Part shown: positions 1 through 64,000 of the stretch, in pieces
How the letters are laid out: the number at the start of each line of letters is the position of its first letter
How positions within the stretch are numbered: the stretch's first letter is position 1
Assembly (NCBI RefSeq): GCF_017832975.1
Contig: NZ_JAFIBI010000001.1
Span: 2,170,001 to 2,234,000 of the forward strand
Source of the DNA: Arthrobacter sp. PvP023
Lineage (GTDB): Bacteria; Actinomycetota; Actinomycetes; Actinomycetales; Micrococcaceae
Direction of reading: 5' to 3'
DNA length: 64,000 nucleotides
Program-made: the position numbers and the translations under genes
Notes under the pieces: model-generated
What the model saw: only the letters and a program-made list of their open reading frames with translations
Databases searched by the model: none
What the model was told of the DNA's origin: nothing

Positions 1-145
1 CATGATCGCCACAAAGACGGTGCTCCGGTCCTCGTCCGTGATCGTGCTAAACACCCACTTCCAGGGCCGGACCCTGCCGTTGCTCGAGGCTGCTGCCGCA
101 ATGTGACCTGAAGCATTTTGCCTCAGGGCCGGGCAGTCGTACCAT
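1..145. other. Left-edge stretch, no gene assignable
   Basis: No gene can be named here. A plus-strand frame with GC-rich third positions runs in from the edge and stops at TGA 104-106. The opposite strand shows an equally GC-rich frame from a GTG at 54 leaving the window leftward. These two frames share third codon positions, so one is the shadow of the other and the window is too short to decide which is real. Confidence 0.3.
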
Positions 146-172
146 TAGTTCTAGTCATATTGACTATAACTA
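146..172. promoter_or_regulatory. Probable NrtR operator of the NAD operon
   Basis: A 27-bp inverted repeat with core TAGTCA-TAT-TGACTA at 152-166. The arms extend outward to 146 and 172 with a single mismatch (151/167). It overlaps a possible -10 hexamer TATAAC (165-170), so a bound protein would block transcription. It lies about 80 bp before the first gene of the nrtR-nadABC operon. NrtR regulators are known to bind palindromes before NAD genes and their own gene, so autoregulation is the natural reading. Confidence 0.7.
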
Positions 173-249
173 GCCGAAGCGACCCGGATGGGGACGCCGG
201 TCGAAGCCCAGAGGCGCCGCCAGGCGCGAGGAAAGCGGGGTGAACCGCT

Positions 250-960
250 GTGTACACAAGCTCTGCCAACGTTGCTGAGCGGCAGTCGGCGCCGCCGTCG
301 CTCGCCATTTCCACGGTGATCTTCGCCCTCCGCCCCAGCGAGACGTCCGGCCGTCCCACGCTGTGGCTCCCGCTGGTGCGCCGCATCCGTGAGCCGTTCA
401 AGGGCCTGTGGGCGCTGCCCGGAGGTCCGCTGACCCACGCCGAATCCCTCCAGGATGCGGCCTCCCGGAACCTTCGGGAAACCACCGGGCTGGCCCCCAA
501 TTACCTGGAGCAGCTCTACGCCTTCGGCGGCCTCCACCGCTCTCCGACCCAACGCGTGGTGTCGATCGTGTACTGGGCGCTGGTCCAGCCCACGGAAGCC
601 GCGCTCGCCGACGAGTCCGAAAACGTCAGGTGGTTCCGCGCGGACCGCCTGGGAGACCTGGCCTTCGACCACAACGCGATCGTGGACTACGCCCTCGGAC
701 GCCTGCGGAACAAGCTGGCCTACGGTTCCGTTGCCTACCACCTGCTGGGGGAGTACTTCACCCTGGCCCAGGTCCGGGAGGTCTACGAAGCCGTCCTTGA
801 CCGTGAGCTGGATCCGGCAAACTTCCGCCGCCAGCTCAAGTCCACGCCGGAAATCGAAGAAACCGGCGAATACCTGCAGGGCGGGAAACACCGCCCTCCC
901 CGCCTCTACCGCTTTACCGGCCGCCCCGGCCTTGACCCAGATAACAGGAGCACACCATGA
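250..960 (+). CDS. nrtR: NrtR-type Nudix-related transcriptional regulator
   Basis: Predicted repressor of NAD synthesis, 236 aa: an N-terminal Nudix-like domain (about residues 18-150) and a C-terminal winged-helix region. The Nudix box at 59-80 keeps G59, E65, R73, E77 and G80, but the first catalytic Glu is Asn74 and the last is Thr78. Hydrolase activity is therefore probably lost, as in NrtR proteins that use the fold to sense ADP-ribose-type ligands. The GTG start has a GGGGTG stretch upstream. The stop overlaps the nadA start (ATGA), so it is the first gene of the operon, behind the palindrome at 146-172. A true Nudix hydrolase is less likely given the degenerate box and the context. 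Confidence 0.85.
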   Translation: MYTSSANVAERQSAPPSLAISTVIFALRPSETSGRPTLWLPLVRRIREPFKGLWALPGGPLTHAESLQDAASRNLRETTGLAPNYLEQLYAFGGLHRSPTQRVVSIVYWALVQPTEAALADESENVRWFRADRLGDLAFDHNAIVDYALGRLRNKLAYGSVAYHLLGEYFTLAQVREVYEAVLDRELDPANFRRQLKSTPEIEETGEYLQGGKHRPPRLYRFTGRPGLDPDNRSTP

Positions 961-2279
961 GCAGCGTCAACACGGCAATCCAGTTGATCACTCGCGAACA
1001 GGCCGAACGAAAGGCCGCAGGCGTTGCAGCCGGCACTGCCGCTGCTGCAACGTGTAGCCCGGCACTGGCCCGCGGGCCCTGGGACTACGATCTCGCCGAA
1101 GCCCTCGCCGGTGTGCCCGCCTACGGTCCGGGCGCCTCAAGCGCCGACGTCGCCCCCGCCACCACCCCGCGCCAGGGCCAGTTGCCGGAGGAATACAAGA
1201 AGGCAAGTGACGCCGAACTGGACGCCCGCATCAGGGCCGCCAAAGCAACCCTCGGGGACAAAGCCGTTATCCTGGGGCACTTCTACCAGCGGGACGAGGT
1301 CATCGAATACGCCGACTTCGTGGGCGACTCCTTCCAGCTGGCCAATGCCGCTCTCACCAGGCCGGACGCCGAAGCCATCATCTTCTGCGGCGTGCACTTC
1401 ATGGCGGAAACCGCGGACATCCTGTCCAAGCCTGACCAGGCGGTCATCCTGCCCAACCTCGCAGCGGGCTGCTCCATGGCGGACATGGCGGACATCGATT
1501 CCGTGACCGAGTGCTGGGAACAGCTGGAGGAACTCTTCGGCACCGAGCCCGACGCCGACGGCCGGGTTCCGGTCATCCCGGTCACCTACATGAACTCCTC
1601 CGCCGCCCTCAAGGGCTTCTGCGGCGAGAACGGCGGCATCGTCTGCACGTCATCCAATGCCGCCACGGTTCTCGAGTGGGCCTTCCAGCGCGGCCAGCGG
1701 GTCCTCTTCTTCCCGGACCAGCACCTGGGCCGCAACACCGCCAAGGCCATGGGCGTGCCGATGGAGCAGATGCCCCTGTGGAATCCGCGCAAGGACTTCG
1801 GAGGGAACGACGAACAGACCCTGCTCGATTCCCGCGTGATCCTCTGGCACGGCTTCTGCTCGGTGCACAAGCGCTTCAACGTGGGGCAGATCGAGAAGGC
1901 CCGCGCCGAGTTCCCGGGCGTCAACGTGATTGTGCACCCCGAGTGCCCCATGGAAGTTGTGGACGCCGCCGATTCCGCGGGGTCCACCGACTTCATCAGG
2001 AAGGCCATCGCTGCGGCCACGGAACCGACCACGTTTGCCATCGGCACCGAGATCAACATGGTCAACCGGCTCGCCGCGGAGTACCCCCGGCACACGATCT
2101 TCTGCCTGGACCCGGTGATCTGCCCGTGCTCCACCATGTACCGGATCCACCCGGGCTACCTCGCCTGGGTGCTGGAGGCGCTGGTCAACGGTGAAACCCT
2201 GAACCGCATCACCGTGGACGACGACGTTGCAGCGCCCGCGCGCGTAGCCCTCGAGCGGATGCTGGCGGCGCGGCCGTGA
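957..2279 (+). CDS. nadA: Quinolinate synthase
   Basis: Condenses iminoaspartate with dihydroxyacetone phosphate to quinolinate in de novo NAD synthesis, using a [4Fe-4S] cluster. The 440-aa protein has an N-terminal extension of about 80 residues before the conserved core, which begins near LGHFYQRDEV (106-115). The expected cluster cysteines are Cys144 (FCGVHFMAE), Cys330 (HPECPME) and Cys389 or Cys391 (ICPCSTMYR). It overlaps nrtR by 4 nt upstream and nadB by 4 nt downstream, so translation is probably coupled. The cysteine desulfurase at the end of the operon may feed its cluster. Confidence 0.97.
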   Translation: MSSVNTAIQLITREQAERKAAGVAAGTAAAATCSPALARGPWDYDLAEALAGVPAYGPGASSADVAPATTPRQGQLPEEYKKASDAELDARIRAAKATLGDKAVILGHFYQRDEVIEYADFVGDSFQLANAALTRPDAEAIIFCGVHFMAETADILSKPDQAVILPNLAAGCSMADMADIDSVTECWEQLEELFGTEPDADGRVPVIPVTYMNSSAALKGFCGENGGIVCTSSNAATVLEWAFQRGQRVLFFPDQHLGRNTAKAMGVPMEQMPLWNPRKDFGGNDEQTLLDSRVILWHGFCSVHKRFNVGQIEKARAEFPGVNVIVHPECPMEVVDAADSAGSTDFIRKAIAAATEPTTFAIGTEINMVNRLAAEYPRHTIFCLDPVICPCSTMYRIHPGYLAWVLEALVNGETLNRITVDDDVAAPARVALERMLAARP

Positions 2280-4039
2280 CCACGGCCCGTGCGGCCCGCA
2301 AGGGCGCGCTCGAAGATGCGCCGCAGCGCCGCCGCCTCGTGGTGGTGGGCAGCGGGATTGCCGGGCTCTACGCAGCGCTGCTGGCGGCCGACGCCGAAGG
2401 GGGCACTGCGGCGGACGTTGTCCTGCTGAGCAAGGGGCAGCTGGAGCACAGCAACACCTTCTACGCCCAGGGCGGCGTGTCGGCCGTGCTGGAGCCCGGC
2501 GAAGCCGCCCCCGGCGACACCGTGGATGCGCATGTCGCCGACACGCTGGCAGCAGGTGCGGGCCTGAACAACCTCGAAGCCGTGCGGATCCTCTGCACGG
2601 AAGCAGTGCGGGACATCGCCGGTCTGCGGCGGTACGGAGTCCTTTTCGACGCCGACGCGCAGGGGGACACCGCGCTGGGGCTGGAGGCTGCCCATTCCGC
2701 GCCACGCATCCTGCACGCCGGTGGAGACGCCACCGGAGCCCGCATTGCCCGCGGCCTGATCGCCGCCGTCCTGGAGCGCGCGGTGTCCGGCCGGCTCCGG
2801 CTGGAAACCGGTGCGTTTGTCACTGAACTGACGACGACGGACGGTCGGGTGACCGGCGTGAATTACCTGCAGGCCGGCGAACTCAAGAGCCTGCCGGCGG
2901 CGGGCGTCCTGCTCGCCACCGGCGGCGCGGGCAGGATCTTCGCACGCACCAGCAACCCCCTGGTTGCCACGGCGGACGGACTGGCGCTGGCTTGGCGCGC
3001 CGGCGCCGTGGTGGGCGACCTCGAATTCTTCCAGTTCCACCCCACCACCATGGCGATGCCGGAGGCAGCAGGCGGCCCGCCGCCCCTGCTGGTGTCTGAA
3101 GCAGTCCGCGGCGAAGGCGCGGTGCTGCTGGATGCCGACGGCCACCGTTTCATGCCGGACTATCATCCGGACGCGGAACTCGCGCCGCGCGACGTCGTCT
3201 CCCGCAGCATCGCGCTGCATCTGGCCCGGACCGGCGCACCGGCGGACAGTCCGGTGTTCCTCGACGCCCGGGGCATTGAAGCGGCAAGGGGCTCCGGTTT
3301 CCTGGCGCGGCGGTTCCCCACGATCTCCGCCGCCACGGCAGCAGCAGGCTTCGACTGGACCGCTGAACCGCTGCCGGTGTCTCCGGCCGCCCATTACTGG
3401 ATGGGCGGAGTGGTAACGGACGTGGACGGGCGAACCACCGTTCCGGGACTCTACGCAGCAGGCGAGGTGGCCTGCACCGGCGCCCAGGGCGCCAACAGGC
3501 TGGCCAGCAATTCGCTGCTCGAAGGGCTGGTCTTCGGGCGGCGTGCTGTGGAGTCCTTCCTTGATGGGGAGCCGGGTTGGGTGTCGACTGCCGGCGTTCC
3601 CCTGCGTGCTGTCTCGGCCGCGGGCGGCCTCACCTTGACGCACGCTTCCGGAACACCCGCAGTCGACGACTCACATCTCACTTTCGCGTACGGGGAAAGT
3701 TCCCCAGCGGAGGCCCCCGAAGGTGTTGTTGGGACTGCGACTGATCCCGGGCCGTTTTCCCGTGACGCTTTGGGGCGGTTGATGACGGGTGCTGCCGGGG
3801 TGTTGCGCACAGGTGCGGAACTCGACGCCACAGCCGCGCAGCTTGCCCTGTGGCAGGCCTCAATCAGCTCCACTGAAGCCCGGGACCCCCGCGAACACGA
3901 GGACCGCAACCTGCTGCTGGCCGCCCGCTTGCTGGTGGAGGCAGCCCGGAAACGGACGGTATCCCTGGGCGCCCACCACCGGGCCGACACGGACCATGCG
4001 CCCGCCCCCACCCATTCCATGCAAAGGATCTCCTCATGA
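2276..4039 (+). CDS. nadB: L-aspartate oxidase
   Basis: FAD enzyme that oxidises L-aspartate to iminoaspartate, the substrate of NadA; cytosolic. At 587 aa it is a little longer than typical (about 540). The N-terminal dinucleotide-binding motif is VVGSGIAGLYAALLA (about residues 23-37). The fumarate-reductase-like active region includes HYWMGGVVTD, and the C-terminal FAD signature GANRLASNSLLEG is clear. The GTG start overlaps the nadA stop (GTGA). The C-terminal part is more variable, with an Ala/Pro-rich stretch before the helical domain. Confidence 0.96.
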   Translation: MTTARAARKGALEDAPQRRRLVVVGSGIAGLYAALLAADAEGGTAADVVLLSKGQLEHSNTFYAQGGVSAVLEPGEAAPGDTVDAHVADTLAAGAGLNNLEAVRILCTEAVRDIAGLRRYGVLFDADAQGDTALGLEAAHSAPRILHAGGDATGARIARGLIAAVLERAVSGRLRLETGAFVTELTTTDGRVTGVNYLQAGELKSLPAAGVLLATGGAGRIFARTSNPLVATADGLALAWRAGAVVGDLEFFQFHPTTMAMPEAAGGPPPLLVSEAVRGEGAVLLDADGHRFMPDYHPDAELAPRDVVSRSIALHLARTGAPADSPVFLDARGIEAARGSGFLARRFPTISAATAAAGFDWTAEPLPVSPAAHYWMGGVVTDVDGRTTVPGLYAAGEVACTGAQGANRLASNSLLEGLVFGRRAVESFLDGEPGWVSTAGVPLRAVSAAGGLTLTHASGTPAVDDSHLTFAYGESSPAEAPEGVVGTATDPGPFSRDALGRLMTGAAGVLRTGAELDATAAQLALWQASISSTEARDPREHEDRNLLLAARLLVEAARKRTVSLGAHHRADTDHAPAPTHSMQRISS

Positions 4040-4950
4040 CCACCACAGCCGCTGAAACGACAGCCCTGACGGGCGTTGAGCCGACCGGCAGCCTTCCCGA
4101 AGCAGCAGTGCAGGATGTGCTGCGCGCTGCGCTCGCCGAGGATGCCCCCTATGGCGACATCACCTCGCAGGCCCTCATCCCCGCGGAGGCCCGCGCGACG
4201 GCGGTGCTGAACGCCCGGGTGCCGGGAGTCCTGAGCGGAGGAACCGTGTTCGCAGCGGCCATGAAGCTGACGGACCCGGACGCCGTCGTCGAGCTGCTGG
4301 TGGCGGACGGCGAACGGTTCGGCGCGGGGACACCGCTGGCCAGGGTGACCGGCAACGCCCGCGCGGTCCTGCTGGCCGAGCGCGTGGCTCTGAACCTGGT
4401 CCAGCGGCTGAGTGCGATCGCCACAAAAACCGCTGAATTCGTGGACCTCGTCCAGGGAACCAAAGCCCGGATCACGGACACCCGGAAGACGACGCCAGGC
4501 CTGCGCGTGCTGGAACGCTATGCCGTTCGCTGCGGCGGCGGCGCCAACCACCGCTTCAGCCTGTCCGACGCCGTGCTGGCCAAGGACAACCACCTCGCGG
4601 TCATCACCGGAGGGGACCCGGCGAAACTCACCGCTGTGCTCAGGGCGGCCAAGGCGCAGCTCGGCCACACCACCCACTTCGAGGTTGAAGTGGACCGGAT
4701 GGAACAGGTGGAGCCGGTCCTCGCCGCTGGAGTGGACACCATCATGCTGGACAACTTCACGCTCGAGGAACTGGCCGCCGGAGTGGCCCTGGTGGACGGG
4801 CGGGCACGGGTGGAAGCCAGCGGCAACGTCAACCTCGGGACCGTGGCAGCGATCGCTGCCACGGGTGTGGACGTCATTTCCATCGGCGGCCTCACCCACA
4901 GCGTCATCGCCCTTGACCTGGGCCTGGACGTTGAACTGACGGTGGGCTGA
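4036..4950 (+). CDS. nadC: Nicotinate-nucleotide pyrophosphorylase (quinolinate phosphoribosyltransferase)
   Basis: Converts quinolinate and PRPP to nicotinate mononucleotide, closing the de novo branch begun by NadB and NadA. The 304-aa length is normal for the family. Signatures seen are TRKTTPGLRVLERYAV, the substrate-binding Arg/His run CGGGANHRFSLSD, LAKDNH, and the C-terminal barrel motif ISIGGLTHS. The start overlaps the nadB stop (ATGA). A gap of only 7 nt separates it from the following cysteine desulfurase, so all five genes probably form one transcript under NrtR. Confidence 0.97.
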   Translation: MTTTAAETTALTGVEPTGSLPEAAVQDVLRAALAEDAPYGDITSQALIPAEARATAVLNARVPGVLSGGTVFAAAMKLTDPDAVVELLVADGERFGAGTPLARVTGNARAVLLAERVALNLVQRLSAIATKTAEFVDLVQGTKARITDTRKTTPGLRVLERYAVRCGGGANHRFSLSDAVLAKDNHLAVITGGDPAKLTAVLRAAKAQLGHTTHFEVEVDRMEQVEPVLAAGVDTIMLDNFTLEELAAGVALVDGRARVEASGNVNLGTVAAIAATGVDVISIGGLTHSVIALDLGLDVELTVG

Positions 4951-4957
4951 ACCGGCC

Positions 4958-6103
4958 ATGATCTTCCTTGACGCAGCGGCCACCACGCCGGTCCGCCGCG
5001 AAGTGCTGGAAGCCATGTGGCCCTACCTCACCGGCGAATTCGGTAACCCGTCGAGCCACCACTCGCTCGGCGAGTCCGCCGCCGCGGCGCTCGCAACCGC
5101 CCGCACAGCCACCTCCAGGGCGCTGAACTGCCGTCCGGCCGAGATCACCTTCACCTCCGGCGGCACCGAGGCGGACAACCTCGCCGTAAAGGGCATCGCG
5201 CTGGCCCGGCAGGCTGCGGACCCGGCCCTCAACCGCGTGGTGATCAGCGCCGTCGAACATCCCGCGGTGGAGGAATCTGCGCGCTACCTCGAACGCTTCC
5301 ACGGGTTCACCGTTGATATCGTCCCGGTGGACGGCTTCGGGCAGGTCACGCCGGACGCCCTGGCGGCTGTCCTGCGCCCGGAGACCGCGCTGGTCAGCGT
5401 GATGTACGCCAACAATGAGGTGGGGACCGTCCAGCCCATCCGGCAGCTCGCCGGCCTGGCCCGGGAATCGGGGATTCCGTTCCACACCGATGCCGTCCAG
5501 GCTGCGGGCTGGCTGCCGCTGGACACGAAGATTCTGGGCGTGGACGCCATGAGCATCTCCGGGCACAAACTCGGGGCGCCGAAAGGGAACGGGGCCCTGT
5601 TCGTGCGGAGCCGCACCCGCGTTGAGCCCCTGCTCCATGGCGGCGGGCAGGAACGCGGCCGCCGCTCAGGAACAGAGAACGTTGCCGGCGCCGTGGCCCT
5701 GGCCACCGCGCTGTCGTTGGTCCGCCCCGAACAGGAGCACGTGGCCGCCCTGCGGGACGAATTCATCCGCGAGGTCCTGGCGGGAGTCCCGGGCGCGCAG
5801 CTGACCGGCCACCCGCTGGAGCGGCTGCCGTCGGTGGCTTCGTTCTGCTTCCCGGGAACCAGCGGCGAATCAGTGCTCCTTGAACTGGAACGGCAAGGCG
5901 TGGTGTGCTCCAGCGGATCGGCCTGCGCGGCAGGGTCCGACGCCGCCTCGCCGGTGCTACTGGCAATGGGCGTTCCGTCCGAGGTTGCCCAGACCGCCGT
6001 CCGCTTCAGCTTTGATGCCGCAGTGACAGCGGCGGAACTGCACGAAGCCGCAGCAGCCGTCAGGAACGCCGTGGGCAGTGTGCTGACGCTCGGTATCCGC
6101 TAG
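4958..6103 (+). CDS. Cysteine desulfurase (NifS/IscS-like) of the NAD operon
   Basis: PLP enzyme that takes sulfur from cysteine for Fe-S assembly. The 381-aa protein has the PLP lysine in SGHKLGAPKG (about residue 203) and the catalytic cysteine in VVCSSGSACAAGS (about residue 317). The loop of that type places it with group I (NifS/IscS-like) enzymes. It follows nadC by 7 nt and no scaffold gene is nearby. Dedicated desulfurases linked to nad genes are known (NadS/NifS-type in Bacillus), so supplying the NadA cluster is the likely role. General Fe-S or thiolation work cannot be excluded. Confidence 0.88.
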   Translation: MIFLDAAATTPVRREVLEAMWPYLTGEFGNPSSHHSLGESAAAALATARTATSRALNCRPAEITFTSGGTEADNLAVKGIALARQAADPALNRVVISAVEHPAVEESARYLERFHGFTVDIVPVDGFGQVTPDALAAVLRPETALVSVMYANNEVGTVQPIRQLAGLARESGIPFHTDAVQAAGWLPLDTKILGVDAMSISGHKLGAPKGNGALFVRSRTRVEPLLHGGGQERGRRSGTENVAGAVALATALSLVRPEQEHVAALRDEFIREVLAGVPGAQLTGHPLERLPSVASFCFPGTSGESVLLELERQGVVCSSGSACAAGSDAASPVLLAMGVPSEVAQTAVRFSFDAAVTAAELHEAAAAVRNAVGSVLTLGIR

Positions 6104-6135
6104 GCGGGCAACATCGCGCCGGCAGCGGTGCTGCG

Positions 6136-6642
6136 TCACCGGTGCCGTGCGCGGCGGAAGATCCAGTGCCGCAGGAGCGCGAAGCGCACGGCGGTTGCCA
6201 GGAACCCGGACAGCGTGGTGGTCCACAGCTCATCCGACATGGTGGCCTCCGGGTTGAGCCAGTGCAGCACGCCGAGGCTGCCGCCGGTGATCACCAGCGC
6301 AATGACGATCACCACGAGGCCGCTCAGGTGATCCCTGCCAACTTTCCCGCGGCCCGAAATCTTGAACGTCAGCCGCCGGTTCAGGGCCGTGTTCATGACC
6401 GAGGTAATGATCAGCGCTGCGGCATTGGCCAGCTGGGACCCCAGCCAGGGCCGGAGCAGGGCGTACAGGGCAAGTGAGGTCAGGGTGCACACGATGCCCA
6501 CGCCGGTGAACCGGAGCAGCTGCCGGACGGCCGGAAAGCGAAGCATGCCACGGTAGTGTTTCGTGGCTGGAAGGCGCCGCGCGGCAGTTGCGGAACCGGA
6601 CTGTTGCGTCAGCGGGACGGCGGGCGCAGCAGGTGATTCCAT
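6136..6642 (-). CDS. GtrA-family membrane protein
   Basis: A 168-aa membrane protein with four hydrophobic segments between about residues 38 and 150 and a short basic C-terminus. The fold and length match the GtrA family, linked to moving polyprenyl-linked sugars for cell-surface glycans. The segment FTGVGIVCTLTSLALY and the TM2 pattern around NRRLTFKI are typical. It is convergent with the NAD operon (32-nt gap). A CAGGCT hexamer lies 6 nt before the ATG, suggesting a leaderless mRNA. No glycosyltransferase partner is adjacent. Confidence 0.85.
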   Translation of the reverse strand: MESPAAPAVPLTQQSGSATAARRLPATKHYRGMLRFPAVRQLLRFTGVGIVCTLTSLALYALLRPWLGSQLANAAALIITSVMNTALNRRLTFKISGRGKVGRDHLSGLVVIVIALVITGGSLGVLHWLNPEATMSDELWTTTLSGFLATAVRFALLRHWIFRRARHR

Positions 6643-6648
6643 CGCTCA

Positions 6649-6654
6649 AGCCTG
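6649..6654 (-). promoter_or_regulatory. Putative -10 (CAGGCT), leaderless
   Basis: CAGGCT on the minus strand lies 6 nt before the ATG of the GtrA gene, placing the start site at or next to the start codon. It is a weak hexamer, supported mainly by sharing its spacing with other genes in this window. No clear -35 is seen. Confidence 0.35.
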
Positions 6655-6677
6655 CCACACCGCGCCGGCATATTCGG

Positions 6678-7508
6678 TCAGGCAGCGCCCCTGACCGGGT
6701 TTGTCAGTTCGCCGATTCCCTCGACGCGGCAGGTCACCGTGTCCCCGGGGTGCAGCCGCGCGCTTTCGGCAGGAAATCCCGTGAGGACCAGATCTCCGGG
6801 GTGGAGCGTCATGAAGGACGTCAGGTACACCAGGATTTCGTCAACGCCCCAGCCAAGGTCCGCCGAGCTGGCAACCCTGAGCTCACTGCCGTTGTGCACG
6901 ATGCCGATCGAAAGTGCGGCAGTATCCAGGCCCGTCACGATCCACGGTCCCGCCGGCGTGAACGTGTCCTGGCTCTTGGCGCTGATCCACAGCTCGTCCG
7001 TCTTCTGCAACTCCCTGGCCGTGACGTCGTTGCCGATGGTGAAGCCGAGAACGGCCTCCCGCGCATTCTCCAGCGTCAGCCCGCGGGCCTTGCGTCCGAC
7101 GACGACGGTCAGCTCGGCTTCCGGGTCCACGTGCCCCACTCCCGGCGCGAGTTCTATGGCGTCGCCCGGTCCCACCACGCTGGTGGCTGCCTTGTGGAAT
7201 GCCTGGGGAGGAAGGTCCCGGCCGGCCTGCCCCGTGTTGTGGGCCATGCCCAGGACATTGGCTGGAACACTGGGTGCCAGGAAAGTGAATGAGTCCTCGT
7301 GGACAGCGGAGCCAGGCTCCCAGCCTGCCCGCGGAGCGGCTCCGGCGTTCGCCAGGGAGCCGGGGAAGGGGCTGTCGATGACTGTCCAAAGCTTTCCCGT
7401 GTCGCCGCCGAAGTCGTGGGCGTCGTTGGCAACGAAGAACTGTTCAAGCGCGGAGGCGGGGGAGTGCGGACGGACCCGGGCAATTCGGCGCGGCTGGATG
7501 GCGGTCAT
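6678..7508 (-). CDS. Fumarylacetoacetate hydrolase-family protein
   Basis: A 276-aa FAH-fold enzyme. The metal-binding region GHVDPEAELTVVVGRKARG (Glu/Asp ligands), the block FTIGNDVTARELQ and the C-terminal PGDLVLTGFPAES are the family core. Members cleave acylpyruvates or hydrate and decarboxylate oxo-dienoates in aromatic breakdown; the substrate here cannot be told. It stands alone with no catabolic partners. It is a distant paralog of the FAH protein at 41664-42440. A TAGGAT -10 sits 6 nt before the ATG. Confidence 0.9.
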   Translation of the reverse strand: MTAIQPRRIARVRPHSPASALEQFFVANDAHDFGGDTGKLWTVIDSPFPGSLANAGAAPRAGWEPGSAVHEDSFTFLAPSVPANVLGMAHNTGQAGRDLPPQAFHKAATSVVGPGDAIELAPGVGHVDPEAELTVVVGRKARGLTLENAREAVLGFTIGNDVTARELQKTDELWISAKSQDTFTPAGPWIVTGLDTAALSIGIVHNGSELRVASSADLGWGVDEILVYLTSFMTLHPGDLVLTGFPAESARLHPGDTVTCRVEGIGELTNPVRGAA

Positions 7509-7514
7509 TATGAC

Positions 7515-7520
7515 ATCCTA
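7515..7520 (-). promoter_or_regulatory. Putative -10 (TAGGAT), leaderless
   Basis: TAGGAT on the minus strand is 6 nt before the ATG of the FAH-family gene. Transcription would start at the A of the start codon, and no Shine-Dalgarno sequence could be present in such an mRNA. Confidence 0.5.
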
Positions 7521-7577
7521 CGTCCTGCCCGTGGCCGGGGCGGACTGTTTCGGCCGAGCGGCTCCCGGGGAAGTCGG

Positions 7578-8240
7578 TCAGTACAGTTCGCCCGCCGGGA
7601 TCTCCACTGCAAGCCGGTTGGACGGCCCCGCCAGCGGGCATGCCCAGGCTTCGTTGTAGGCGCAGGACGGGTTGTACGCAAAGTTGAAGTCCAGGATGAA
7701 TTCGGCGCCGGGCCCTGATCCCTGGACCCCGTGGAAGGCTCCCTTGATCGTGTCCAGCAGGTACCGTCCGGCGCCGTAACTGCCGCCGGGCTGTCCCGCG
7801 GTCGCGTCCCGGAAGGGCACGAAGATGCCGCCGCCGTAGCCGTGCAGCTTCCAGACGGCCAGCTGCCCCATCTCCGGCAGGTCGAAGGTACCCAGGCGTA
7901 CGAACCTGACAACGCCGTCGGTCCCGGTCTCAACATTCATCTCCCGGCCGGCGCCCTCCTTTGTCAGGGGAACGTGGAAACGGTAAATGGGGTCGTAGTC
8001 AGCTGTCCGGAGGCCGCTGAAGGTGGATTTGGCTTCCGCCGTGAGCGCGGATGCCGGGTGGGTGCCGAACATCCGGTCGCGTTCCTGGCGCCAATATGAG
8101 TGGGCCTCAGCGGGACTGTCCGCGGCTATTCTCCGGACGTTCTGGTACATGGCGAAAGTGCGGATCCTCCAGTCGGCGATGTCCAGGGCCGAGATGTCCG
8201 CTACGCTGTCCTGCTCCGTGTCAAAGTGCTGTTCCGCCAT
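7578..8240 (-). CDS. DUF1684 domain protein
   Basis: A 220-aa protein of the DUF1684 family, function unknown. The family core includes MNVETGTDGVVRF, the Gly-rich HGYGGGIFVPFRD, GRYLLDTIKGA and the strongly conserved LDFNFAYNPSCAYNEAW. The N-terminal part (about residues 15-60) resembles the usual helical lead-in. An open frame continues upstream to 8873 but is Arg-rich and lies over the divergent lipoprotein gene. The ATG at 8240, preceded by AAAGAGGG, is therefore the better start. No signal peptide is seen, so it is probably cytosolic. Confidence 0.88.
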   Translation of the reverse strand: MAEQHFDTEQDSVADISALDIADWRIRTFAMYQNVRRIAADSPAEAHSYWRQERDRMFGTHPASALTAEAKSTFSGLRTADYDPIYRFHVPLTKEGAGREMNVETGTDGVVRFVRLGTFDLPEMGQLAVWKLHGYGGGIFVPFRDATAGQPGGSYGAGRYLLDTIKGAFHGVQGSGPGAEFILDFNFAYNPSCAYNEAWACPLAGPSNRLAVEIPAGELY

Positions 8241-8327
8241 GTCCCCAGCGTAACCCTCTTTGCGGACGGGAAACCCCGCCCGGCCAACACTCCGCCCGGA
8301 ACGCGGCGCCTGCGGCGGCGGCGCGGC

Positions 8328-8333
8328 TACGCT
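8328..8333 (+). promoter_or_regulatory. Putative -10 (TACGCT), leaderless
   Basis: TACGCT is 6 nt before the ATG at 8340, so the mRNA probably begins at the start codon. It lies in the 99-bp gap between divergent genes. No convincing -35 was found. Confidence 0.5.
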
Positions 8334-8339
8334 TGCGTC

Positions 8340-9167
8340 ATGACAGGGAAGGCAGCAGCCCGCAGGGCGCGTTTGGGGGCGGCGTTCATCGTCGCAGCCG
8401 TAGTGATGTCCGGTTGCAGCGGCGAGGGCAAGGGGGAACCCGCCTGGACGGCGGGCGGCAGTCCAACGGAAAGCACGACGACGGCGGGCACGTCGCCGGC
8501 CGCGTCGCCAGGGGCAACTCCCGGCGCCACGGACACCGGAGCGCAACCTTCGCCAACGGGTACGGAATCCGCGTCCGCCGGCGCGACGGCGGCGGCGTGG
8601 AAGGCCTTCTCGGATTCCGGCAAGAACGTCAGTTTTGAACTGCCGCAGGACTGGATTGCGCAGTCCGTCACGCCCGACCAGGGGACGCTTCCGGGGGCCA
8701 TCAAGATCGAAGTCAAGGATGCCAAGGGAGGTTATCTGGCGACGCTGCAGACGGGCCTGCCATCGCCGTCGGCTGCCGCCTGCCAGGAAGCGGCCCGAAA
8801 GCCTTACGTGGTGGTCAGCAGCGTTCCGGTGGACCTGCCGCACCGCGAAGGAGACGGTCTGATTGCGCCGCACGTGGTTTTCCGTGTGATCCAGGGTTAC
8901 AGGTACTTCGGTTCCTACGGCATCACCAACGTGGTGGGAGGAAGTGACGGCAGAGCCTGCGCCCTGCAGAACATTGTGCGCGGTCCGGAGGGCAAGGGGG
9001 ATGTCTCGTTCGGTGACCTGACCGCACTCGAGGCGTTCGCCCCGGACGAGAAAGTGGCCCCCGCCAAGGCCTTCGATACCCTTGACCAGGCGGCCAAGTA
9101 TGTCAACGAGGGCTCTGAATTCGCGAATGTCCAGCGGATGCTAATGTCTCTGAAGATCAAAAGTTAG
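8340..9167 (+). CDS. Predicted secreted lipoprotein, function unknown
   Basis: A 275-aa protein. It has a basic N-terminus, a hydrophobic stretch and a lipobox ending VVMSGC (Cys about residue 24), so it is predicted to be exported and lipid-anchored. A Ser/Thr/Ala/Gly-rich linker follows (about 27-80), then a folded domain beginning near WKAFSDSGKNVSFELP. The fold is not recognised with certainty. The pattern of a lipoprotein with a low-complexity stalk is common in actinobacteria. The ATG at 8340 is chosen because the signal peptide starts there and a -10 lies 6 nt upstream. Confidence 0.75.
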   Translation: MTGKAAARRARLGAAFIVAAVVMSGCSGEGKGEPAWTAGGSPTESTTTAGTSPAASPGATPGATDTGAQPSPTGTESASAGATAAAWKAFSDSGKNVSFELPQDWIAQSVTPDQGTLPGAIKIEVKDAKGGYLATLQTGLPSPSAAACQEAARKPYVVVSSVPVDLPHREGDGLIAPHVVFRVIQGYRYFGSYGITNVVGGSDGRACALQNIVRGPEGKGDVSFGDLTALEAFAPDEKVAPAKAFDTLDQAAKYVNEGSEFANVQRMLMSLKIKS

Positions 9168-9241
9168 TCCCGCCGCCCGCCCGTAAACCCCACCGGCCGG
9201 CACGGGTACTGTTCTGCAACTACCTCACACCCCGGAGATAC

Positions 9242-10048
9242 ATGGAACGCAGCGTGGCCGCTCGGCTCGTCTTCAAGACCGCAGCCGAAACCAAAGTCGC
9301 ACTGGCGGTTGCCGTCGCAAGGAATGCGGGCTATTCGTCGCTCGTGGAAACGATGTCGGTGACCTCCGGGGAGGACCCGGTGCCTGTGACGGAACTTTCC
9401 GACCACCACGGCGGACGGTTCCATTACATGGAGTTCGCGGAGCCCGCTGAGGTGACCGTTGACTACACGGCAACTGTTTCCGGGCTGGCGGTTCCGGAGG
9501 AGCCCAACCTTATGGAACTGATCCGCTACGTCCGGCCCAGCCGCTACGCGGAGTCGGACCGGCTGTTGCCTACGGCCTACGCCGAATTCGGCGGCCTCCA
9601 GGGCGAAGAGCTCCTGCACGCCGTCCGCAACTGGGTCTTCAGCGAGCTCCGCTACGTCAGCGGCTCCTCGCGCGGGACCGACGGCGCGGTGGAGACGCTC
9701 CTGCACCGCCGCGGGGTGTGCCGCGACTTCGCCCACCTTGCCATTTCACTGCTGCGCTCCAAGGATGTGCCCGCGAGGCTGGTGGCGGTCTATGCTCCCG
9801 GGCTTAGCCCGATGGATTTCCATGCCGTGGCCGAGGCCTATATTAACGGGGCCTGGTACGTCATCGATCCCACCGGGCTCGCCCCGCGGGAGAGCATGCT
9901 GAGGATCACCGCCGGCCGGGACTCCTCGGACACAGCGTTCCTGTCCACGGTCGGCGGAAGCCTGTCCCTGAGGGAGCTCCGCGTCACCGCAGTGGTGGAC
10001 GGGGAGCTGCCCCGGGAAGACCCCGCGAAGCTCGTCGCGATTTCCTGA
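9242..10048 (+). CDS. Transglutaminase-like domain protein
   Basis: A 268-aa protein with a bacterial transglutaminase-like fold: an N-terminal beta domain (residues 1-90) and then the cysteine-protease-like core. The triad is visible as Cys about 159 in RRGVCRDFAHLA, His about 193 in MDFHAVAEAY and Asp about 208 in WYVIDPTGLAP. This gives the order Cys-His-Asp expected of the superfamily, whose members act as proteases or amidases. There is no signal peptide. GGAG lies 6 nt before the ATG. It is convergent with the MarR gene (3-nt gap). Confidence 0.88.
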   Translation: MERSVAARLVFKTAAETKVALAVAVARNAGYSSLVETMSVTSGEDPVPVTELSDHHGGRFHYMEFAEPAEVTVDYTATVSGLAVPEEPNLMELIRYVRPSRYAESDRLLPTAYAEFGGLQGEELLHAVRNWVFSELRYVSGSSRGTDGAVETLLHRRGVCRDFAHLAISLLRSKDVPARLVAVYAPGLSPMDFHAVAEAYINGAWYVIDPTGLAPRESMLRITAGRDSSDTAFLSTVGGSLSLRELRVTAVVDGELPREDPAKLVAIS

Positions 10049-10051
10049 CGC

Positions 10052-10513
10052 CTAGCGCCCTGACACGGACCCGCGCAGCTTCTCGGTGAGCCGCAACAGT
10101 TCGCGCTGTTCGCCGGCGGTCAGCGCCGGCGTCATTAGCGCGGAGATATCACGTACGTGCTCGCGGCCGATCTGCTTCTGCAGCTCCCGGCCGGCGTCCG
10201 TCAGTTTCAGGAGGACACCGCGTCCGTCCTGGGGTGCCGGCATACGCTCCACGAGTCCGCGCTTCTCCAGCCTCTCCACCAGCCTGCTGAGGCTGGACTG
10301 GCTGAGGAGTACGTTGTCATTCAGCTCGTTCAGGCGCAGCCAGCCGGAAGGGCAGCGTGAGAGCGTGAACAGGACGTCGTATTCGTTGACGGCCAGTGCT
10401 TTGAAAGCAGGGCCGGACTGAAGCTTCCGCATTACCGCCACCTGGGCGCGGAACAGTGATTCCCAGGTTTCGGCGGCGAGCCGTACAGGCGACTCGCCCG
10501 GCTGCGCGCTCAT
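10052..10513 (-). CDS. MarR-family regulator
   Basis: A 153-aa winged-helix regulator. The helix-turn-helix region LNELNDNVLLSQSSLSRLVE (about residues 70-89) and the wing VERMPAPQDGRGVLLKLTD are classical MarR features. It overlaps the upstream flavin oxidoreductase gene by 3 nt (ATGA), so the two are translated together. It probably controls its own operon, perhaps through the palindrome at 11696-11707. The ligand is unknown. Confidence 0.9.
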   Translation of the reverse strand: MSAQPGESPVRLAAETWESLFRAQVAVMRKLQSGPAFKALAVNEYDVLFTLSRCPSGWLRLNELNDNVLLSQSSLSRLVERLEKRGLVERMPAPQDGRGVLLKLTDAGRELQKQIGREHVRDISALMTPALTAGEQRELLRLTEKLRGSVSGR

Positions 10514-11637
10514 CAGGCGTCCTGCGCCGTGGGCTTGGTGAGTGAGTCCTCCTGCACCTGGGCAGCCATCCTGGCTGCCACCCGCCCGGCATGGGTGGGC
10601 GGTTCCGGCACGTGGGCGGGGGTGAGGGCGGCGTACTCCCTGCGCAGCACCGGCAGGACCTCCTCGCCGAACAGGTCCAGCTGCTCCAGGACGGTCTTCA
10701 GGGGAAGGCCGGCGTGGTCGATCAGGAACAGCTGGCGCTGGTAGTCGCCGAAGTACTCGCGGAAGGTCAGGGTCTTTTCGATGACTTCCTGCGGGCTGCC
10801 GACTGTCAGCGGGGTCTGCGAGGTGAAGTCCTCCAGCGAGGGGCCGTGGCCGTAAACCGGCGCATTGTCGAAGTACGGGCGGAACTCCTTCACTGCGTCC
10901 TGGGAGTTCTTCCGCATGAAGAACTGCCCGCCGAGGCCGACGATCGCCTGGTCGGCCTTGCCGTGGCCGTAGTGCTCGTAGCGTTCGCGGTAGAGGCCGA
11001 TCAGCTGCTGGTAGTGCTCCTTGGGCCAGAAGATGTTGTTGGCGAAGAAGCCGTCACCGTAGTACGCGGCCACTTCAGCGATCTGGGGCGTGCGAATGGA
11101 GCCGTGCCACACAAAGGGGGCCACGCCGTCGAGCGGTCGTGGGGTGGAAGTGAAGTTCTGCAGCGGCGTGCGGTGCTTGCCGGACCAGTTCACGGTGTCT
11201 TCGTCCCAGAGCCGGCGCAGTAGGCTGTAGTTCTCGATGGCCAGTTCAATGCCGTCCTGGATGTTCTTGCCGAACCAGGGGTACACCGGCGCCGTGTTGC
11301 CGCGGCCCATTACCAGGTCCACGCGACCGTCCGCCAGGTGCTGCAGCATCGCAAAGTCTTCGGCGATCTTCACGGGGTCGTTGGTGGTGATCAGTGTGGT
11401 GGCGGTGGACAGGATGATTCGTTCCGTCTGCGCCGCGATGTAGGCCAGTGTGGTGGTGGGGGAGGAAGAGAAGAAGGGGCGGTTGTGGTGCTCGCCAATG
11501 GCGTACACGTCCATGCCGATCTCTTCGACCTTCTTGGCAATGGCAACGGACGCTTTGATGCGCTCGTGTTCCGTGGGCGTGCGCCCCGTAGTGGGATCAG
11601 TGGTGATGTCACTGACACTGAATACGCCGATCTGCAT
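10513..11637 (-). CDS. Luciferase-like (LLM class) flavin-dependent monooxygenase
   Basis: A 374-aa TIM-barrel flavin monooxygenase. Typical features are the N-terminal strand MQIGVFSVSD, AIGEHHNRPFF, the stretch RIILSTATTLITTNDPVKIAEDFA and RVDLVMGRGNT. The sequence resembles the FMN-dependent CE1758-type subfamily (from memory, not searched). The true substrate and the flavin (FMN or F420) cannot be told. No dedicated flavin reductase is adjacent. It is co-transcribed with the downstream MarR gene. Confidence 0.88.
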   Translation of the reverse strand: MQIGVFSVSDITTDPTTGRTPTEHERIKASVAIAKKVEEIGMDVYAIGEHHNRPFFSSSPTTTLAYIAAQTERIILSTATTLITTNDPVKIAEDFAMLQHLADGRVDLVMGRGNTAPVYPWFGKNIQDGIELAIENYSLLRRLWDEDTVNWSGKHRTPLQNFTSTPRPLDGVAPFVWHGSIRTPQIAEVAAYYGDGFFANNIFWPKEHYQQLIGLYRERYEHYGHGKADQAIVGLGGQFFMRKNSQDAVKEFRPYFDNAPVYGHGPSLEDFTSQTPLTVGSPQEVIEKTLTFREYFGDYQRQLFLIDHAGLPLKTVLEQLDLFGEEVLPVLRREYAALTPAHVPEPPTHAGRVAARMAAQVQEDSLTKPTAQDA

Positions 11638-11695
11638 GGTGTGCCTTTCCGTTTTCCGAACTGCTCCGGGTCTTGTTCCACTATAGCCGATTTAC

Positions 11696-11707
11696 ATGCA
11701 TTTGCAT
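11696..11707. promoter_or_regulatory. Palindrome before the monooxygenase-marR operon
   Basis: ATGCATTTGCAT is a near-perfect 12-bp palindrome about 60 bp before the monooxygenase start. It is bracketed by an outer TTACAT...ATGTAA pair. AT-rich palindromes of this size are common MarR operators, so it is the best candidate site for the MarR protein of the operon. Confidence 0.45.
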
Positions 11708-11760
11708 CTATCGTTGGATGTAACGTCCGGCGCGCCAGGATATTCCCGCCCGGTTAAACA

Positions 11761-11796
11761 GCAGTGCCCGTGCCACCGGGGCGGCACGGGCACTGC
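11761..11796 (-). terminator. Terminator of the RND exporter gene
   Basis: A perfect 14-bp stem (11761-11774 with 11783-11796) and 8-nt loop, 36 nt past the RND stop. On the minus strand it is followed by TGTTTAAC, a weak U-tract. The actinobacterial type with a strong GC stem is plausible. Confidence 0.75.
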
Positions 11797-11831
11797 TTGG
11801 TTCAGGATCGTCAGTTCTTCAGGGTCCGGGG

Positions 11832-14800
11832 CTACTCGGGTTCGCCGGCTGCAGCCCGGCGGCCGGAGACCTTGGGGACCATGCCTGTTGTCCAGTCACG
11901 GAACTCTGCGTCGACGTCGTCCGGCGGCCCGAAGTCGGGGCGTTCGTGCATCGCACGGAGCAGCGCCTTCTTCTCACGGCGCCCTTCCACCAGCCGATAG
12001 AGGACCGGCACCAGGACCAGCGTCAGCGCCGTCGAGGACACCAGGCCGCCGATCACCACCACCGCCAGGGGCTGGGAGATGAAACCCCCTCCGCCGGTGA
12101 GGCCCAACGCCATGGGCGTGAGTGCGAAAACGGTGGCCAGGGCTGTCATCAGGATGGGGCGCAGGCGCTGCCGCGCACCGTGGGTGATGGCGTCGGCCAC
12201 GTTCATTCCGGGCTGGCCGTTCCGCGGCTGCCGGTACTGGTTGATGAGGTCGATCAGGACGATGGCGTTGGTCACCACAATGCCCACCAGCATGAGCATG
12301 CCGATCAGTGACGGCAGGCCCAGCGGCACGCCGGTCGCCAGCAGCAGGGCAACGGCCCCCGTGGCTGCGAACGGAACGGATACCAGAAGGATGAGCGGCT
12401 GGATGAGCGATTTGAAGGCCGCCACCATGATCACGTACACGATGGCGATCGCGGCCAGTAGCGCCAGGCCCAGCTGCTGGAACGACTCCGTCTGCTGCGT
12501 GGTGGCGCCGCCGATCTCCGCCGTGACGCCGGCCGGGAGTTCCACCCCCTTGAGCCGGCTTTGCACCTCGGTGCTCACCGCGCCCAGATTGGCGCCAGAC
12601 GGCGTCACCGAGACCCGCGCGGTACGCTGGCCGTTGCTGGCGGTGATGGACACGGGGATGTCAACCTGTTCCACGGTGGCGATGCTTCCCAGCGTCACGG
12701 CCCCGCCGGATGCCGGCAGTGGGATGTTCCGCACCGCGGCGACGCTTGTGAACCGCGTGCCCTCGCCGATCTGCACCGGGAAATCGTTGGTATCGATGCG
12801 CACTGTTCCGGCTGGCAACGGACTGATCGTGGAGGCCAGGACGCCGGCCACCTGCTCCTCGTTCAGGCCGGCCGCGACCGCTTTGGCGCGGTCCACCTTG
12901 ACCTGAACCACCGGCTGGCTGGCTGCAAGGTTCGTGGCAACCTCAGTACTGCCCGGGACACCCTCCATGGCCTTGACCATGGCATCGCTTGCGGTCCTGA
13001 GGTCCGCTGAGTTGGCCGCCTTCAGGGTGATGTCCACCGTCGAGGTGGTGCCGAATCCGCCCTGCTGGGATCCCACGGAGATCTTTCCCGCGTCACTGAT
13101 CTTCGCCAGTTCGTTGCGGACGGTTTCCTGCAGCCGGGCCTGGTTGGCCTTCTCCTCGGTGACCACGGTGAACGAGGAGTTCGAGGCGCCGCTGGACGTG
13201 AGCGCGGTGAAGCCGGTCTGCGCGTTCCCCGACGTGACCTGTACGTCCTTGATGCCGTCGATGTTCCGCAGTACTTCCTCGACCTTCACTGCTGCCGCGC
13301 TGGTGTCCGTGAGGCTCGTACCGGCCGGAAGGACCTGCTTGACAGTCATGCTGTTCTCGCCGGAACGGCCCAGCAGGTCGGTGGCGAGCAGCGGCGTCAT
13401 CGCCGCCGTCCCGCCGAGGACCAGGACTGCGGCGATGAGTGTCACCACCGGGTGCTTCTGTGTCTTGTCGAGGACGGGCAGGTAGCCGCGCTGCAACAGG
13501 CTGCGCTGCTCGGCCTCATGCGCCTTGGCCGCGGCTTCGCGCGCCGCCGCGGCGGACAGGGAAGCCCCTGTGCTGTCAGCCGGTGACTTGAGGAACCAAT
13601 AGGCCAGTACGGGGACGATGGTGAGGGACACCAGCAGCGACGAGAGCAGCGCGATGGTCACCGTCAGGGCGAAGGGCCGGAACAGCTCGCCGGCCAGTTC
13701 CCCGACGAACGCAATCGGAAGGAAGACTGCCACTGTGGTCAGCGTCGACGCCGTGATGGCGCCGGCGACCTCGCGGATGGAGGTCAGGATGGCTGACAGT
13801 TTTGACTCGCCGTAGCTGAGGTGGCGCTTGATGTTCTCGATCACCACAATCGAGTCATCCACCACGCGTCCGATTGCGATGGTGAGTGCTCCGAGGGTCA
13901 GGATGTTCAGGGAGTAACCCGTTGCGGAGAGGCCGATGAAAGTGATGAGCAGGGACAGCGGGATGGAGACGGCAGTGACCAGCGTGGACCGCACGGACAT
14001 CAGGAACACCAGGATCACTGCGACGGCAAAGCCCAGGCCCAGCAGGCCTTCCGTGGTGAGGTCTTTAATGGACTTTTCGATGAACGGGGCCTGGTCGAAC
14101 ACCGGGGTGAACTTGGCGTTGGAGCCCAGCTCAGCCTCGAGCTGGCCGATGGAGTCCTTCACTGCATGCGAGATCGCCACCGTGTCGCCCTCGGGCTTTT
14201 TGGTCACGGAGAGCGCCAGCGTTTCCTTGCCGTTGGTGCGGGTAATCGACGTGCGGACGTCATCCTTGATGCTGACGTCCGCGACGCTGCCGATGGTGGC
14301 GGCGTCTTTGGCGCCGCCAAGCGGCAGGGCCTTGACGGCGTCCAGGGAGTCCACCGGGCTGCCGATCTGCAGCGAGAGCGTTTTGCCTTGTTCCTCGATG
14401 GTGCCCGCCGGAATAAGCGCCCCGTTGTTCTTCAGCGCATTGCTGATGGACTGGATGGTGGCGCCCTTGGCCGCCATGGCCTCGGGGCGGGGGAGGATCT
14501 GGATGTGCTGGCTGGCGCCGCCGGTGACGTCGGCGCCCCTGACGCCGTCGAGCTTCTGAAGCCGGGGGACACTGAGGCGTTGCAGGTCGGCGTTTAGTTC
14601 ACTGAGCGGTTTGTCGGAAGAGACTGCCAGGAACACAATCGGGAAATCGCTGATGCTGCCTGCAATGGCCTGCGGCTGGACATCATCGGGCAGGGCGCGC
14701 TTGGCGTTGGAAATGGCACGGTCGATCTGGTTCCGTGCCCGGTCCAGGTTTGAACCGTAGGTGAACACCATGGTGATCTGCGAAACGCCCGTGCGGGAAG

Positions 14801-15050
14801 TGGACGACGTCGATTCAAGCCCCTCGACACCGTTCAGTGCAGTCTCGAGGGGCCCGCTCACCTGCTTGTCCACTACCTCCGGCGATGCACCGGGCATGGC
14901 CGAGATGACCGTGATCTGCGGAAACTCGATGGAGGGAATGAGTTCCTGCTTGAGCGAGGACATGGTGATCACGCCGAACACCGACGCGAAGACGGTGATC
15001 AGCGCGATCAGTGCCCTGTTTGCCAGCGATAGTTTTGCCAGCCGGTACAT
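11832..15050 (-). CDS. RND-family efflux transporter (HAE1/SwrC-like)
   Basis: A 1072-aa inner-membrane exporter with the AcrB-type two-fold layout: TM1 at about residues 10-30, a large extracytoplasmic domain, TM2-6, a second large domain, and the last TMs before about residue 1030. The TM4 proton-relay region is seen as GRVVDDSIVVIENIKRH (about 393-409). No membrane-fusion or outer-membrane partner is nearby, as expected for single-component RND pumps of Gram-positives such as SwrC (YerP). AGGAG lies 8 nt before the ATG. It begins 69 nt after mqo on the same strand and may be co-transcribed. The substrate is unknown. Confidence 0.93.
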   Translation of the reverse strand: MYRLAKLSLANRALIALITVFASVFGVITMSSLKQELIPSIEFPQITVISAMPGASPEVVDKQVSGPLETALNGVEGLESTSSTSRTGVSQITMVFTYGSNLDRARNQIDRAISNAKRALPDDVQPQAIAGSISDFPIVFLAVSSDKPLSELNADLQRLSVPRLQKLDGVRGADVTGGASQHIQILPRPEAMAAKGATIQSISNALKNNGALIPAGTIEEQGKTLSLQIGSPVDSLDAVKALPLGGAKDAATIGSVADVSIKDDVRTSITRTNGKETLALSVTKKPEGDTVAISHAVKDSIGQLEAELGSNAKFTPVFDQAPFIEKSIKDLTTEGLLGLGFAVAVILVFLMSVRSTLVTAVSIPLSLLITFIGLSATGYSLNILTLGALTIAIGRVVDDSIVVIENIKRHLSYGESKLSAILTSIREVAGAITASTLTTVAVFLPIAFVGELAGELFRPFALTVTIALLSSLLVSLTIVPVLAYWFLKSPADSTGASLSAAAAREAAAKAHEAEQRSLLQRGYLPVLDKTQKHPVVTLIAAVLVLGGTAAMTPLLATDLLGRSGENSMTVKQVLPAGTSLTDTSAAAVKVEEVLRNIDGIKDVQVTSGNAQTGFTALTSSGASNSSFTVVTEEKANQARLQETVRNELAKISDAGKISVGSQQGGFGTTSTVDITLKAANSADLRTASDAMVKAMEGVPGSTEVATNLAASQPVVQVKVDRAKAVAAGLNEEQVAGVLASTISPLPAGTVRIDTNDFPVQIGEGTRFTSVAAVRNIPLPASGGAVTLGSIATVEQVDIPVSITASNGQRTARVSVTPSGANLGAVSTEVQSRLKGVELPAGVTAEIGGATTQQTESFQQLGLALLAAIAIVYVIMVAAFKSLIQPLILLVSVPFAATGAVALLLATGVPLGLPSLIGMLMLVGIVVTNAIVLIDLINQYRQPRNGQPGMNVADAITHGARQRLRPILMTALATVFALTPMALGLTGGGGFISQPLAVVVIGGLVSSTALTLVLVPVLYRLVEGRREKKALLRAMHERPDFGPPDDVDAEFRDWTTGMVPKVSGRRAAAGEPE

Positions 15051-15119
15051 CTCATTGTCTCCTGGTGGGTTAACGGTCTTGTGGTTGGGGGTGGAACCTG
15101 CCGTAACCCGAACAGGGTC

Positions 15120-16625
15120 TCAGCTGGAGGGTGCGTCTATGGCTTCCAGCTGGAGGGTTTTGGCGGTTTCCGCCTCCAGCCGTTCGGCCAATTCCGGGTT
15201 GTCGTTGAGCTTGATGCCGTAGCCGGGCATCATTTCCTTGAGCTTGGACTGCCAGCCCTTGAAGTTCCTGGGGAAGGACTTCTGGAGGAGTTCGATCATG
15301 ATGGGGACTGCGGTGGAGGCTCCCGGGGAAGCACCAAGCAGCGCACCGATGGAACCGTCGCGCGCGGCGATCACTTCAGTACCGAACTGGAGGACACCAC
15401 CCTTCTTCGGATCCTTCTTGATGATCTGAACACGCTGGCCGGCGGTAATGAGTTCCCAATCGCCGTCTTTTGCTTCCGGGTAATACTCGCGAAGGGCCTC
15501 CACCTTGTCGCCGTGCCGCTTCGCGACTTCCTTGACCAGGTAGGCCGTCAGGTCCATGTTGTCCTTCGCCACGGCAAGCATCGGAATGATGTTGCCCGGG
15601 CGGATCGACAACGGCAGGTCCAGGTACGAGCCGTTCTTCAGGAAGTTGGTTGAGAATCCGGCGTAGGGCCCGAAGAGCAGCGAACGCTTGCCGTCGACGT
15701 AACGGGTGTCAAGGTGCGGAACGGACATGGGCGGGGCTCCCACGGACGCCTGGCCGTAGACCTTGGCGCTGTGCTGGGCGGCGAGGGCCTCGTCGGTGCA
15801 GCGGAAGAACTGGCCGGAAACCGGGAAACCGCCGTAGCCCTTGCTCTCGGGGATGCCGGAGGCCTGCAGCAGATGCAGTGCACCGCCGCCGGCACCGACG
15901 AACACGAACTTCGCGTGGATGTTGCCGTGCTCTCCGGACTTCTTGTGCTTGAGCGTCAGGTCCCAGCCGCCACCAGGGGCGCGCCGGATGCCGTTGACGT
16001 CGTGTCCGTAGTTGATCTCCACGCCGTTGTTGCCAAGGTACGTGGTCAGCTCACGGGTCAGTGCGCCGAAGTCGACGTCGGTTCCCTCGGCCGCGCGCGT
16101 GGCCGCAATCCTCTGCTTCGGGTCACGGCCCTTGACGATCAAGGGCGCCCACTTGGCAATCTGTGCGTGGTCTTCGGAGTACTCCATGGAACGGAAGAGG
16201 GTGTTCGGCTTCAGTGCCTCGTACCGGGTCTTCAGGAAGTCCGCATTGGCGTCCCCGATGACGAAACTCATGTGGGGGACCGTATTGATGAACCCCTTGG
16301 GGGAGCCGATGAGCGAGTTGCTGACCAGGTGGGACCAGAACTGGCGGGACAGCTGGAACTGCTCGTTGATGTGCAGCGCCTTGGATGGATCAACCGAGCC
16401 GTCTTTGGCTGCGGGCGAGTAGTTAAGCTCACACAGGGCGGCGTGCCCTGTGCCTGCGTTGTTCCACGGGCCCGAGCTTTCCAGGCCGGCTTCGTCGAGC
16501 CGTTCGAACAGCGAAATGGTCCAGTTCGGTTCGAGCTGCTTGATGAACGCACCCAGCGTGGCGCTCATGATGCCGCCGCCAATCAGGACGACGTCGGCAT
16601 GTTGGGTCTTGGAAATGAAAGTCAC
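15120..16625 (-). CDS. mqo: Malate:quinone oxidoreductase
   Basis: FAD-dependent, membrane-associated enzyme that oxidises malate to oxaloacetate and passes electrons to the quinone pool, replacing or supporting NAD malate dehydrogenase in the TCA cycle. The 501-aa length is normal. Seen are the N-terminal dinucleotide motif [15 protein letters not shown] (about residues 13-27), the Mqo hallmark [20 protein letters not shown], and [15 protein letters not shown]. There is no signal peptide. The RND exporter follows 69 nt downstream on the same strand. Confidence 0.97.
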
Positions 16626-16704
16626 AATCAGTCTCCGATAGCAGCGGCTCTGGCTGTCACAGAATATCCCCGAGCACCCTACTAACTGAAATTGGGGCAG
16701 TCCG

Positions 16705-18381
16705 TCAAGGTTTTAGCTCCACCTTTGTGAAAACCTCGTTTAATACCGGTGAGGCAGGGTACTTCAGCACCCGGTCGGAGAGTGCCAGCGCTGAAATGGG
16801 GAAAGCGATGGGGACGGCGGGGACCGATTCGGCGATCTGGGCGTTGATGGTGCGGTATTGCTCCGTCCGCTCCTCGCCCTCAGGCAAGCCGCGTGCCCGC
16901 GCGATCTTCGAAAAGACCTGCGGGTCCTGGTAGCCGAATTCGCCGTTCTTCTCGCCAAACAGGGGACCCACAAAGTTGTCCGGATCGGAGTAGGAACCGT
17001 TCCAGCCGAGCAGGTGCAGGGCGTGGTCCCCGGGTGACTGGACTTTCTGCAGGTACCCGTCCGACCACTCCACCGGAACCGGCTTGATGTTCAGCCCCAC
17101 GGCGGTGAGTTGCTTGCTGAGCTCTGCGTACACCTTTTCCGGTGTGGGAAGGTATGGCCTGGTGACATTAAGGGGGTAGTAGAACTTGAGTTCCTCGCCC
17201 TTGTACCCGGCTTCCTCCAGAAGCGCCTTCGCCTTGGCCGGGTCGTGGCCCAGGGAGGGGGCGTTGTTGTTGAACCCGCTGAGCTTGGGCGGGACGAACT
17301 GGGTTGCCTGCGCGGTGTTGTCGATGAAGAACCGGCGGATCAGCGTTTCCTTGTCCACCGCCAACTCGATGGCCTGGCGCACCTTGATGTTCTGCAGGAT
17401 GGGCACTTCCTGGTTCATGCCCAGGTACATCACGGAGAACGGGTCGCGCTGGATGATCTGCTGTCCGCGTTTGACGAGCTGGTCGAAGTTGCCCACGGTG
17501 ACGGCATCATAGCCGTCGATCTTGCCGTCGAGGAGAGCCTGGAGCCTGGACTGCGGGTGATCGTAGGTGACGAAGTTGATGGTGCCGATCTGCCCCCTGT
17601 CACCCCAATAGTCCTTGTTGCTGACCAGCTTGACGCTGGAGTCCTGCCACGCGGCGAAGCTGTAGGGACCGGTACCGACGGGGTGCAGGGCATAGGCCGA
17701 CACGGGCTGGCCGTCCCGGGTCTGGCTGAGGCTGTCCGCCTTCTGCGCCGCCATGGCCGTAGGGGAGGACATGGCGAAGGCCGGGAGCGTCAGCGCCTGG
17801 AGGAACCCGGTGAACGGCTGGGTGAGGTCGATCCGGACGTTCCCCGCAGAAACGGCGGTGCAGCCCTTGTAGATGGAGAGCGACGCCTGGTCGGCGTAGG
17901 CCTTGAACACGCCCTTGAACGACGTTCCGGGCGCCTGCTTCCGCAGGCTCGCCGGGAAGTTGAACCATCTGTTGAAGTTGGAGCAGACAGCCGCGGCATC
18001 GAAGGGTGTGCCGTCCTGGAAGATGACGCCCTCACGGAGCTTGAAGGTGTAGGCGCGGCCCTCGTTGGATTCCGCCCACTCAGTGGCGAGCAGGGGAGTG
18101 GGCAGCCCCGTGGTCTGGTCCACTCCCACAAGGCCCTCCAGGACCTGGCGGGTGATCCGGTAGGACTCCACATCGGATGCCAGCGCGGGATCAAGTCCCA
18201 GCGGCTGGGCCGCCGTGCCGAAGGTGAAAGTCGCGGTAGGGGCAGCGGCAGTAGTGCCTGCAGGAGCCGCAGAGGGCGACGCCGGAGCCGGGGCAGGCGT
18301 TCCTGTGCATGCGGCCAGCAGCAGCGACAGGACCCCTGCACCGATACTGACCGCAATGCGGCGCGATTTACTGCTGGGCAC
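16705..18381 (-). CDS. ABC substrate-binding lipoprotein, family 5 (peptide/nickel type)
   Basis: A 558-aa extracytoplasmic solute-binding protein. The signal peptide ends in lipobox LLLAAC (Cys about 25), followed by a Pro/Ala-rich linker. Family 5 features are [20 protein letters not shown] near the start of the mature protein, [17 protein letters not shown], and [15 protein letters not shown] late in the sequence. Such proteins bind oligopeptides, nickel or other small solutes for an ABC importer. No permease or ATPase gene is adjacent, so it is an orphan that must pair with a transporter elsewhere. The GTG start gives the intact signal peptide. Confidence 0.92.
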
Positions 18382-18508
18382 TCGATGATCACCTCTGGGC
18401 AGGCCGGAAGGTCCGCGGACAGCGGACCGGTCCCCAGTCTAATTGAACGATCCTGGACACTCGCCGGGTGCGCCACCCGATGCCGGCCGCGCCCTCCGGA
18501 AGACAAAG

Positions 18509-18540
18509 CTGAGGCCCGCACCGGACGGTGCGGGCCTCAG
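18509..18540 (-). terminator. Terminator of the FAS1 lipoprotein gene
   Basis: A perfect 14-bp stem (18509-18522 with 18527-18540) and a 4-nt loop. On the minus strand it is followed by CTTTGTCTT. It lies 60 nt past the FAS1 stop and also insulates the substrate-binding protein gene downstream. Confidence 0.75.
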
Positions 18541-18600
18541 TTTCTCCAGGATCGGCCCAGGGAGTCAGGCTGGAGCCGGGACAGGAGTGTTCGTGGTTGC

Positions 18601-19275
18601 CTACTTCGGCATCAGGACGGAGTCCACCAGGTAGACCGTGGCGTTGGCCGTCTTGACGCCGCCGCAGATGACGCTGGCGTCATCGACCTTCAGTGCGTCC
18701 TTGGTGCCGGTCACGGTGACCGAGCCGCCCTGGACAGTCTTGTGGGTGCCCACAATGTTGTCGGGGGTGATCTGGCCGGGAACAACGTGGTAAGTCAGGA
18801 TCTTGCTCAGGAGGGCATCGTCGGTCTTGAGCGTTTCGATAGTGGCGGCGTCGATCTTGGCGAACGCATCATCCACCGGTGCGAAGACCGTGAATTCACT
18901 GCCGTTGAGCGTATCCACGAGGTTGACCTTGGGGTTGAGCTTGCCGGAAACCGCCGCCGTGAGAGTGGTCAGCAGCGGGTTGTTCGAGGCTGCGACCGCG
19001 ACCGGATCGAGGGCCATGCCTGATACCGATCCTGCACCGCTGGGAACCTTCTCGGCGTAACCTGCGCAGCCGGGGCCCACCAGGTTGGCGGCGGGATCCA
19101 TCGCCGCCGCGGAGCTGGCCGACGGTGACGGCGCCATGCTCGAAGCAGACGGGGTTGAAGCCGGTGCGGAGGAGCTGTTGGCCGTGGTGGCCGATCCGCC
19201 GCATGCGGTCAGGCTCAGCAGAGCTGCAGCTGCAACACCTGCAACGGTGAAAGTTGTGCGCTTGAATGACTGCAT
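18601..19275 (-). CDS. FAS1 (fasciclin) domain lipoprotein
   Basis: A 224-aa exported protein. The signal peptide ends with lipobox SLTAC (Cys about 25) and is followed by a Ser/Ala/Pro-rich linker. A FAS1 domain then fills residues 85-224. It shows [20 protein letters not shown] (H1 motif) and [17 protein letters not shown] (H2 motif, with the YH box). It resembles the mycobacterial MPT70/MPT83 group of cell-surface FAS1 proteins in size and layout. The function is probably adhesive or structural. A terminator follows at 18509-18540. Confidence 0.93.
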
Positions 19276-19476
19276 TTCGATTCTCCTTGTTAGTGCCGAT
19301 TATTGCCTGCGGCGAACGACTTCTTCGATCACTGCACTGGCTGTTTCCGACTGTGGGCACCGACCCTTGGTTGGTGTCTCAATGGGTATTCGGCAGTTCG
19401 GCAGTAATGGATGGGTGACGGGGGAGAATCTTTTTTTCGGGGGCCTTCCGGTGCCGGTGCGGCGGCGTTAAACAAA

Positions 19477-19506
19477 GGAATCCCGGACCGTGGGGCCCGG
19501 GATTCC
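19477..19506 (-). terminator. Terminator after tRNA-Leu
   Basis: A 10-bp perfect stem (19477-19486 with 19497-19506). On the minus strand it is followed by TTTGTTTAA. It lies 16 nt past the 3' end of the tRNA. Confidence 0.75.
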
Positions 19507-19522
19507 GAGGGTTGTGCTGCTG

Positions 19523-19604
19523 TGCGCAAGGGGGGACTTGAACCCCCACGCCCGAAGGCACAGGAACCTAAATCCTGCGTGTCTGCCAATTTCACCACTC
19601 GCGC
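19523..19604 (-). tRNA. tRNA-Leu (anticodon TAG)
   Basis: An 82-nt cloverleaf on the minus strand. The acceptor arm GCGCGAG pairs with CTTGCGC with one G-U. The anticodon stem CAGGA/TCCTG holds the loop TTTAGGT, giving TAG, which reads CUA and CUG. A long variable arm with TTCG loop is typical of tRNA-Leu. The T arm has GGTTCAAGTCC. CCA is not encoded (the 3' side reads ACA). Confidence 0.93.
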
Positions 19605-19747
19605 GCGGCGCCGTCGTGCGTGTTTTTCCTGCTGTCCGGGGAAAGCGAAAAGACGTTCGACGGCGGATTCCAGGCTCCAGTGTACCTGCCGGGCGCGCCT
19701 TCCGCTTGGGGGCGGATCAGCAGCGCCCGCTGGCGCCCGGAGTCCGG

Positions 19748-20218
19748 CTAGGCCAGTCCGAGGTCCCGGCGGAGCTTGGCCACGTGGCCGGTGGCCCGCA
19801 CGTTGTACTGTGCCACGGCGACGTTGCCGTCCGGGTCCACTACGACAGTGGACCGGATGAGGCCCTCGTATGTCCGCCCGTAGTTCTTTTTCTCCCCCCA
19901 CGCGGCGTAAGCCTCAGCCACGGCGTGGTCCTCGTCGGACAACAGGGGGAAAGTCAGGCCTTCCTTCTCGGCGAACGTGGCGAGTTTCCCGACCGGATCG
20001 GGGGAGACACCCAGGACGTCGTAGCCTTCACGTTGCAGGGAGGCAAGGGTGTCGCGGAAGTCGCACGCTTCCTTGGTGCAGCCGGGCGTGGATGCGGCCG
20101 GATAGAAGTAAACGATGGTGTTCCGGCCGCGGTAGTCCTTCAGGCTGACGTCCTTCCCTGCGGAGTCCTTCAGAGTAAAGTCCGGCGCCGGAGTGCCGGG
20201 AATGAGTCGTTCAGCCAA
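19748..20218 (-). CDS. bcp: Thioredoxin-dependent thiol peroxidase (Bcp/PrxQ)
   Basis: Reduces hydrogen and organic peroxides using thioredoxin; cytosolic. The 156-aa length is typical. The peroxidatic cysteine lies in STPGCTKEAC (Cys47) with the resolving cysteine five residues on (Cys52), the C-x4-C pattern of the PrxQ class. The start is a TTG at 20218, chosen because AAGGAG lies 6 nt upstream; no ATG in this frame fits. It is divergent from a MarR gene (88-bp gap), which may regulate it. Confidence 0.92.
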   Translation of the reverse strand: MAERLIPGTPAPDFTLKDSAGKDVSLKDYRGRNTIVYFYPAASTPGCTKEACDFRDTLASLQREGYDVLGVSPDPVGKLATFAEKEGLTFPLLSDEDHAVAEAYAAWGEKKNYGRTYEGLIRSTVVVDPDGNVAVAQYNVRATGHVAKLRRDLGLA

Positions 20219-20293
20219 TATTTTCTCCTTAGGAATGTTGTGGACATTTAAGCTTAGTAAGCGGGGGAAGCGAGGGACGAATCCCACGCTGGC

Positions 20294-20299
20294 TATACT
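20294..20299 (+). promoter_or_regulatory. Putative -10 (TATACT), leaderless
   Basis: A near-consensus TATACT lies 7 nt before the ATG at 20307, so the MarR mRNA likely starts at its start codon. The same gap holds the perfect 8-bp palindrome TAAGCTTA (about 20248-20255), a possible operator on the bcp side. Confidence 0.55.
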
Positions 20300-20306
20300 A
20301 AGTTGT

Positions 20307-20798
20307 ATGCCTGATATGGATCGCTGGCCCACTGGGCGCCTCTTGTCCACCGCGGCACGGCTCGTGGAACACTCCTGGAACGAGAAGCTGGGAGCCATTG
20401 GGCTCACCCATGCGGGGGTCATCGCCATGGAAGTTCTTGCCCACAATGGACCCATGACCCAGGCACAGCTGGCTCAGTTGGTCCGCGTGCAGGCGCAGAC
20501 CATGGGCAAAACCCTCAGCCGGCTCGAGGTGCATGGGCACATCCGCCGTGAACGCAGCACGTCCGACCGGCGGAGCCACGTGGTGTCCCTGACCGAGCGC
20601 GGAGTTGAAGCCGTGGCCGCTGCAGCCGACATGGAACGAACCGTGCTGGCGGCCGCATCGATCGATCCCGACGTTCTCCGGCAGGAGCTCCAGGCCGTAG
20701 TGACCGTCCTGGCCAGCCGTTTTTCCTCGCCGGAGACCAAAGCAATCGTGGCAGGTGCCGAGTCCGGCCTCACCGTGGAAGCGAACAGCGTCAACTGA
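20307..20798 (+). CDS. MarR-family regulator, divergent from bcp
   Basis: A 163-aa winged-helix regulator. The recognition region TQAQLAQLVRVQAQTMGKTL (about residues 51-70) and the wing RRERSTSDRRSHVVSLTE follow the MarR pattern. The ATG at 20307 is chosen over upstream in-frame codons because TATACT sits 7 nt before it and the protein then aligns from helix 1. A second ATG at 20316 is possible. Its position beside a peroxidase suggests oxidant-linked control, but no sensing cysteine is evident. Confidence 0.88.
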   Translation: MPDMDRWPTGRLLSTAARLVEHSWNEKLGAIGLTHAGVIAMEVLAHNGPMTQAQLAQLVRVQAQTMGKTLSRLEVHGHIRRERSTSDRRSHVVSLTERGVEAVAAAADMERTVLAAASIDPDVLRQELQAVVTVLASRFSSPETKAIVAGAESGLTVEANSVN

Positions 20799-20808
20799 CC
20801 ACCCGGTC

Positions 20809-21084
20809 CTACCCCAGAAGGCGGACGGCGATCGCCTCCAGCGCCTGAACGTCCCAGCCCTTGTTCAAGGGGCCCAGTTTGGCTTGCAGGATCGCCATCA
20901 CGCCCATCTCCAACAACGCCTGTAGCGCCGAGCCGGGGTTTTCACTGAACTCCAGGCTTGTCTCCAGTGCCGCCAGCGTTCCGGAGTCCGTGGACGGGGC
21001 CGGCAGCGAGGCGGCCATGGCCGCGCCTATGGCTTCGGCATCGGCTTCGATCGTGCCGGTAACAGTAAACCGAAAAACAGCCAT
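20809..21084 (-). CDS. Small protein of unknown function (91 aa)
   Basis: No family recognised. The 91-aa product begins with a beta-strand-like run (MAVFRFTVTGTIEAD), continues as an Ala-rich helical middle, and ends with an amphipathic helix. There is no signal peptide or TM segment. The ATG at 21084 is preceded by GGGAGG at a good distance and codon use matches the neighbours, so it is probably real. It is convergent with the MarR gene (10-nt gap). A tRNA-Lys terminator follows the gene's upstream flank. Confidence 0.6.
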   Translation of the reverse strand: MAVFRFTVTGTIEADAEAIGAAMAASLPAPSTDSGTLAALETSLEFSENPGSALQALLEMGVMAILQAKLGPLNKGWDVQALEAIAVRLLG

Positions 21085-21299
21085 GGTTTGCCCTCCCACC
21101 CCTAGTAGTGACGCCACTCTATCCAGTTCGGCTCAGCTATTCCGATGCTTAGGATGAATTTTTCCCAAAGAAGTGCCCGGGGTCACGGGGCGGCATACGG
21201 CTGTGGAGCAGTCCACACCCATCAGCTTGAAGTTTGTGACGAGCGAAGCGTAGGCACGTGCCGATCCGCGGACATCGGCGGCGACTTCCGGACAAAACA

Positions 21300-21341
21300 A
21301 AACCCCGCCTTCGTGGCTTGTGGCCTGTGAAGACGGGGTTT
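21300..21341 (-). terminator. Terminator after tRNA-Lys
   Basis: AAACCCCG-type arms (21300-21312 with 21329-21341, one mismatch) form a hairpin just past the tRNA. On the minus strand TGTTTTGTCC follows. Confidence 0.75.
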
Positions 21342-21344
21342 CTG

Positions 21345-21420
21345 TGGTGCACCCCCCGGGACTCGAACCCGGAACCCATTGATTAAGAGTCAATTGCTCT
21401 GCCAGTTGAGCTAGAGGTGC
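21345..21420 (-). tRNA. tRNA-Lys (anticodon CTT)
   Basis: A 76-nt tRNA on the minus strand including an encoded CCA (21345-21347). The acceptor GCACCTC pairs with GGGGTGC. The anticodon stem ATTGA/TCAAT holds the loop CTCTTAA, giving CTT. The T arm GGGTTCGAGTCCC is canonical. The terminator at 21300-21341 follows. Confidence 0.96.
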
Positions 21421-21526
21421 AGCTGTTGTTTTGGTTCTTCCCGGGGGCTTTTGTTTCCCTCGTTCATCTCCGCAACGACATGAAACTCTACACGAGATTT
21501 AGCCCCGTGTGAAATCGGCGGTCGTT

Positions 21527-22678
21527 TCAGCTTCCAGCCCTGGCCGGAAGCGCCAAAATCAGCGCAGAATCAGGGTTTTGGTTGTTGGTGAGCATCCACA
21601 AATTGCCGTCCGGGGCGAGTGAAACGTCCCTGATCCGCCCGAACCTCGCTGTGAAATGGCTCACAGGTTTGCCCGCTTTTTCACCGTCGAGGGGGACGGC
21701 CCACAGCCGCTGGCCCCGTAGCGCCCCGAGGTAAGCCGTGGACCCGGTGATCTCCAGTCCGCTCGGGGAAGATTCCGCGGTGGAAGGCCATACCACCTTG
21801 GCATCAATGAAGCCCGGCTTGCCGGGCGCCCCGGTGACCTCCGGCCAGCCGTAATTGCCGCCCGGCTGGATCAGGTTCAGTTCGTCGTCCACGGCGGGCC
21901 CGAACTCGCTGGACCACAGCCTGCCCGCGTCGTCCCAGTCGAGGCCTTGCACATTCCGGTGGCCAAGGCTGTAGACCGGGTTGTCGCCAAACGGGTTACC
22001 CGGCGCCGGCTTGCCGTCAGCAGTGATCCGGAGGATCTTGCCGCCAAGCGCGTTCGGATCCTGGGGCTGTTCGCGCCGTTGCGCATCACCGGTTCCCACA
22101 TAGAGGTTCCCGTCCGGCCCAAAACGTATGCGGCCGCCGTTGTGGGTTGACGCCTTGGGGATGCCGGAGAAGATTATCTCCGGCGGCCCAAGGCTCAGCG
22201 TGCCTCCCGGCTCGGCCTCAGTCAGGGTGAGGCGGGCAATCCTGTTGTCCGCCCGGGCCGTGAAGTAGGCAAATATCGACTTGTCCGACGCGTAGTTCGG
22301 TGACACCGCCAGCCCCAGAAGGCCGCCTTCGCCTCCGGGCACAACCCCGGGGATGCTGCCAAGCAGCGTCGTCCTGCCGTCCTTGACCGTTTTGACGTCG
22401 CCGCTGTCACGTTCAGAAATGACGGCTGTGCCATCCGGCAAAAACACGGCGGACCAGGGCAGCCGCAGCCCTTCCACCGTCCGGAGTACCCGGAGTTCCC
22501 CGGACGCCTCGTCGCCGCCCGAGGCTGAACCTGCGGTACCGGTGGGACCGCCGTCGCCGCCTCCGGTGCAGGCGGACAAAACCAGCGTCCAGACGAGGGC
22601 GGCGGCAGGCATAAGGCGGAGTGCAGGCCTGGACGCAGGCACCGTTCGCTCCTGATGCATCCGGACGCCGACCCCCAT
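21527..22678 (-). CDS. PQQ-dependent sugar dehydrogenase-type lipoprotein (GSDH family)
   Basis: A 383-aa beta-propeller protein exported as a lipoprotein (lipobox LVLSAC, Cys about 37). It matches the glucose/sorbosone dehydrogenase (YliI/Asd-like) family: GEGGLLGLAVSPNYASD, HNGGRIRFGPDGNLYVGTGD, the loop SLGHRNVQGLDWD and LIQPGGNYGWPEVTG. Family members oxidise aldose sugars with PQQ. Whether this cell makes PQQ is unknown, and many actinobacterial members may bind no cofactor. The gene stands 12 nt after the preceding minus-strand gene and may share its transcript. Confidence 0.9.
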   Translation of the reverse strand: MGVGVRMHQERTVPASRPALRLMPAAALVWTLVLSACTGGGDGGPTGTAGSASGGDEASGELRVLRTVEGLRLPWSAVFLPDGTAVISERDSGDVKTVKDGRTTLLGSIPGVVPGGEGGLLGLAVSPNYASDKSIFAYFTARADNRIARLTLTEAEPGGTLSLGPPEIIFSGIPKASTHNGGRIRFGPDGNLYVGTGDAQRREQPQDPNALGGKILRITADGKPAPGNPFGDNPVYSLGHRNVQGLDWDDAGRLWSSEFGPAVDDELNLIQPGGNYGWPEVTGAPGKPGFIDAKVVWPSTAESSPSGLEITGSTAYLGALRGQRLWAVPLDGEKAGKPVSHFTARFGRIRDVSLAPDGNLWMLTNNQNPDSALILALPARAGS

Positions 22679-22690
22679 TGGCCGGACGGC

Positions 22691-23761
22691 CTAGTGCCGG
22701 CTCCGGCGCGGGGCGCGGAATCCTGCCGCTTCCGCGTGCGCGGCCGACTCGAACCAGACTTCCGCAGTTGTTTCCTCGTATCCGGGGCTGGTTTCGTCGT
22801 GGTAGATCATCGATTGCGCATTGCCCTTGACCGTATAGCCGTCCGGTCCGCTGCCGTCAGGCCCCGGGGCTGCCGATCCCTCGCCATACGGCTTGTCCGC
22901 AGCCAGGTGTCCGGCGGGCTCTGCCGCATGGCTTGCGGCTGCTTCCGTCGCCGCCGAGGATGCGGCCGCCTGCATTGTCTCTGCGTCTCCCTCGGAGAGG
23001 ACCTCCGTGCTGCTTACGGCGGCCGTGCCGCTTCCGCCGGCGGGCGGCAGCCCGGCGTCGGCTCCTGGATCCTTGACGTTTGTGTCCTGGACATCTTCCG
23101 CCGCGGCCGATTCGGCGCCGGGAAGCGTGGGTGCATGGTGCTCCGTGTACTCAGGGTGGTGAACCGGAACCTGCTGGCCGGTCGCCGCGGCGGGAGTCTT
23201 CCCGGCCGCTGATTCCCTGGTAGGAACCTCCTTGGTGTGCACCTGGTCCGCGTGCGGGGTGCTGGCCGCCTCGGACCACTGCGCCTCCCACTCCGCTTTG
23301 TCCTCTGTGCGGGCTGCAGCTTCAGGCCCAGCTGCAGTGCCCTCGGGTTTGGCTGTCACGTCAGCTGTCGTTGTAAGCCCGGTGTCCGCGGCGGGCGCGC
23401 CGCTGGTCGCCTCGGCGTCATCGTCCCAGTCATCCACGTCTCCGCCGCCGGGTGCGGCGTTCGCTGTCGGGGAAAGGCCCGGCCCGGGTTCGGCCGGCAC
23501 GGACGGCGACGGCGAAGCGTTGGCCGTCTGGCTGAAACCTGCCGCGCCCGGCATTCCGGCCGTGGCTGCGGCGTCTGCCGACGCTGCTGCACCGCCTCCC
23601 GCGGACCGGTCGACGGCGGACTGCCGTGGCTGTGGAACGGACATGCCGGAATCGGAGGCTGCCGGTGTGCCCGTGGTGTTCCCTGAACTATTTCGGTTCA
23701 GGAGCCACCACACCACTCCGACGATTACTACGATGACGATGACCCAGATAATCCAGTCCAT
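22691..23761 (-). CDS. Single-TM protein with acidic low-complexity stalk and conserved C-terminal motif
   Basis: 356 aa. An N-terminal TM helix (about residues 2-20, IIWVIVIVVIVGVVWWLL) is followed by about 280 residues rich in Ala, Thr, Pro, Gly, Asp and Glu with no predicted fold. A compact, conserved-looking C-terminus (about 305-350) contains YTVKGNAQSMIYH and then TTAEVWFESAAHAEAAGF. That end resembles a short domain found fused to diverse actinobacterial proteins, including some ribosomal L17 proteins (NCBI calls a similar piece a sunset domain; recalled, not searched). Its function is unknown to me. The ATG at 23761 starts the TM helix directly. Confidence 0.7.
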   Translation of the reverse strand: MDWIIWVIVIVVIVGVVWWLLNRNSSGNTTGTPAASDSGMSVPQPRQSAVDRSAGGGAAASADAAATAGMPGAAGFSQTANASPSPSVPAEPGPGLSPTANAAPGGGDVDDWDDDAEATSGAPAADTGLTTTADVTAKPEGTAAGPEAAARTEDKAEWEAQWSEAASTPHADQVHTKEVPTRESAAGKTPAAATGQQVPVHHPEYTEHHAPTLPGAESAAAEDVQDTNVKDPGADAGLPPAGGSGTAAVSSTEVLSEGDAETMQAAASSAATEAAASHAAEPAGHLAADKPYGEGSAAPGPDGSGPDGYTVKGNAQSMIYHDETSPGYEETTAEVWFESAAHAEAAGFRAPRRSRH

Positions 23762-23836
23762 AGCAGTGCCCTTCTGTCCACAAGGCAAGGTTGCCGTTGC
23801 TTGACGTTACGTCGGTGTGATTAGGGCTGTAAAGGC

Positions 23837-24388
23837 TCAGAGCGGCAGGCCGCGTTGCACAAAGTCGGCCATGAATTCATGGAAGTCCGCGGCGTCGTGG
23901 GCCTGTTCGATGCTTCGGGTCCCGCGAGTGGCGCGCTCACCCGGACGTGCGGACGGCGGAGCCAGGGGCATGGAGTCGTCCACTCCGAATCGGAATGCTT
24001 TTCCCGTGCTTGCCGCCACTTCGTAACCGCCCGGGGACGAGTTGACTCCCGGCAGCCGGCGGACGCGGGCGAGATTGGTCATATTGATCGCGACCGGAAC
24101 ACCCGTGGCCGCCAGGGACTCTTCATCGAAAGGGGCCACGACAACCTCGGCCGGGTGCCAGCGGTAGCCGATAACAAAATTCCGTCTCCGCGGGGGAGCC
24201 CAGCCCCGGGCTGCCGCCCCCGGGGCCTCGAAGCTGTTCGAACCGCAGACGAGGTTATAGTCGCCGTAGTTGGGGATCTGGCGCTCAAACACGGCCCGGA
24301 GCGTCGCCTTGAGCTCGTCGCTGGTGGGCGCGGGAGGAAGGGGCGCGGGGTCGGGTGCCGGGTTGATCGGCAAGGGCTTGCTGTTCAC
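23837..24388 (-). CDS. Hypothetical protein (183 aa)
   Basis: Family not recognised. A Pro-rich N-terminus (about residues 5-25) precedes a compact domain with FERQIPNYGDYNLVCGS, NFVIGYRWHPAEVVVAPFD and AFRFGVDDSMPLAPPSARP. There is no signal peptide or TM. The GTG at 24388, with AGGAC upstream, is chosen. An ATG further upstream would overlap the divergent LysR promoter region. It lies 121 bp from the divergent LysR gene, a common arrangement for a LysR target, but this link is only positional. Confidence 0.65.
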   Translation of the reverse strand: MNSKPLPINPAPDPAPLPPAPTSDELKATLRAVFERQIPNYGDYNLVCGSNSFEAPGAAARGWAPPRRRNFVIGYRWHPAEVVVAPFDEESLAATGVPVAINMTNLARVRRLPGVNSSPGGYEVAASTGKAFRFGVDDSMPLAPPSARPGERATRGTRSIEQAHDAADFHEFMADFVQRGLPL

Positions 24389-24497
24389 AGTGGAGTCCTG
24401 ATGGTCGGGCAGGCAGAGTGGCTCGCACGCTACCAGACCCGGCTCATGGCTCCGTGTCACGCCGGGGTGCGACGGCCCCACTCAGGGTGCCGTCCTG

Positions 24498-24503
24498 TAG
24501 CCT
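24498..24503 (+). promoter_or_regulatory. Putative -10 (TAGCCT), leaderless
   Basis: TAGCCT lies 6 nt before the ATG of the LysR gene, so transcription probably starts at the start codon. No Shine-Dalgarno sequence is present upstream of the ATG. Confidence 0.5.
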
Positions 24504-24509
24504 CGCCTC

Positions 24510-25433
24510 ATGGATTTGAAACGCCTCCGGATTCTCCGTGAACTCTCGGACCGGGGCACAGTGGGCGCCACGGCCGAAGCGATGGAGGTGACGCCCTCGG
24601 CCGTCTCGCAGCAGCTTAAGACCCTCCAGGATGAACTGGGCGTTGTCCTCGTTGAAAAGTCCGGCAGGGGAGTGCGTCTGACCGAAGCAGGGCGGGCCAT
24701 GGCGGCGGCCGCGGCGGACGTTTCGACAGCCATGGCGCGCGCCGAAGCCACAATTGACACGTACCGGCGGGGCTGGCAAACGCATGTCAAAGCGGCCTTC
24801 TTCCCGAGCGCAGCGGAAATGTTCCTCCCCGGCCTCCTGCACCGCGTCAAGGCGGTGGAGGGCCTGCGGTTCGAGGCCTGTTTCGAAGACCCGGGCGTCG
24901 CGGGATTTGCTGCCCTCGCCGCCGATTACGACATCGTGCTGGCCCATAGCGTGGATGGTCCCGATGTTTTTGCCCGGCAGGGGCTGGTGGTGGTTCCGCT
25001 CCTGAACGAACCGCTTGATGTGGCCGTGCCCGCGGGGCACGTCCTGGCGGCGAAGCCTTCGCTAACGGCCGGCGATGTGGTGGGCTTTCCCTGGATGGGC
25101 GTCCCGGAAGGCTTTCCATTCGATACCGTGCTGCGGCAGATCGAGGTCCAGGCAGGTTCCCCTGCGGTCCGCGCGCAGCTGTTTCCGGACCTTCGTGTCC
25201 TGGAGGCCCTTGTCAGCGCCGGCCACGGGCTGAGCCTGCTGCCGCGGTACACGGCCCTGGGCAACCAGGAGCGCGGCTTCGTCCTCCGTCCACTGCTTGG
25301 CGTCACTGCCCGGCGCAGCATCGTGGCGCTCGCCCGTCCGGACGTGGCGGCCCGGACCACCATTGCGCAGGTTTTGTCCATGCTCGAGGCTGAAGCCGCC
25401 TCCATTGATGCGGCAGGCCTGAGTGACGGCTGA
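24510..25433 (+). CDS. LysR-family regulator
   Basis: A 307-aa transcription factor. The N-terminal helix-turn-helix covers residues 1-60 (LSDRGTVGATAEAMEVTPSA, then VSQQLKTLQDELG). A periplasmic-binding-protein-like effector domain covers about 90-300. LysR proteins usually control a divergent neighbour; here that is the unassigned 183-aa gene. The ilvD gene lies 140 bp downstream on the same strand with its own promoter. The effector is unknown. Confidence 0.92.
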   Translation: MDLKRLRILRELSDRGTVGATAEAMEVTPSAVSQQLKTLQDELGVVLVEKSGRGVRLTEAGRAMAAAAADVSTAMARAEATIDTYRRGWQTHVKAAFFPSAAEMFLPGLLHRVKAVEGLRFEACFEDPGVAGFAALAADYDIVLAHSVDGPDVFARQGLVVVPLLNEPLDVAVPAGHVLAAKPSLTAGDVVGFPWMGVPEGFPFDTVLRQIEVQAGSPAVRAQLFPDLRVLEALVSAGHGLSLLPRYTALGNQERGFVLRPLLGVTARRSIVALARPDVAARTTIAQVLSMLEAEAASIDAAGLSDG

Positions 25434-25462
25434 CACTTTTTCGACCCTGCGCGCCGCGCTAA

Positions 25463-25477
25463 TCTCATTATGTGAGA
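25463..25477. promoter_or_regulatory. Candidate NdgR/LtbR operator before ilvD
   Basis: TCTCA-TTATG-TGAGA, a perfect 5-bp-arm palindrome about 96 bp before the ilvD start. The same architecture and near-identical sequence occurs before leuC (51834-51848), beside the IclR gene. This points to shared control of valine/isoleucine and leucine synthesis. Confidence 0.55.
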
Positions 25478-25560
25478 CGAGAGTCCACTATTTGATCGAA
25501 ATATTCCCGCTTTTCGGCTTAACGGTCCATTCCGGGTCGTTGGTGCCCATCTTTGCGCCA

Positions 25561-25566
25561 TAGACT
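25561..25566 (+). promoter_or_regulatory. Putative -10 (TAGACT) of ilvD
   Basis: TAGACT lies 7 nt before the ilvD ATG, implying a leaderless or one-base-leader mRNA. A second promoter further up near the palindrome at 25463-25477 is possible. Confidence 0.45.
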
Positions 25567-25573
25567 TTGACGC

Positions 25574-27295
25574 ATGAGTGAGGACACCCAAACCGCGACA
25601 GAAAACAAGCCGGACATCAAGCCCCGCAGCCGGGTCGTAACCGATGGAATCCACGCCGCTCCCGCGCGTGGAATGTTCCGGGCGGTCGGCATGGGCGACG
25701 ACGACTTTGCGAAGCCCCAAATTGGCGTGGCTAGTTCCTGGAACGAGATCACTCCCTGCAACCTTTCCCTAAACCGGCTGGCCCAGGGCGCCAAGGAAGG
25801 CGTCCACGCCGGCGGCGGGTTCCCCATGCAGTTCGGCACCATCTCCGTCTCTGACGGCATCTCCATGGGCCACGAAGGCATGCACTTCTCCCTCGTCTCG
25901 CGCGAAGTCATTGCCGACTCCGTGGAAACAGTGATGCAGGCCGAGCGCATTGACGGATCGGTGCTCCTGGCCGGTTGCGACAAGTCCCTGCCCGGAATGC
26001 TCATGGCAGCCGCGCGCCTGGACCTCGCCAGCGTGTTCCTCTACGCCGGCTCCATTATGCCCGGCTGGGTCAAGCTGGAGGACGGTTCCGAGAAGGAAGT
26101 CACCCTGATCGACGCCTTCGAGGCCGTGGGCGCCTGCGCCGCGGGCAAGATGAGCAGGGGAGACCTTGACCGCATCGAACGCGCCATCTGCCCCGGCGAA
26201 GGTGCCTGCGGCGGCATGTACACGGCCAACACCATGGCCTGCATCGGCGAAGCCCTGGGCATGTCCCTGCCGGGCTCCGCAGCCCCGCCCTCGGCAGACC
26301 GCCGTCGTGACGAGTTCGCCCGCAAGTCCGGTGAAGCGGTGGTCAACCTGCTCCGCCTCGGCATCACCGCACGCGACATCATGACCAAGAAGGCCTTCGA
26401 GAACGCCATCGCCGTGACCATGGCATTCGGCGGCTCCACCAACGCCGTGCTGCACCTGCTGGCCATCGCCCGCGAAGCTGAAGTGGAACTGACGCTGGAC
26501 GACTTCAACCGCATCGGCGACAAGATCCCGCACCTGGGCGACCTGAAGCCGTTCGGCCGTTTCGTGATGACCGACGTCGACAAGATCGGCGGCGTTCCGG
26601 TCATCATGAAGGCACTGCTCGACGCCGGGCTGCTGCATGGCGACTGCCTCACCGTCACCGGTAAGACCCTGGCGGAAAACCTGGCGTCCATCAACCCACC
26701 GGACCTGGACGGCAAGATCCTTCGTGCCCTGGACAACCCGATCCACAAAACCGGCGGCATCACCATCCTGCACGGTTCCATGGCACCTGAAGGCGCCGTC
26801 GTGAAGAGCGCAGGCTTCGACGCCGACGTCTTCGAAGGCACGGCCCGCGTGTTCGAGCGCGAGCAGGGTGCCCTTGACGCGCTCGACAACGGCAAAATCG
26901 CCAAGGGCGACGTCGTGGTCATCCGCTATGAAGGACCGAAGGGTGGCCCGGGCATGCGCGAAATGCTCGCCATCACCGGCGCCATCAAGGGTGCCGGGCT
27001 GGGCAAGGATGTCCTGCTTCTCACGGATGGCCGCTTCTCCGGCGGTACCACCGGCCTGTGCATCGGCCACGTCGCCCCTGAAGCAGTCGACGGCGGCCCG
27101 ATCGCCTTCGTCAAGGACGGCGACCGCATCCGCGTTGACATTGCCGCCCGCAGCTTCGACCTGCTCGTGGACGACGCTGAGCTCGAGTCACGCAAGATCG
27201 GCTGGGAGCCGCTCCCGGCCAAGTTCACCAAGGGCGTCCTGGCTAAGTACGCCAAGCTGGTGCACAGCGCCTCCACCGGCGCATACTGCGGGTAG
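25574..27295 (+). CDS. ilvD: Dihydroxy-acid dehydratase
   Basis: Fe-S enzyme that dehydrates dihydroxy-isovalerate and dihydroxy-methylvalerate, the third step of valine and isoleucine synthesis. At 573 aa it is full length. The cluster cysteines lie in [14 protein letters not shown] (about residue 135) and in [16 protein letters not shown] (about 207), with the C-terminal [19 protein letters not shown]. Its own promoter (leaderless) and the long palindrome at 27315-27380 separate it from the ilvBNC transcript. Confidence 0.97.
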
Positions 27296-27314
27296 TACCC
27301 CGCAGCCGCGCTGA

Positions 27315-27380
27315 CCCAACTGACTGGCAGTTAACGTCGTCAAACACGCTTTTCGGAGCGTTAACTGCGAGTCGGTTGGG
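27315..27380. repeat. Long imperfect palindrome downstream of ilvD
   Basis: A 22-bp inverted repeat with two mismatches (27315-27336 with 27359-27380), each arm carrying GTTAAC near its inner end, and a 22-nt centre. It is 20 bp past the ilvD stop. It could act as an ilvD terminator, but there is no T-run after it, and the arms look like a dispersed REP-type element. Confidence 0.6.
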
Positions 27381-27412
27381 GATGGCGCTCAATCCGTGGA
27401 CAATGGAGTCCA

Positions 27413-27454
27413 TATAGTGAGACGGGGATGTGTGTCGTTGACACCCGTCTCACT
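27413..27454 (+). promoter_or_regulatory. Promoter and 5' hairpin of the ilvB leader
   Basis: TATAGT (27413-27418) is a good -10, placing the start near 27425. Overlapping it, AGTGAGACGGG (27416-27426) is exactly repeated inverted at 27444-27454. The right arm would lie in the RNA. The GTGAGAC half matches the motif before ilvD (25472-25478), so this may be an operator rather than an RNA stem. No convincing -35 is seen. Confidence 0.5.
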
Positions 27455-27473
27455 TAGAGGGAAAACTGAACGC

Positions 27474-27545
27474 ATGATCGCATTCGTTACCAACTGCGCC
27501 GCTGCAGAAGCAGTCGTCGTCCTTACCAAGCGCGTGGCTCAATAG
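27474..27545 (+). CDS. ilvB leader peptide (attenuation)
   Basis: A 23-codon ORF, too short for usual gene calling, between the promoter and a rho-independent terminator. Seven residues are branched-chain: Ile2, Val5, Val14-Val15-Val16-Leu17 and Val21. Three consecutive GTC codons followed by CTT form the ribosome-stall site expected when valine or leucine tRNA is uncharged. This matches the ilvB leader design known from Corynebacterium ilvBNC. The ATG has GAGGGAAAA 12-20 nt upstream, a usable ribosome site. Confidence 0.85.
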   Translation: MIAFVTNCAAAEAVVVLTKRVAQ

Positions 27546-27572
27546 CCCGACTGGTAACGAACCGTCACGCGC
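27483..27572 (+). promoter_or_regulatory. Alternative RNA pairings of the ilvB attenuator
   Basis: TTCGTTACCA (27483-27492, inside the leader ORF) pairs perfectly with TGGTAACGAA (27552-27561). GCGCGTG (27530-27536) pairs with CACGCGC (27566-27572), just before the terminator stem. The two pairings cross, so they exclude each other except as a pseudoknot, as in a translation-controlled attenuator. Which fold favours read-through is inference. Confidence 0.6.
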
Positions 27573-27610
27573 AACCCCTCGAAGAGCCGCCAGGCTGAGG
27601 GGTTTTTTTT
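27573..27610 (+). terminator. Attenuator terminator before ilvB
   Basis: AACCCCTC (27573-27580) pairs with GAGGGGTT (27597-27604), followed by a run of eight T (27603-27610). It is 28 nt past the leader peptide stop and 69 nt before ilvB, so it terminates transcription prematurely when branched-chain amino acids are plentiful. Confidence 0.88.
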
Positions 27611-27678
27611 ATTTGTTTCAGTTATTGCACCCGTCATGAGAACCACCCGCTAATAAAGATCCACAAAGGAAGAGTCCG

Positions 27679-29580
27679 ATGAGCAAAGGATCGCCGATCA
27701 GCCCCTCGCTGATGGCTACAAAGTCCGCTGGAGCCCCCAAGGCTCCGGAACGCGCCGACCGCACGGCCGATGCCGGCGTCGAGCACGCTGCTGCTGTCTC
27801 TCCTGTCCTTGGACCGAACAACGTCGTACCCCCGACGGTGATGACCGGTTCACAAGCAATTGTCCGCTCGCTCGAAGAACTCGGCGTGGACGATATTTTT
27901 GGTTTGCCCGGTGGCGCGATCCTGCCCACCTATGACCCCTTGATGGCCTCAAGCATGAATCACGTGCTGGTCCGTCACGAACAGGGAGCCGGCCACGCCG
28001 CGCAAGGCTACGCCATGGTTACCGGGCGGGTTGGCGTTTGTATTGCCACCTCGGGTCCCGGGGCCACCAACCTCGTTACCGCCATCATGGATGCGCACAT
28101 GGACTCCGTGCCGCTCGTGGCCATCACCGGCCAGGTGTCCAGCGGAGTCATTGGTACAGATGCTTTCCAGGAAGCGGACATCGTGGGCATCACCATGCCT
28201 ATCACCAAGCACTCGTTCCTGGTGACCGACCCCAACGACATCCCGCATGTCATGGCGGAGGCGTTCCATCTTGCGTCCACGGGCCGGCCCGGCCCGGTGC
28301 TGGTGGATGTCGCCAAGGATGCCCAGCAGGGCCAGATGACCTTCTCCTGGCCGCCGAAGATCGACCTCCCCGGCTACCGCCCGGTGCTCCGCGGCCACAA
28401 CAAGCAGGTTCGCGAAGCAGCGAAGCTGATTGCCGCGGCCAGCAAGCCCGTCCTCTACGTCGGCGGCGGCGTGGTGAAGGCGCACGCCTCCGTTGAGCTG
28501 CGGGAACTCGCAGAAATCACCGGCGCGCCCGTGGTCACCACCCTGATGGCGCGGGGCGTGTTCCCTGACTCGCACCCGCAGCATGTCGGCATGCCGGGCA
28601 TGCACGGCACGGTCTCCGCCGTGACCGCGCTACAGCAGTCCGACCTGCTCATCACGCTGGGAGCCCGTTTCGACGACCGGGTAACCGGCGTCCTGAAGAC
28701 GTTCGCGCCGAATGCGAAGGTGATCCACGCGGACATCGATCCTGCCGAGATCTCCAAGAACCGCACAGCGGACGTTCCGATCGTGGGCTCCGTCAAGGAG
28801 ATCATCCCGGAGCTCACCGAGGCCGTGAAGACGCAGTTTGCGGCTTCCGGTAAGCCGGACCTGGAGAACTGGTGGACGTTCCTGAACAACCTGAAGGAAA
28901 CGTATCCGCTGGGCTGGACCGAGCCGGAGGACGGGCTCACCGCACCGCAGCGCGTCATTGAGCGCATCGGTGCCCTGACCGGTCCCGAAGGGATCTACGT
29001 CGCTGGCGTTGGCCAGCACCAGATGTGGGCGGCGCAGTTCATCAAGTACGAACGCCCCCACGCCTGGCTGAACTCAGGCGGAGCCGGCACCATGGGCTAC
29101 GCCGTCCCCGCAGCCATGGGCGCCAAAGTGGGCGCGCCCGACCGCGTGGTCTGGGCCATCGACGGCGACGGGTGCTTCCAGATGACCAACCAGGAACTGG
29201 CCACCTGCGCCATCAACAAGATCCCCATCAAGGTTGCCGTCATCAACAACTCCTCGCTGGGCATGGTGCGCCAGTGGCAGACCCTCTTCTACGAAGGCCG
29301 CTACTCGAACACCGACCTGAACACCGGCCACGAAACCGTCCGGATCCCGGACTTCGTGAAACTGGGCGAGGCCTATGGCTGCGCATCCTTCCGGTGCGAG
29401 CGCGCTGAGGACATCGACGCCACCATCCAGAAAGCCCTGGAAATCAATGACCGCCCCGTGGTCATCGACTTCGTGGTGAGCCCGGACTCCATGGTGTGGC
29501 CAATGGTGCCCGCCGGAGTGAGTAACGACCAGATCCAGGTCGCCCGCAACATGACCCCGGAATGGGAAGAGGAGGACTGA
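27679..29580 (+). CDS. ilvB: Acetolactate synthase, large subunit
   Basis: ThDP- and FAD-dependent enzyme that makes acetolactate and acetohydroxybutyrate, the committed step of valine/leucine and isoleucine synthesis. 633 aa with an N-terminal extension of about 50 residues. The ThDP glutamate lies in [17 protein letters not shown] (about residue 99) and the ThDP/Mg motif is [18 protein letters not shown] (about 493-510). AAAGGAAG lies upstream of the ATG. It starts the ilvB-ilvN-ilvC operon under the attenuator; ilvN begins 2 nt after its stop. Confidence 0.97.
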
Positions 29581-29582
29581 TC

Positions 29583-31236
<1,654 letters not shown>

Positions 31237-31289
31237 GGCTGCCTGCCGCCCAGGCCGTCGGCCAGGCGCCCTTCAGGAGTCAACAGTGA

Positions 31290-31326
31290 GGCCGGGTTCA
31301 CACTTAACAATGTGAGCCCGGCCTTT
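31290..31326 (+). terminator. Terminator of ilvBNC
   Basis: A 13-bp stem (31290-31302 with 31311-31323) with one G-U, an 8-nt loop, then TTTCC. It is 54 nt past ilvC. Confidence 0.85.
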
Positions 31327-31378
31327 CCGTCAGCCTAGACTTGATTCATCCCCCGGACTGCAACGCAGAGGATCAGCC

Positions 31379-32968
31379 GTGTCAAAACCCGTAGTACTGC
31401 TCGCCGAAGAACTTTCACCCGCCACAGTCGAGGCCCTCGGCCCGGACTTTGAAATCCGCCAGACCGATGGCGCCGACCGTTCCCAGCTGCTCTCTGCCAT
31501 CGCGGATGTTGACGCAATCCTGGTCCGCTCCGCCACACAGGTGGACGCCGAAGCCATCGCCGCGGCCAAGAACCTCAAGGTCATTGCCCGCGCAGGGGTC
31601 GGCTTGGACAATGTCGACATCAAGGCCGCCACGCAGGCCGGTGTCATGGTCGTCAACGCGCCGACGTCGAACATCGTCTCCGCCGCCGAACTGACCGTGG
31701 GCCACATCCTGAGCCTCGCCCGCCACATTCCGCAGGCCAGCGCCGCGCTCAAGGACGGCGAATGGAAGCGCTCCAAGTACACGGGCATTGAACTTTACGA
31801 AAAGAAGATCGGCATCATCGGCCTCGGCCGTATCGGCGCCCTGGTGGCAGCCCGCCTGAAGGGCTTCGACACCAAGATCCTGGCGTACGACCCCTACATC
31901 ACCTCCGCCCGTGCCGCCCAGCTGGGCGTGCAGCTGGTCACCCTGGACGAACTGCTGGCGCAGTCCGACTTCATCACCATCCACATGCCCAAGACGCCTG
32001 AAACGGTGGGCATGCTGGGCGCTGAGGCGTTCAAGAAGATGAAGAAGACCGCCTACGTCATCAACGTGGCCCGCGGCGGACTGGTGGACGAGGAAGCCCT
32101 CCACGCCGCCCTGAAGGACGGCGAAATTGCCGGCGCCGGTGTTGACGTCTTCGTCAAGGAACCCAGCACCGACCTGCCGTTCTTCGAGATGGACAACGTG
32201 GTGGTGACCCCGCACCTGGGCGCATCCACTGACGAAGCGCAGGAAAAAGCAGGCGTTTCCGTGGCCAAGTCGGTACGGCTCGCCCTGGCCGGTGAACTGG
32301 TTCCGGATGCCGTCAACGTTGCCGGCGGCGTCATCGCGCCGGACGTCCGTCCGGGCATCCCGCTGATCGAGAAGCTGGGCCGCATCTTCACCGCCCTGAC
32401 CCATGCATCCCTGACGCAGTTCGATGTTGAAGTTGCCGGTGAGATCGCCTCCCTCGACGTCAAGGTGCTTGAACTGGCGGCGCTCAAGGGCATCTTCGCC
32501 GACGTCGTGACGGAACAGGTTTCCTACGTCAACGCCCCGGTCATTGCCGAGCAGCGCGGCATCAACGTCCGCCTCATCACCACCCCCGACACCGAGTCGT
32601 ACCGCAACCTCCTGACTTTGCGTGGTGCCCTCAGCGACGGCAGCCAGATCTCCGTGGCCGGAACGCTGACGGGTCCCAAGCAGATCCAGAAGCTCGTGGG
32701 CGTCAACGGCTACGAGGTGGAAATCCCCATCAGCGAGCACCTGGTGGTGGTGGCCTACGCGGACCGCCCCGGCGTGATCGGCACGATCGGGCACATCCTT
32801 GGCATGAACAACATCAATATTGCCGGCATGCAGGTTGCGCGCCAGGCTGAGGGCGGCCAGGTCCTGGCCCTCCTGACCATTGACAGCTCGGTTCCGCAGC
32901 AGGTCCTTGATGCGATCAAGGCCGGCATCGGCGCCGAGATGGTACGGGAAGTCGACCTCGAAGACTGA
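31379..32968 (+). CDS. serA: D-3-phosphoglycerate dehydrogenase
   Basis: First step of serine synthesis, NAD-dependent. The 529-aa length is that of the long form. The substrate/NAD domain holds IGIIGLGRIGALVAARLKG (about residues 143-161), the catalytic Arg/Glu/His region GVDVFVKEPSTD, and HLGASTDEAQEKAG. A regulatory ASB-type domain (about 320-450) and a C-terminal ACT domain (DRPGVIGTIGHILGMNN, about 462-478) follow. A TAGACT -10 at 31335-31340 gives a leader of about 32 nt with AGAGGA before the GTG start. A strong terminator follows at 33026-33090. Confidence 0.97.
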   Translation: MSKPVVLLAEELSPATVEALGPDFEIRQTDGADRSQLLSAIADVDAILVRSATQVDAEAIAAAKNLKVIARAGVGLDNVDIKAATQAGVMVVNAPTSNIVSAAELTVGHILSLARHIPQASAALKDGEWKRSKYTGIELYEKKIGIIGLGRIGALVAARLKGFDTKILAYDPYITSARAAQLGVQLVTLDELLAQSDFITIHMPKTPETVGMLGAEAFKKMKKTAYVINVARGGLVDEEALHAALKDGEIAGAGVDVFVKEPSTDLPFFEMDNVVVTPHLGASTDEAQEKAGVSVAKSVRLALAGELVPDAVNVAGGVIAPDVRPGIPLIEKLGRIFTALTHASLTQFDVEVAGEIASLDVKVLELAALKGIFADVVTEQVSYVNAPVIAEQRGINVRLITTPDTESYRNLLTLRGALSDGSQISVAGTLTGPKQIQKLVGVNGYEVEIPISEHLVVVAYADRPGVIGTIGHILGMNNINIAGMQVARQAEGGQVLALLTIDSSVPQQVLDAIKAGIGAEMVREVDLED

Positions 32969-33019
32969 CCTCCCGCCTATTCGGTGAACTTCTCGTGACA
33001 GACGTTAACTTCTGCCACG

Positions 33020-33025
33020 TATGAT
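33020..33025 (+). promoter_or_regulatory. Possible promoter between serA and the ABC transporter
   Basis: TATGAT (33020-33025) is a good -10, with GTGACA (32995-33000) 19 nt upstream as -35. Transcription would begin near 33032, inside the first arm of the hairpin 33026-33090. That is unusual and suggests the hairpin acts on its own transcript. Confidence 0.4.
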
Positions 33026-33090
33026 TGGCCGGTCTGCGTACAATGGCTGGGTCCGATTTTCGGATCCGGCCCGCAGACCGGCCATTATTT
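33026..33090 (+). terminator. Large branched terminator after serA
   Basis: A perfect 13-bp outer stem (33026-33038 with 33072-33084) with an inner hairpin TCCGA-TTT-TCGGA (33052-33064), followed by ATTATTTTTTG. It lies 57 nt past the serA stop and 94 nt before the ABC permease. It ends the serA transcript and may also attenuate transcription into the ABC operon. Confidence 0.8.
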
Positions 33091-33177
33091 TTTGCACATC
33101 CGGCAGGGGACGCCTTCACATCCATTTGGTGTGGACTGAGGTGTGCGCTCACGCAATCCAGCTTTTCAGGGAGCCCA

Positions 33178-35973
33178 ATGAACGCCGTCCAGAGGTTCAT
33201 CAGAAGCCGAGTGCTTTTGCTGACCGCGGCCATTTTGATCGTCGCCATGTGCCTGTCCGTCCTCGTCCAGGGCCAGTCGCAGGCAGCGCTCAACCGAACA
33301 GTCGACCAGAATTCCCGCGGACTCTATGACATCCTGGTCCAGGCCAAGGCGGGGTCCGGCGGAGCGCTCATGCAGCCGGAAATCGCCAACGGCCAGGGCG
33401 GCATCAGCTTCGACCAGCTGGACGGCATCCGGAAACTGTCCGGTACGTCCGTGGCGGCTCCCATCAGCCTCGTGTCACGGGTATCCCAGAACCTCGAGTC
33501 GCCGCGCCTTGACGCCATGGACTACCTGGGCTTCAACTCCGGACTCGTGGGTACGGCGACCGCCGGGGAACCCGGCGCAACCGATCCCAGCAAATGGCCG
33601 GCAGCGGAATCGGTCCTCACTGACGAGGCCAAGAAGTACCGGCTGACCGCCAGCGCCGTCAGCTCGGACGGCCAGTCGGAACAGACCCTGTTCAAGTCCA
33701 TGGCCGAGGGTTCCCTCGGCAAGGCCAGACTCGTCGAGGAGCAGGCCGCAGGCGGCAAGAGCATCCGCATCGCGGGCGCCGAAGGGGAAACCGGCATCAA
33801 ATTCCCGGCCCCCGCGGGCGGATCCGAACACAACCTCTTCAACCTTTCAGTGTCACTGCCGCTGGCCCCGCAGGTGACCGAGTCCGTCGTCGCCGTCGAC
33901 CCCGTCTCCGAACGTGCACTGCTGGGCACTGCCGGCGACTTCCTGGCTCCGCTCGAAAAGGCGCCGCCGGCGGACGCCCGGAACGCCGGCGCCATTGGCC
34001 GGCATTTCGAGAGCCTGTTCACCACAGGCATCAGCATGAAGGAGCTCGAAGAAGGTCCGGACTTCCTCGGCGTCAAGCTCAAGTACTGGGCGCCCCTGAT
34101 GACGCAGTACCAGCAGGCAAAACGGAACGGCCAGCTCACCGCAGATTCCCAGGCCATCCCGCTGATTGTGCGCTCCGGCACGTCCCTGGACCTCAAGTAC
34201 TCCGTGAAGATCGAAGAAATCGACGACTCCGGAAACGTGGTCAAGGATGTCGGCACGGTGACCAGGTCGCTGGACAAGGACTACCTGCCGTTCGTTTCAA
34301 AATCACCGTTTGCACTCTCCTGGCCGGGCTCGCAGGACTACTCCCAGCTCCTGGGAAACACCGGCAACTTCAGCCAGGGCCTCTACAACCCGGCAACGTG
34401 GAGCACCGACTTCGCCTCCGCCCCCAAGTACACCGACGGTGCCACCGCCGGCAACGGCGCCGTGGACAAGACCGCAACGCCGGGGGAGTGGATCACCGTC
34501 AACCGGCTCCCGGAGAAGGGCGCCGGCGGCGCACCGGTCGACCAGACCCAGCGCGAGCCGGTGGACGAGCGTTCCTACCGCGAAAGCCTGCAGACCGGCA
34601 CCAAGGTCGCGGCACCGCTGGCCATGGTCTACGGCACGTTCGACGCCGACAAGGTCAAGGAAGCTGCGGGGGACGTCAACCGGCTGCCGCTGGGCGGGTA
34701 CGACCCCTCACCGCTGACCCTGACCGAGGATGCCCAGGGCAAGAAGGTGGAGAACACCGTACTCAAGCCCTCACTGAGCGCCACGGGCCTGGTCAGCCAG
34801 TCCGCCGGTGCCATTACGGACTACTACGGCCTCGCCGCGGCCCGCGGATATGAAGAGAATGCTTCGGTGATTGACGCCGTCCGGGTCCGGGCCAAGGCGC
34901 CCGGCAGCTGGAAGGAGTCGCAGCCGGAGGTGGAGAAGCTCGCGAACGAAATCCGGGACATGGGACTGGAAGCGACCGTGGTTGCCGGCTCCGCGCGTGA
35001 AGACGCCAACATCTTTGTGCCGGGTTACTCCAAGGACGACGCCGGCAAGGAATCCGCGCTCGGCACCGTCACCCAGTCGTGGGTCCGCCAGGATGCCGCC
35101 GACGCCGTGTCCGGCTCATTGACCGGTACCAATATCACACTGCTGTTCCTCACGTTGTGCGGCGCGGCCCTGCTCACCGGTGCCTCCACCGTCAGCTACA
35201 TCCGCCAGCGCCGCCGCGAAGCAGGCACCCTGCGGGCCATGGGCTGGACCCAGAAGAGGATCCGGAGCTGGGTGCTCGCGGAGTTCGGCGTGGGCGCCGC
35301 CCTCCTGGCGATCGCCGGCACCATCCTGAGCCTGCTCAGCTGGAACCTCGCCACGGTCATCGTTTCCGTTTCAGTCCTGGTTCTCTACGCCGCCGCGGCC
35401 TACTTCGCGGCACGGCAGCTGAGGCACCGTGACGAAGTGGACCAGGAGCCGCAGCACGACGAGCGGCTGATCGCCGTCGACTCCCCGCTCACGTTCGCCA
35501 ACCGCCAGCTGAGCACCAACAAATTCAACACGATCTCACTGGCTGTGGCAGTGGGTGTGTTCGGCGCCGCAGTGGGCGGACTCATCGCCTTGCTGATCGA
35601 CATCCCGCGGGCCGCCGGCGCAAGCGCCCTGAGCGGGCTGGCGGCGGCCAGCGTGGCGCTGCCCAGCATCGTCCTGGCACTGTCTGGCGTAGCCGTGGGC
35701 CTGGTGCTGACCCTCGTCACCGGCCGCTTCGAGCTGCAGGCCAAACGCCAGTACCTCGGCACCCTTGAAGCCATGGGCTGGAACCCGGACATGCTTGGCC
35801 AGGTCCGGCTGTTCGAAAACGCCCTCGTGGGCACGGTGGCCCTGCCGCTGGGCGTGGTCGGCGCCCTCGGCATCGGGCTCCTGCTTGCACCCTATGCCGC
35901 GCTCTGGGCCGCCCTGGCCGGACTCGTGGCTGTACTTTGCTGGATTCCAATTGCAACGAAAGTGGTCCAATGA
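33178..35973 (+). CDS. ABC transporter permease, FtsX/MacB type
   Basis: A 931-aa membrane protein. TM1 lies at about residues 13-35, followed by a very large extracytoplasmic domain (about 40-640). A three-TM FtsX block then follows (FLTLCGAALLTGASTVSYIR onward, with the coupling-helix motif REAGTLRAMGWTQKRI). A second FtsX block carries GTLEAMGWNPDMLG and the final TM helices. Such permeases usually drive lipoprotein or peptide release or mechanotransmission rather than import. The ATG at 33178 with GGGAG upstream is chosen; an earlier in-frame codon would put the terminator hairpin inside the gene. Its stop overlaps the ATPase start. Confidence 0.92.
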   Translation: MNAVQRFIRSRVLLLTAAILIVAMCLSVLVQGQSQAALNRTVDQNSRGLYDILVQAKAGSGGALMQPEIANGQGGISFDQLDGIRKLSGTSVAAPISLVSRVSQNLESPRLDAMDYLGFNSGLVGTATAGEPGATDPSKWPAAESVLTDEAKKYRLTASAVSSDGQSEQTLFKSMAEGSLGKARLVEEQAAGGKSIRIAGAEGETGIKFPAPAGGSEHNLFNLSVSLPLAPQVTESVVAVDPVSERALLGTAGDFLAPLEKAPPADARNAGAIGRHFESLFTTGISMKELEEGPDFLGVKLKYWAPLMTQYQQAKRNGQLTADSQAIPLIVRSGTSLDLKYSVKIEEIDDSGNVVKDVGTVTRSLDKDYLPFVSKSPFALSWPGSQDYSQLLGNTGNFSQGLYNPATWSTDFASAPKYTDGATAGNGAVDKTATPGEWITVNRLPEKGAGGAPVDQTQREPVDERSYRESLQTGTKVAAPLAMVYGTFDADKVKEAAGDVNRLPLGGYDPSPLTLTEDAQGKKVENTVLKPSLSATGLVSQSAGAITDYYGLAAARGYEENASVIDAVRVRAKAPGSWKESQPEVEKLANEIRDMGLEATVVAGSAREDANIFVPGYSKDDAGKESALGTVTQSWVRQDAADAVSGSLTGTNITLLFLTLCGAALLTGASTVSYIRQRRREAGTLRAMGWTQKRIRSWVLAEFGVGAALLAIAGTILSLLSWNLATVIVSVSVLVLYAAAAYFAARQLRHRDEVDQEPQHDERLIAVDSPLTFANRQLSTNKFNTISLAVAVGVFGAAVGGLIALLIDIPRAAGASALSGLAAASVALPSIVLALSGVAVGLVLTLVTGRFELQAKRQYLGTLEAMGWNPDMLGQVRLFENALVGTVALPLGVVGALGIGLLLAPYAALWAALAGLVAVLCWIPIATKVVQ

Positions 35974-36725
35974 ACAACGACCTGAATCTCGACCGGATTC
36001 CCCAGGATGACGCCGGGGACGGCTCGCTCCAGACCCGTGCCAACACCATCCTGAAGGCCGCGGACCACGGGACCCCGCTGGAACTGAGCAACATCACCAT
36101 CCGCTACGGCGGGCAGAAGGGCGGCGCCGACGCCGTCAACGTCGTCGAAGGCTTCGACCTGACGCTCCACGCCGGGGAGATGCACTGCGTCGCCGGCCGA
36201 AGCGGCTCCGGCAAGACGAGTATCCTGACCGTCGGCGCCGGCCTTACCCTGCCGACGTCGGGCCGTGTCTTCTGGGAGGGCCAGTCACTGGAGAGCATGG
36301 GCGACGACGAAATCGCCGACCGCCGCCGGGCCCTGATCGGCTACGTTGACCAGGGCGGCGCGCTGATCGACGGCATGAGCGCCCTCGAGAACGTGCTGCT
36401 GCCCGCCGTGCCGGACGGTGAAGTGGACCAGCGCCGCGACATGGCCAAGGACCTCCTGGACCTTGTCGGCCTGGGGCGGCGGATGCGCCACCGCCCGGCG
36501 CAGCTGTCCGGCGGCGAGCGTCAGCGCGTGGCGATTGCGCGCGCACTGATCCTCGGAACACGCGTCCTCGTGGTCGACGAACCCACGGCAAGCCTGGACC
36601 GCACTTCGGCCAACCGCATCATCAGCATCCTCAAGGACACCACGTCCGACGGAATAGCCGTGCTGGTGGCGTCACATGACCACGAACTTGTCCGGCTCAG
36701 CGATACCCTGACCGAACTGATCTAG
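35970..36725 (+). CDS. ABC transporter ATP-binding protein
   Basis: A 251-aa MacB/LolD-like ATPase, partner of the preceding permease. The Walker A is AGRSGSGKTSIL (about residues 76-87), the Q-loop lies in GYVDQGGALIDGMSALENV, the signature is LSGGERQRVAIARAL (about 177-191), the Walker B is VLVVDEPTASLD, and the H-loop is VASHDHELV. It overlaps the permease by 4 nt (ATGA). The pair sits between amino acid genes, but nothing in it shows a link to amino acid transport. Confidence 0.95.
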   Translation: MNNDLNLDRIPQDDAGDGSLQTRANTILKAADHGTPLELSNITIRYGGQKGGADAVNVVEGFDLTLHAGEMHCVAGRSGSGKTSILTVGAGLTLPTSGRVFWEGQSLESMGDDEIADRRRALIGYVDQGGALIDGMSALENVLLPAVPDGEVDQRRDMAKDLLDLVGLGRRMRHRPAQLSGGERQRVAIARALILGTRVLVVDEPTASLDRTSANRIISILKDTTSDGIAVLVASHDHELVRLSDTLTELI

Positions 36726-36788
36726 ATTTGGGGGTAGTACTCCCAGCTCCCGGTCCGCCACGCTTTCGAAAAAAGGTAACTTCCCAGA

Positions 36789-38348
36789 GTGTCGTCTTCA
36801 GCCCAGACCCCGTTCTACATCACCACTGCCATCACGTACCCCAACGGTGTGCCCCACATCGGCCACGCCTATGAGTACATTGCTACGGACGCAATGGCAC
36901 GGTTCAAGCGCCTGGACGGTTACGACGTCTTCTTCCTGACCGGAACTGACGAACATGGCATGAAGATCGCGCAGACGGCCGACAAGGAAGGCATTACGCC
37001 GAAGGAACTGGTGGACCGGAACGCTGAGATCTACAAGGCCGCCCATTCCGCCCTGGGAATCTCGTACGACCGCTTCATCCGGACCACGGACGAGGACCAC
37101 TACGCCGCATCCCAGGCCATCTGGAAGAAGATGGAGGCCAACGGGGACATCTACCTGTCCAAGTACGAGGGCTGGTACTCGGTCCGCGACGAGGCGTACT
37201 ACGTTGAAGACGAGACCGTGGTCAAGGAGGACGGCCTCCGCTACTCGCGCGAGACGGATACCGAACTGACGTGGACGGCCGAGGAAAGCTACTTCTTCCG
37301 GCTTTCCGCCTACCAGGACAAGCTGCTGGCGCTGTATGAAGCACACCCCGAATTCGGTGCCCCCCAGTCCCGTTTCAACGAGGTCATCAGTTTCGTCAAG
37401 CGCGGACTCGAGGACCTGTCCATCAGCCGGACGACGTTCGACTGGGGCGTTCCCGTCCCCGGCAATGACAAGCACGTGATGTACGTGTGGGTGGATGCGT
37501 TGACCAACTACCTCACCGGCGTGGGCTACCCGGACACCGAATCGGAATCGTTCAAGAAGTACTGGCCGGCCGACGTCCACGTGATCGGCAAGGACATTTC
37601 CCGGTTCCACGCCATTTACTGGCCGGCGTTCCTGATGAGCGCCGGGCTGGAGCTGCCCAAGCGGATCATGATCCACGGCTTCCTGAACAACAACGGCGTC
37701 AAGATGTCCAAGTCGCTGGGCAACGTGGTGGCGCCGTCCGACTTCGTGGCCCAGTACGGCCTTGACCAGGTGCGTTTCTTCTTCCTGCGGGAAGTTCCTT
37801 TCGGCGCCGACGGCAGCTACAGTCATGAAGCCATCGTGGGCCGGATGAACTCCGACCTCGCCAACAACTTCGGAAACCTGGCACAGCGCTCATTGTCCAT
37901 GGTCGCCAAGAATTGCGAGGGACGGGTCCCGGTCCCGGGCGCCTTCACGGCGGAGGACAGCGCGCTGCTGGCCCGGGCCAATGGCCTGCTGGACGCTGCC
38001 CGGGCGGCGTTCGAGAAGCAGGAATTCAGCCGCGCCCTGGAGGCGATCTGGGGCGTCCTGGGCGACACCAACGCGTACTTCGCCGAGCAGGCACCGTGGG
38101 TCCTGCGGAAGACCGACGTCGAACGCATGAACACGGTGCTGTACGTGACCCTTGAGGTGCTACGGATCGTGGCCATCCTGGTCCAGCCGGTTATGCCGAC
38201 GGCGTCGGCAGCGCTTCTGGCGACCCTCGGCCAGCCCGACGGCGACGCCCGCCTCTTCGCGGCGATCGCCAAGCCGCTCGTTCCCGGGACGGAACTCCCG
38301 GCTCCTTCCCCGATTTTTCCGAAGTACGAGGAACCGGCCGAAGGGTAG
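36789..38348 (+). CDS. metG: Methionyl-tRNA synthetase
   Basis: Charges tRNA-Met. The 519-aa protein has the class I signature HIGHAYEY (about residue 22), a KMSKS loop seen as VKMSKSLGN (about 305), and the anticodon-binding helical region near the C-terminus. It lacks the C-terminal tRNA-binding extension of the E. coli form, as is usual for actinobacteria. The start is GTG with AAAGG upstream. It is 63 nt after the ABC genes and may have its own promoter. Confidence 0.97.
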
Positions 38349-38421
38349 TCCCTCGGCCCCTACCCGCTGTTTGCTGTGTTCGAATATTGAGACAACTTGA
38401 CCATCATGTGGATGCCTTGGC

Positions 38422-38427
38422 TACCCT
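38422..38427 (+). promoter_or_regulatory. Putative leuB promoter (TACCCT), leaderless
   Basis: TACCCT is 6 nt before the leuB ATG, with TTGACC (38397-38402) 19 nt upstream as -35. Overlapping that -35, ATATTGAGAC (38385-38394) is identical over 10 nt to the minus strand of the leuC operator, so the IclR regulator may act here too. Confidence 0.5.
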
Positions 38428-38433
38428 GAAAAC

Positions 38434-39486
38434 ATGAGCGCACCCACGATAAATCTTGCTGTCATTCCCGGCGACGGCATCGGCCCGGAGGTCATCGCCG
38501 AAGCCTTGAAGGTCCTGGAAAAGGTTGTGGCCGCCGAAGGCGTCACCCTGGACCAGACCCATTACAAGCTCGGAGCCCAGCATTGGCTTGAGACAGGGGA
38601 GACCCTTCCGGAGGAAGTGCTGAGCGATCTCCGCACCCGGGACGCTATCCTGTTCGGCGCCGTCGGTGCAGCCCCCGGTGACACCCGGATCCCGTCCGGC
38701 ATCATCGAGCGCGAGATGCTGCTAAAGCTCCGCTTCAGCCTCGACCACTTCGTCAACCTGCGGCCGTCGCGCCTTTTCGGCAGTGTCGGCAGCCCGCTCG
38801 CCAACCCCGGCAAGATTGACTTCATTGTGGTCCGCGAAGGCACCGAGGGTCCGTATGTCGGCAACGGCGGCACACTGCGCGCCGGGACAATCCACGAGGT
38901 TGCCACCGAGGTTTCGCTGAACACTGCCCATGGCGTGGAACGGGTTGTCCGCGACGCGTTCCGCCGCGCCAGCGAACGTCCGCGCAAGCACGTCACGCTG
39001 GTGCACAAGCACAATGTGCTTGTCTATGCCGGCCACTTGTGGAAGCGAACCGTTGAGGCGGTGGCCAAGGAATTCCCGGATGTCACCCACGACTACCTGC
39101 ACATCGACGCAGCCACGATCTTCATGGTCACCGACCCCGCGCGCTTCGACGTCATTGTCACGGACAACCTTTTCGGCGACATCATCACGGACCTCGCGGC
39201 AGCCATCACCGGCGGCATCGGCCTGGCGGCTTCCGGCAACATCAACATGGAACGCACCGCCCCCTCCATGTTCGAACCCGTGCACGGATCTGCCCCCGAC
39301 ATCGCCGGCCAGCAAAAAGCCGATCCGACGGCGGCAATCCTGTCAGCGGCACTGCTGCTGGACCACCTCGGCTATGCAGATGCAGCGAAGAAGATCGAAG
39401 CGGCAGTCATTGCCGACGTCGAAGGCCGCGATGGCCGGGAGCGCACCACCAGTGCGATCGGCGACGCAATCGCCGCCGCCCTTTAG
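38434..39486 (+). CDS. leuB: 3-isopropylmalate dehydrogenase
   Basis: NAD-dependent oxidative decarboxylation of 3-isopropylmalate, third step of leucine synthesis. 350 aa of the Mtb-type short form. Features are [18 protein letters not shown] at the start, substrate arginines in [17 protein letters not shown], and the metal aspartates in [30 protein letters not shown] is near the C-terminus. It is separated from leuC-leuD by 12 kb and has its own promoter. ilvE follows 102 nt downstream. Confidence 0.97.
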
Positions 39487-39588
39487 GGTCCCGCATCGGG
39501 CGTAAGCTTGTCTCGAATCACCAATAATGCTGCCGTGGTCCGACGCTGAACCACGTTCACACACCAGGCAGCCGACCGTGGAGGAACC

Positions 39589-40701
39589 ATGACTCAGACT
39601 GCCCATGGCGTCGAATTCACCCATCAGCCCTCGGTAACCCCGAAGTCTGCTGAAGAGCGTGCAGCCATCCTGGCGAACCCGGGTTTCGGCAACTATTTCA
39701 CCGACCACACTGCGATTGTCGACTACAGCGTTGACGAGAACGGCAAGGGCGGCTGGCATGATGCACGCATCGAGGCATACGGTCCCATCTCGCTTGACCC
39801 GTCGGCAGCCGTGCTGCATTACGGCCAGGAGATCTTCGAGGGGCTCAAGGCCTACCGCCATGCCGACGGCTCGGTCTGGACGTTCCGCCCGGAGGCCAAT
39901 GCCGCCCGCCTGAACAAGTCCGCCCGCAGGCTGGCGCTGCCGGAACTTCCAGAAGAGTACTTCCTCGGCGCCATCCGCGAGCTTGTCCAGGCCGACCGGG
40001 AGTGGGTTCCGGCCGGAGACGGCGAGGCACTCTACCTCCGCCCCTTCATGATCGCCACCGAAGCATTCCTTGGCGTGCGCGCGGCCAGGGAGGTCTCCTT
40101 CCGCGTGATCGCTTCCCCGGCCGGCAACTACTTCGGCGGCGAGTTGAAGCCCGTGTCAATCTGGATCTCCCGCGAGTACGCCCGTGCAGGCCGCGGCGGC
40201 ACCGGCGCAGCCAAGTGCGGAGGCAACTATGCCGCCTCGCTGATCGCCCAGCAGGAGGCCGAGGCCAACGGCTGCAAGCAGGTCCTCTTCCTGGACCAGT
40301 TCAATGACAATGCCGTTGAAGAACTGGGCGGCATGAACGTCTTCTTCGTGATGAAGGACGGCTCGCTGGTCACGCCAGCCCTGACCGGAACCATCCTGGA
40401 GGGCGTCACCCGGATGTCCGTCATGCAGGTGGCCAAGGACATGGGCCGCACCGTCACCGAGCGCAAGATCACCCTGGACGAATGGCGCGACGGCGTGGCT
40501 TCGGGCGAGATCACCGAGGTCTTCGCCTGCGGGACTGCCGCCGTGATTACGCCCATCGGTGTCCTCAAGGACGCCACGGAGTTCATCGGCTCCGAGGACG
40601 CGAAGGCAGGCGAGACCACCATGGCCATCCGCGAGCAGCTCCTCGGCATCCAGACAGGCACGGTCGAGGATACGCACGGCTGGCTGACCCGCCTCGCCTG
40701 A
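39589..40701 (+). CDS. ilvE: Branched-chain amino acid aminotransferase
   Basis: PLP enzyme that makes valine, leucine and isoleucine from their keto acids. The 370-aa protein is of the longer class IV form. The PLP lysine is about residue 208 in [12 protein letters not shown]. The conserved [12 protein letters not shown] and the late [19 protein letters not shown] block are present. GTGGAGG lies before the ATG. A 20-bp perfect terminator stem follows at 40735-40788, so it ends the supercluster. Confidence 0.97.
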
Positions 40702-40734
40702 AGTCCTAAAGACTGGCGCCGTTCCCGGCTGAAT

Positions 40735-40788
40735 CACGACGCCGGGCGGACCGAGAATGATTTCGGTCCGCCCGGCGTCGTGCGTTTT
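40735..40788 (+). terminator. Terminator of ilvE
   Basis: A perfect 20-bp stem (40735-40754 with 40763-40782) and an 8-nt loop, then GCGTTTTAA. It is 34 nt past ilvE and directly before the next gene. Confidence 0.9.
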
Positions 40789-40806
40789 AAATGCGAAGAT
40801 GGAACG

Positions 40807-41589
40807 GTGAATCCCGAATCTTCTCCGTCGATTCTTCCAGCCAGCGGCCTGGCGCGGTTCCGGCTGGCACCCAACCCCGGCCCCATGAGCCTGGACGGGA
40901 CCAATTCGTACCTGCTGGGCCGGCCGGAATCGGAGACCACCGTGGTGGTGGACCCCGGGCCGTTGGACGAACGGCACCTGCGGGAACTGGCCGCGGCGGG
41001 TCGGGTGGAGCTCATCCTCATCACGCACCGCCACGCCGACCACACAGCGGCGGCGGGGCGCTTCCATGAACTCACGGGGGCGCCGGTCCGTGCTGCTGAT
41101 GCCCGGCACTGTCACGGCGGGAATCCGCTGGCTGACGGTGAAACGCTCCTTGCCGCGGGCGTGGAGCTACGCGTCATTGCCGCTCCCGGCCACACGTCCG
41201 ACTCGCTCTGTTTCCATCTGCCGGGTGACGGCCCGCACGGCTCCGTGCTCACCGGCGACACCATCCTGGGCCGCGGCACCACGGTCCTGGATTTTCCCGA
41301 CGGCAAACTGGGCGACTACCTGAGAACGCTGGACAGGCTGGAAGCGATTGGCCCGGCCACGGTCCTGCCCGGGCATGGAGCGGTGCTGCCGGCGCTGGAC
41401 GCGGTGGTCCGCGCCTACCGCCACCACCGCCAGGAACGGCTGGCGCAGATCCGTATGGCCCTGGCGCAGCTGGGACCCGATGCGGAGGTGGGCGACATCA
41501 CGGATGCCGTCTATGCGGACATCGATCCCGCCGTCCGTGCGGCCGCGGAGAATTCAGTCGCAGCCCAGCTGGAGTTCCTCCGCAGCTGA
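40807..41589 (+). CDS. Metallo-beta-lactamase-fold hydrolase (LACTB2-like)
   Basis: A 260-aa binuclear metal hydrolase. The motif THRHADHTAAA (about residues 75-85) gives the H-x-H-x-D-H metal site. Further metal ligands lie in APGHTSDSLCF and LTGDTILG, and LPGHGAVLP comes near the end. The layout with a C-terminal winged-helix-like part (about 190-255) is that of LACTB2-type proteins, some of which are RNases. The substrate is unknown. The GTG at 40807 is chosen because an earlier GTG at 40780 lies inside the ilvE terminator. Confidence 0.88.
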   Translation: MNPESSPSILPASGLARFRLAPNPGPMSLDGTNSYLLGRPESETTVVVDPGPLDERHLRELAAAGRVELILITHRHADHTAAAGRFHELTGAPVRAADARHCHGGNPLADGETLLAAGVELRVIAAPGHTSDSLCFHLPGDGPHGSVLTGDTILGRGTTVLDFPDGKLGDYLRTLDRLEAIGPATVLPGHGAVLPALDAVVRAYRHHRQERLAQIRMALAQLGPDAEVGDITDAVYADIDPAVRAAAENSVAAQLEFLRS

Positions 41590-41650
41590 GCACCTGGCCG
41601 GGGCCTGCACGGCAGCGCCGCCCGGGGCAGGACGCCGTTCCGGAGGACTG

Positions 41651-41656
41651 TACGCT
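41651..41656 (+). promoter_or_regulatory. Putative -10 (TACGCT), leaderless
   Basis: TACGCT lies 7 nt before the ATG of the FAH-family gene at 41664. It is the same hexamer seen before the lipoprotein gene at 8340. Confidence 0.5.
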
Positions 41657-41663
41657 AGGAACC

Positions 41664-42440
41664 ATGCGTATCGCCCGATTTGTAGCTGATTCTGATCCCC
41701 TTTACGGCGTTGTGGAAGGCGAGCCCGGCAGTGAGGAAGTCACTGTCATCAAGGGTGACCCTTTCTTCAACGGCGTTGAACGCAGCACCGTCAAGTACAA
41801 GCTTGAGGACGTGCGGCTGCTCGCACCCATCATTCCGCGCAGCAAGGTGGTGGGCGTCGGACGCAACTTCGTTGAGCATGCCAGGGAGCTCGGCAATGAC
41901 GTGCCGCAGCAGCCACTGCTGTTCCTGAAGCCCAACACGTCGGTGGTGGGGCCCAACGATCCCATAGTGCTGCCGGAGTTTTCGGAGGAGGTTTCCTTCG
42001 AGGCCGAGCTGTGCGTGGTGATCGGACGCATCTGCAAGGACGTTCCCGAGGACCGCGTTGACGACGTCATCTTCGGCTATACCTGCGGCAACGACCTGAC
42101 GGCCCGGGATGTCCAGAAGACAGACCTGCAGTGGGCCCGGGCCAAGGGTTTTGACACCTCGGCGCCCCTGGGCCCGTGGATCGAAACCGAGCTGGACACC
42201 GACGACCTCCGGATCCAGGGCTGGCTCAACGGCGAACTCCGCCAGGACGGCAGCACGAGCCAGATGATCCGGGGCGTCCGTGAGCTTGTCTCCGTCGTGT
42301 CGCAGGCCTTCACGCTGCTTCCCGGCGACGTCATCATGACCGGCACGCCTGCGGGCGTGGGCCTGGTGGCGGCCGGCGACCGGTTTGACGTGGAGATCGA
42401 AGGCATCGGGCGGCTTTCCAACCCGGTTGTCCGGCGCTAG
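41664..42440 (+). CDS. Fumarylacetoacetate hydrolase-family protein (FAHD1-like)
   Basis: A 258-aa FAH-fold enzyme closer to the FAHD1/YcgM acylpyruvase or oxaloacetate decarboxylase group. It shows [27 protein letters not shown], the metal-binding [26 protein letters not shown] and the closing [14 protein letters not shown]. The cytosolic enzyme may act on oxaloacetate or acylpyruvates. A strong terminator (42465-42493) lies between it and gltX. Confidence 0.92.
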
Positions 42441-42464
42441 CCGCACACAGCACCGACGTCACGG

Positions 42465-42493
42465 CAGCCGCCCCGGGGATCCCGGGGCGGCTG
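42465..42493 (+). terminator. Terminator after the FAHD1-like gene
   Basis: A perfect 13-bp stem (42465-42477 with 42481-42493) with a 3-nt loop, followed by TCCGTTTCC. It is 25 nt past the stop. Confidence 0.75.
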
Positions 42494-42558
42494 TCCGTTT
42501 CCGTGCCGGATTTCGCGGCGGGTCCGAGTCCCGGGCAGGCGGTAAAGTTGGAGTCACT

Positions 42559-44073
42559 ATGACTACTCCTTCTGTGTCCAACGCTGTCTCCAGTCCTGCC
42601 GTCACCGCCGAAACCCCGGTCCGGGTGCGGTTCTGCCCATCGCCCACGGGCACCCCGCACGTGGGTCTGATCCGCACGGCGCTGTTCAACTGGGCCTACG
42701 CCCGGCACACGCAGGGCACGTTTGTGTTCCGCATCGAGGACACGGACGCGGCGCGGGACTCGGAAGAAAGCTACGAGCAGCTGCTTGAGGCGCTGAAATG
42801 GCTGGGCATCTCGTGGGAAGAAGGCGTGGAAACGGGCGGCCCGCATGAGCCATACCGCCAGTCACAGCGTCTTGACCTCTACAAGGACGTGGTGGCCAAG
42901 CTGCTGGAGGCCGGCTACGCCTACGAGTGCTACTCCTCGCCGGAGGAAGTTGAAGCGCGCCACCGTGCGGCCGGCCGCGACCCCAAACTTGGCTACGACA
43001 ACTTCGACCGCAACCTCAGCGCCGAGCAGGTGGCCGCGTTCAAGGCCGAGGGCCGCGAACCGGTGCTCCGTGTCCGCATGCCCGACGAGGATGTCACTTT
43101 CACCGACATGGTCCGCGGCGATATCACCTTCAAGGCCGGAAGCATCCCGGACTATGTGATTGTCCGCGCCGACGGTTCCCCGCTGTACACCCTGGTGAAC
43201 CCGGTGGATGACGCCCTGATGGGGATCACCCACGTACTGCGCGGCGAGGACCTGCTCTCCTCCACGCCCCGCCAAGTGGTGCTGATCCGCGCCCTGATGG
43301 AGATCGGCGTCGCAAGCTACATGCCTGTGTTCGGGCACCTTCCGTACGTTATGGGCGAGGGCAACAAGAAGCTGTCCAAGCGTGATCCGCAGTCCAACCT
43401 CTTCCTGCTCCGGGACCGCGGATTCATCCCCGAAGGCCTGCTCAACTATCTCTCGCTGCTGGGCTGGAGCCTGTCCGCCGACGAAGACATCTTCACGGTG
43501 GAACAGCTGATCGAGCACTTCGACGTCCACGACGTGCTGGCCAACCCGGCGCGCTTTGACATCAAGAAGGCCGAAGCAATCAACGGCACCCACATCCGGA
43601 TGCTGGACGCAGACGACTTCAGGGGCCGCCTGGTTCCGTACCTCCGGGCAGCGAACCTGGTGGGGGATACGCTGACCGCCCGCGAGGAGGAGATCCTCGC
43701 CGAGGCCGCACCGCTGATCCAGGAGCGCATCGCCTTGCTGGGTGAGGCGCCGGAGATGATTTCCTTCCTGTTCAAGAACGACGACGCCATCGACGTAGCG
43801 GATGACGCCCGCAAGGGACTTCCGGAAAACCTCACCGAGGTGCTGGACGCTGCGATCGCGGCCCTGGACGCCGTCACCGACTGGAGCGCCGAGAGCATCC
43901 AGGCCGCGCTGAAGCAGGCACTCGTGGAGGACATGGGCATCAAGCCGAGGCTTGCCTTCGGCCCGGTCCGGACAGCCGTCTCGGGGCGCCGGATCTCCCC
44001 GCCGCTCTTTGAATCCATGGTCATCCTGGGCAAGGCATCCTCACTGGCCCGCCTCCACGCTTTCCGCGGCTGA
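42559..44073 (+). CDS. gltX: Glutamyl-tRNA synthetase
   Basis: Charges tRNA-Glu (and probably tRNA-Gln, later amidated by GatCAB, as usual in actinobacteria). 504 aa. The HIGH-type signature is [13 protein letters not shown] (about residues 26-38) and the KMSKS-type loop is KKLSKRDP (about 273-280). GGAG lies 5 nt before the ATG. An open frame extends further upstream into the intergenic terminator and is not coding. Its stop overlaps the HAD gene by 1 nt. Confidence 0.97.
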
Positions 44074-44810
44074 TGACTGCCATGCGCGGCGACGGCGGCC
44101 GTGTCCTGCACACGGGCTTTGGCGTCGTCCGGGGTGTGCTGTTCGACATTGACGACACCCTGGTGGACCTTGAATACGCCATGACCACGGCGCTGCGTGA
44201 CGTCAGCGAACATCTCCTGCCCGGCCTGGACCAGGCCGGGTGGGAGAAGTTCGGGCGCATCTTCACGCACGAGACCACGCACTTCTATGACCGCTACCTG
44301 GCCGGCGAGCTGACCTTCAACGAGCAGCGGCTGCTCCGGGGAAGGGCGGCCCTGGGACACTTCGGAGTGGAACTGGAAGAGGGCGAGGAGTCCCACGCCT
44401 GGGTCACGTCCTACGCAGCCCTGCAGCACGGCTACGTCCGTGCGTTCGAGGACGTTGCCCCGGTCCTGGACGCCCTCGACGCCGCGGGAATTCCCTACGG
44501 TGCGGTCAGCAACAACGTGCACGACTACCAGCGGGTGAAGCTCGATACCGCGGGGCTCCAGCGGATCACCGTATTGGTGGGAACGGACACCGTGGGCGTA
44601 CCCAAGCCGGATCCGGCCATCTACCTCGAAGGCGTACGCCTCCTGGGCAGCAGCGCCGCTGAGACCCTCTATGTGGGCGACAACCGCCTGCTCGACGCGG
44701 AAGGTTCGACGGCGGCGGGCTTGCTGGGCGTCTGGCTGAACCGCGGCGGGGAAACTGAGTCCGAGTTTGCAGGTCATCAGGTGGGTTCCCTCGCGGATTT
44801 GCTGGGGTAG
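44073..44810 (+). CDS. HAD-superfamily hydrolase (phosphatase)
   Basis: A 245-aa HAD phosphatase. Motif I is VLFDIDDTLVD (about residues 25-35, nucleophile Asp), motif II is AVSNNVHDYQ, and motifs III/IV are GVPKPDPAIY and YVGDNRLLDAEGS. An alpha-helical C1 cap is placed between motifs I and II, as in phosphoglycolate-phosphatase-like or YjjG-like members. The substrate is unknown. It starts inside the gltX stop codon (TGATG), so translational coupling is likely. A later start at ATG 44082 is possible. Confidence 0.9.
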   Translation: MTAMRGDGGRVLHTGFGVVRGVLFDIDDTLVDLEYAMTTALRDVSEHLLPGLDQAGWEKFGRIFTHETTHFYDRYLAGELTFNEQRLLRGRAALGHFGVELEEGEESHAWVTSYAALQHGYVRAFEDVAPVLDALDAAGIPYGAVSNNVHDYQRVKLDTAGLQRITVLVGTDTVGVPKPDPAIYLEGVRLLGSSAAETLYVGDNRLLDAEGSTAAGLLGVWLNRGGETESEFAGHQVGSLADLLG

Positions 44811-44814
44811 GAGC

Positions 44815-44886
44815 GCCGGCAGGCCGGCTGGCCCGGCCTGATCACCGCCTGATCAGCGCCTGATCACTGCCGGGCCGGCTGCCGGC
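44815..44886. terminator. Bidirectional terminator with 11-bp triplicate loop
   Basis: Between two convergent genes. GC-rich arms (44815-44822 with 44879-44886, and 44831-44837 with 44869-44875) enclose three direct copies of an 11-bp unit CCTGATCANYG (44837-44847, 44848-44858, 44859-44869). The repeats look like slippage within the loop. Confidence 0.55.
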
Positions 44887-44895
44887 TCAGGCGGG

Positions 44896-46281
44896 TTAAC
44901 CCGCTTTCCGACGGTTGCGCAGCGCCATAAAGGCGCCCACTGAACCGAATCCCAGCACGCCCACCATGCCGACGGCAGTTCCGACGTCGGGCCGGCCCAC
45001 CACGTCCGACGGCGAGACCGCCGCTGCGCTTGAGTGCAGTGTCTCTGTTCCGGCTGCCACTTTTGCATTCCCCTCCGCGAGCTTGCTTGCCCCGGTGGCC
45101 AGCTGCGAGGAACCGGACGCGAGCTTGGTGTTGCCCTCCGAGAGCTCGGTGGCTCCGGCGGCCAAGGCTTCGGAGCCTCTCAGAAGCCCGGGATTAGCGG
45201 GATCCGCGGGGTCTCCCTTGATGCCTGCATTCAATGCCGTGGTCCCGGCGGCAAGCCGGGAGGAGCCCTCGGTCATACTTGCGGTCGCCTTGAGCAAGCC
45301 CGGACGGTCCGGGTTCCCGGGTATTCCGTCCATGCCTTCCCTGATCTTCGCTGTCCCGTCGGCAAGGAGACGCGTGCCGAGGACAACCCCGGGGTTTTCG
45401 GGATCCTGGCTGTTGAGCTTGCCGCTCAGGGTTGAGAATCCCGCAGTCAGCTTCCCGGCACCGGCCCGCAGTTCTCCGGTACCTTCGTGGAGCCTGGAGG
45501 CCCCGGACTGGAGCTGGGCGGCTCCGGCGTCGAGCTTGTGGGCACCGGCCGCAATTTTGGCAATCTTGTCCTTGACCACGGAGAGCGGCACGAGCCCCTG
45601 GACGGGGTCGTCGGCCGCAGCCTGCAACAGCTCCAGCGCCTGGGCCAGGGCTGCGGTGCCCGTGCCCGCCTCCGGACTGCCGTTGGCGCCGCGGTAGCCC
45701 TTGAGCTGAGTTGTCCCCGCCGCAAGCTGGCCGGCGCCGCCCTCCAAGCGGGACGCTCCGTCGCTGAGCTGCGTGGCGCCGTCGGCGAGGTTGTTTTCCG
45801 CGGTTCCCGAAGCAGTGGGGGTCAGCGCGGCGGAGAGTTGCTCCACTCCGGAAGCAAGCTTGCGCGCACCGTCATCGACTTTGTACACCCCCGGGGCCAG
45901 CTTGTTGTTGACGTCTGCCTCGATTTTCACCGCCCCGGCCGCGAGTTTCCCGGCGCCGGCCTGGAGCTGGTCCGCACCGGGAGCGAGCTTGGTAGTGATG
46001 CCGGTATGGATCTTCTGCGCCCCGGCGGAGAGCCTGCCTGCCCCGGTGTCCGCCAGAGTGGCGCCGGCGGCAAGCTTCCCGGCGCCGTCCTCAAGCTGAT
46101 CGGCGCCGGCGGAAGCCTGGCCGGCTCCGTCCTTCAGGCGCCCGGATCCGTCCGTGATGCGCCCGGTGACCAGAGTGTAGAAGCCCAGCAGGGCGATCAG
46201 GAGCAAGGCAAGGAGCGCAATGGAGATCTGTTGGCCGCGGGTGCGGGCGTTTTGGGGAGCAGTGGCACGACTCTGTGGCAC
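44896..46281 (-). CDS. Two-TM surface protein with Ala/Gly heptad repeats (YhgE/Pip-like middle)
   Basis: 461 aa. An N-terminal TM helix (about residues 20-40, ISIALLALLLIALLGFYTLV) and a C-terminal TM (about 435-455) are followed by a basic tail. Between them lie about 390 residues of repeats of the form L-x-x-G-A/T/S-x-x-L, with spacers, predicted to make a long extracytoplasmic coiled coil. The pattern is that of YhgE/Pip proteins and of stalks in some MMPL partners, but the ABC-2-like membrane domain of full YhgE is missing. Role unknown, perhaps secretion or surface. GTG start. An operator-like palindrome lies 119 bp upstream. Confidence 0.75.
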   Translation of the reverse strand: MPQSRATAPQNARTRGQQISIALLALLLIALLGFYTLVTGRITDGSGRLKDGAGQASAGADQLEDGAGKLAAGATLADTGAGRLSAGAQKIHTGITTKLAPGADQLQAGAGKLAAGAVKIEADVNNKLAPGVYKVDDGARKLASGVEQLSAALTPTASGTAENNLADGATQLSDGASRLEGGAGQLAAGTTQLKGYRGANGSPEAGTGTAALAQALELLQAAADDPVQGLVPLSVVKDKIAKIAAGAHKLDAGAAQLQSGASRLHEGTGELRAGAGKLTAGFSTLSGKLNSQDPENPGVVLGTRLLADGTAKIREGMDGIPGNPDRPGLLKATASMTEGSSRLAAGTTALNAGIKGDPADPANPGLLRGSEALAAGATELSEGNTKLASGSSQLATGASKLAEGNAKVAAGTETLHSSAAAVSPSDVVGRPDVGTAVGMVGVLGFGSVGAFMALRNRRKAG

Positions 46282-46399
46282 GGTTGGTTCCTCTCGACGG
46301 TGGTCTCGGACTCCTGTGGTCCCCGGCCCCCGGCCGTGATGCAGCTAACATCCGAAAGTGAGCGTGGAACTGCCGGTCGGGAGGGGTGCAGGGGAGTTG

Positions 46400-46427
46400 T
46401 TACTCTTCGGTAACTTACCGAGAGTAA
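46400..46427. promoter_or_regulatory. Large operator-like palindrome before the heptad-repeat gene
   Basis: TTACTCTTCGGTAA (46400-46413), C, then TTACCGAGAGTAA (46415-46427): an inverted repeat perfect except for one extra base. Size and AT-rich ends suit a TetR-type dimer site. No regulator gene is adjacent. The rest of the 343-bp gap (46282-46624) holds no gene that I can see. Confidence 0.6.
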
Positions 46428-46556
46428 ACTTGTCGGCCCTGTAATTGCAAGGGTTTCTTTGCCCTGCGGCCGGTTGCGGCGTACCCGGACGGGCTGTTTG
46501 GCGGCCTCCGGAGGGGCTGTCGGCGCCGATTTGTGCCAGCCAAAAGTCTCGGGTAA

Positions 46557-46566
46557 AGTAATTACT
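46557..46566. promoter_or_regulatory. AGTAATTACT palindrome before tRNA-Gln
   Basis: A perfect 10-bp palindrome 59 bp before tRNA-Gln, sharing the TTACTC end with the larger palindrome at 46400-46427 (GTAATTACTCG). It could be a second site for the same protein, or simply part of the tRNA promoter. Confidence 0.3.
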
Positions 46567-46624
46567 CGTGCTGAGGCGCAGGGAGCGAAGGTTTAGGCCT
46601 GAATGTCCGGCCCGAAAGTGCCAT

Positions 46625-46696
46625 TGGGATATGGTGTAATTGGCAACACTACGGTTTCTGGTACCGTCATTCTAGGTTCGAGTCCTGGTATCCCAG
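46625..46696 (+). tRNA. tRNA-Gln (anticodon CTG)
   Basis: A 72-nt cloverleaf. The acceptor TGGGATA pairs with TATCCCA. The anticodon stem ACGGT/ACCGT holds the loop TTCTGGT, giving CTG. The T loop GGTTCGAGTCC is canonical. CCA is not encoded. A hairpin at 46734-46761 follows but has no T-run. Confidence 0.96.
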
Positions 46697-46823
46697 CTCT
46701 GAAAAAGTCGCATTCCGGTGCGGCGGATCAGGGGTTTCAAGCGGCTTAGCCGATTTGAAACACTGGCTTTGTGTATGAAACAATCACTGAGCCTGATGGT
46801 AGAAATACCATCCGGAAGTACGC

Positions 46824-46899
46824 GGCCCCATCGTATAGCGGCCTAGTACGCTGCCCTCTCACGGCGGTAACGCGGGTTCGAATCCCGCTGGGGTCACCA
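46824..46899 (+). tRNA. tRNA-Glu (anticodon CTC)
   Basis: A 76-nt tRNA with encoded CCA (46897-46899). The acceptor GGCCCCA pairs with TGGGGTC with one G-U. The anticodon loop CTCTCAC gives CTC. The T arm GCGGGTTCGAATCCCGC is perfect. A GATGGTA-GAAA-TACCATC hairpin with a GNRA loop (46795-46812) lies between it and tRNA-Gln, perhaps marking processing of a joint transcript. Confidence 0.96.
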
Positions 46900-46901
46900 C
46901 T

Positions 46902-46942
46902 AAAGCGGTCCCGGGCAATTGCCCGGGGCCGCTTTGTTTTGT
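46902..46942 (+). terminator. Terminator after tRNA-Glu
   Basis: AAAGCGG-type arms form a 17-bp symmetric palindrome (46902-46918 with 46919-46935, one G-U) with the sequence GGGCAATTGCCC at the centre, then GTTTTGTTT. It begins 3 nt past the CCA. Confidence 0.9.
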
Positions 46943-47025
46943 TTGCTTAAGCTCAGCTGTCGCCTAGGTGACCGCTCTTGCCGCGCGGTCTGCGCCGGAT
47001 TCGGGCCGGACGCGTGCTGAACTGG

Positions 47026-47031
47026 CATGAT
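47026..47031 (+). promoter_or_regulatory. Putative -10 (CATGAT) of the GTPase operon
   Basis: CATGAT is 6 nt before the GTG at 47038, matching the leaderless spacing seen elsewhere. The hexamer is a weak match, so confidence is moderate. Confidence 0.35.
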
Positions 47032-47037
47032 GAAGCT

Positions 47038-48819
47038 GTGACGTCCCCATCTGAGAGTTCACCCGCGGGCCCCGCCGTGCACCATACGCCCGCAGTAGCG
47101 GCCGTGGACCTGCTCGAGACCGTCCGCAGGGACCTCGGTGAGGCCCGGCTTCCGCTCGCACTTCCCGGCGCGGACGCCGCCCGCCTGGATATCCGGAATG
47201 CGCTGGCGCAGCTGGACGACTATATGCTTCCGCGCTTCCGCAGCCTGGACGCTCCGCTGCTGGCAGTTGTGGGCGGATCAACCGGAGCCGGCAAGTCCAC
47301 ATTGGTCAACGCCCTGGTGGGTCACCCTGTCACCAGGGCCGGCGCCATCCGGCCGACCACCAGGCAGCCGATCCTGGTCCACAACCCGGCGGACTCCGGC
47401 TGGTTCGAAGACCAGCGCGTGCTGCCGAACCTGAGCCGCATCCGCGGCGCAGTGCTGGAAACGCCTTTGCCCGCCAGCCGGGCCGGTGCTGCACCCGATG
47501 CGGCAGCCATATCCTCCCTGGTGCTCCTGGGACACCCTGCCGTGCCGCAGGGAATCGCCATACTGGATGCTCCCGACGTCGACTCCGTCTCGGATGGCAA
47601 CCGGACGCTTGCGGGCCACTTGCTGGCTGCAGCCGACCTCTGGATATTTGTGACAACAGCCAACCGCTATGCCGACGCCGTGCCCTGGAAGCTGCTCCTC
47701 GACGCTGCGTCAAGGGACATCATGGTGGCGGTGGTGTTGGACCGCGTGCCCCCGGCCGCCGAGGCGGAGGTCAGCGCGGACCTCCGGACCATGCTGCAGC
47801 GGGAGGGCCTGGGTGCAGCCCGGCTGTTCATTATTCCGGAGGTGACCCTGGACGGTCTCGGAATGCTGCCCGACGGCGCCGTGGAACCGTTGGGTCATTG
47901 GTTGCGTGAACTGGCAGCAGATTCTGCCGGAAGGGCTGAGATTGCCCGCCGGACGCTCAATGGCACTGTACGCGCGCTCAGCGGCCGCGTTGCCGCCCTT
48001 GCGCAGGCATCGAGGGAGCAACAGCAGTCGCGGGACGTCCTCGCCAGGGATGTCCGCAACGCCTATCAGGATGCCGGGTCCAGGATTCTGGACGCAACGC
48101 GGGACGGTGCCCTCCTCCGCGGCGAAGTTCTGGCCCGCTGGCAGGACTTTGTTGGTACCGGCGAGTTCTTTCGCGTCCTGGAACAGAACATCGGTCGCAT
48201 GCGGGACCGGATGGGCGCTTTTTTCCGCGGTGAGCCGGCTCCCGCTGTCAAGGTGGAAACAGCCATTGAAACGGGGCTGCAGGCGGTCATCGTGGACGAA
48301 GCCGCCAACGCGGCCGAGGACGCTGACCAGCGCTGGCGCTCGGACCCTGCAGGCCGCCAGCTGCTGGGCGCGGACGACCTGTCCGGCACCAGCGCCGGCT
48401 TCGCGGACGCGGTGGCGGCAGAGATCAGGGCGTGGCAGGGAGCGCTGATGGAGCTGATCCGTACGGAAGGGCAGGGCAAGCGTACCCAGGCCCGGTGGCT
48501 TTCCTTCGGGGTCAACGGACTCGGGGCGGCCCTCATGATCGTGGTTTTTTCCATGACCGCCGGGCTGACGGGACTGGAGATCGGAGTGGCGGGAGGTACC
48601 GCCGTCGTAGGTCAACGGCTCCTGGAGGCCGTCTTCGGCGAGGACGCAGTGAGGCGCCTCGCGCAAACTGCGCGCGAGGACCTGAACTCGAGGTGCCACA
48701 AGCTGCTGCAGGCAGAACAGCAGCGCTTCCTGGACCGCCTGGACGTTAGTACCGGGGTTCCGCCGGAGGTCCTGTCCGATCATGCGCGCGCCCTCCTGCA
48801 ACTGGCCGGAACCGCATGA
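47038..48819 (+). CDS. Dynamin-like GTPase, first of a pair
   Basis: A 593-aa P-loop GTPase. The G1 motif is VVGGSTGAGKSTLVN (about residues 75-89), G2 is the Thr region RPTTRQP, and G3 is DAPDVDSVS (the switch-II Asp). The helical middle is followed by a hydrophobic hairpin near residues 500-545 (LGAALMIVVFSMTAGLTG). The layout is that of bacterial dynamin-like proteins such as DynA/DynB or IniA. It overlaps its partner by 4 nt (ATGA). The GTG at 47038 is preferred over a GTG-containing frame upstream because a -10 lies 6 nt away. Confidence 0.82.
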   Translation: MTSPSESSPAGPAVHHTPAVAAVDLLETVRRDLGEARLPLALPGADAARLDIRNALAQLDDYMLPRFRSLDAPLLAVVGGSTGAGKSTLVNALVGHPVTRAGAIRPTTRQPILVHNPADSGWFEDQRVLPNLSRIRGAVLETPLPASRAGAAPDAAAISSLVLLGHPAVPQGIAILDAPDVDSVSDGNRTLAGHLLAAADLWIFVTTANRYADAVPWKLLLDAASRDIMVAVVLDRVPPAAEAEVSADLRTMLQREGLGAARLFIIPEVTLDGLGMLPDGAVEPLGHWLRELAADSAGRAEIARRTLNGTVRALSGRVAALAQASREQQQSRDVLARDVRNAYQDAGSRILDATRDGALLRGEVLARWQDFVGTGEFFRVLEQNIGRMRDRMGAFFRGEPAPAVKVETAIETGLQAVIVDEAANAAEDADQRWRSDPAGRQLLGADDLSGTSAGFADAVAAEIRAWQGALMELIRTEGQGKRTQARWLSFGVNGLGAALMIVVFSMTAGLTGLEIGVAGGTAVVGQRLLEAVFGEDAVRRLAQTAREDLNSRCHKLLQAEQQRFLDRLDVSTGVPPEVLSDHARALLQLAGTA

Positions 48820-50435
48820 GCCGGCACAGCGGAACCCGGGAAGCCTCCCGGCTCGACGCCCGCCTGCAAGCCCTGAACGATGCGCGGGAGCTCGCCGGCG
48901 GGGTGTTGCCGGACGAGGCGCTGGACGACGTGCTTCAGGTCCTTGAGCGCGCCAGTTCCCGCCGTTCACTGTCCGCGGTGCACACTGTGGTGGGATTCTT
49001 CGGCGCCACGGGCAGCGGGAAATCGTCGCTTTTCAATGCGGTCAGCGGTGCGGAAATAGCAACGGCGGCGGTGCGCCGTCCCACGACGTCCGAACCGCTG
49101 GCCGGTGTCTGGGGACAGGACGGCAGCGAACCGTTGCTGGACTGGCTCGGGGTCACCAAACGCCACCATTCCTCGGCCCTGCCGGGGTTCGCCGATGAAT
49201 CCACGGGCCTGATCCTGTTGGACCTGCCGGATTTCGATTCAACGAAGGCCGCCAACCGGGAGATTGTCCAGCGGATGGTGGGTCTGGTGGACGTCCTGGT
49301 GTGGGTGCTGGACCCGCAGAAATATGCGGACGCCGCGGTGCACAACGACTTCCTTGCGCCCCTGGCGTCGCACGGGGCGGTCACGCTGGTGGTCCTGAAC
49401 CAGGTCGACCGGCTTCCGCCGTCGGACATCGGACCGGTGCTGGAATCCCTTAAAGCCATCCTTGCCCGGGACGGCCTGGGGAAGGTCCAGGTCCTTGGCG
49501 CCTCGGCGCTGGAGGGGACCGGCATCGACAAAGTCCGGGCCGCCATTCGGCACGTGGTGGTGCAACGGCAGGCGTTGTCGCAGCGGCTGGCCGCGGATGT
49601 CTCCAAGGCCACGGCCCGCCTTGCGGCGGCATCCGGAACCGGGGAGGCAGCCGGAGTCAAAGCCGGCACCAGGTCCCGGCTGGCTGACGAGCTTGCGGCG
49701 GCCGCCAACGTCCCGCTCGTTGCTGATGCTGTGGCGACGTCGTACCGGCAGGAAGCCACCAGGCGCACAGGCTGGCCGCTGACCCGCTGGCTGGTCCGTT
49801 TCCGCCCGGACCCGTTGCGGCGGCTGAACCTGCGGCGGGAAGGTGCCGCAGCGGAGGTGAACCGGACATCGCTGCCGCCGGCCGGTGCCCCGGAACGCGC
49901 CAGGACGGACGCTGCCGTGCGGGAATTCGCGGATGCCGCCAGTGCCGGGGCTCCGGGACCGTGGCGCGCGGCCATCCGGGGCGCGGCGCGTGAAGGCCGG
50001 GACCAACTGCCGGACGCGTTGGACCAGGCAATTGCCGGTACTGAGCTGATGGCCGGCAGAAAGTCGTGGTGGTGGGGACTGTTCAACGTTGCCCAATGGC
50101 TGGCCCTCGTGGCGGCCTTGGGCGGCGTGGGCTGGCTCGGGGTCCTGGCCGGGCTAGGGTATCTCCAGCTGCCTGTTCCGGCGGTGCCCAGGGTGGAAGG
50201 TTGGCCGGTTCCGACGCTGATGATCGCCGGGGGAGTGTTACTGGGCGTAGTGCTGGCCCTCGCCGGAAAGGCCATCGCCGGCGCGGCGGCCCGAGTGCGG
50301 GGCGGCGCGGCGGGGAAGAAGCTCAGGGCGGCCGTGGCCGCCGTTGCGGACAGACGCGTGGTTGAACCGGTGGAAGTTGAAGTCAGCAGGCTGAAGTCCT
50401 TCAACGCGGCCCTGAAAGCCGCGGGCCGCGACTAG
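48816..50435 (+). CDS. Dynamin-like GTPase, second of a pair, with two TM helices
   Basis: A 539-aa GTPase of the YfjP/dynamin-like type. G1 is GFFGATGSGKSSLFN (about residues 63-77), G3 is LLDLPDFDSTKA (about 132-143) and G4 is VVLNQVDRLP (about 191-200). A long helical region follows, then two TM helices (about 415-440 and 455-480) that form a membrane hairpin. It is translationally coupled to the preceding GTPase. Adjacent dynamin-like pairs act together in membrane remodelling in Streptomyces (DynA/DynB); that role here is inference. It converges with and overlaps the next gene by 3 nt. Confidence 0.85.
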   Translation: MSRHSGTREASRLDARLQALNDARELAGGVLPDEALDDVLQVLERASSRRSLSAVHTVVGFFGATGSGKSSLFNAVSGAEIATAAVRRPTTSEPLAGVWGQDGSEPLLDWLGVTKRHHSSALPGFADESTGLILLDLPDFDSTKAANREIVQRMVGLVDVLVWVLDPQKYADAAVHNDFLAPLASHGAVTLVVLNQVDRLPPSDIGPVLESLKAILARDGLGKVQVLGASALEGTGIDKVRAAIRHVVVQRQALSQRLAADVSKATARLAAASGTGEAAGVKAGTRSRLADELAAAANVPLVADAVATSYRQEATRRTGWPLTRWLVRFRPDPLRRLNLRREGAAAEVNRTSLPPAGAPERARTDAAVREFADAASAGAPGPWRAAIRGAAREGRDQLPDALDQAIAGTELMAGRKSWWWGLFNVAQWLALVAALGGVGWLGVLAGLGYLQLPVPAVPRVEGWPVPTLMIAGGVLLGVVLALAGKAIAGAAARVRGGAAGKKLRAAVAAVADRRVVEPVEVEVSRLKSFNAALKAAGRD

Positions 50436-50977
50436 CCGTTTCCCAGTGCTTTCGTGGCGTCGCGGACCTTGATCATGGTGCGAAGGTTGCGCGTCGTGGT
50501 GGTCGATTTGTAGCGCGCTTTGGATGAAAGTTTGCTGAAGGGACTGTCCAGGGTGCCTCCGGCGGGTGCAAGCCAGGCCATGGCCTCGGGACCCAGGCGC
50601 TGCTGCTGCGTTCCGTCCAGCCGTGAACCGGCCTCGAACAGCTCGTCCAGCACGTCTGTATCCGAACTGAGGGTGATATAGGTGTGCGTCGTTTTGTCCT
50701 CGGCAGGGTACGGGCATGCCTCGACGAGTGCGGCAACCCTCGCGTCGGTCAGAACCACCACCCATGCGTCATAGCCAAAGGACCCGCGCAGGCAGGCTTC
50801 GACTTCCTTCTTGACTGCGGCGGCGCCGAGAGGGCTGGCCAGGGCAACGTTGCCGCTGGCCAGGAGCGTCTTCACTCCGCCGAAGCCGCGTTCCGCCAGG
50901 GCGCCCCTGAGGTCCGCCATTTTGATGTTGATTCCGCCCACGTTGATGCCGCGGAGGAAGACCGCATAGCTGTTCAT
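50432..50977 (-). CDS. DUF1697 family protein
   Basis: A 181-aa protein of the DUF1697 family. It begins with YAVFLRGINVGGINIKM and contains the block LLASGNVALASP, as the family does. It ends with a Thr-rich strand and NLRTMIKV. Members are widespread, cytosolic and of unknown function. The ATG at 50977 is chosen; a GTG two codons upstream is possible. The gene overlaps the GTPase gene tail-to-tail at 50432-50435. Confidence 0.92.
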   Translation of the reverse strand: MNSYAVFLRGINVGGINIKMADLRGALAERGFGGVKTLLASGNVALASPLGAAAVKKEVEACLRGSFGYDAWVVVLTDARVAALVEACPYPAEDKTTHTYITLSSDTDVLDELFEAGSRLDGTQQQRLGPEAMAWLAPAGGTLDSPFSKLSSKARYKSTTTTRNLRTMIKVRDATKALGNG

Positions 50978-51022
50978 GGGCACAGCCTAATACCCGGAGC
51001 CTGCAGGAGCCGGCCGGCTGCG

Positions 51023-51094
51023 GCGGCTGCGGCGCCACGGGCGGCTGCGGCGCCACGGGCGGCTGCGGCGCCACGGGCGGTTGCGCCGCCACGG
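51023..51094. repeat. 18-bp tandem repeat, four copies
   Basis: Units at 51023-51040, 51041-51058 and 51059-51076 are identical. The fourth (51077-51094) differs at two bases. The unit is GCGGCTGCGGCGCCACGG. It lies in the gap after the ndgR stop, ending 4 bp before it, with no gene of its own. Identical units suggest recent expansion, so copy number may vary between strains. Confidence 0.95.
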
Positions 51095-51098
51095 GGTG

Positions 51099-51818
51099 TC
51101 AGTCGTTGTTCTTGCGGAGCGCCTCGGTCAGCACCCGGGCGGCATTGCAGACAACTTCGGCGTGCAACCGGCCCGGCTGGCGGGTCAGGCGCTCGATCGG
51201 ACCGGAAATGGACACGGCGGCAATCACCCGTCCGGACGGGCCGCGGACAGGCGCCGACACAGAGGCGACCCCCGGCTCGCGTTCGCCGAGGCTCTGGCCC
51301 CAGCCCCGCCGTCGTACTCCTGCCAGGACGGTGGGGGTGAAGCGCGCCGCCTGCAGTCCTTCGAGGAGCCGGTCGTGGTCCTCCCAGGCCAGGAGGACCT
51401 GGGCGGCGGAGCCGGCCTTCATCGAAAGCTGGGTACCCACCGGGATGGTGTCGCGGAGACCGATGGGACGCTCGGCGGACGCAACGCACACCCGCCAGTC
51501 ACCTTGCCGGCGGAAGATCTGGGCGCTTTCGCCGGTGGCGTCGCGCAGCTGCATCAGGACGGGGCCGGCGGAGGCGATCAGCCGGTCCTCGCCTGCGGCG
51601 GAGGCGAGCTCCACCAGGCGGCTTCCCAGCACAAAACGGCCCTGGATGTCGCGGCTGACAAGCCGGTGATGGACCAGTGCCAGGGCAAGCCTGTGTACGG
51701 TCGGGCGCGCCAGTCCGGTGGCAGCCACCAGCTGCGCCAGAGTGGTGGGCCCGGCCTCAAGTGCGTCAAGCACATGGGCCGCTTTATCGATGACACCGAC
51801 GCCACTAGAATTGTCCAT
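51099..51818 (-). CDS. ndgR: IclR-family regulator of leucine genes (NdgR/LtbR-like)
   Basis: A 239-aa IclR regulator with an N-terminal winged helix (about residues 8-65, LAQLVAATGLARPTVHRLAL) and a C-terminal effector domain ending near GRLHAEVVCNAARVL. It is divergent from leuC with only about 110 bp between starts, the standard arrangement of NdgR (Streptomyces) and LtbR (Corynebacterium), which regulate leuCD and other branched-chain genes. The candidate operator at 51834-51848 overlaps an earlier in-frame TTG, so the ATG at 51818 is chosen. The symbol is by analogy of position and family. Confidence 0.88.
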   Translation of the reverse strand: MDNSSGVGVIDKAAHVLDALEAGPTTLAQLVAATGLARPTVHRLALALVHHRLVSRDIQGRFVLGSRLVELASAAGEDRLIASAGPVLMQLRDATGESAQIFRRQGDWRVCVASAERPIGLRDTIPVGTQLSMKAGSAAQVLLAWEDHDRLLEGLQAARFTPTVLAGVRRRGWGQSLGEREPGVASVSAPVRGPSGRVIAAVSISGPIERLTRQPGRLHAEVVCNAARVLTEALRKNND

Positions 51819-51833
51819 GTAATGATATTGCCG

Positions 51834-51848
51834 TCTCAATATCTGAGA
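51834..51848. promoter_or_regulatory. Candidate NdgR/LtbR operator between ndgR and leuC
   Basis: TCTCA-ATATC-TGAGA, a perfect palindrome 16 bp before the regulator start and 82 bp before leuC. It matches the ilvD site in 12 of 15 bases and in geometry. A second palindrome, GCGTA-T-TACGC (51866-51876), lies nearby. Confidence 0.6.
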
Positions 51849-51930
51849 TGCAAATCATTTGGCTGGCGTATTACGCGGGCGTGCTGGTTCAGTGGATGTA
51901 AACAGCCAACAGCAGTGAAGGGAGATGGCC

Positions 51931-53385
51931 ATGGCAAAGACATTGGCCGAGAAAGTCTGGGACGCGCACGTGGTGCGCAAAGGCGACGGCGAAGGTGCCA
52001 ATGCCCAGCCGGACCTTCTCTACATCGACCTCCACCTGGTGCATGAAGTCACCTCGCCGCAGGCCTTTGAAGGACTCCGGCTGGCCGGACGCCCGCTGCG
52101 CCGCCCGGACCTCACCATCGCCACCGAGGACCACAACACCCCCACGCTGGACATCGACAAGCCTATCGCTGATCTGACCAGCCGGACCCAGATCCAGACG
52201 CTGCGCAACAACTGCAAGGAGTTCGGCGTCCGCCTGCACTCCCTGGGCGACGCCGAACAGGGCATCGTCCACGTGGTCGGTCCCCAGCTTGGCCTGACCC
52301 AGCCCGGCATGACCGTGGTCTGCGGCGACTCGCACACGTCCACGCACGGTGCCTTCGGTGCGCTGGCCATGGGCATCGGCACCTCCGAGGTGGAGCACGT
52401 CATGGCCACCCAGACGCTGTCCCTGAAGCCGTTCAAGACCATGGCAGTCAACGTCGAGGGAACCCTGCGCCCCGGAGTGTCGGCAAAGGACATCATCCTG
52501 GCGGTCATCGCGAAGATCGGCACCGGCGGCGGGCAGGGCTACGTCCTCGAATACCGTGGTTCAGCCATCCGTGCACTGTCCATGGAAGCCCGGATGACCA
52601 TCTGCAACATGTCCATCGAAGCCGGCGCCCGAGCGGGCCTCGTTGCCCCGGACCAGACCACGTACGACTACATGTACGGACGGCCGCACGCTCCGCAGGG
52701 TGCGGAGTGGGACGCCGCCGTCGAGTACTGGAACACGCTCCGCTCGGACGACGACGCAACGTTCGACGTCGAGGTGGACCTGGACGCCGACACCCTGGAG
52801 CCCTTCGTCACCTGGGGCACGAACCCCGGCCAGGGCGTTTCGCTGTCTTCCAAGGTGCCTTCGCCGGAGGACTTCGGCGATGAAAACGCCAAGGCCGCGG
52901 CCGAACGGGCACTGCAGTACATGGGGCTGGAAGCCGGCACCCCGATGAAGGAGATCCGGGTGGACACCGTCTTCCTGGGCTCCTGCACCAACTCCCGGAT
53001 GGAAGACCTTCGCGCCGCGGCGGACATCATCCGCGGGCGCACCAAGGACCCGAACATCCGGATGCTCGTTGTCCCGGGCTCGGCACGCGTCCGGCTCGAG
53101 GCGGAAGCCGAAGGCCTGGACAAGGTCTTCAAGGACTTTGGAGCTGAGTGGCGTTTTGCCGGCTGCTCCATGTGCCTGGGCATGAACCCGGACCAGCTGG
53201 AGGTGGGGGAACGCTGTGCCTCCACGTCCAACCGCAACTTTGAAGGACGCCAGGGCAAGGGCGGCCGCACCCACCTCGTCTCACCGGTCGTGGCGGCAGC
53301 CACGGCGGTGCGCGGCACGCTCAGTTCGCCGTCGGACCTGGACCCCGCTCCGGAGTCCGCCGCCGTCAGCAGCAGTGCCGCTTAG
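51931..53385 (+). CDS. leuC: 3-isopropylmalate dehydratase, large subunit
   Basis: Fe-S (aconitase-type) subunit that isomerises 2- to 3-isopropylmalate in leucine synthesis. 484 aa. The three cluster cysteines are in [13 protein letters not shown] (about residue 352) and [12 protein letters not shown] (about 412 and 415). The [15 protein letters not shown] block lies near 130-144. The ATG at 51931 has GAAGGGAG 6 nt upstream; a nearer ATG at 51925 would touch that site and is less likely. leuD follows by 54 nt in the same operon. Confidence 0.97.
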
Positions 53386-53439
53386 ATAACGCCGACTAGC
53401 CCGCGCAGCCCACACCCACCCAGCATCAAAGGATCCGCC

Positions 53440-54042
53440 ATGGAAAAGTTCAGTACCCACACCGGAATCGGCGTACCGCTGCGCCAGAGCAACGTGGACA
53501 CCGACCAGATCATCCCGGCCGTCTACCTGAAGCGCATTACCCGCACGGGCTTTGAGGACGCACTGTTTGCGGCCTGGCGCAAGGACCCTGCCTTCATTCT
53601 GAACCAGGAACCGTTCAACGCCGGCTCCGTGCTGGTGGCCGGACCGGACTTCGGCACCGGGTCCTCCCGCGAGCACGCAGTATGGGCATTGAAGGACTAC
53701 GGGTTCAAGACCGTCCTGTCCTCCAGGTTCGCCGATATCTTTCGCGGCAACTCCGGCAAGCAGGGCCTCCTGGCAGCCGAAGTCGCCCAGGATGACATCG
53801 AGCTTATCTGGAAAGTGCTGGAGAACGCTCCGGGCACCGAGGTGACGGTGGACCTCGTTTCGAAGACTGTGATGTGCGGCAACGTGGTGGCGCCGTTCGA
53901 GATTGATGACTACACGCGCTGGCGGCTCCTGGAGGGCCTGGACGACATTGGGCTGACCCTCCAGCACGAAGAAGACATCACTGCCTACGAAGCCACCAGG
54001 CCCGCCTTCAAGCCGAAGACCCTGCCCGCACGGCTGTCCTGA
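53440..54042 (+). CDS. leuD: 3-isopropylmalate dehydratase, small subunit
   Basis: The swivelling partner of LeuC. The 200-aa length is normal. Features are [18 protein letters not shown] (about residues 13-30) and the loop [17 protein letters not shown] (about 68-84), which carries catalytic residues. AAAGGA precedes the ATG. It is the second gene of leuCD. Confidence 0.97.
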
Positions 54043-54184
54043 CCTGGTCCCGGCTGCACCCTTACCGGCCCCGCTGCGCCCTCCGGAAAAACGCGCCGTA
54101 TTTCAGATCGGTAACGCTAGCTCCTATGCTTAGCTGGAGCCTTTGTAAGGATTTGGGGGCGAGTAGTCGTGAGGAAACCGGTAT

Positions 54185-55510
54185 ATGAGTAGTGTTTTGA
54201 CAATCCGCGGAGGCGTCCCGCTAACTGGACGCGTCACCGTTCGCGGGGCCAAGAATCTTGTCCCCAAGGCCATGGTGGCCGCCCTGCTGGGCAACGAGCC
54301 GTCCGTGCTGCGCAACGTCCCTGAAATCAAGGACGTCGAGGTTGTCACCAGCCTGCTCCAGCTTCATGGCGTCACGGTCGAAAAGGACCCCGTTACGGGA
54401 GACCTGACCCTGGATCCGAAGGGCGCCAAGACCGCGTCCAGCACCGCAATCGACGCCCATGCAGGCGACTCCAGGATTCCCATCCTCTTGTGCGGTCCGC
54501 TGATCCACGCCATCGGTGAAGCGTTCATTCCCGACCTTGGCGGCTGCAAGATCGGTGACCGACCCATTGATTACCACCTGAACGTCCTGCGCCAGTTCGG
54601 GGCCGTCGTCGAAAAGCGTCCGGGCGGAATCCACATTTCCGCGCCCAAGGGACTCCAGGGCGCCAAGATCTCGCTGCCCTACCCGTCCGTAGGGGCCACC
54701 GAGCAGGTCCTGCTCAGCGCCACCCGGGCTGAAGGCATCACGGAGCTTTCCGGGGCCGCCACGGAACCGGAGATCATCGACCTCATTGCCGTGCTGCAGA
54801 AGATGGGCGCCATCATCAGCGTCCAGACGGACCGCACCATCCGCATCGAAGGCGTCAGGGACCTTGGCGGCTACAACCACCGGGCACTCTCGGACCGGAA
54901 CGAATCCGCGTCCTGGGCCTCAGCGGCACTCGTGACACGCGGAGATATTTTTGTCGAGGGCGCTTCCCAGCGCGACATGATGACGTTCCTGAACACCTAC
55001 CGCAAGGTGGGCGGCGGGATGGACATCGGCGAGGACGGCATCCGCTTCTACCACCGCGGCGGCAAACTGAACCCGCTTGTCCTTGAAACGGATGTGCACC
55101 CGGGATTCATGACGGACTGGCAGCAACCCCTTGTGGTGGCCCTGACCCAGGCCGAGGGTGTGTCGATCGTCCACGAGACCGTCTACGAGAACCGGTTTGG
55201 CTTCACCGACGCCCTGATCCGGATGGGCGCCAACATCCAGGTGCACCGGGAGTGCCTCGGCAGCGTGCCGTGCCGCTTCGGCCAGCGGAACTTCCTGCAC
55301 TCGGCCGTCATCTCGGGATCCACGCAGCTCAAGGGCACCGACATCGACGTCCCGGACCTCCGGGGCGGCTTCAGCCACCTCATCGCCGCACTGGCTGCCA
55401 CCGGCACGTCCCGGGTGACCGGAATCGACATCATCAACCGCGGCTATGAGCGTTTCACCGAGAAGCTCGCAGGCCTGGGCGCCGATTTCGACATCACCGC
55501 AGCCAAGTAA
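54185..55510 (+). CDS. murA: UDP-N-acetylglucosamine 1-carboxyvinyltransferase
   Basis: Commits UDP-GlcNAc to peptidoglycan synthesis by adding phosphoenolpyruvate. 441 aa. The catalytic lysine is Lys23 (VRGAKNLVPKAM). The active-site loop GGCKIGDRPID carries Cys121, equivalent to the fosfomycin-target Cys115 of E. coli rather than the Asp of M. tuberculosis. GAGGAAA lies 9 nt before the ATG. A small hairpin (about 54120-54141) with a possible TATGCT -10 lies upstream. It heads a run of envelope genes (acyltransferase, gpsA, ddl). Confidence 0.96.
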   Translation: MSSVLTIRGGVPLTGRVTVRGAKNLVPKAMVAALLGNEPSVLRNVPEIKDVEVVTSLLQLHGVTVEKDPVTGDLTLDPKGAKTASSTAIDAHAGDSRIPILLCGPLIHAIGEAFIPDLGGCKIGDRPIDYHLNVLRQFGAVVEKRPGGIHISAPKGLQGAKISLPYPSVGATEQVLLSATRAEGITELSGAATEPEIIDLIAVLQKMGAIISVQTDRTIRIEGVRDLGGYNHRALSDRNESASWASAALVTRGDIFVEGASQRDMMTFLNTYRKVGGGMDIGEDGIRFYHRGGKLNPLVLETDVHPGFMTDWQQPLVVALTQAEGVSIVHETVYENRFGFTDALIRMGANIQVHRECLGSVPCRFGQRNFLHSAVISGSTQLKGTDIDVPDLRGGFSHLIAALAATGTSRVTGIDIINRGYERFTEKLAGLGADFDITAAK

Positions 55511-55520
55511 CGGGGTCCCA

Positions 55521-56267
55521 GTGAAGGAAACGGCCAAGAGCCGCACCACCTTTGTCATCGTCGCCGGGATCGTCAGGCCCGTGATGAACCTGCTCATGAA
55601 CAAGAAGTGGGAAGGGCTGGAAAAGCTTCCGGCGGGCGGCTTCATCGCCGCACCCAACCACTGCACCGAGATCGACCCGCTGGTGATCGGCCACATGCTG
55701 TACAACCAGAAGCGGATGCCGCACTTCCTGGCCAAGGGCGGACTCTTCAAGGTGCCGGTTTTGGGGGCGGTGCTGCGCGCCACCAAGCAAATTCCGGTGG
55801 AACGTTCGACGGCGGGCGCCAACCGTTCGCTGCAGGTCGCCAAGGCAGTGGTGGACGAAGGCGGTGCGATCATCATCTACCCCGAGGGCACGCTGACGCG
55901 TGACCCGGAGCTGTGGCCGATGAAGGGCCACACCGGTGCGGCCCGGATGGCACTGGAGAGCGGCATTCCCGTGGTTCCCATGGCCCACTGGGGAGCACAC
56001 CAGGTCTTTCCGCGCTATGCGAAGCGGTTCCATCTGTTCCCACGGCGGACCTCCCGTGTCATCGTGGGCGACCCCGTGGACCTGAGTGCTTTCGAGGGCC
56101 GTCCGCTGGACAAGGCCACGCTGACGGCCGCCACGGCGGTCATCATGGAGGCCATTACGGGCCTGCTGGCCACCCTGCGGGGGGAACAGCCTCCCGCTGA
56201 GCGGTGGGATCCTGCCGCCCACAACCAGACCAAGCATGGACGCAACATCGAGGGGAGCGGCACATGA
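55521..56267 (+). CDS. 1-acyl-sn-glycerol-3-phosphate acyltransferase-like (PlsC family)
   Basis: Predicted to acylate lysophosphatidic acid, making phosphatidic acid for membrane lipids. 248 aa. The H-x4-D catalytic motif is NHCTEID (about residues 48-54) and the later motif is YPEGTLTRDP (about 118-127). One hydrophobic segment lies near the N-terminus. The GTG start is 10 nt past murA. The stop overlaps gpsA by 4 nt, which fits a phospholipid pathway pair. Confidence 0.92.
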   Translation: MKETAKSRTTFVIVAGIVRPVMNLLMNKKWEGLEKLPAGGFIAAPNHCTEIDPLVIGHMLYNQKRMPHFLAKGGLFKVPVLGAVLRATKQIPVERSTAGANRSLQVAKAVVDEGGAIIIYPEGTLTRDPELWPMKGHTGAARMALESGIPVVPMAHWGAHQVFPRYAKRFHLFPRRTSRVIVGDPVDLSAFEGRPLDKATLTAATAVIMEAITGLLATLRGEQPPAERWDPAAHNQTKHGRNIEGSGT

Positions 56268-57316
56268 CCCCCGACCAGGCCGCAGCCGGCTCAGCAATGT
56301 CGGTCGCCGTCCTCGGAGCAGGTTCCTGGGGCACCACCTTTGCCAAGATCCTCGCCGATGCCGCCACCGCCTCCGGTGTCCGGCGGAGCATCCGGCTCTG
56401 GGGACGCCGCCGCGAGGTTGTTGAGCAGATCAACACCACGCACCGGAATTCGCAGTATCTCAAGGACATCGACCTCCCGCACACCATCACCGCCTCCACT
56501 GACGTGGCGGAGGTGCTCTCCGGGGCGGACCTTGTGGTTCTGGCGGTGCCGGCCCAGTCGCTGCGCCTGCAGCTTCGCGAGTGGCGGCACCTGATTTCGC
56601 CGGACGCCTATGTGGTCTCCCTGATGAAGGGCCTGGAGCTCAGCTCCGATGCCCGCATGAGCGAGGTCATCAGTGAGGAGCTTGGCATCAAGCCGGACCG
56701 GATTGCCGTGGTGTCCGGACCGAACCTGGCCATGGAAATCGCCCGCGAGGAACCCACCGCCTCAGTGGTGGCGTGCGCCGACGCCGAGGTGGCGTCTTGG
56801 ATCGCCCGCAGCTGCACCGCACCCTATTTCCGCCCGTACACCACCACGGACGTCGTCGGTGTCGAAATCGGCGGCATCGTGAAAAACGTCATTGCACTTG
56901 CCGTGGGTATCTGCGAAGGCAAGAGTATGGGCGACAACACCAAGGCGTCCGTGATTACCCGGGGCCTTGCGGAGACGTCCAGGCTTGCCCTTGCCCTTGG
57001 GGGAGAGGCACAGACCATGGCCGGCCTGGCGGGCCTCGGAGACCTGGTGGCCACCTGCTCCTCGCCGTTGTCCCGGAACCACACCGCGGGCCGCCTGCTG
57101 GGCAAGGGCCTGACGCTGGAGCAGGTGACCGCGGAAATGACCCAAACGGCCGAAGGGATCAAGTCCGGCCAGGCCGTGCATGATCTTGCCGGAAAGCTCG
57201 GCGTCGAGATGCCCATCACCGCCGCCGTGGTTGCCGTGCTGGCCGGAAAATTGTCCGTTGACGAACTGGGACCGCTGCTGCTGGCCCGGGACCTGAAATC
57301 CGAAGGCGATTACTGA
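56264..57316 (+). CDS. gpsA: Glycerol-3-phosphate dehydrogenase (NAD(P))
   Basis: Makes sn-glycerol-3-phosphate from dihydroxyacetone phosphate for phospholipid synthesis. 350 aa. The dinucleotide motif is AVLGAGSWGTTFAKILAD (about residues 15-32), the catalytic lysine region is GGIVKNVIALAVGICEG, and the substrate loop is AGLAGLGDLVATCSSPLSRN. GAGGGGAG lies before the ATG. The gene is coupled to the acyltransferase before it and ends 2 nt before ddl. Confidence 0.96.
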   Translation: MTPDQAAAGSAMSVAVLGAGSWGTTFAKILADAATASGVRRSIRLWGRRREVVEQINTTHRNSQYLKDIDLPHTITASTDVAEVLSGADLVVLAVPAQSLRLQLREWRHLISPDAYVVSLMKGLELSSDARMSEVISEELGIKPDRIAVVSGPNLAMEIAREEPTASVVACADAEVASWIARSCTAPYFRPYTTTDVVGVEIGGIVKNVIALAVGICEGKSMGDNTKASVITRGLAETSRLALALGGEAQTMAGLAGLGDLVATCSSPLSRNHTAGRLLGKGLTLEQVTAEMTQTAEGIKSGQAVHDLAGKLGVEMPITAAVVAVLAGKLSVDELGPLLLARDLKSEGDY

Positions 57317-57318
57317 CT

Positions 57319-58467
57319 GTGTCGGAAGAACAAGTGAACAAGCACACCGGACCCGGCCACGCCAAACCCCGCGTCGCCGTGTTGTTTGGTGGCCGCTCCA
57401 GCGAGCACGCCGTCAGCTGCGTGACAGCAGCCGGCGTGCTCGGGGCCATCGACTACGACAAGTACGATGTCATCCCTATCGGCATCGCAAAGACCGGACA
57501 GTGGGTCCTTGCTCCGGGGGACACCCGGCAATGGTCCCTCTCGGCCTCCTCGCTTCCCGAGGTGTCGCCCTCCGCCCGCACGGTCACACTCGCCGAAATC
57601 GGTGGCGAACACCAGCTGATCGTGGCGTCCCCGAACGAAGTTCCGCAGGAACTCGGTGCCGTGGACGTTGTGTTCCCGCTGCTTCACGGCCCGTTCGGTG
57701 AGGACGGCACTATCCAGGGACTGCTGGAACTCTCGGACACCCGCTACGTCGGTGCCGGTGTCCTCGCGTCCGCTGTCGGGATGGACAAGCATTACATGAA
57801 GGTGGTTTTTGAGGCCGCCGGCCTGCAGGTGGGCCCGTACATCGCCGTGACGGACCGGCAGTGGCTCACTGACCCGGAATCCGTCCGTAAACGCGTTGAC
57901 CGGCTGGGTTACCCCGTATTCGTCAAGCCCGCCCGGGCAGGCTCTTCAATGGGCATCTCCAAAGTGGACTCCCTGGAGGGCTTGGACGCGGCCATCGCGG
58001 CCGCCCGCGAGCATGACCTCAAACTGGTGATCGAGGCCGGCATCGTGGGCCGCGAAATCGAATGCGCCGTCCTTGAAGGGCGCGGTACGGAACCGCCGCG
58101 GACCTCCATGCCGGGAGAGATCGCCGTGGCCCCGGGGGAGCACGAGTTCTATGACTTCAATGCAAAATACGTGGAAGACGACGCCGCCTCGCTGAGCTGC
58201 CCGGCCGACCTCCCTGAGGAGGCGATCGCCAGGGTCCGTGAGCTTGCCGCCGCCGCGTTCGACGCCGTGGGGGCCGAGGGGCTTAGCAGGGTGGACTTCT
58301 TCTACACTCCCGACGGCGAGCTGATCATCAACGAGATCAACACCATGCCCGGCTTCACGCCGAAAAGCATGTACCCGCAGATGTGGGCTGCCTCCGGACT
58401 GGGCTACGCGGAACTCATCGACGAACTGATCCACCTTGCCCTGAACCGTAAGACCGGGCTGCGCTAA
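57319..58467 (+). CDS. ddl: D-alanine--D-alanine ligase
   Basis: ATP-grasp enzyme that joins two D-alanines for peptidoglycan. 382 aa. Features are VLFGGRSSEHAVSCVTA (about residues 17-33), HGPFGEDGTIQG (about 124-135), the ATP-grasp FVKPARAGSSMGISKV, and the closing metal-site EINTMPGFTPKSMYP. GTG start, 2 nt after gpsA. It ends the murA-to-ddl run. Confidence 0.97.
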   Translation: MSEEQVNKHTGPGHAKPRVAVLFGGRSSEHAVSCVTAAGVLGAIDYDKYDVIPIGIAKTGQWVLAPGDTRQWSLSASSLPEVSPSARTVTLAEIGGEHQLIVASPNEVPQELGAVDVVFPLLHGPFGEDGTIQGLLELSDTRYVGAGVLASAVGMDKHYMKVVFEAAGLQVGPYIAVTDRQWLTDPESVRKRVDRLGYPVFVKPARAGSSMGISKVDSLEGLDAAIAAAREHDLKLVIEAGIVGREIECAVLEGRGTEPPRTSMPGEIAVAPGEHEFYDFNAKYVEDDAASLSCPADLPEEAIARVRELAAAAFDAVGAEGLSRVDFFYTPDGELIINEINTMPGFTPKSMYPQMWAASGLGYAELIDELIHLALNRKTGLR

Positions 58468-58502
58468 GCGCTATTGCAGCCGGCTGCCGGGACCTCAGGC
58501 CG

Positions 58503-59006
58503 CTATCGTCCGGTGGGCAGGTTCTGCAGCTCTTCCTGGCCCACGCAGTTCCTGGTGGCCTTGATTTTCCCGGCGGCGGCGGACAGTTCGGCCAGCACGG
58601 TTGCGGAACTGATCTGATCCGGGTCCATGAGGATCTCTGTGGCCGGTTCGCGGCCGAAGGTGGTCAGCGTCCAGACGGGGTCGCCTTCCTTGATGACCCA
58701 GTCGATCCCGTTGACGCTGACGCAACGGTCTGTGGTGGGACCGGGAACGTTGACTCCGCAGCGCAGGATGACCTTGGACGGATCGCCCCAGGCGGCGGTT
58801 GCCTGGCTGTTGGTTTTCCGCAGGGCCGCGTCACCCATCGTGTCCGGAAGGGCCACCATCATGGGTGCACAGGCCGGGTTGGCCGCATCCTTGGCCGGCG
58901 CGACGTCCACCACCGGTGCGCATGCGCTGAGGGCCAGCACCACTGCGGCGGCCGTTGCCGGCAGGCGAAGCGAACGGGTGGAAACCGGGGTGCGGAGCTG
59001 GTGCAT
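58503..59006 (-). CDS. DUF3515 family lipoprotein
   Basis: A 167-aa actinobacterial lipoprotein with lipobox VLALSAC (Cys about 29). It matches DUF3515 through ACAPMMVALPDTM, then WGDPSKVILRCGV and the mature Cys pair. The family is confined largely to actinobacteria and nearly always sits between ddl and thiL, as here. Its function is unknown. It is convergent with ddl (35-nt gap) and divergent from thiL. Confidence 0.92.
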   Translation of the reverse strand: MHQLRTPVSTRSLRLPATAAAVVLALSACAPVVDVAPAKDAANPACAPMMVALPDTMGDAALRKTNSQATAAWGDPSKVILRCGVNVPGPTTDRCVSVNGIDWVIKEGDPVWTLTTFGREPATEILMDPDQISSATVLAELSAAAGKIKATRNCVGQEELQNLPTGR

Positions 59007-59141
59007 TGTTTAAGCCTATCCCGGTCCGGACGGCTGGCCGGACGCCGTCCGTCCGCTCTGTCCCCGCTTCCCGCCTTGCCCGGGAGGGGCGCGACAGGAC
59101 CTTGTGGACGGTGCCCGCGAACGGATGTCGGTCCCTGACTG

Positions 59142-59147
59142 TAGCGT
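59142..59147 (+). promoter_or_regulatory. Putative -10 (TAGCGT) of thiL, leaderless
   Basis: TAGCGT lies 6 nt before the thiL GTG, consistent with a leaderless mRNA. No purine-rich ribosome site is seen before that GTG. Confidence 0.5.
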
Positions 59148-59153
59148 AGTGGT

Positions 59154-60179
59154 GTGCCTGAATCTCACCTCACCGTTGACGGACTTTCCGAATCCGAGCT
59201 CCTCGCCAGGATCTTTCCGCGCCTGAATAAAGGGCCTTCCGAGGGGACTGCGCTGCTGCTGGGACCCGGGGATGACGCCGCAATTGTGGCAGCCCCGGAC
59301 GGCCGGACCGTGGTCAGCATTGACACGCAGGTCCAGGACCAGGATTTCCGGCTGGTGTGGCGCAACGGGTACCGGACCACCGGCTTCGACGTCGGCTGGA
59401 AGGCCGCGGCGCAGAACCTCAGCGACATCAACGCCATGGGTGCGCGGTCCGTGTCCATGGTGGTGAGCCTGACCCTGCCTCCGGAGACGCCGGTTTCCTG
59501 GGTTGAGGATTTCGCGGACGGGCTGTCCCACGCCATCAGCGGCCTTGGTGCCGCCGGATGTTCCGTGGCCGGCGGGGACCTGGGCCGGGGCCGCGAACTG
59601 GCCGTGACCGTGGCTATCCTGGGTACCCTGGACGGGCGTGAGCCGGTATTGCGCTCCGGGGCCCGTCCCGGGGACACCGTCGCGCTGGCCGGAACACTCG
59701 GGGTCGCGGCGGCGGGCCTTGCCCTGCTGGAGTCGGCGTTGGATGTTGAACGGTTGACGCCGGAACAGCGGACCATCATGGACAGGCAATGCCGGCCGCT
59801 GCCGCCGCTGGATGCGGGGCCGTCCGCACTCGCGGCAGGCGCCTCGGCCATGATGGATGTTTCCGACGGACTGGTCCGCGACGGCAACCGCCTGGCCGCC
59901 GCCAGCGGTGTGATGCTGGATCTTGATCCCGCCGCCCTGAAGCAGCTCGCAGAGCCTTTGGCCGCTGTCGCCGACGCGGTGGACGGTGACCCCATGGGCT
60001 GGGTGCTCGGCGGCGGGGAAGATCATGGACTTCTTGCCACATTCCCCGCGGACGTTCAGCTGCCTCCGGGTTTCGCTGCGATAGGCTCAGTAGAAGCCCT
60101 TGCACCAATGGAAAGCACTGGCGTGACGATAGCGGGCCGGCCCGCGGAAACTGTGGGATGGGATCACTTTGCAGACTAA
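59154..60179 (+). CDS. thiL: Thiamine-monophosphate kinase
   Basis: Phosphorylates thiamine monophosphate to the active diphosphate. The 341-aa length fits. It opens with SESELLARIFPRL, then LLGPGDDAAIVAA (about residues 36-48), FDVGWKAAAQNLSDINAMG, and the later MMDVSDGLVRDGNRLA. GTG start. It overlaps the DAK2 gene by 11 nt. Confidence 0.95.
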   Translation: MPESHLTVDGLSESELLARIFPRLNKGPSEGTALLLGPGDDAAIVAAPDGRTVVSIDTQVQDQDFRLVWRNGYRTTGFDVGWKAAAQNLSDINAMGARSVSMVVSLTLPPETPVSWVEDFADGLSHAISGLGAAGCSVAGGDLGRGRELAVTVAILGTLDGREPVLRSGARPGDTVALAGTLGVAAAGLALLESALDVERLTPEQRTIMDRQCRPLPPLDAGPSALAAGASAMMDVSDGLVRDGNRLAAASGVMLDLDPAALKQLAEPLAAVADAVDGDPMGWVLGGGEDHGLLATFPADVQLPPGFAAIGSVEALAPMESTGVTIAGRPAETVGWDHFAD

Positions 60180-61203
60180 GATTGCCGCCAACGCGCAAGC
60201 GATGAAGCGGTGGTTGGGCAAGGCCGAAACAGTCCTGGGGAACCACAGCGACCGCCTCAATGCCATCAATATTTTCCCTGTGGCGGACGGCGATACCGGC
60301 ACCAACCTCTATCTGACGGTCCGTGCAGCTGCACAGGCCCTCCATGGCCCCGCAACGTCACCGGACCCCGAATTTGCGCCGCAGTCCGGGGGGACCCCGG
60401 GCCAGCAGGACGTCGGGGCCGTACTGGCAAGGGCAGGCCAGGCTGCGATGGAGCAGGCGCGCGGCAATTCCGGCACATTGTTCGCTGTGTTCCTGTGCGC
60501 CGCTGCGGAGCCGTTGGCCGGTCATACCCGCCTGAGCTCGCCGCTGCTCGCAGCCGCGCTTAACCGCGCCCAGATCCGCGCCTGGTCGGCGTTGAGCGAT
60601 CCTGTTCCGGGGACCATGCTCTCGGTTATGGAGGCTGCTGCGCGCGCCGCCGCCGGAGTGGACGCCGAGCAGAACGGCGACGACAGCAACCATGTCCTGG
60701 GACTCGCCCTGGACGCAGCGGTGGAGGCGGCCCTCGAAGCCGTGGTCCGCACCGAAGACCAGTTGGCAGCCCTGCACGAGGCCCATGTCGTGGACGCCGG
60801 CGGAGTGGGGATGCTCCTGATCCTTGACTGCCTGCGTTCCGCGGTGCTCGGCGAAGAACTTCAAGGCGACATGCTGGACGGCCTGCACGGCTACAACGTC
60901 CAGGACCCCCACATCCATGCAGACATGCCCGACGACGACGGCGTGGAAGTCATGTGCACCATCAACCTTTCGCCCCTGGATGCGGCCACCCTGCGGCAAC
61001 GGCTGGACGAAATGGGTGATTCGGTGATCATGAGCCAGGTTGGCGGTGCAATCGACGCCGACGGAAAGTACCGCTGGCGCGTGCACGTCCACGTGCCCGC
61101 CCCGGAACCGGCCGTGGCGCTCATCGGTTCCCTCGGCGAACCCACGGACATTTCGGTCAGCCAGCTCGCCCTGCCGCGGGACCCCGACGGACATGAACAC
61201 TGA
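60169..61203 (+). CDS. DAK2 (DhaL-fold) domain protein
   Basis: 344 aa with a DhaL/DAK2 domain (about residues 5-210): FPVADGDTGTNLYLTVR (metal and ADP binding), QARGNSGTLFAVF and HVVDAGGVGMLLILD. A C-terminal part of unclear fold follows. It resembles the N-terminal half of FakA (fatty acid kinase), but at 344 aa lacks the FakA C-terminal domain; a partner is not seen. The TTG start lies inside the thiL end. Placement before recG is typical of actinobacteria. It overlaps recG by 11 nt. Confidence 0.85.
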   Translation: MQTKIAANAQAMKRWLGKAETVLGNHSDRLNAINIFPVADGDTGTNLYLTVRAAAQALHGPATSPDPEFAPQSGGTPGQQDVGAVLARAGQAAMEQARGNSGTLFAVFLCAAAEPLAGHTRLSSPLLAAALNRAQIRAWSALSDPVPGTMLSVMEAAARAAAGVDAEQNGDDSNHVLGLALDAAVEAALEAVVRTEDQLAALHEAHVVDAGGVGMLLILDCLRSAVLGEELQGDMLDGLHGYNVQDPHIHADMPDDDGVEVMCTINLSPLDAATLRQRLDEMGDSVIMSQVGGAIDADGKYRWRVHVHVPAPEPAVALIGSLGEPTDISVSQLALPRDPDGHEH

Positions 61204-63406
61204 GCTGGAACTGGGCCTGGAACGCCGCATCGGCAAACGGTCCGCAGCCGTCATTGAGAAACACCTGGGCATCACCACCGTCGGCGGCCTGCTCAACTAT
61301 TTTCCGCGCCGGTACCTCAGCCGGGGTGAGCTGACCCCCATCAGTGAGGTGCCACTGGACGAAGAGGTCACCCTGATTGCGCGCGTCGTGTCCAACAGCA
61401 CCAGGGCCATGCGGGCGCGCCGCGGCACGCTGACCGACGTCGTGATTACGGACGACGCAGGCACCCTGAAGGTGAGCTTCTTCAACGGTTACCGCGCCAA
61501 AGCGGAGCTGCTCCCGGGCCGGCGGGCACTGTTCTCGGGCAAAGTGACCCGGTACGCCGGCAGCCTGAGCCTCACGAACCCTGACTTCCAGCTGCTCGAT
61601 GAAGACCCTGACACTCCGGGCATGGATCCGGAGAAGCTCGCCGCCAGGCCCATCCCGATCTATCCGGCAACAGCCAAACTCACCAGCTGGTCCATCCAGA
61701 AAGTGATCTCAACCCTCCTGGACACGGTCGACCTGGACCTCCTGGACGACCCCCTGCCGGCGGAAGTCTCGTCACGGGAGAAGTTCCTGCCGTCTTCGGA
61801 GGCCTACCGGCTGATCCATATCCCGGAGGTGCCCGGCGACTGGCAGCGGGCCAGGGACCGCTTCAGGTACCAGGAGGCCCTGGTCCTGCAGACCGCCCTC
61901 GCGCGGCGCCGCGCCCAGCTGGCCGCCGAGGAGGCCACGGCCCGCCGGCCGGTTACCGGCGGAATCCTGACCGCGTTCGACCGCCAGCTGCCCTTTACGC
62001 TCACCGCCGGCCAGTCCGCCGTCGGGAAAACACTTGCGGAGGAGCTCTCGCAGGACAGCCCCATGAACCGGCTCCTCCAGGGCGAGGTGGGGTCAGGCAA
62101 GACCATCGTCGCCCTGCGCGCAATGCTCCAGGTGGTTGACGCGGGGGGCCAGGCCGCCCTGCTGGCGCCCACGGAAGTCCTGGCCGCGCAGCACTTCGAA
62201 TCCATCCGCAGGACCCTGGGTCCGCTGTCCCGGGACGGCCTGCTGGGCGGATCAGGTCCCGACGCAGTGCAGGTCACGCTGCTTACCGGATCGATGCCCA
62301 CTGCTGCCCGCAAACAGGCCATGCTGGATGCCGCGTCAGGGACTGCCGGGATCGTGATCGGGACGCATGCCCTGCTGAGCGACAATGTCTCGTTCTACGA
62401 CCTCGGCCTGATCGTGGTGGATGAACAGCACCGCTTCGGGGTGGAGCAGCGCGACGCCCTGCGTGCGAAGGCCAGCAAACCGCCCCACCTGCTCGTCATG
62501 ACTGCCACGCCCATTCCGAGGACCGTGGCCATGACCGTGTTCGGCGATCTCGAAACCTCCGTGCTGGACGAACTCCCCGCGGGCCGTGCCCCCATTTCCA
62601 CGCACGTCGTTGGCCTCGCCGAAAACCCCGGGTGGGCCGGACGTATCTGGTCCCGGTCCCGGGAGGAGATCGACGCCGGGCACCAGGTCTACGTGGTGTG
62701 CCCCAAGATCGGCGAAGACGACGACGGCGACTTCAGCCCCGGGGAAGCGGAGCCTTCCGCGGCGGACCTGGAAGGTGACGGCCCGGCCCGCGAGCTCGCA
62801 TCCGTCACCGCCGTCGTCGAACACCTGCAGGACGAACCCGCGCTGGCCGGTGTTCCGCTGGCACCGCTGCACGGCAGGCAGGATCCCGTGCTCAAATCCG
62901 CAATGATGGCATCCTTCACGGCGAATGAAACCAAGCTGCTGGTGTCCACCACCGTGATCGAGGTCGGAGTTGATGTCCACAACGCCACACTGATGGTGAT
63001 CCTGGATGCGGACAGGTTCGGCATCTCCCAGCTGCACCAGCTGCGCGGACGGGTGGGCCGCGGCGGGCTGCCCGGCACCTGCCTTCTGGTCACCACGCTT
63101 GAGCCCGGACATCCCAGCCGCCGCCGCCTGGACGCCGTGGCGGCCACGACGGACGGCTTCGAGCTGTCGCAGGAGGACCTGAAGCTGCGCCGCGAAGGCG
63201 ACATCCTCGGCGCATCGCAGTCCGGCGGACGCTCCACGCTCAAGCTGCTGCGCGTGCTGGAGCATGAGGGCGTCATTGCCAAGGCACGCCGGGACGCGCA
63301 ACACATCGTGGCCGCCGATCCCGGCCTGACAGACCATTCCGCACTCGCGGAGGCAATCGATGAGTATTTGAACCCGGAAAAGGAGGCCTTCCTTGAGCGT
63401 GGCTAG
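61193..63406 (+). CDS. recG: ATP-dependent DNA helicase RecG
   Basis: Reverses stalled replication forks and processes branched DNA. 737 aa. An N-terminal wedge domain (about residues 1-150) with an OB fold (KVSFFNGYRAKAELLPGR) precedes the helicase core: Walker A GEVGSGKTIVALRAML (about 298), the DEQH box VVDEQHRFGVEQR (about 402), TATPIPRTVAMTVFGD, and QLRGRVGRGG (motif VI). The ATG at 61193 is chosen by family alignment. rsmD follows by 39 nt. Confidence 0.97.
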   Translation: MNTELELGLERRIGKRSAAVIEKHLGITTVGGLLNYFPRRYLSRGELTPISEVPLDEEVTLIARVVSNSTRAMRARRGTLTDVVITDDAGTLKVSFFNGYRAKAELLPGRRALFSGKVTRYAGSLSLTNPDFQLLDEDPDTPGMDPEKLAARPIPIYPATAKLTSWSIQKVISTLLDTVDLDLLDDPLPAEVSSREKFLPSSEAYRLIHIPEVPGDWQRARDRFRYQEALVLQTALARRRAQLAAEEATARRPVTGGILTAFDRQLPFTLTAGQSAVGKTLAEELSQDSPMNRLLQGEVGSGKTIVALRAMLQVVDAGGQAALLAPTEVLAAQHFESIRRTLGPLSRDGLLGGSGPDAVQVTLLTGSMPTAARKQAMLDAASGTAGIVIGTHALLSDNVSFYDLGLIVVDEQHRFGVEQRDALRAKASKPPHLLVMTATPIPRTVAMTVFGDLETSVLDELPAGRAPISTHVVGLAENPGWAGRIWSRSREEIDAGHQVYVVCPKIGEDDDGDFSPGEAEPSAADLEGDGPARELASVTAVVEHLQDEPALAGVPLAPLHGRQDPVLKSAMMASFTANETKLLVSTTVIEVGVDVHNATLMVILDADRFGISQLHQLRGRVGRGGLPGTCLLVTTLEPGHPSRRRLDAVAATTDGFELSQEDLKLRREGDILGASQSGGRSTLKLLRVLEHEGVIAKARRDAQHIVAADPGLTDHSALAEAIDEYLNPEKEAFLERG

Positions 63407-63445
63407 GACATGGTGTGTGGCTGGACATGACGGGACGGATCCGGC

Positions 63446-64000
63446 GTGAGCCGCATCATCGCCGGGGCCTGCGGGGGAATGCCGCTGGCCAGCGTGCCCG
63501 GGTCCCTGACCCGCCCCACCACCGACCGCGTCAAGGAAGCACTCTTTTCGCGCCTGGAGGCCTTCAATGTGGTGGCGGGTGCCCGCGTCCTGGATCTTTA
63601 TGCGGGCTCCGGCGCGCTGGGCGTGGAAAGTGCCAGCCGCGGGGCTGAAACTGTGGACCTCGTGGAGTTCGACGGGAAGGCCAGTGAGGTCTGCCAGCGC
63701 AATGCGGACCTTGTCAACGGGGCCGTTGGTCACAAGACGGTGTCTGTCCACCGCTCCCGGGTGGAGTCCTTCCTGGAAAGGACCGTGCCGGGCACGCTGT
63801 GGGACCTCGTGTTCCTGGACCCGCCGTATCCGCTGGACGAGCCCGCCATGGGCGCGGTCCTGGAGGAGCTGTCGCCGTACCTGGCAGAGTCTGCCGTCGT
63901 GGTGGTGGAGCGTTCGTCCCGCAGCCCGGAGCCGTCATGGCCTGCGTCGCTGGAGCGGTTCGCCGAGAAGAAATACGGCGAGACCAAGCTCTGGTTTGCC
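63446..64000 (+). CDS. rsmD: 16S rRNA (guanine966-N2)-methyltransferase, 3' end outside window
   Basis: Methylates G966 of 16S rRNA with S-adenosylmethionine. 185 codons are visible and the C-terminus is cut by the edge. The SAM motif is VLDLYAGSGALGVESASRG (about residues 48-66) and the catalytic motif is FLDPPYPLDE (about 122-131). GTG start. The N-terminal MSRIIAGACGGMPL matches family openings. Confidence 0.93.
   Translation, partial: MSRIIAGACGGMPLASVPGSLTRPTTDRVKEALFSRLEAFNVVAGARVLDLYAGSGALGVESASRGAETVDLVEFDGKASEVCQRNADLVNGAVGHKTVSVHRSRVESFLERTVPGTLWDLVFLDPPYPLDEPAMGAVLEELSPYLAESAVVVVERSSRSPEPSWPASLERFAEKKYGETKLWFA

Follow-up and report, generated by a model that had tools for sequence, protein, structure and literature searches.

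The region 27413-27678 of the window, the window being the whole stretch of 64,000 nucleotides analysed in this study, very probably attenuates transcription of the ilvBNC operon in a ribosome-mediated manner, and the ilvB leader within it probably lets the ribosome sense the supply of valine and leucine. The leader and its terminator are situated upstream of ilvB-ilvN-ilvC-serA in the Arthrobacter-like genome of a soil bacterium, and the IlvB protein has its nearest named relatives in Arthrobacter and Paenarthrobacter. A sequence-only reading of the same letters had proposed ribosome-mediated attenuation of ilvB through a leader with Val-Val-Val-Leu, and this core proposal is supported by the covariation of the helix formed by GCGCGTG and by a scan of ribosome positions along the leader. 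Attenuation of ilvB is known from Corynebacterium (PMC11857589) and Mycobacterium (PMC13236596), and our data widen this experimentally supported control to Arthrobacter and many other actinobacteria, while supplying a covarying ilvB antiterminator, which the comparative study of 2005 did not name. The features considered are as follows.

25574-27295: ilvD, which precedes ilvB in the gene order
27438-27443, + strand: TTGACA, the likely -35 box for transcription of the ilvB leader, at conserved spacing to the ATG of the leader ORF
27462-27467, + strand: AAAACT, putative weak -10-like hexamer, 18 nt past the -35 box and at -12 to -7 if transcription starts at the ATG
27474-27545, + strand: leader ORF MIAFVTNCAAAEAVVVLTKRVAQ*, probably leaderless
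27483-27492, + strand: 5' strand of the candidate anti-antiterminator helix, TTCGTTACCA
27513-27524, + strand: regulatory codons Val-Val-Val-Leu (GTC GTC GTC CTT)
27530-27538, + strand: 5' strand of the antiterminator helix, GCGCGTGGC
27536-27547, + strand: small hairpin GGCT-CAAT-AGCC with the stop codon inside
27552-27561, + strand: 3' strand of the candidate anti-antiterminator helix, TGGTAACGAA
27564-27572, + strand: 3' strand of the antiterminator helix, GTCACGCGC, flush with the terminator
27573-27610, + strand: predicted intrinsic terminator, with stem AACCCCTC/GAGGGGTT, inner AGCC/GGCT and a U-tract of 8
27679-29580, + strand: ilvB, acetolactate synthase large subunit (NCBIfam PRK07789, 1115.8 bits)
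29583-30095, + strand: ilvN, acetolactate synthase small subunit (NCBIfam PRK11895), with a putative start codon
30220-31236, + strand: ilvC, ketol-acid reductoisomerase (NCBIfam PRK05479), with a putative start codon
31379-32968, + strand: serA, phosphoglycerate dehydrogenase, the next gene downstream (NCBIfam TIGR01327)

Leader ORF and promoter region

The 23-codon leader noticed from the letters was recovered in full, opening with ATG at 27474 and comprising 23 sense codons (MIAFVTNCAAAEAVVVLTKRVAQ) before TAG at 27543-27545, and it was found in 100 of 101 genomes of the same genus. The genus peptides vary in length by whole codons only, as their indels are all in frame, and they share the form xFVT...VVVLTKRVA, the core VVVLTKRVA being conserved in the 100 genomes. 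This short ORF with a codon run for the pathway product is predicted to be translated, and a run of branched-chain amino acid (BCAA) codons stands at the position of 27513-27524 in nearly all leaders of the genus and most of those of the family. Across the family, ilvB could be placed in 32 genera, and short peptides like MQxxxVVVLTKRVA are encoded in most of those whose leader is recognisable. No BCAA leader was recognised within about 420 nt of ilvB in several family genera with small genomes (L158, L160, L163, L164, L166-L169 and L171), where it is possible that the control has been lost or moved.

Upstream of the leader, TTGACA was detected 35 or 36 nt before the ATG of the ORF in 100/100 genus leaders; in the family leaders, TTGAC[AT] stands at a distance of mostly 35-37 nt from it. 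Since this constant spacing fits a -35 box with a start at the ATG, the ORF is likely to be transcribed from its ATG and thus to be leaderless; transcription of ilvBNC in C. glutamicum begins one nucleotide from the leader ATG (PMC11857589). In the -10-like hexamer, the A at -11 and the T at -7 are widely conserved, and a generic promoter scan scored no promoter at the leader, the AAAACT hexamer included.

Two dyads were also observed around the -35 box. TGGAC-N6-GTCCA (27397-27412) lies upstream of it in 61 of 78 aligned genus members, with 30 occurrences of the pattern in the genome vs 20 for a reversed control, and GTGAGAC (27418-27424)...GTCTCAC (27447-27453), which is conserved, brackets TTGACA. 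An RNA hairpin of GTGAGAC/GTCTCAC was considered and set aside because the dyad stands upstream of the presumed transcript start, so it was treated as a DNA element. Both dyads look like operators of a DNA-binding regulator, and they lend themselves to an account in which the leader is translated and control lies elsewhere, the dyads binding a DNA regulator and the RNA structure being a constitutive leader. In favour of this account stand the conservation of TGGAC-N6-GTCCA and GTGAGA...TCTCAC and an S. coelicolor result, cited in PMC1262725, in which altered regulatory codons in front of ilvB were without effect. This result is a warning against extending the attenuation model to all actinobacteria. 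However, the class-wide covariation and the exact positioning of the antiterminator at the BCAA codons would then need another reason, and codon changes do matter in two other species, as three Val-to-Ala changes abolish induction in C. glutamicum (cited in PMC11857589) and codon replacement in a reporter abolishes it in M. tuberculosis (PMC13236596). We therefore consider control by a DNA regulator instead of attenuation unlikely; DNA-level control could exist besides it.

The probable antiterminator helix and its contact with the terminator

The pairing of GCGCGTG (27530-27536) with CACGCGC (27566-27572), proposed from the letters as a helix of 7 bp, is complementary as described and extends to 9 bp, GCGCGTGGC:GTCACGCGC, with one G-U; it also clearly passed the covariation check in both the family and the class-wide sets, Mycobacterium and Rhodococcus included. 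The strength of the 9-bp helix was reached in 0/60 dinucleotide shuffles of the window leader, and in the genus the CGC and GTG codons of its 5' strand are identical in 100/100 and 99/100 leaders, respectively. In 20 of 25 family genera the strongest leader helix lies at most 4 nt from the CCCC of the terminator, where 4.2 were expected from shuffles, and an unbounded search for the strongest helix placed it 1-4 nt before the CCCC in 44/58 family leaders. When other genera were aligned, the GCGCGTGGC strand after the BCAA codons paired with a strand ending 1-4 nt before the CCCC. A consensus of 13 genus leaders by RNAalifold consists of the antiterminator and the terminator and not of the TTCGTTACCA helix.

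The covariation of the antiterminator reached 0.226 vs 0.133 in shuffles within the family (24 arm pairs; 0/500 as high), and 0.375 vs 0.132 (0/500) among 25 distinct arm pairs, nearly all of them from other families, for arms that were chosen by hand and partly hand-picked at about one entry per distinct arm pair, related sequences not being independent. In the same 25 arm pairs, 92% of the cells are paired and 38 changed on both sides vs a shuffle mean of 13, and the signal was lost in both the family and the other-family sets when the partner was shifted by 1-3 columns. The set does not include genus g15, whose register differs. Compensating changes include GCGCCTGGC:GCCAGGCGC (leader L154), GCGCATGGC:GCCATGCGC (L156), GCGCGTC:GACGCGC (L128) and CAGCGCATGGA:TCCATGCGCTG (L170). 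Because the stop codon stands at or directly before the antiterminator strand in L109, L110, L117, L118 and L170, leaders of several genera (e.g. TAG CGCGTG), the peptide cannot explain the conservation of the strand, which is conserved as RNA; in L213, L214, L224 and L232 the stop codon forms its first three bases.

Some deviating leaders were observed. In L123, L130, L135, L146 and L150 (genera g17 and g23), GCGCGGAGC faces GTGACGCGC or GTAACGCGC, with mismatches that interrupt the helix, and most leaders of these two genera show a different strongest helix. The most diverged genus leader, L099 (G091:C14:9100-9700; MIILGTVGVVLLMGRVAL), keeps the antiterminator strands exactly, and the TTCGTTACC pairing is missing from it, as is the second TTACCA.

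The dependence of this helix on translation was modelled with an assumed ribosome footprint of the P site +/- 15 nt. For the window leader, the antiterminator has a probability of 0.6-1.0 for A-site codons up to the Val at 27513 (about 0.9 at 27513 itself), 0.15-0.19 at the second Val (27516) and 0.00 from the third Val (27519) to the stop, so that the modelled switch point falls inside the regulatory codons. The last codon that still permits the helix encodes Val, Leu or Ile in 83/100 genus and 41/44 family leaders, and with the ribosome at the stop codon the antiterminator is blocked (<0.05) in 144/144 leaders (100 of the genus and 44 of the family). According to the model, then, the antiterminator would require a ribosome that has gone no further than the valine run, and it is never formed once the stop has been reached.

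A mechanism can be proposed on this basis. Transcription would start at or next to the leader ATG, and the ORF would be translated without a ribosome-binding site. With charged tRNAs for Val, Leu or Ile, the ribosome would reach the stop at 27543 and cover 27530-27538, which would prevent the antiterminator, and RNA polymerase would stop at 27573-27610. With these tRNAs uncharged, the ribosome would wait at or before the Val run, and the free 27530-27538 could pair with 27564-27572; the helix formed with the ribosome waiting at the BCAA codons should favour read-through, as expected from the direction of control known from experiments in M. tuberculosis and C. glutamicum. Ending at the start of the terminator stem, the antiterminator would keep this stem from closing in the RNA exit channel, and ilvBNC would be transcribed. 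Likewise, in attenuation of the E. coli trp type the position of the ribosome chooses between antiterminator and terminator, and a third pairing takes effect in the absence of leader translation.

Between the leader and ilvB lies a predicted intrinsic terminator, near-invariant in the genus, and the hairpin with eight T described from the letters corresponds to it, with the stem at 27573-27604 and the T run at 27603-27610. Variants with compensating changes were read by eye in other genera, and a generic terminator scan missed the stem at 27573-27604 because of a bulge in it. Left unmentioned in the sequence-only reading was the fact that neither of the two crossing helices overlaps the terminator stem. 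The overlap of the antiterminator with the extended terminator stem is 0 in 99/100 genus members, so that the contact is flush, and it amounts to 3-5 nt in Corynebacterium and Mycolicibacterium, where the antiterminator reaches into the terminator base; as this survey looked no further than 6 nt from the terminator foot, its absolute counts are biased in favour of contact. A search for an antiterminator sharing bases with the 5' arm of the terminator, CCCCTC, gave a single candidate, GAGGG (27457-27461; 5 bp), which was rejected because it would probably be untranscribed if the start is at the ATG.

The terminator has a probability of 1.00 in every ribosome state modelled for the window leader, so that secondary structure alone gives no competition. 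In this respect the description of the leader as a complete attenuation module was right in that all the elements are present, but overstated, since the antiterminator lies flush with the terminator and has no bases in common with it. When 14 species were scanned, the loss of the terminator was tied to the antiterminator only in the leader of M. vaccae, with a 5-nt overlap of the helices, and in L122 (Micrococcaceae) the terminator value is lower in all ribosome states. The antiterminator of E. coli trp shares a full strand with its terminator, whereas the helix of the window only abuts it. We infer that the flush helix prevents termination, and steric exclusion at the RNA exit channel is a possible way for it to do so. 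A generalisation to the Actinomycetes, in which the ilvB antiterminator mostly ends at the terminator foot without common bases and acts by exit-channel steric exclusion rather than base competition, the overlapping forms of Corynebacterium and Mycolicibacterium being variants, is offered tentatively and has slightly less than even chances in our judgement. The conserved flush contact makes it testable whether an upstream helix can stop an intrinsic terminator without sharing bases with it.

The same geometry, coaxial and without intervening bases in the extended stem, together with the predicted coexistence of both helices, would equally suit a helix 27530-27538:27564-27572 that stacks on the terminator and strengthens it, so that a ribosome at the stop codon would relieve termination. 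Expression would then be higher at plentiful BCAAs, opposite to what is found in M. tuberculosis (PMC13236596) and C. glutamicum (PMC11857589), and the overlap of 3-5 nt in Corynebacterium and Mycolicibacterium would weaken termination and not strengthen it, which makes stacking quite unlikely compared with antitermination.

The helix crossing the antiterminator

The second pairing described from the letters, TTCGTTACCA (27483-27492) with TGGTAACGAA (27552-27561), is a genuine complementarity of 10 bp, but its covariation is weak and not clearly above shuffles (0.120 vs 0.102, with 54/500 shuffles as high and 3 cells changed on both sides). This helix is confined to the genus and nearly invariant there, two of its pairs having a change on both sides, and in the CCGGCAACG group one inner pair is broken. 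The GTT codon within it is kept in 96/97 leaders, GTT making up 12% of the Val codons in six neighbouring genes. This conservation of silent sites and the predicted dominance of the helix when no ribosome is present (P 0.95) fit the role of an anti-antiterminator: with no ribosome on the leader, 27483-27492 would pair with 27552-27561 and disfavour the antiterminator, and transcription would stop again.

A further pairing, absent from the sequence-only reading, is that of the second TTACCA (27523-27528), an alternative partner of 27552-27557. Other genera retain it in part; in the CCGGCAACG group it is disrupted, its share in the folds is small, and it was not adopted. The small hairpin at 27536-27547 folds, and its GGC...GCC is kept in nearly all genus members with a varying loop.

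That the helices 27483-27492:27552-27561 and 27530-27536:27566-27572 cross is confirmed by their coordinates. Their mutual exclusion, as claimed from the letters, holds as a prediction of nested folding only; a pseudoknot containing both crossing helices is conceivable in principle. A pseudoknot switch in which both form jointly, like the LEU element described as a pseudoknot upstream of actinobacterial leuA (PMC1262725), would be allowed by the loops of 37 and 13 nt. Against it, the first helix is absent from other genera which keep the antiterminator, the 3' strands of the two helices are linked by just 2 nt, and no conserved loop bases indicate a ligand pocket, so that we regard such a switch as very improbable. 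The LEU element belongs to another gene, leuA, with whose Shine-Dalgarno box its leader codon run pairs, and the codon run of the window is unpaired with the ilvB start region in the fold. A ligand-binding riboswitch with a three-way junction closed by the antiterminator helix, sensing an amino acid or ppGpp directly, is scarcely credible: the helix can enclose two hairpins in other genera, yet the inner hairpins and loops show no conservation from one genus to another, a search of the leader against Rfam 15 gave no family match at any useful score (the ppGpp riboswitch included), and the related ilvB-II RNA shows no ppGpp response (PMC10272879). At a relaxed Rfam threshold the sole match was a chance miRNA, which was dismissed. 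Folded as a whole, the leader has a modest energy advantage over shuffles (z -2.2).

Known attenuators and distribution in Actinomycetes

The three-hairpin attenuator of C. glutamicum ilvBNC (PMC11857589; Morbach et al. 2000 cited there) resembles the region in its operon, in a leader peptide with a Val run, in the order anti-antiterminator (a candidate in the window), antiterminator and terminator, and in an antiterminator 5' strand placed just past the BCAA codons. Its antiterminator has been tested by mutation, and the hairpin mutations support the direction of control (PMC11857589). The difference is that this antiterminator shares the boundary GCC with the terminator (an overlap of 3 nt), whereas the overlap in the window is 0; moreover, the anti-antiterminator sequences are unrelated. 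In Corynebacterium stercoris (L286), the same procedure found GGCGCUUG:CAAGCGCC with a 3-nt overlap of the terminator, as published for C. glutamicum, which identifies the counterpart, and the helix 27530-27538:27564-27572 corresponds to the tested antiterminator of C. glutamicum. As the 3-nt overlap was looked for in the window and an overlap of 0 was found, we class the region as a ribosome-mediated attenuator of ilvB with a form of its own, apart from the exact C. glutamicum system, whose position before the operon and way of working it shares.

The attenuator of M. tuberculosis ilvB1NC, as described in PMC13236596, likewise has a BCAA uORF, an antiterminator and a terminator upstream of ilvB, and differs in that its mapped leader is described as not leaderless (PMC13236596). 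The ilvB-II RNA motif of Corynebacterium shares with the window a BCAA-rich uORF, a stem across the uORF (its P1) and a terminator stem, whereas it is described only in Corynebacterium and its sequences differ (PMC10272879). The ilvB leaders proposed for Corynebacterium, Mycobacterium and Streptomyces in PMC1262725 have peptides with BCAA runs and terminators; the text of that paper names no ilvB antiterminator, its genome list is without Arthrobacter, and its ORFs are said to overlap the terminator, whereas the ORF of the window ends before it. The literature found holds no attenuation experiment for the genus Arthrobacter.

With regard to distribution, the order of BCAA uORF, helix and terminator was not found in Bifidobacterium and most of the Microbacteriaceae loci examined, where the script may have missed it. 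The same order was found in 36 of 51 further loci at the order and class levels, as well as in 31 of 58 titled loci, including those of Mycobacterium, Rhodococcus, Nocardia, Lentzea, Janibacter, Cellulomonas and Corynebacterium. Other leaders of Mycobacterium (L268, L283 and L284) display the same flush helix.
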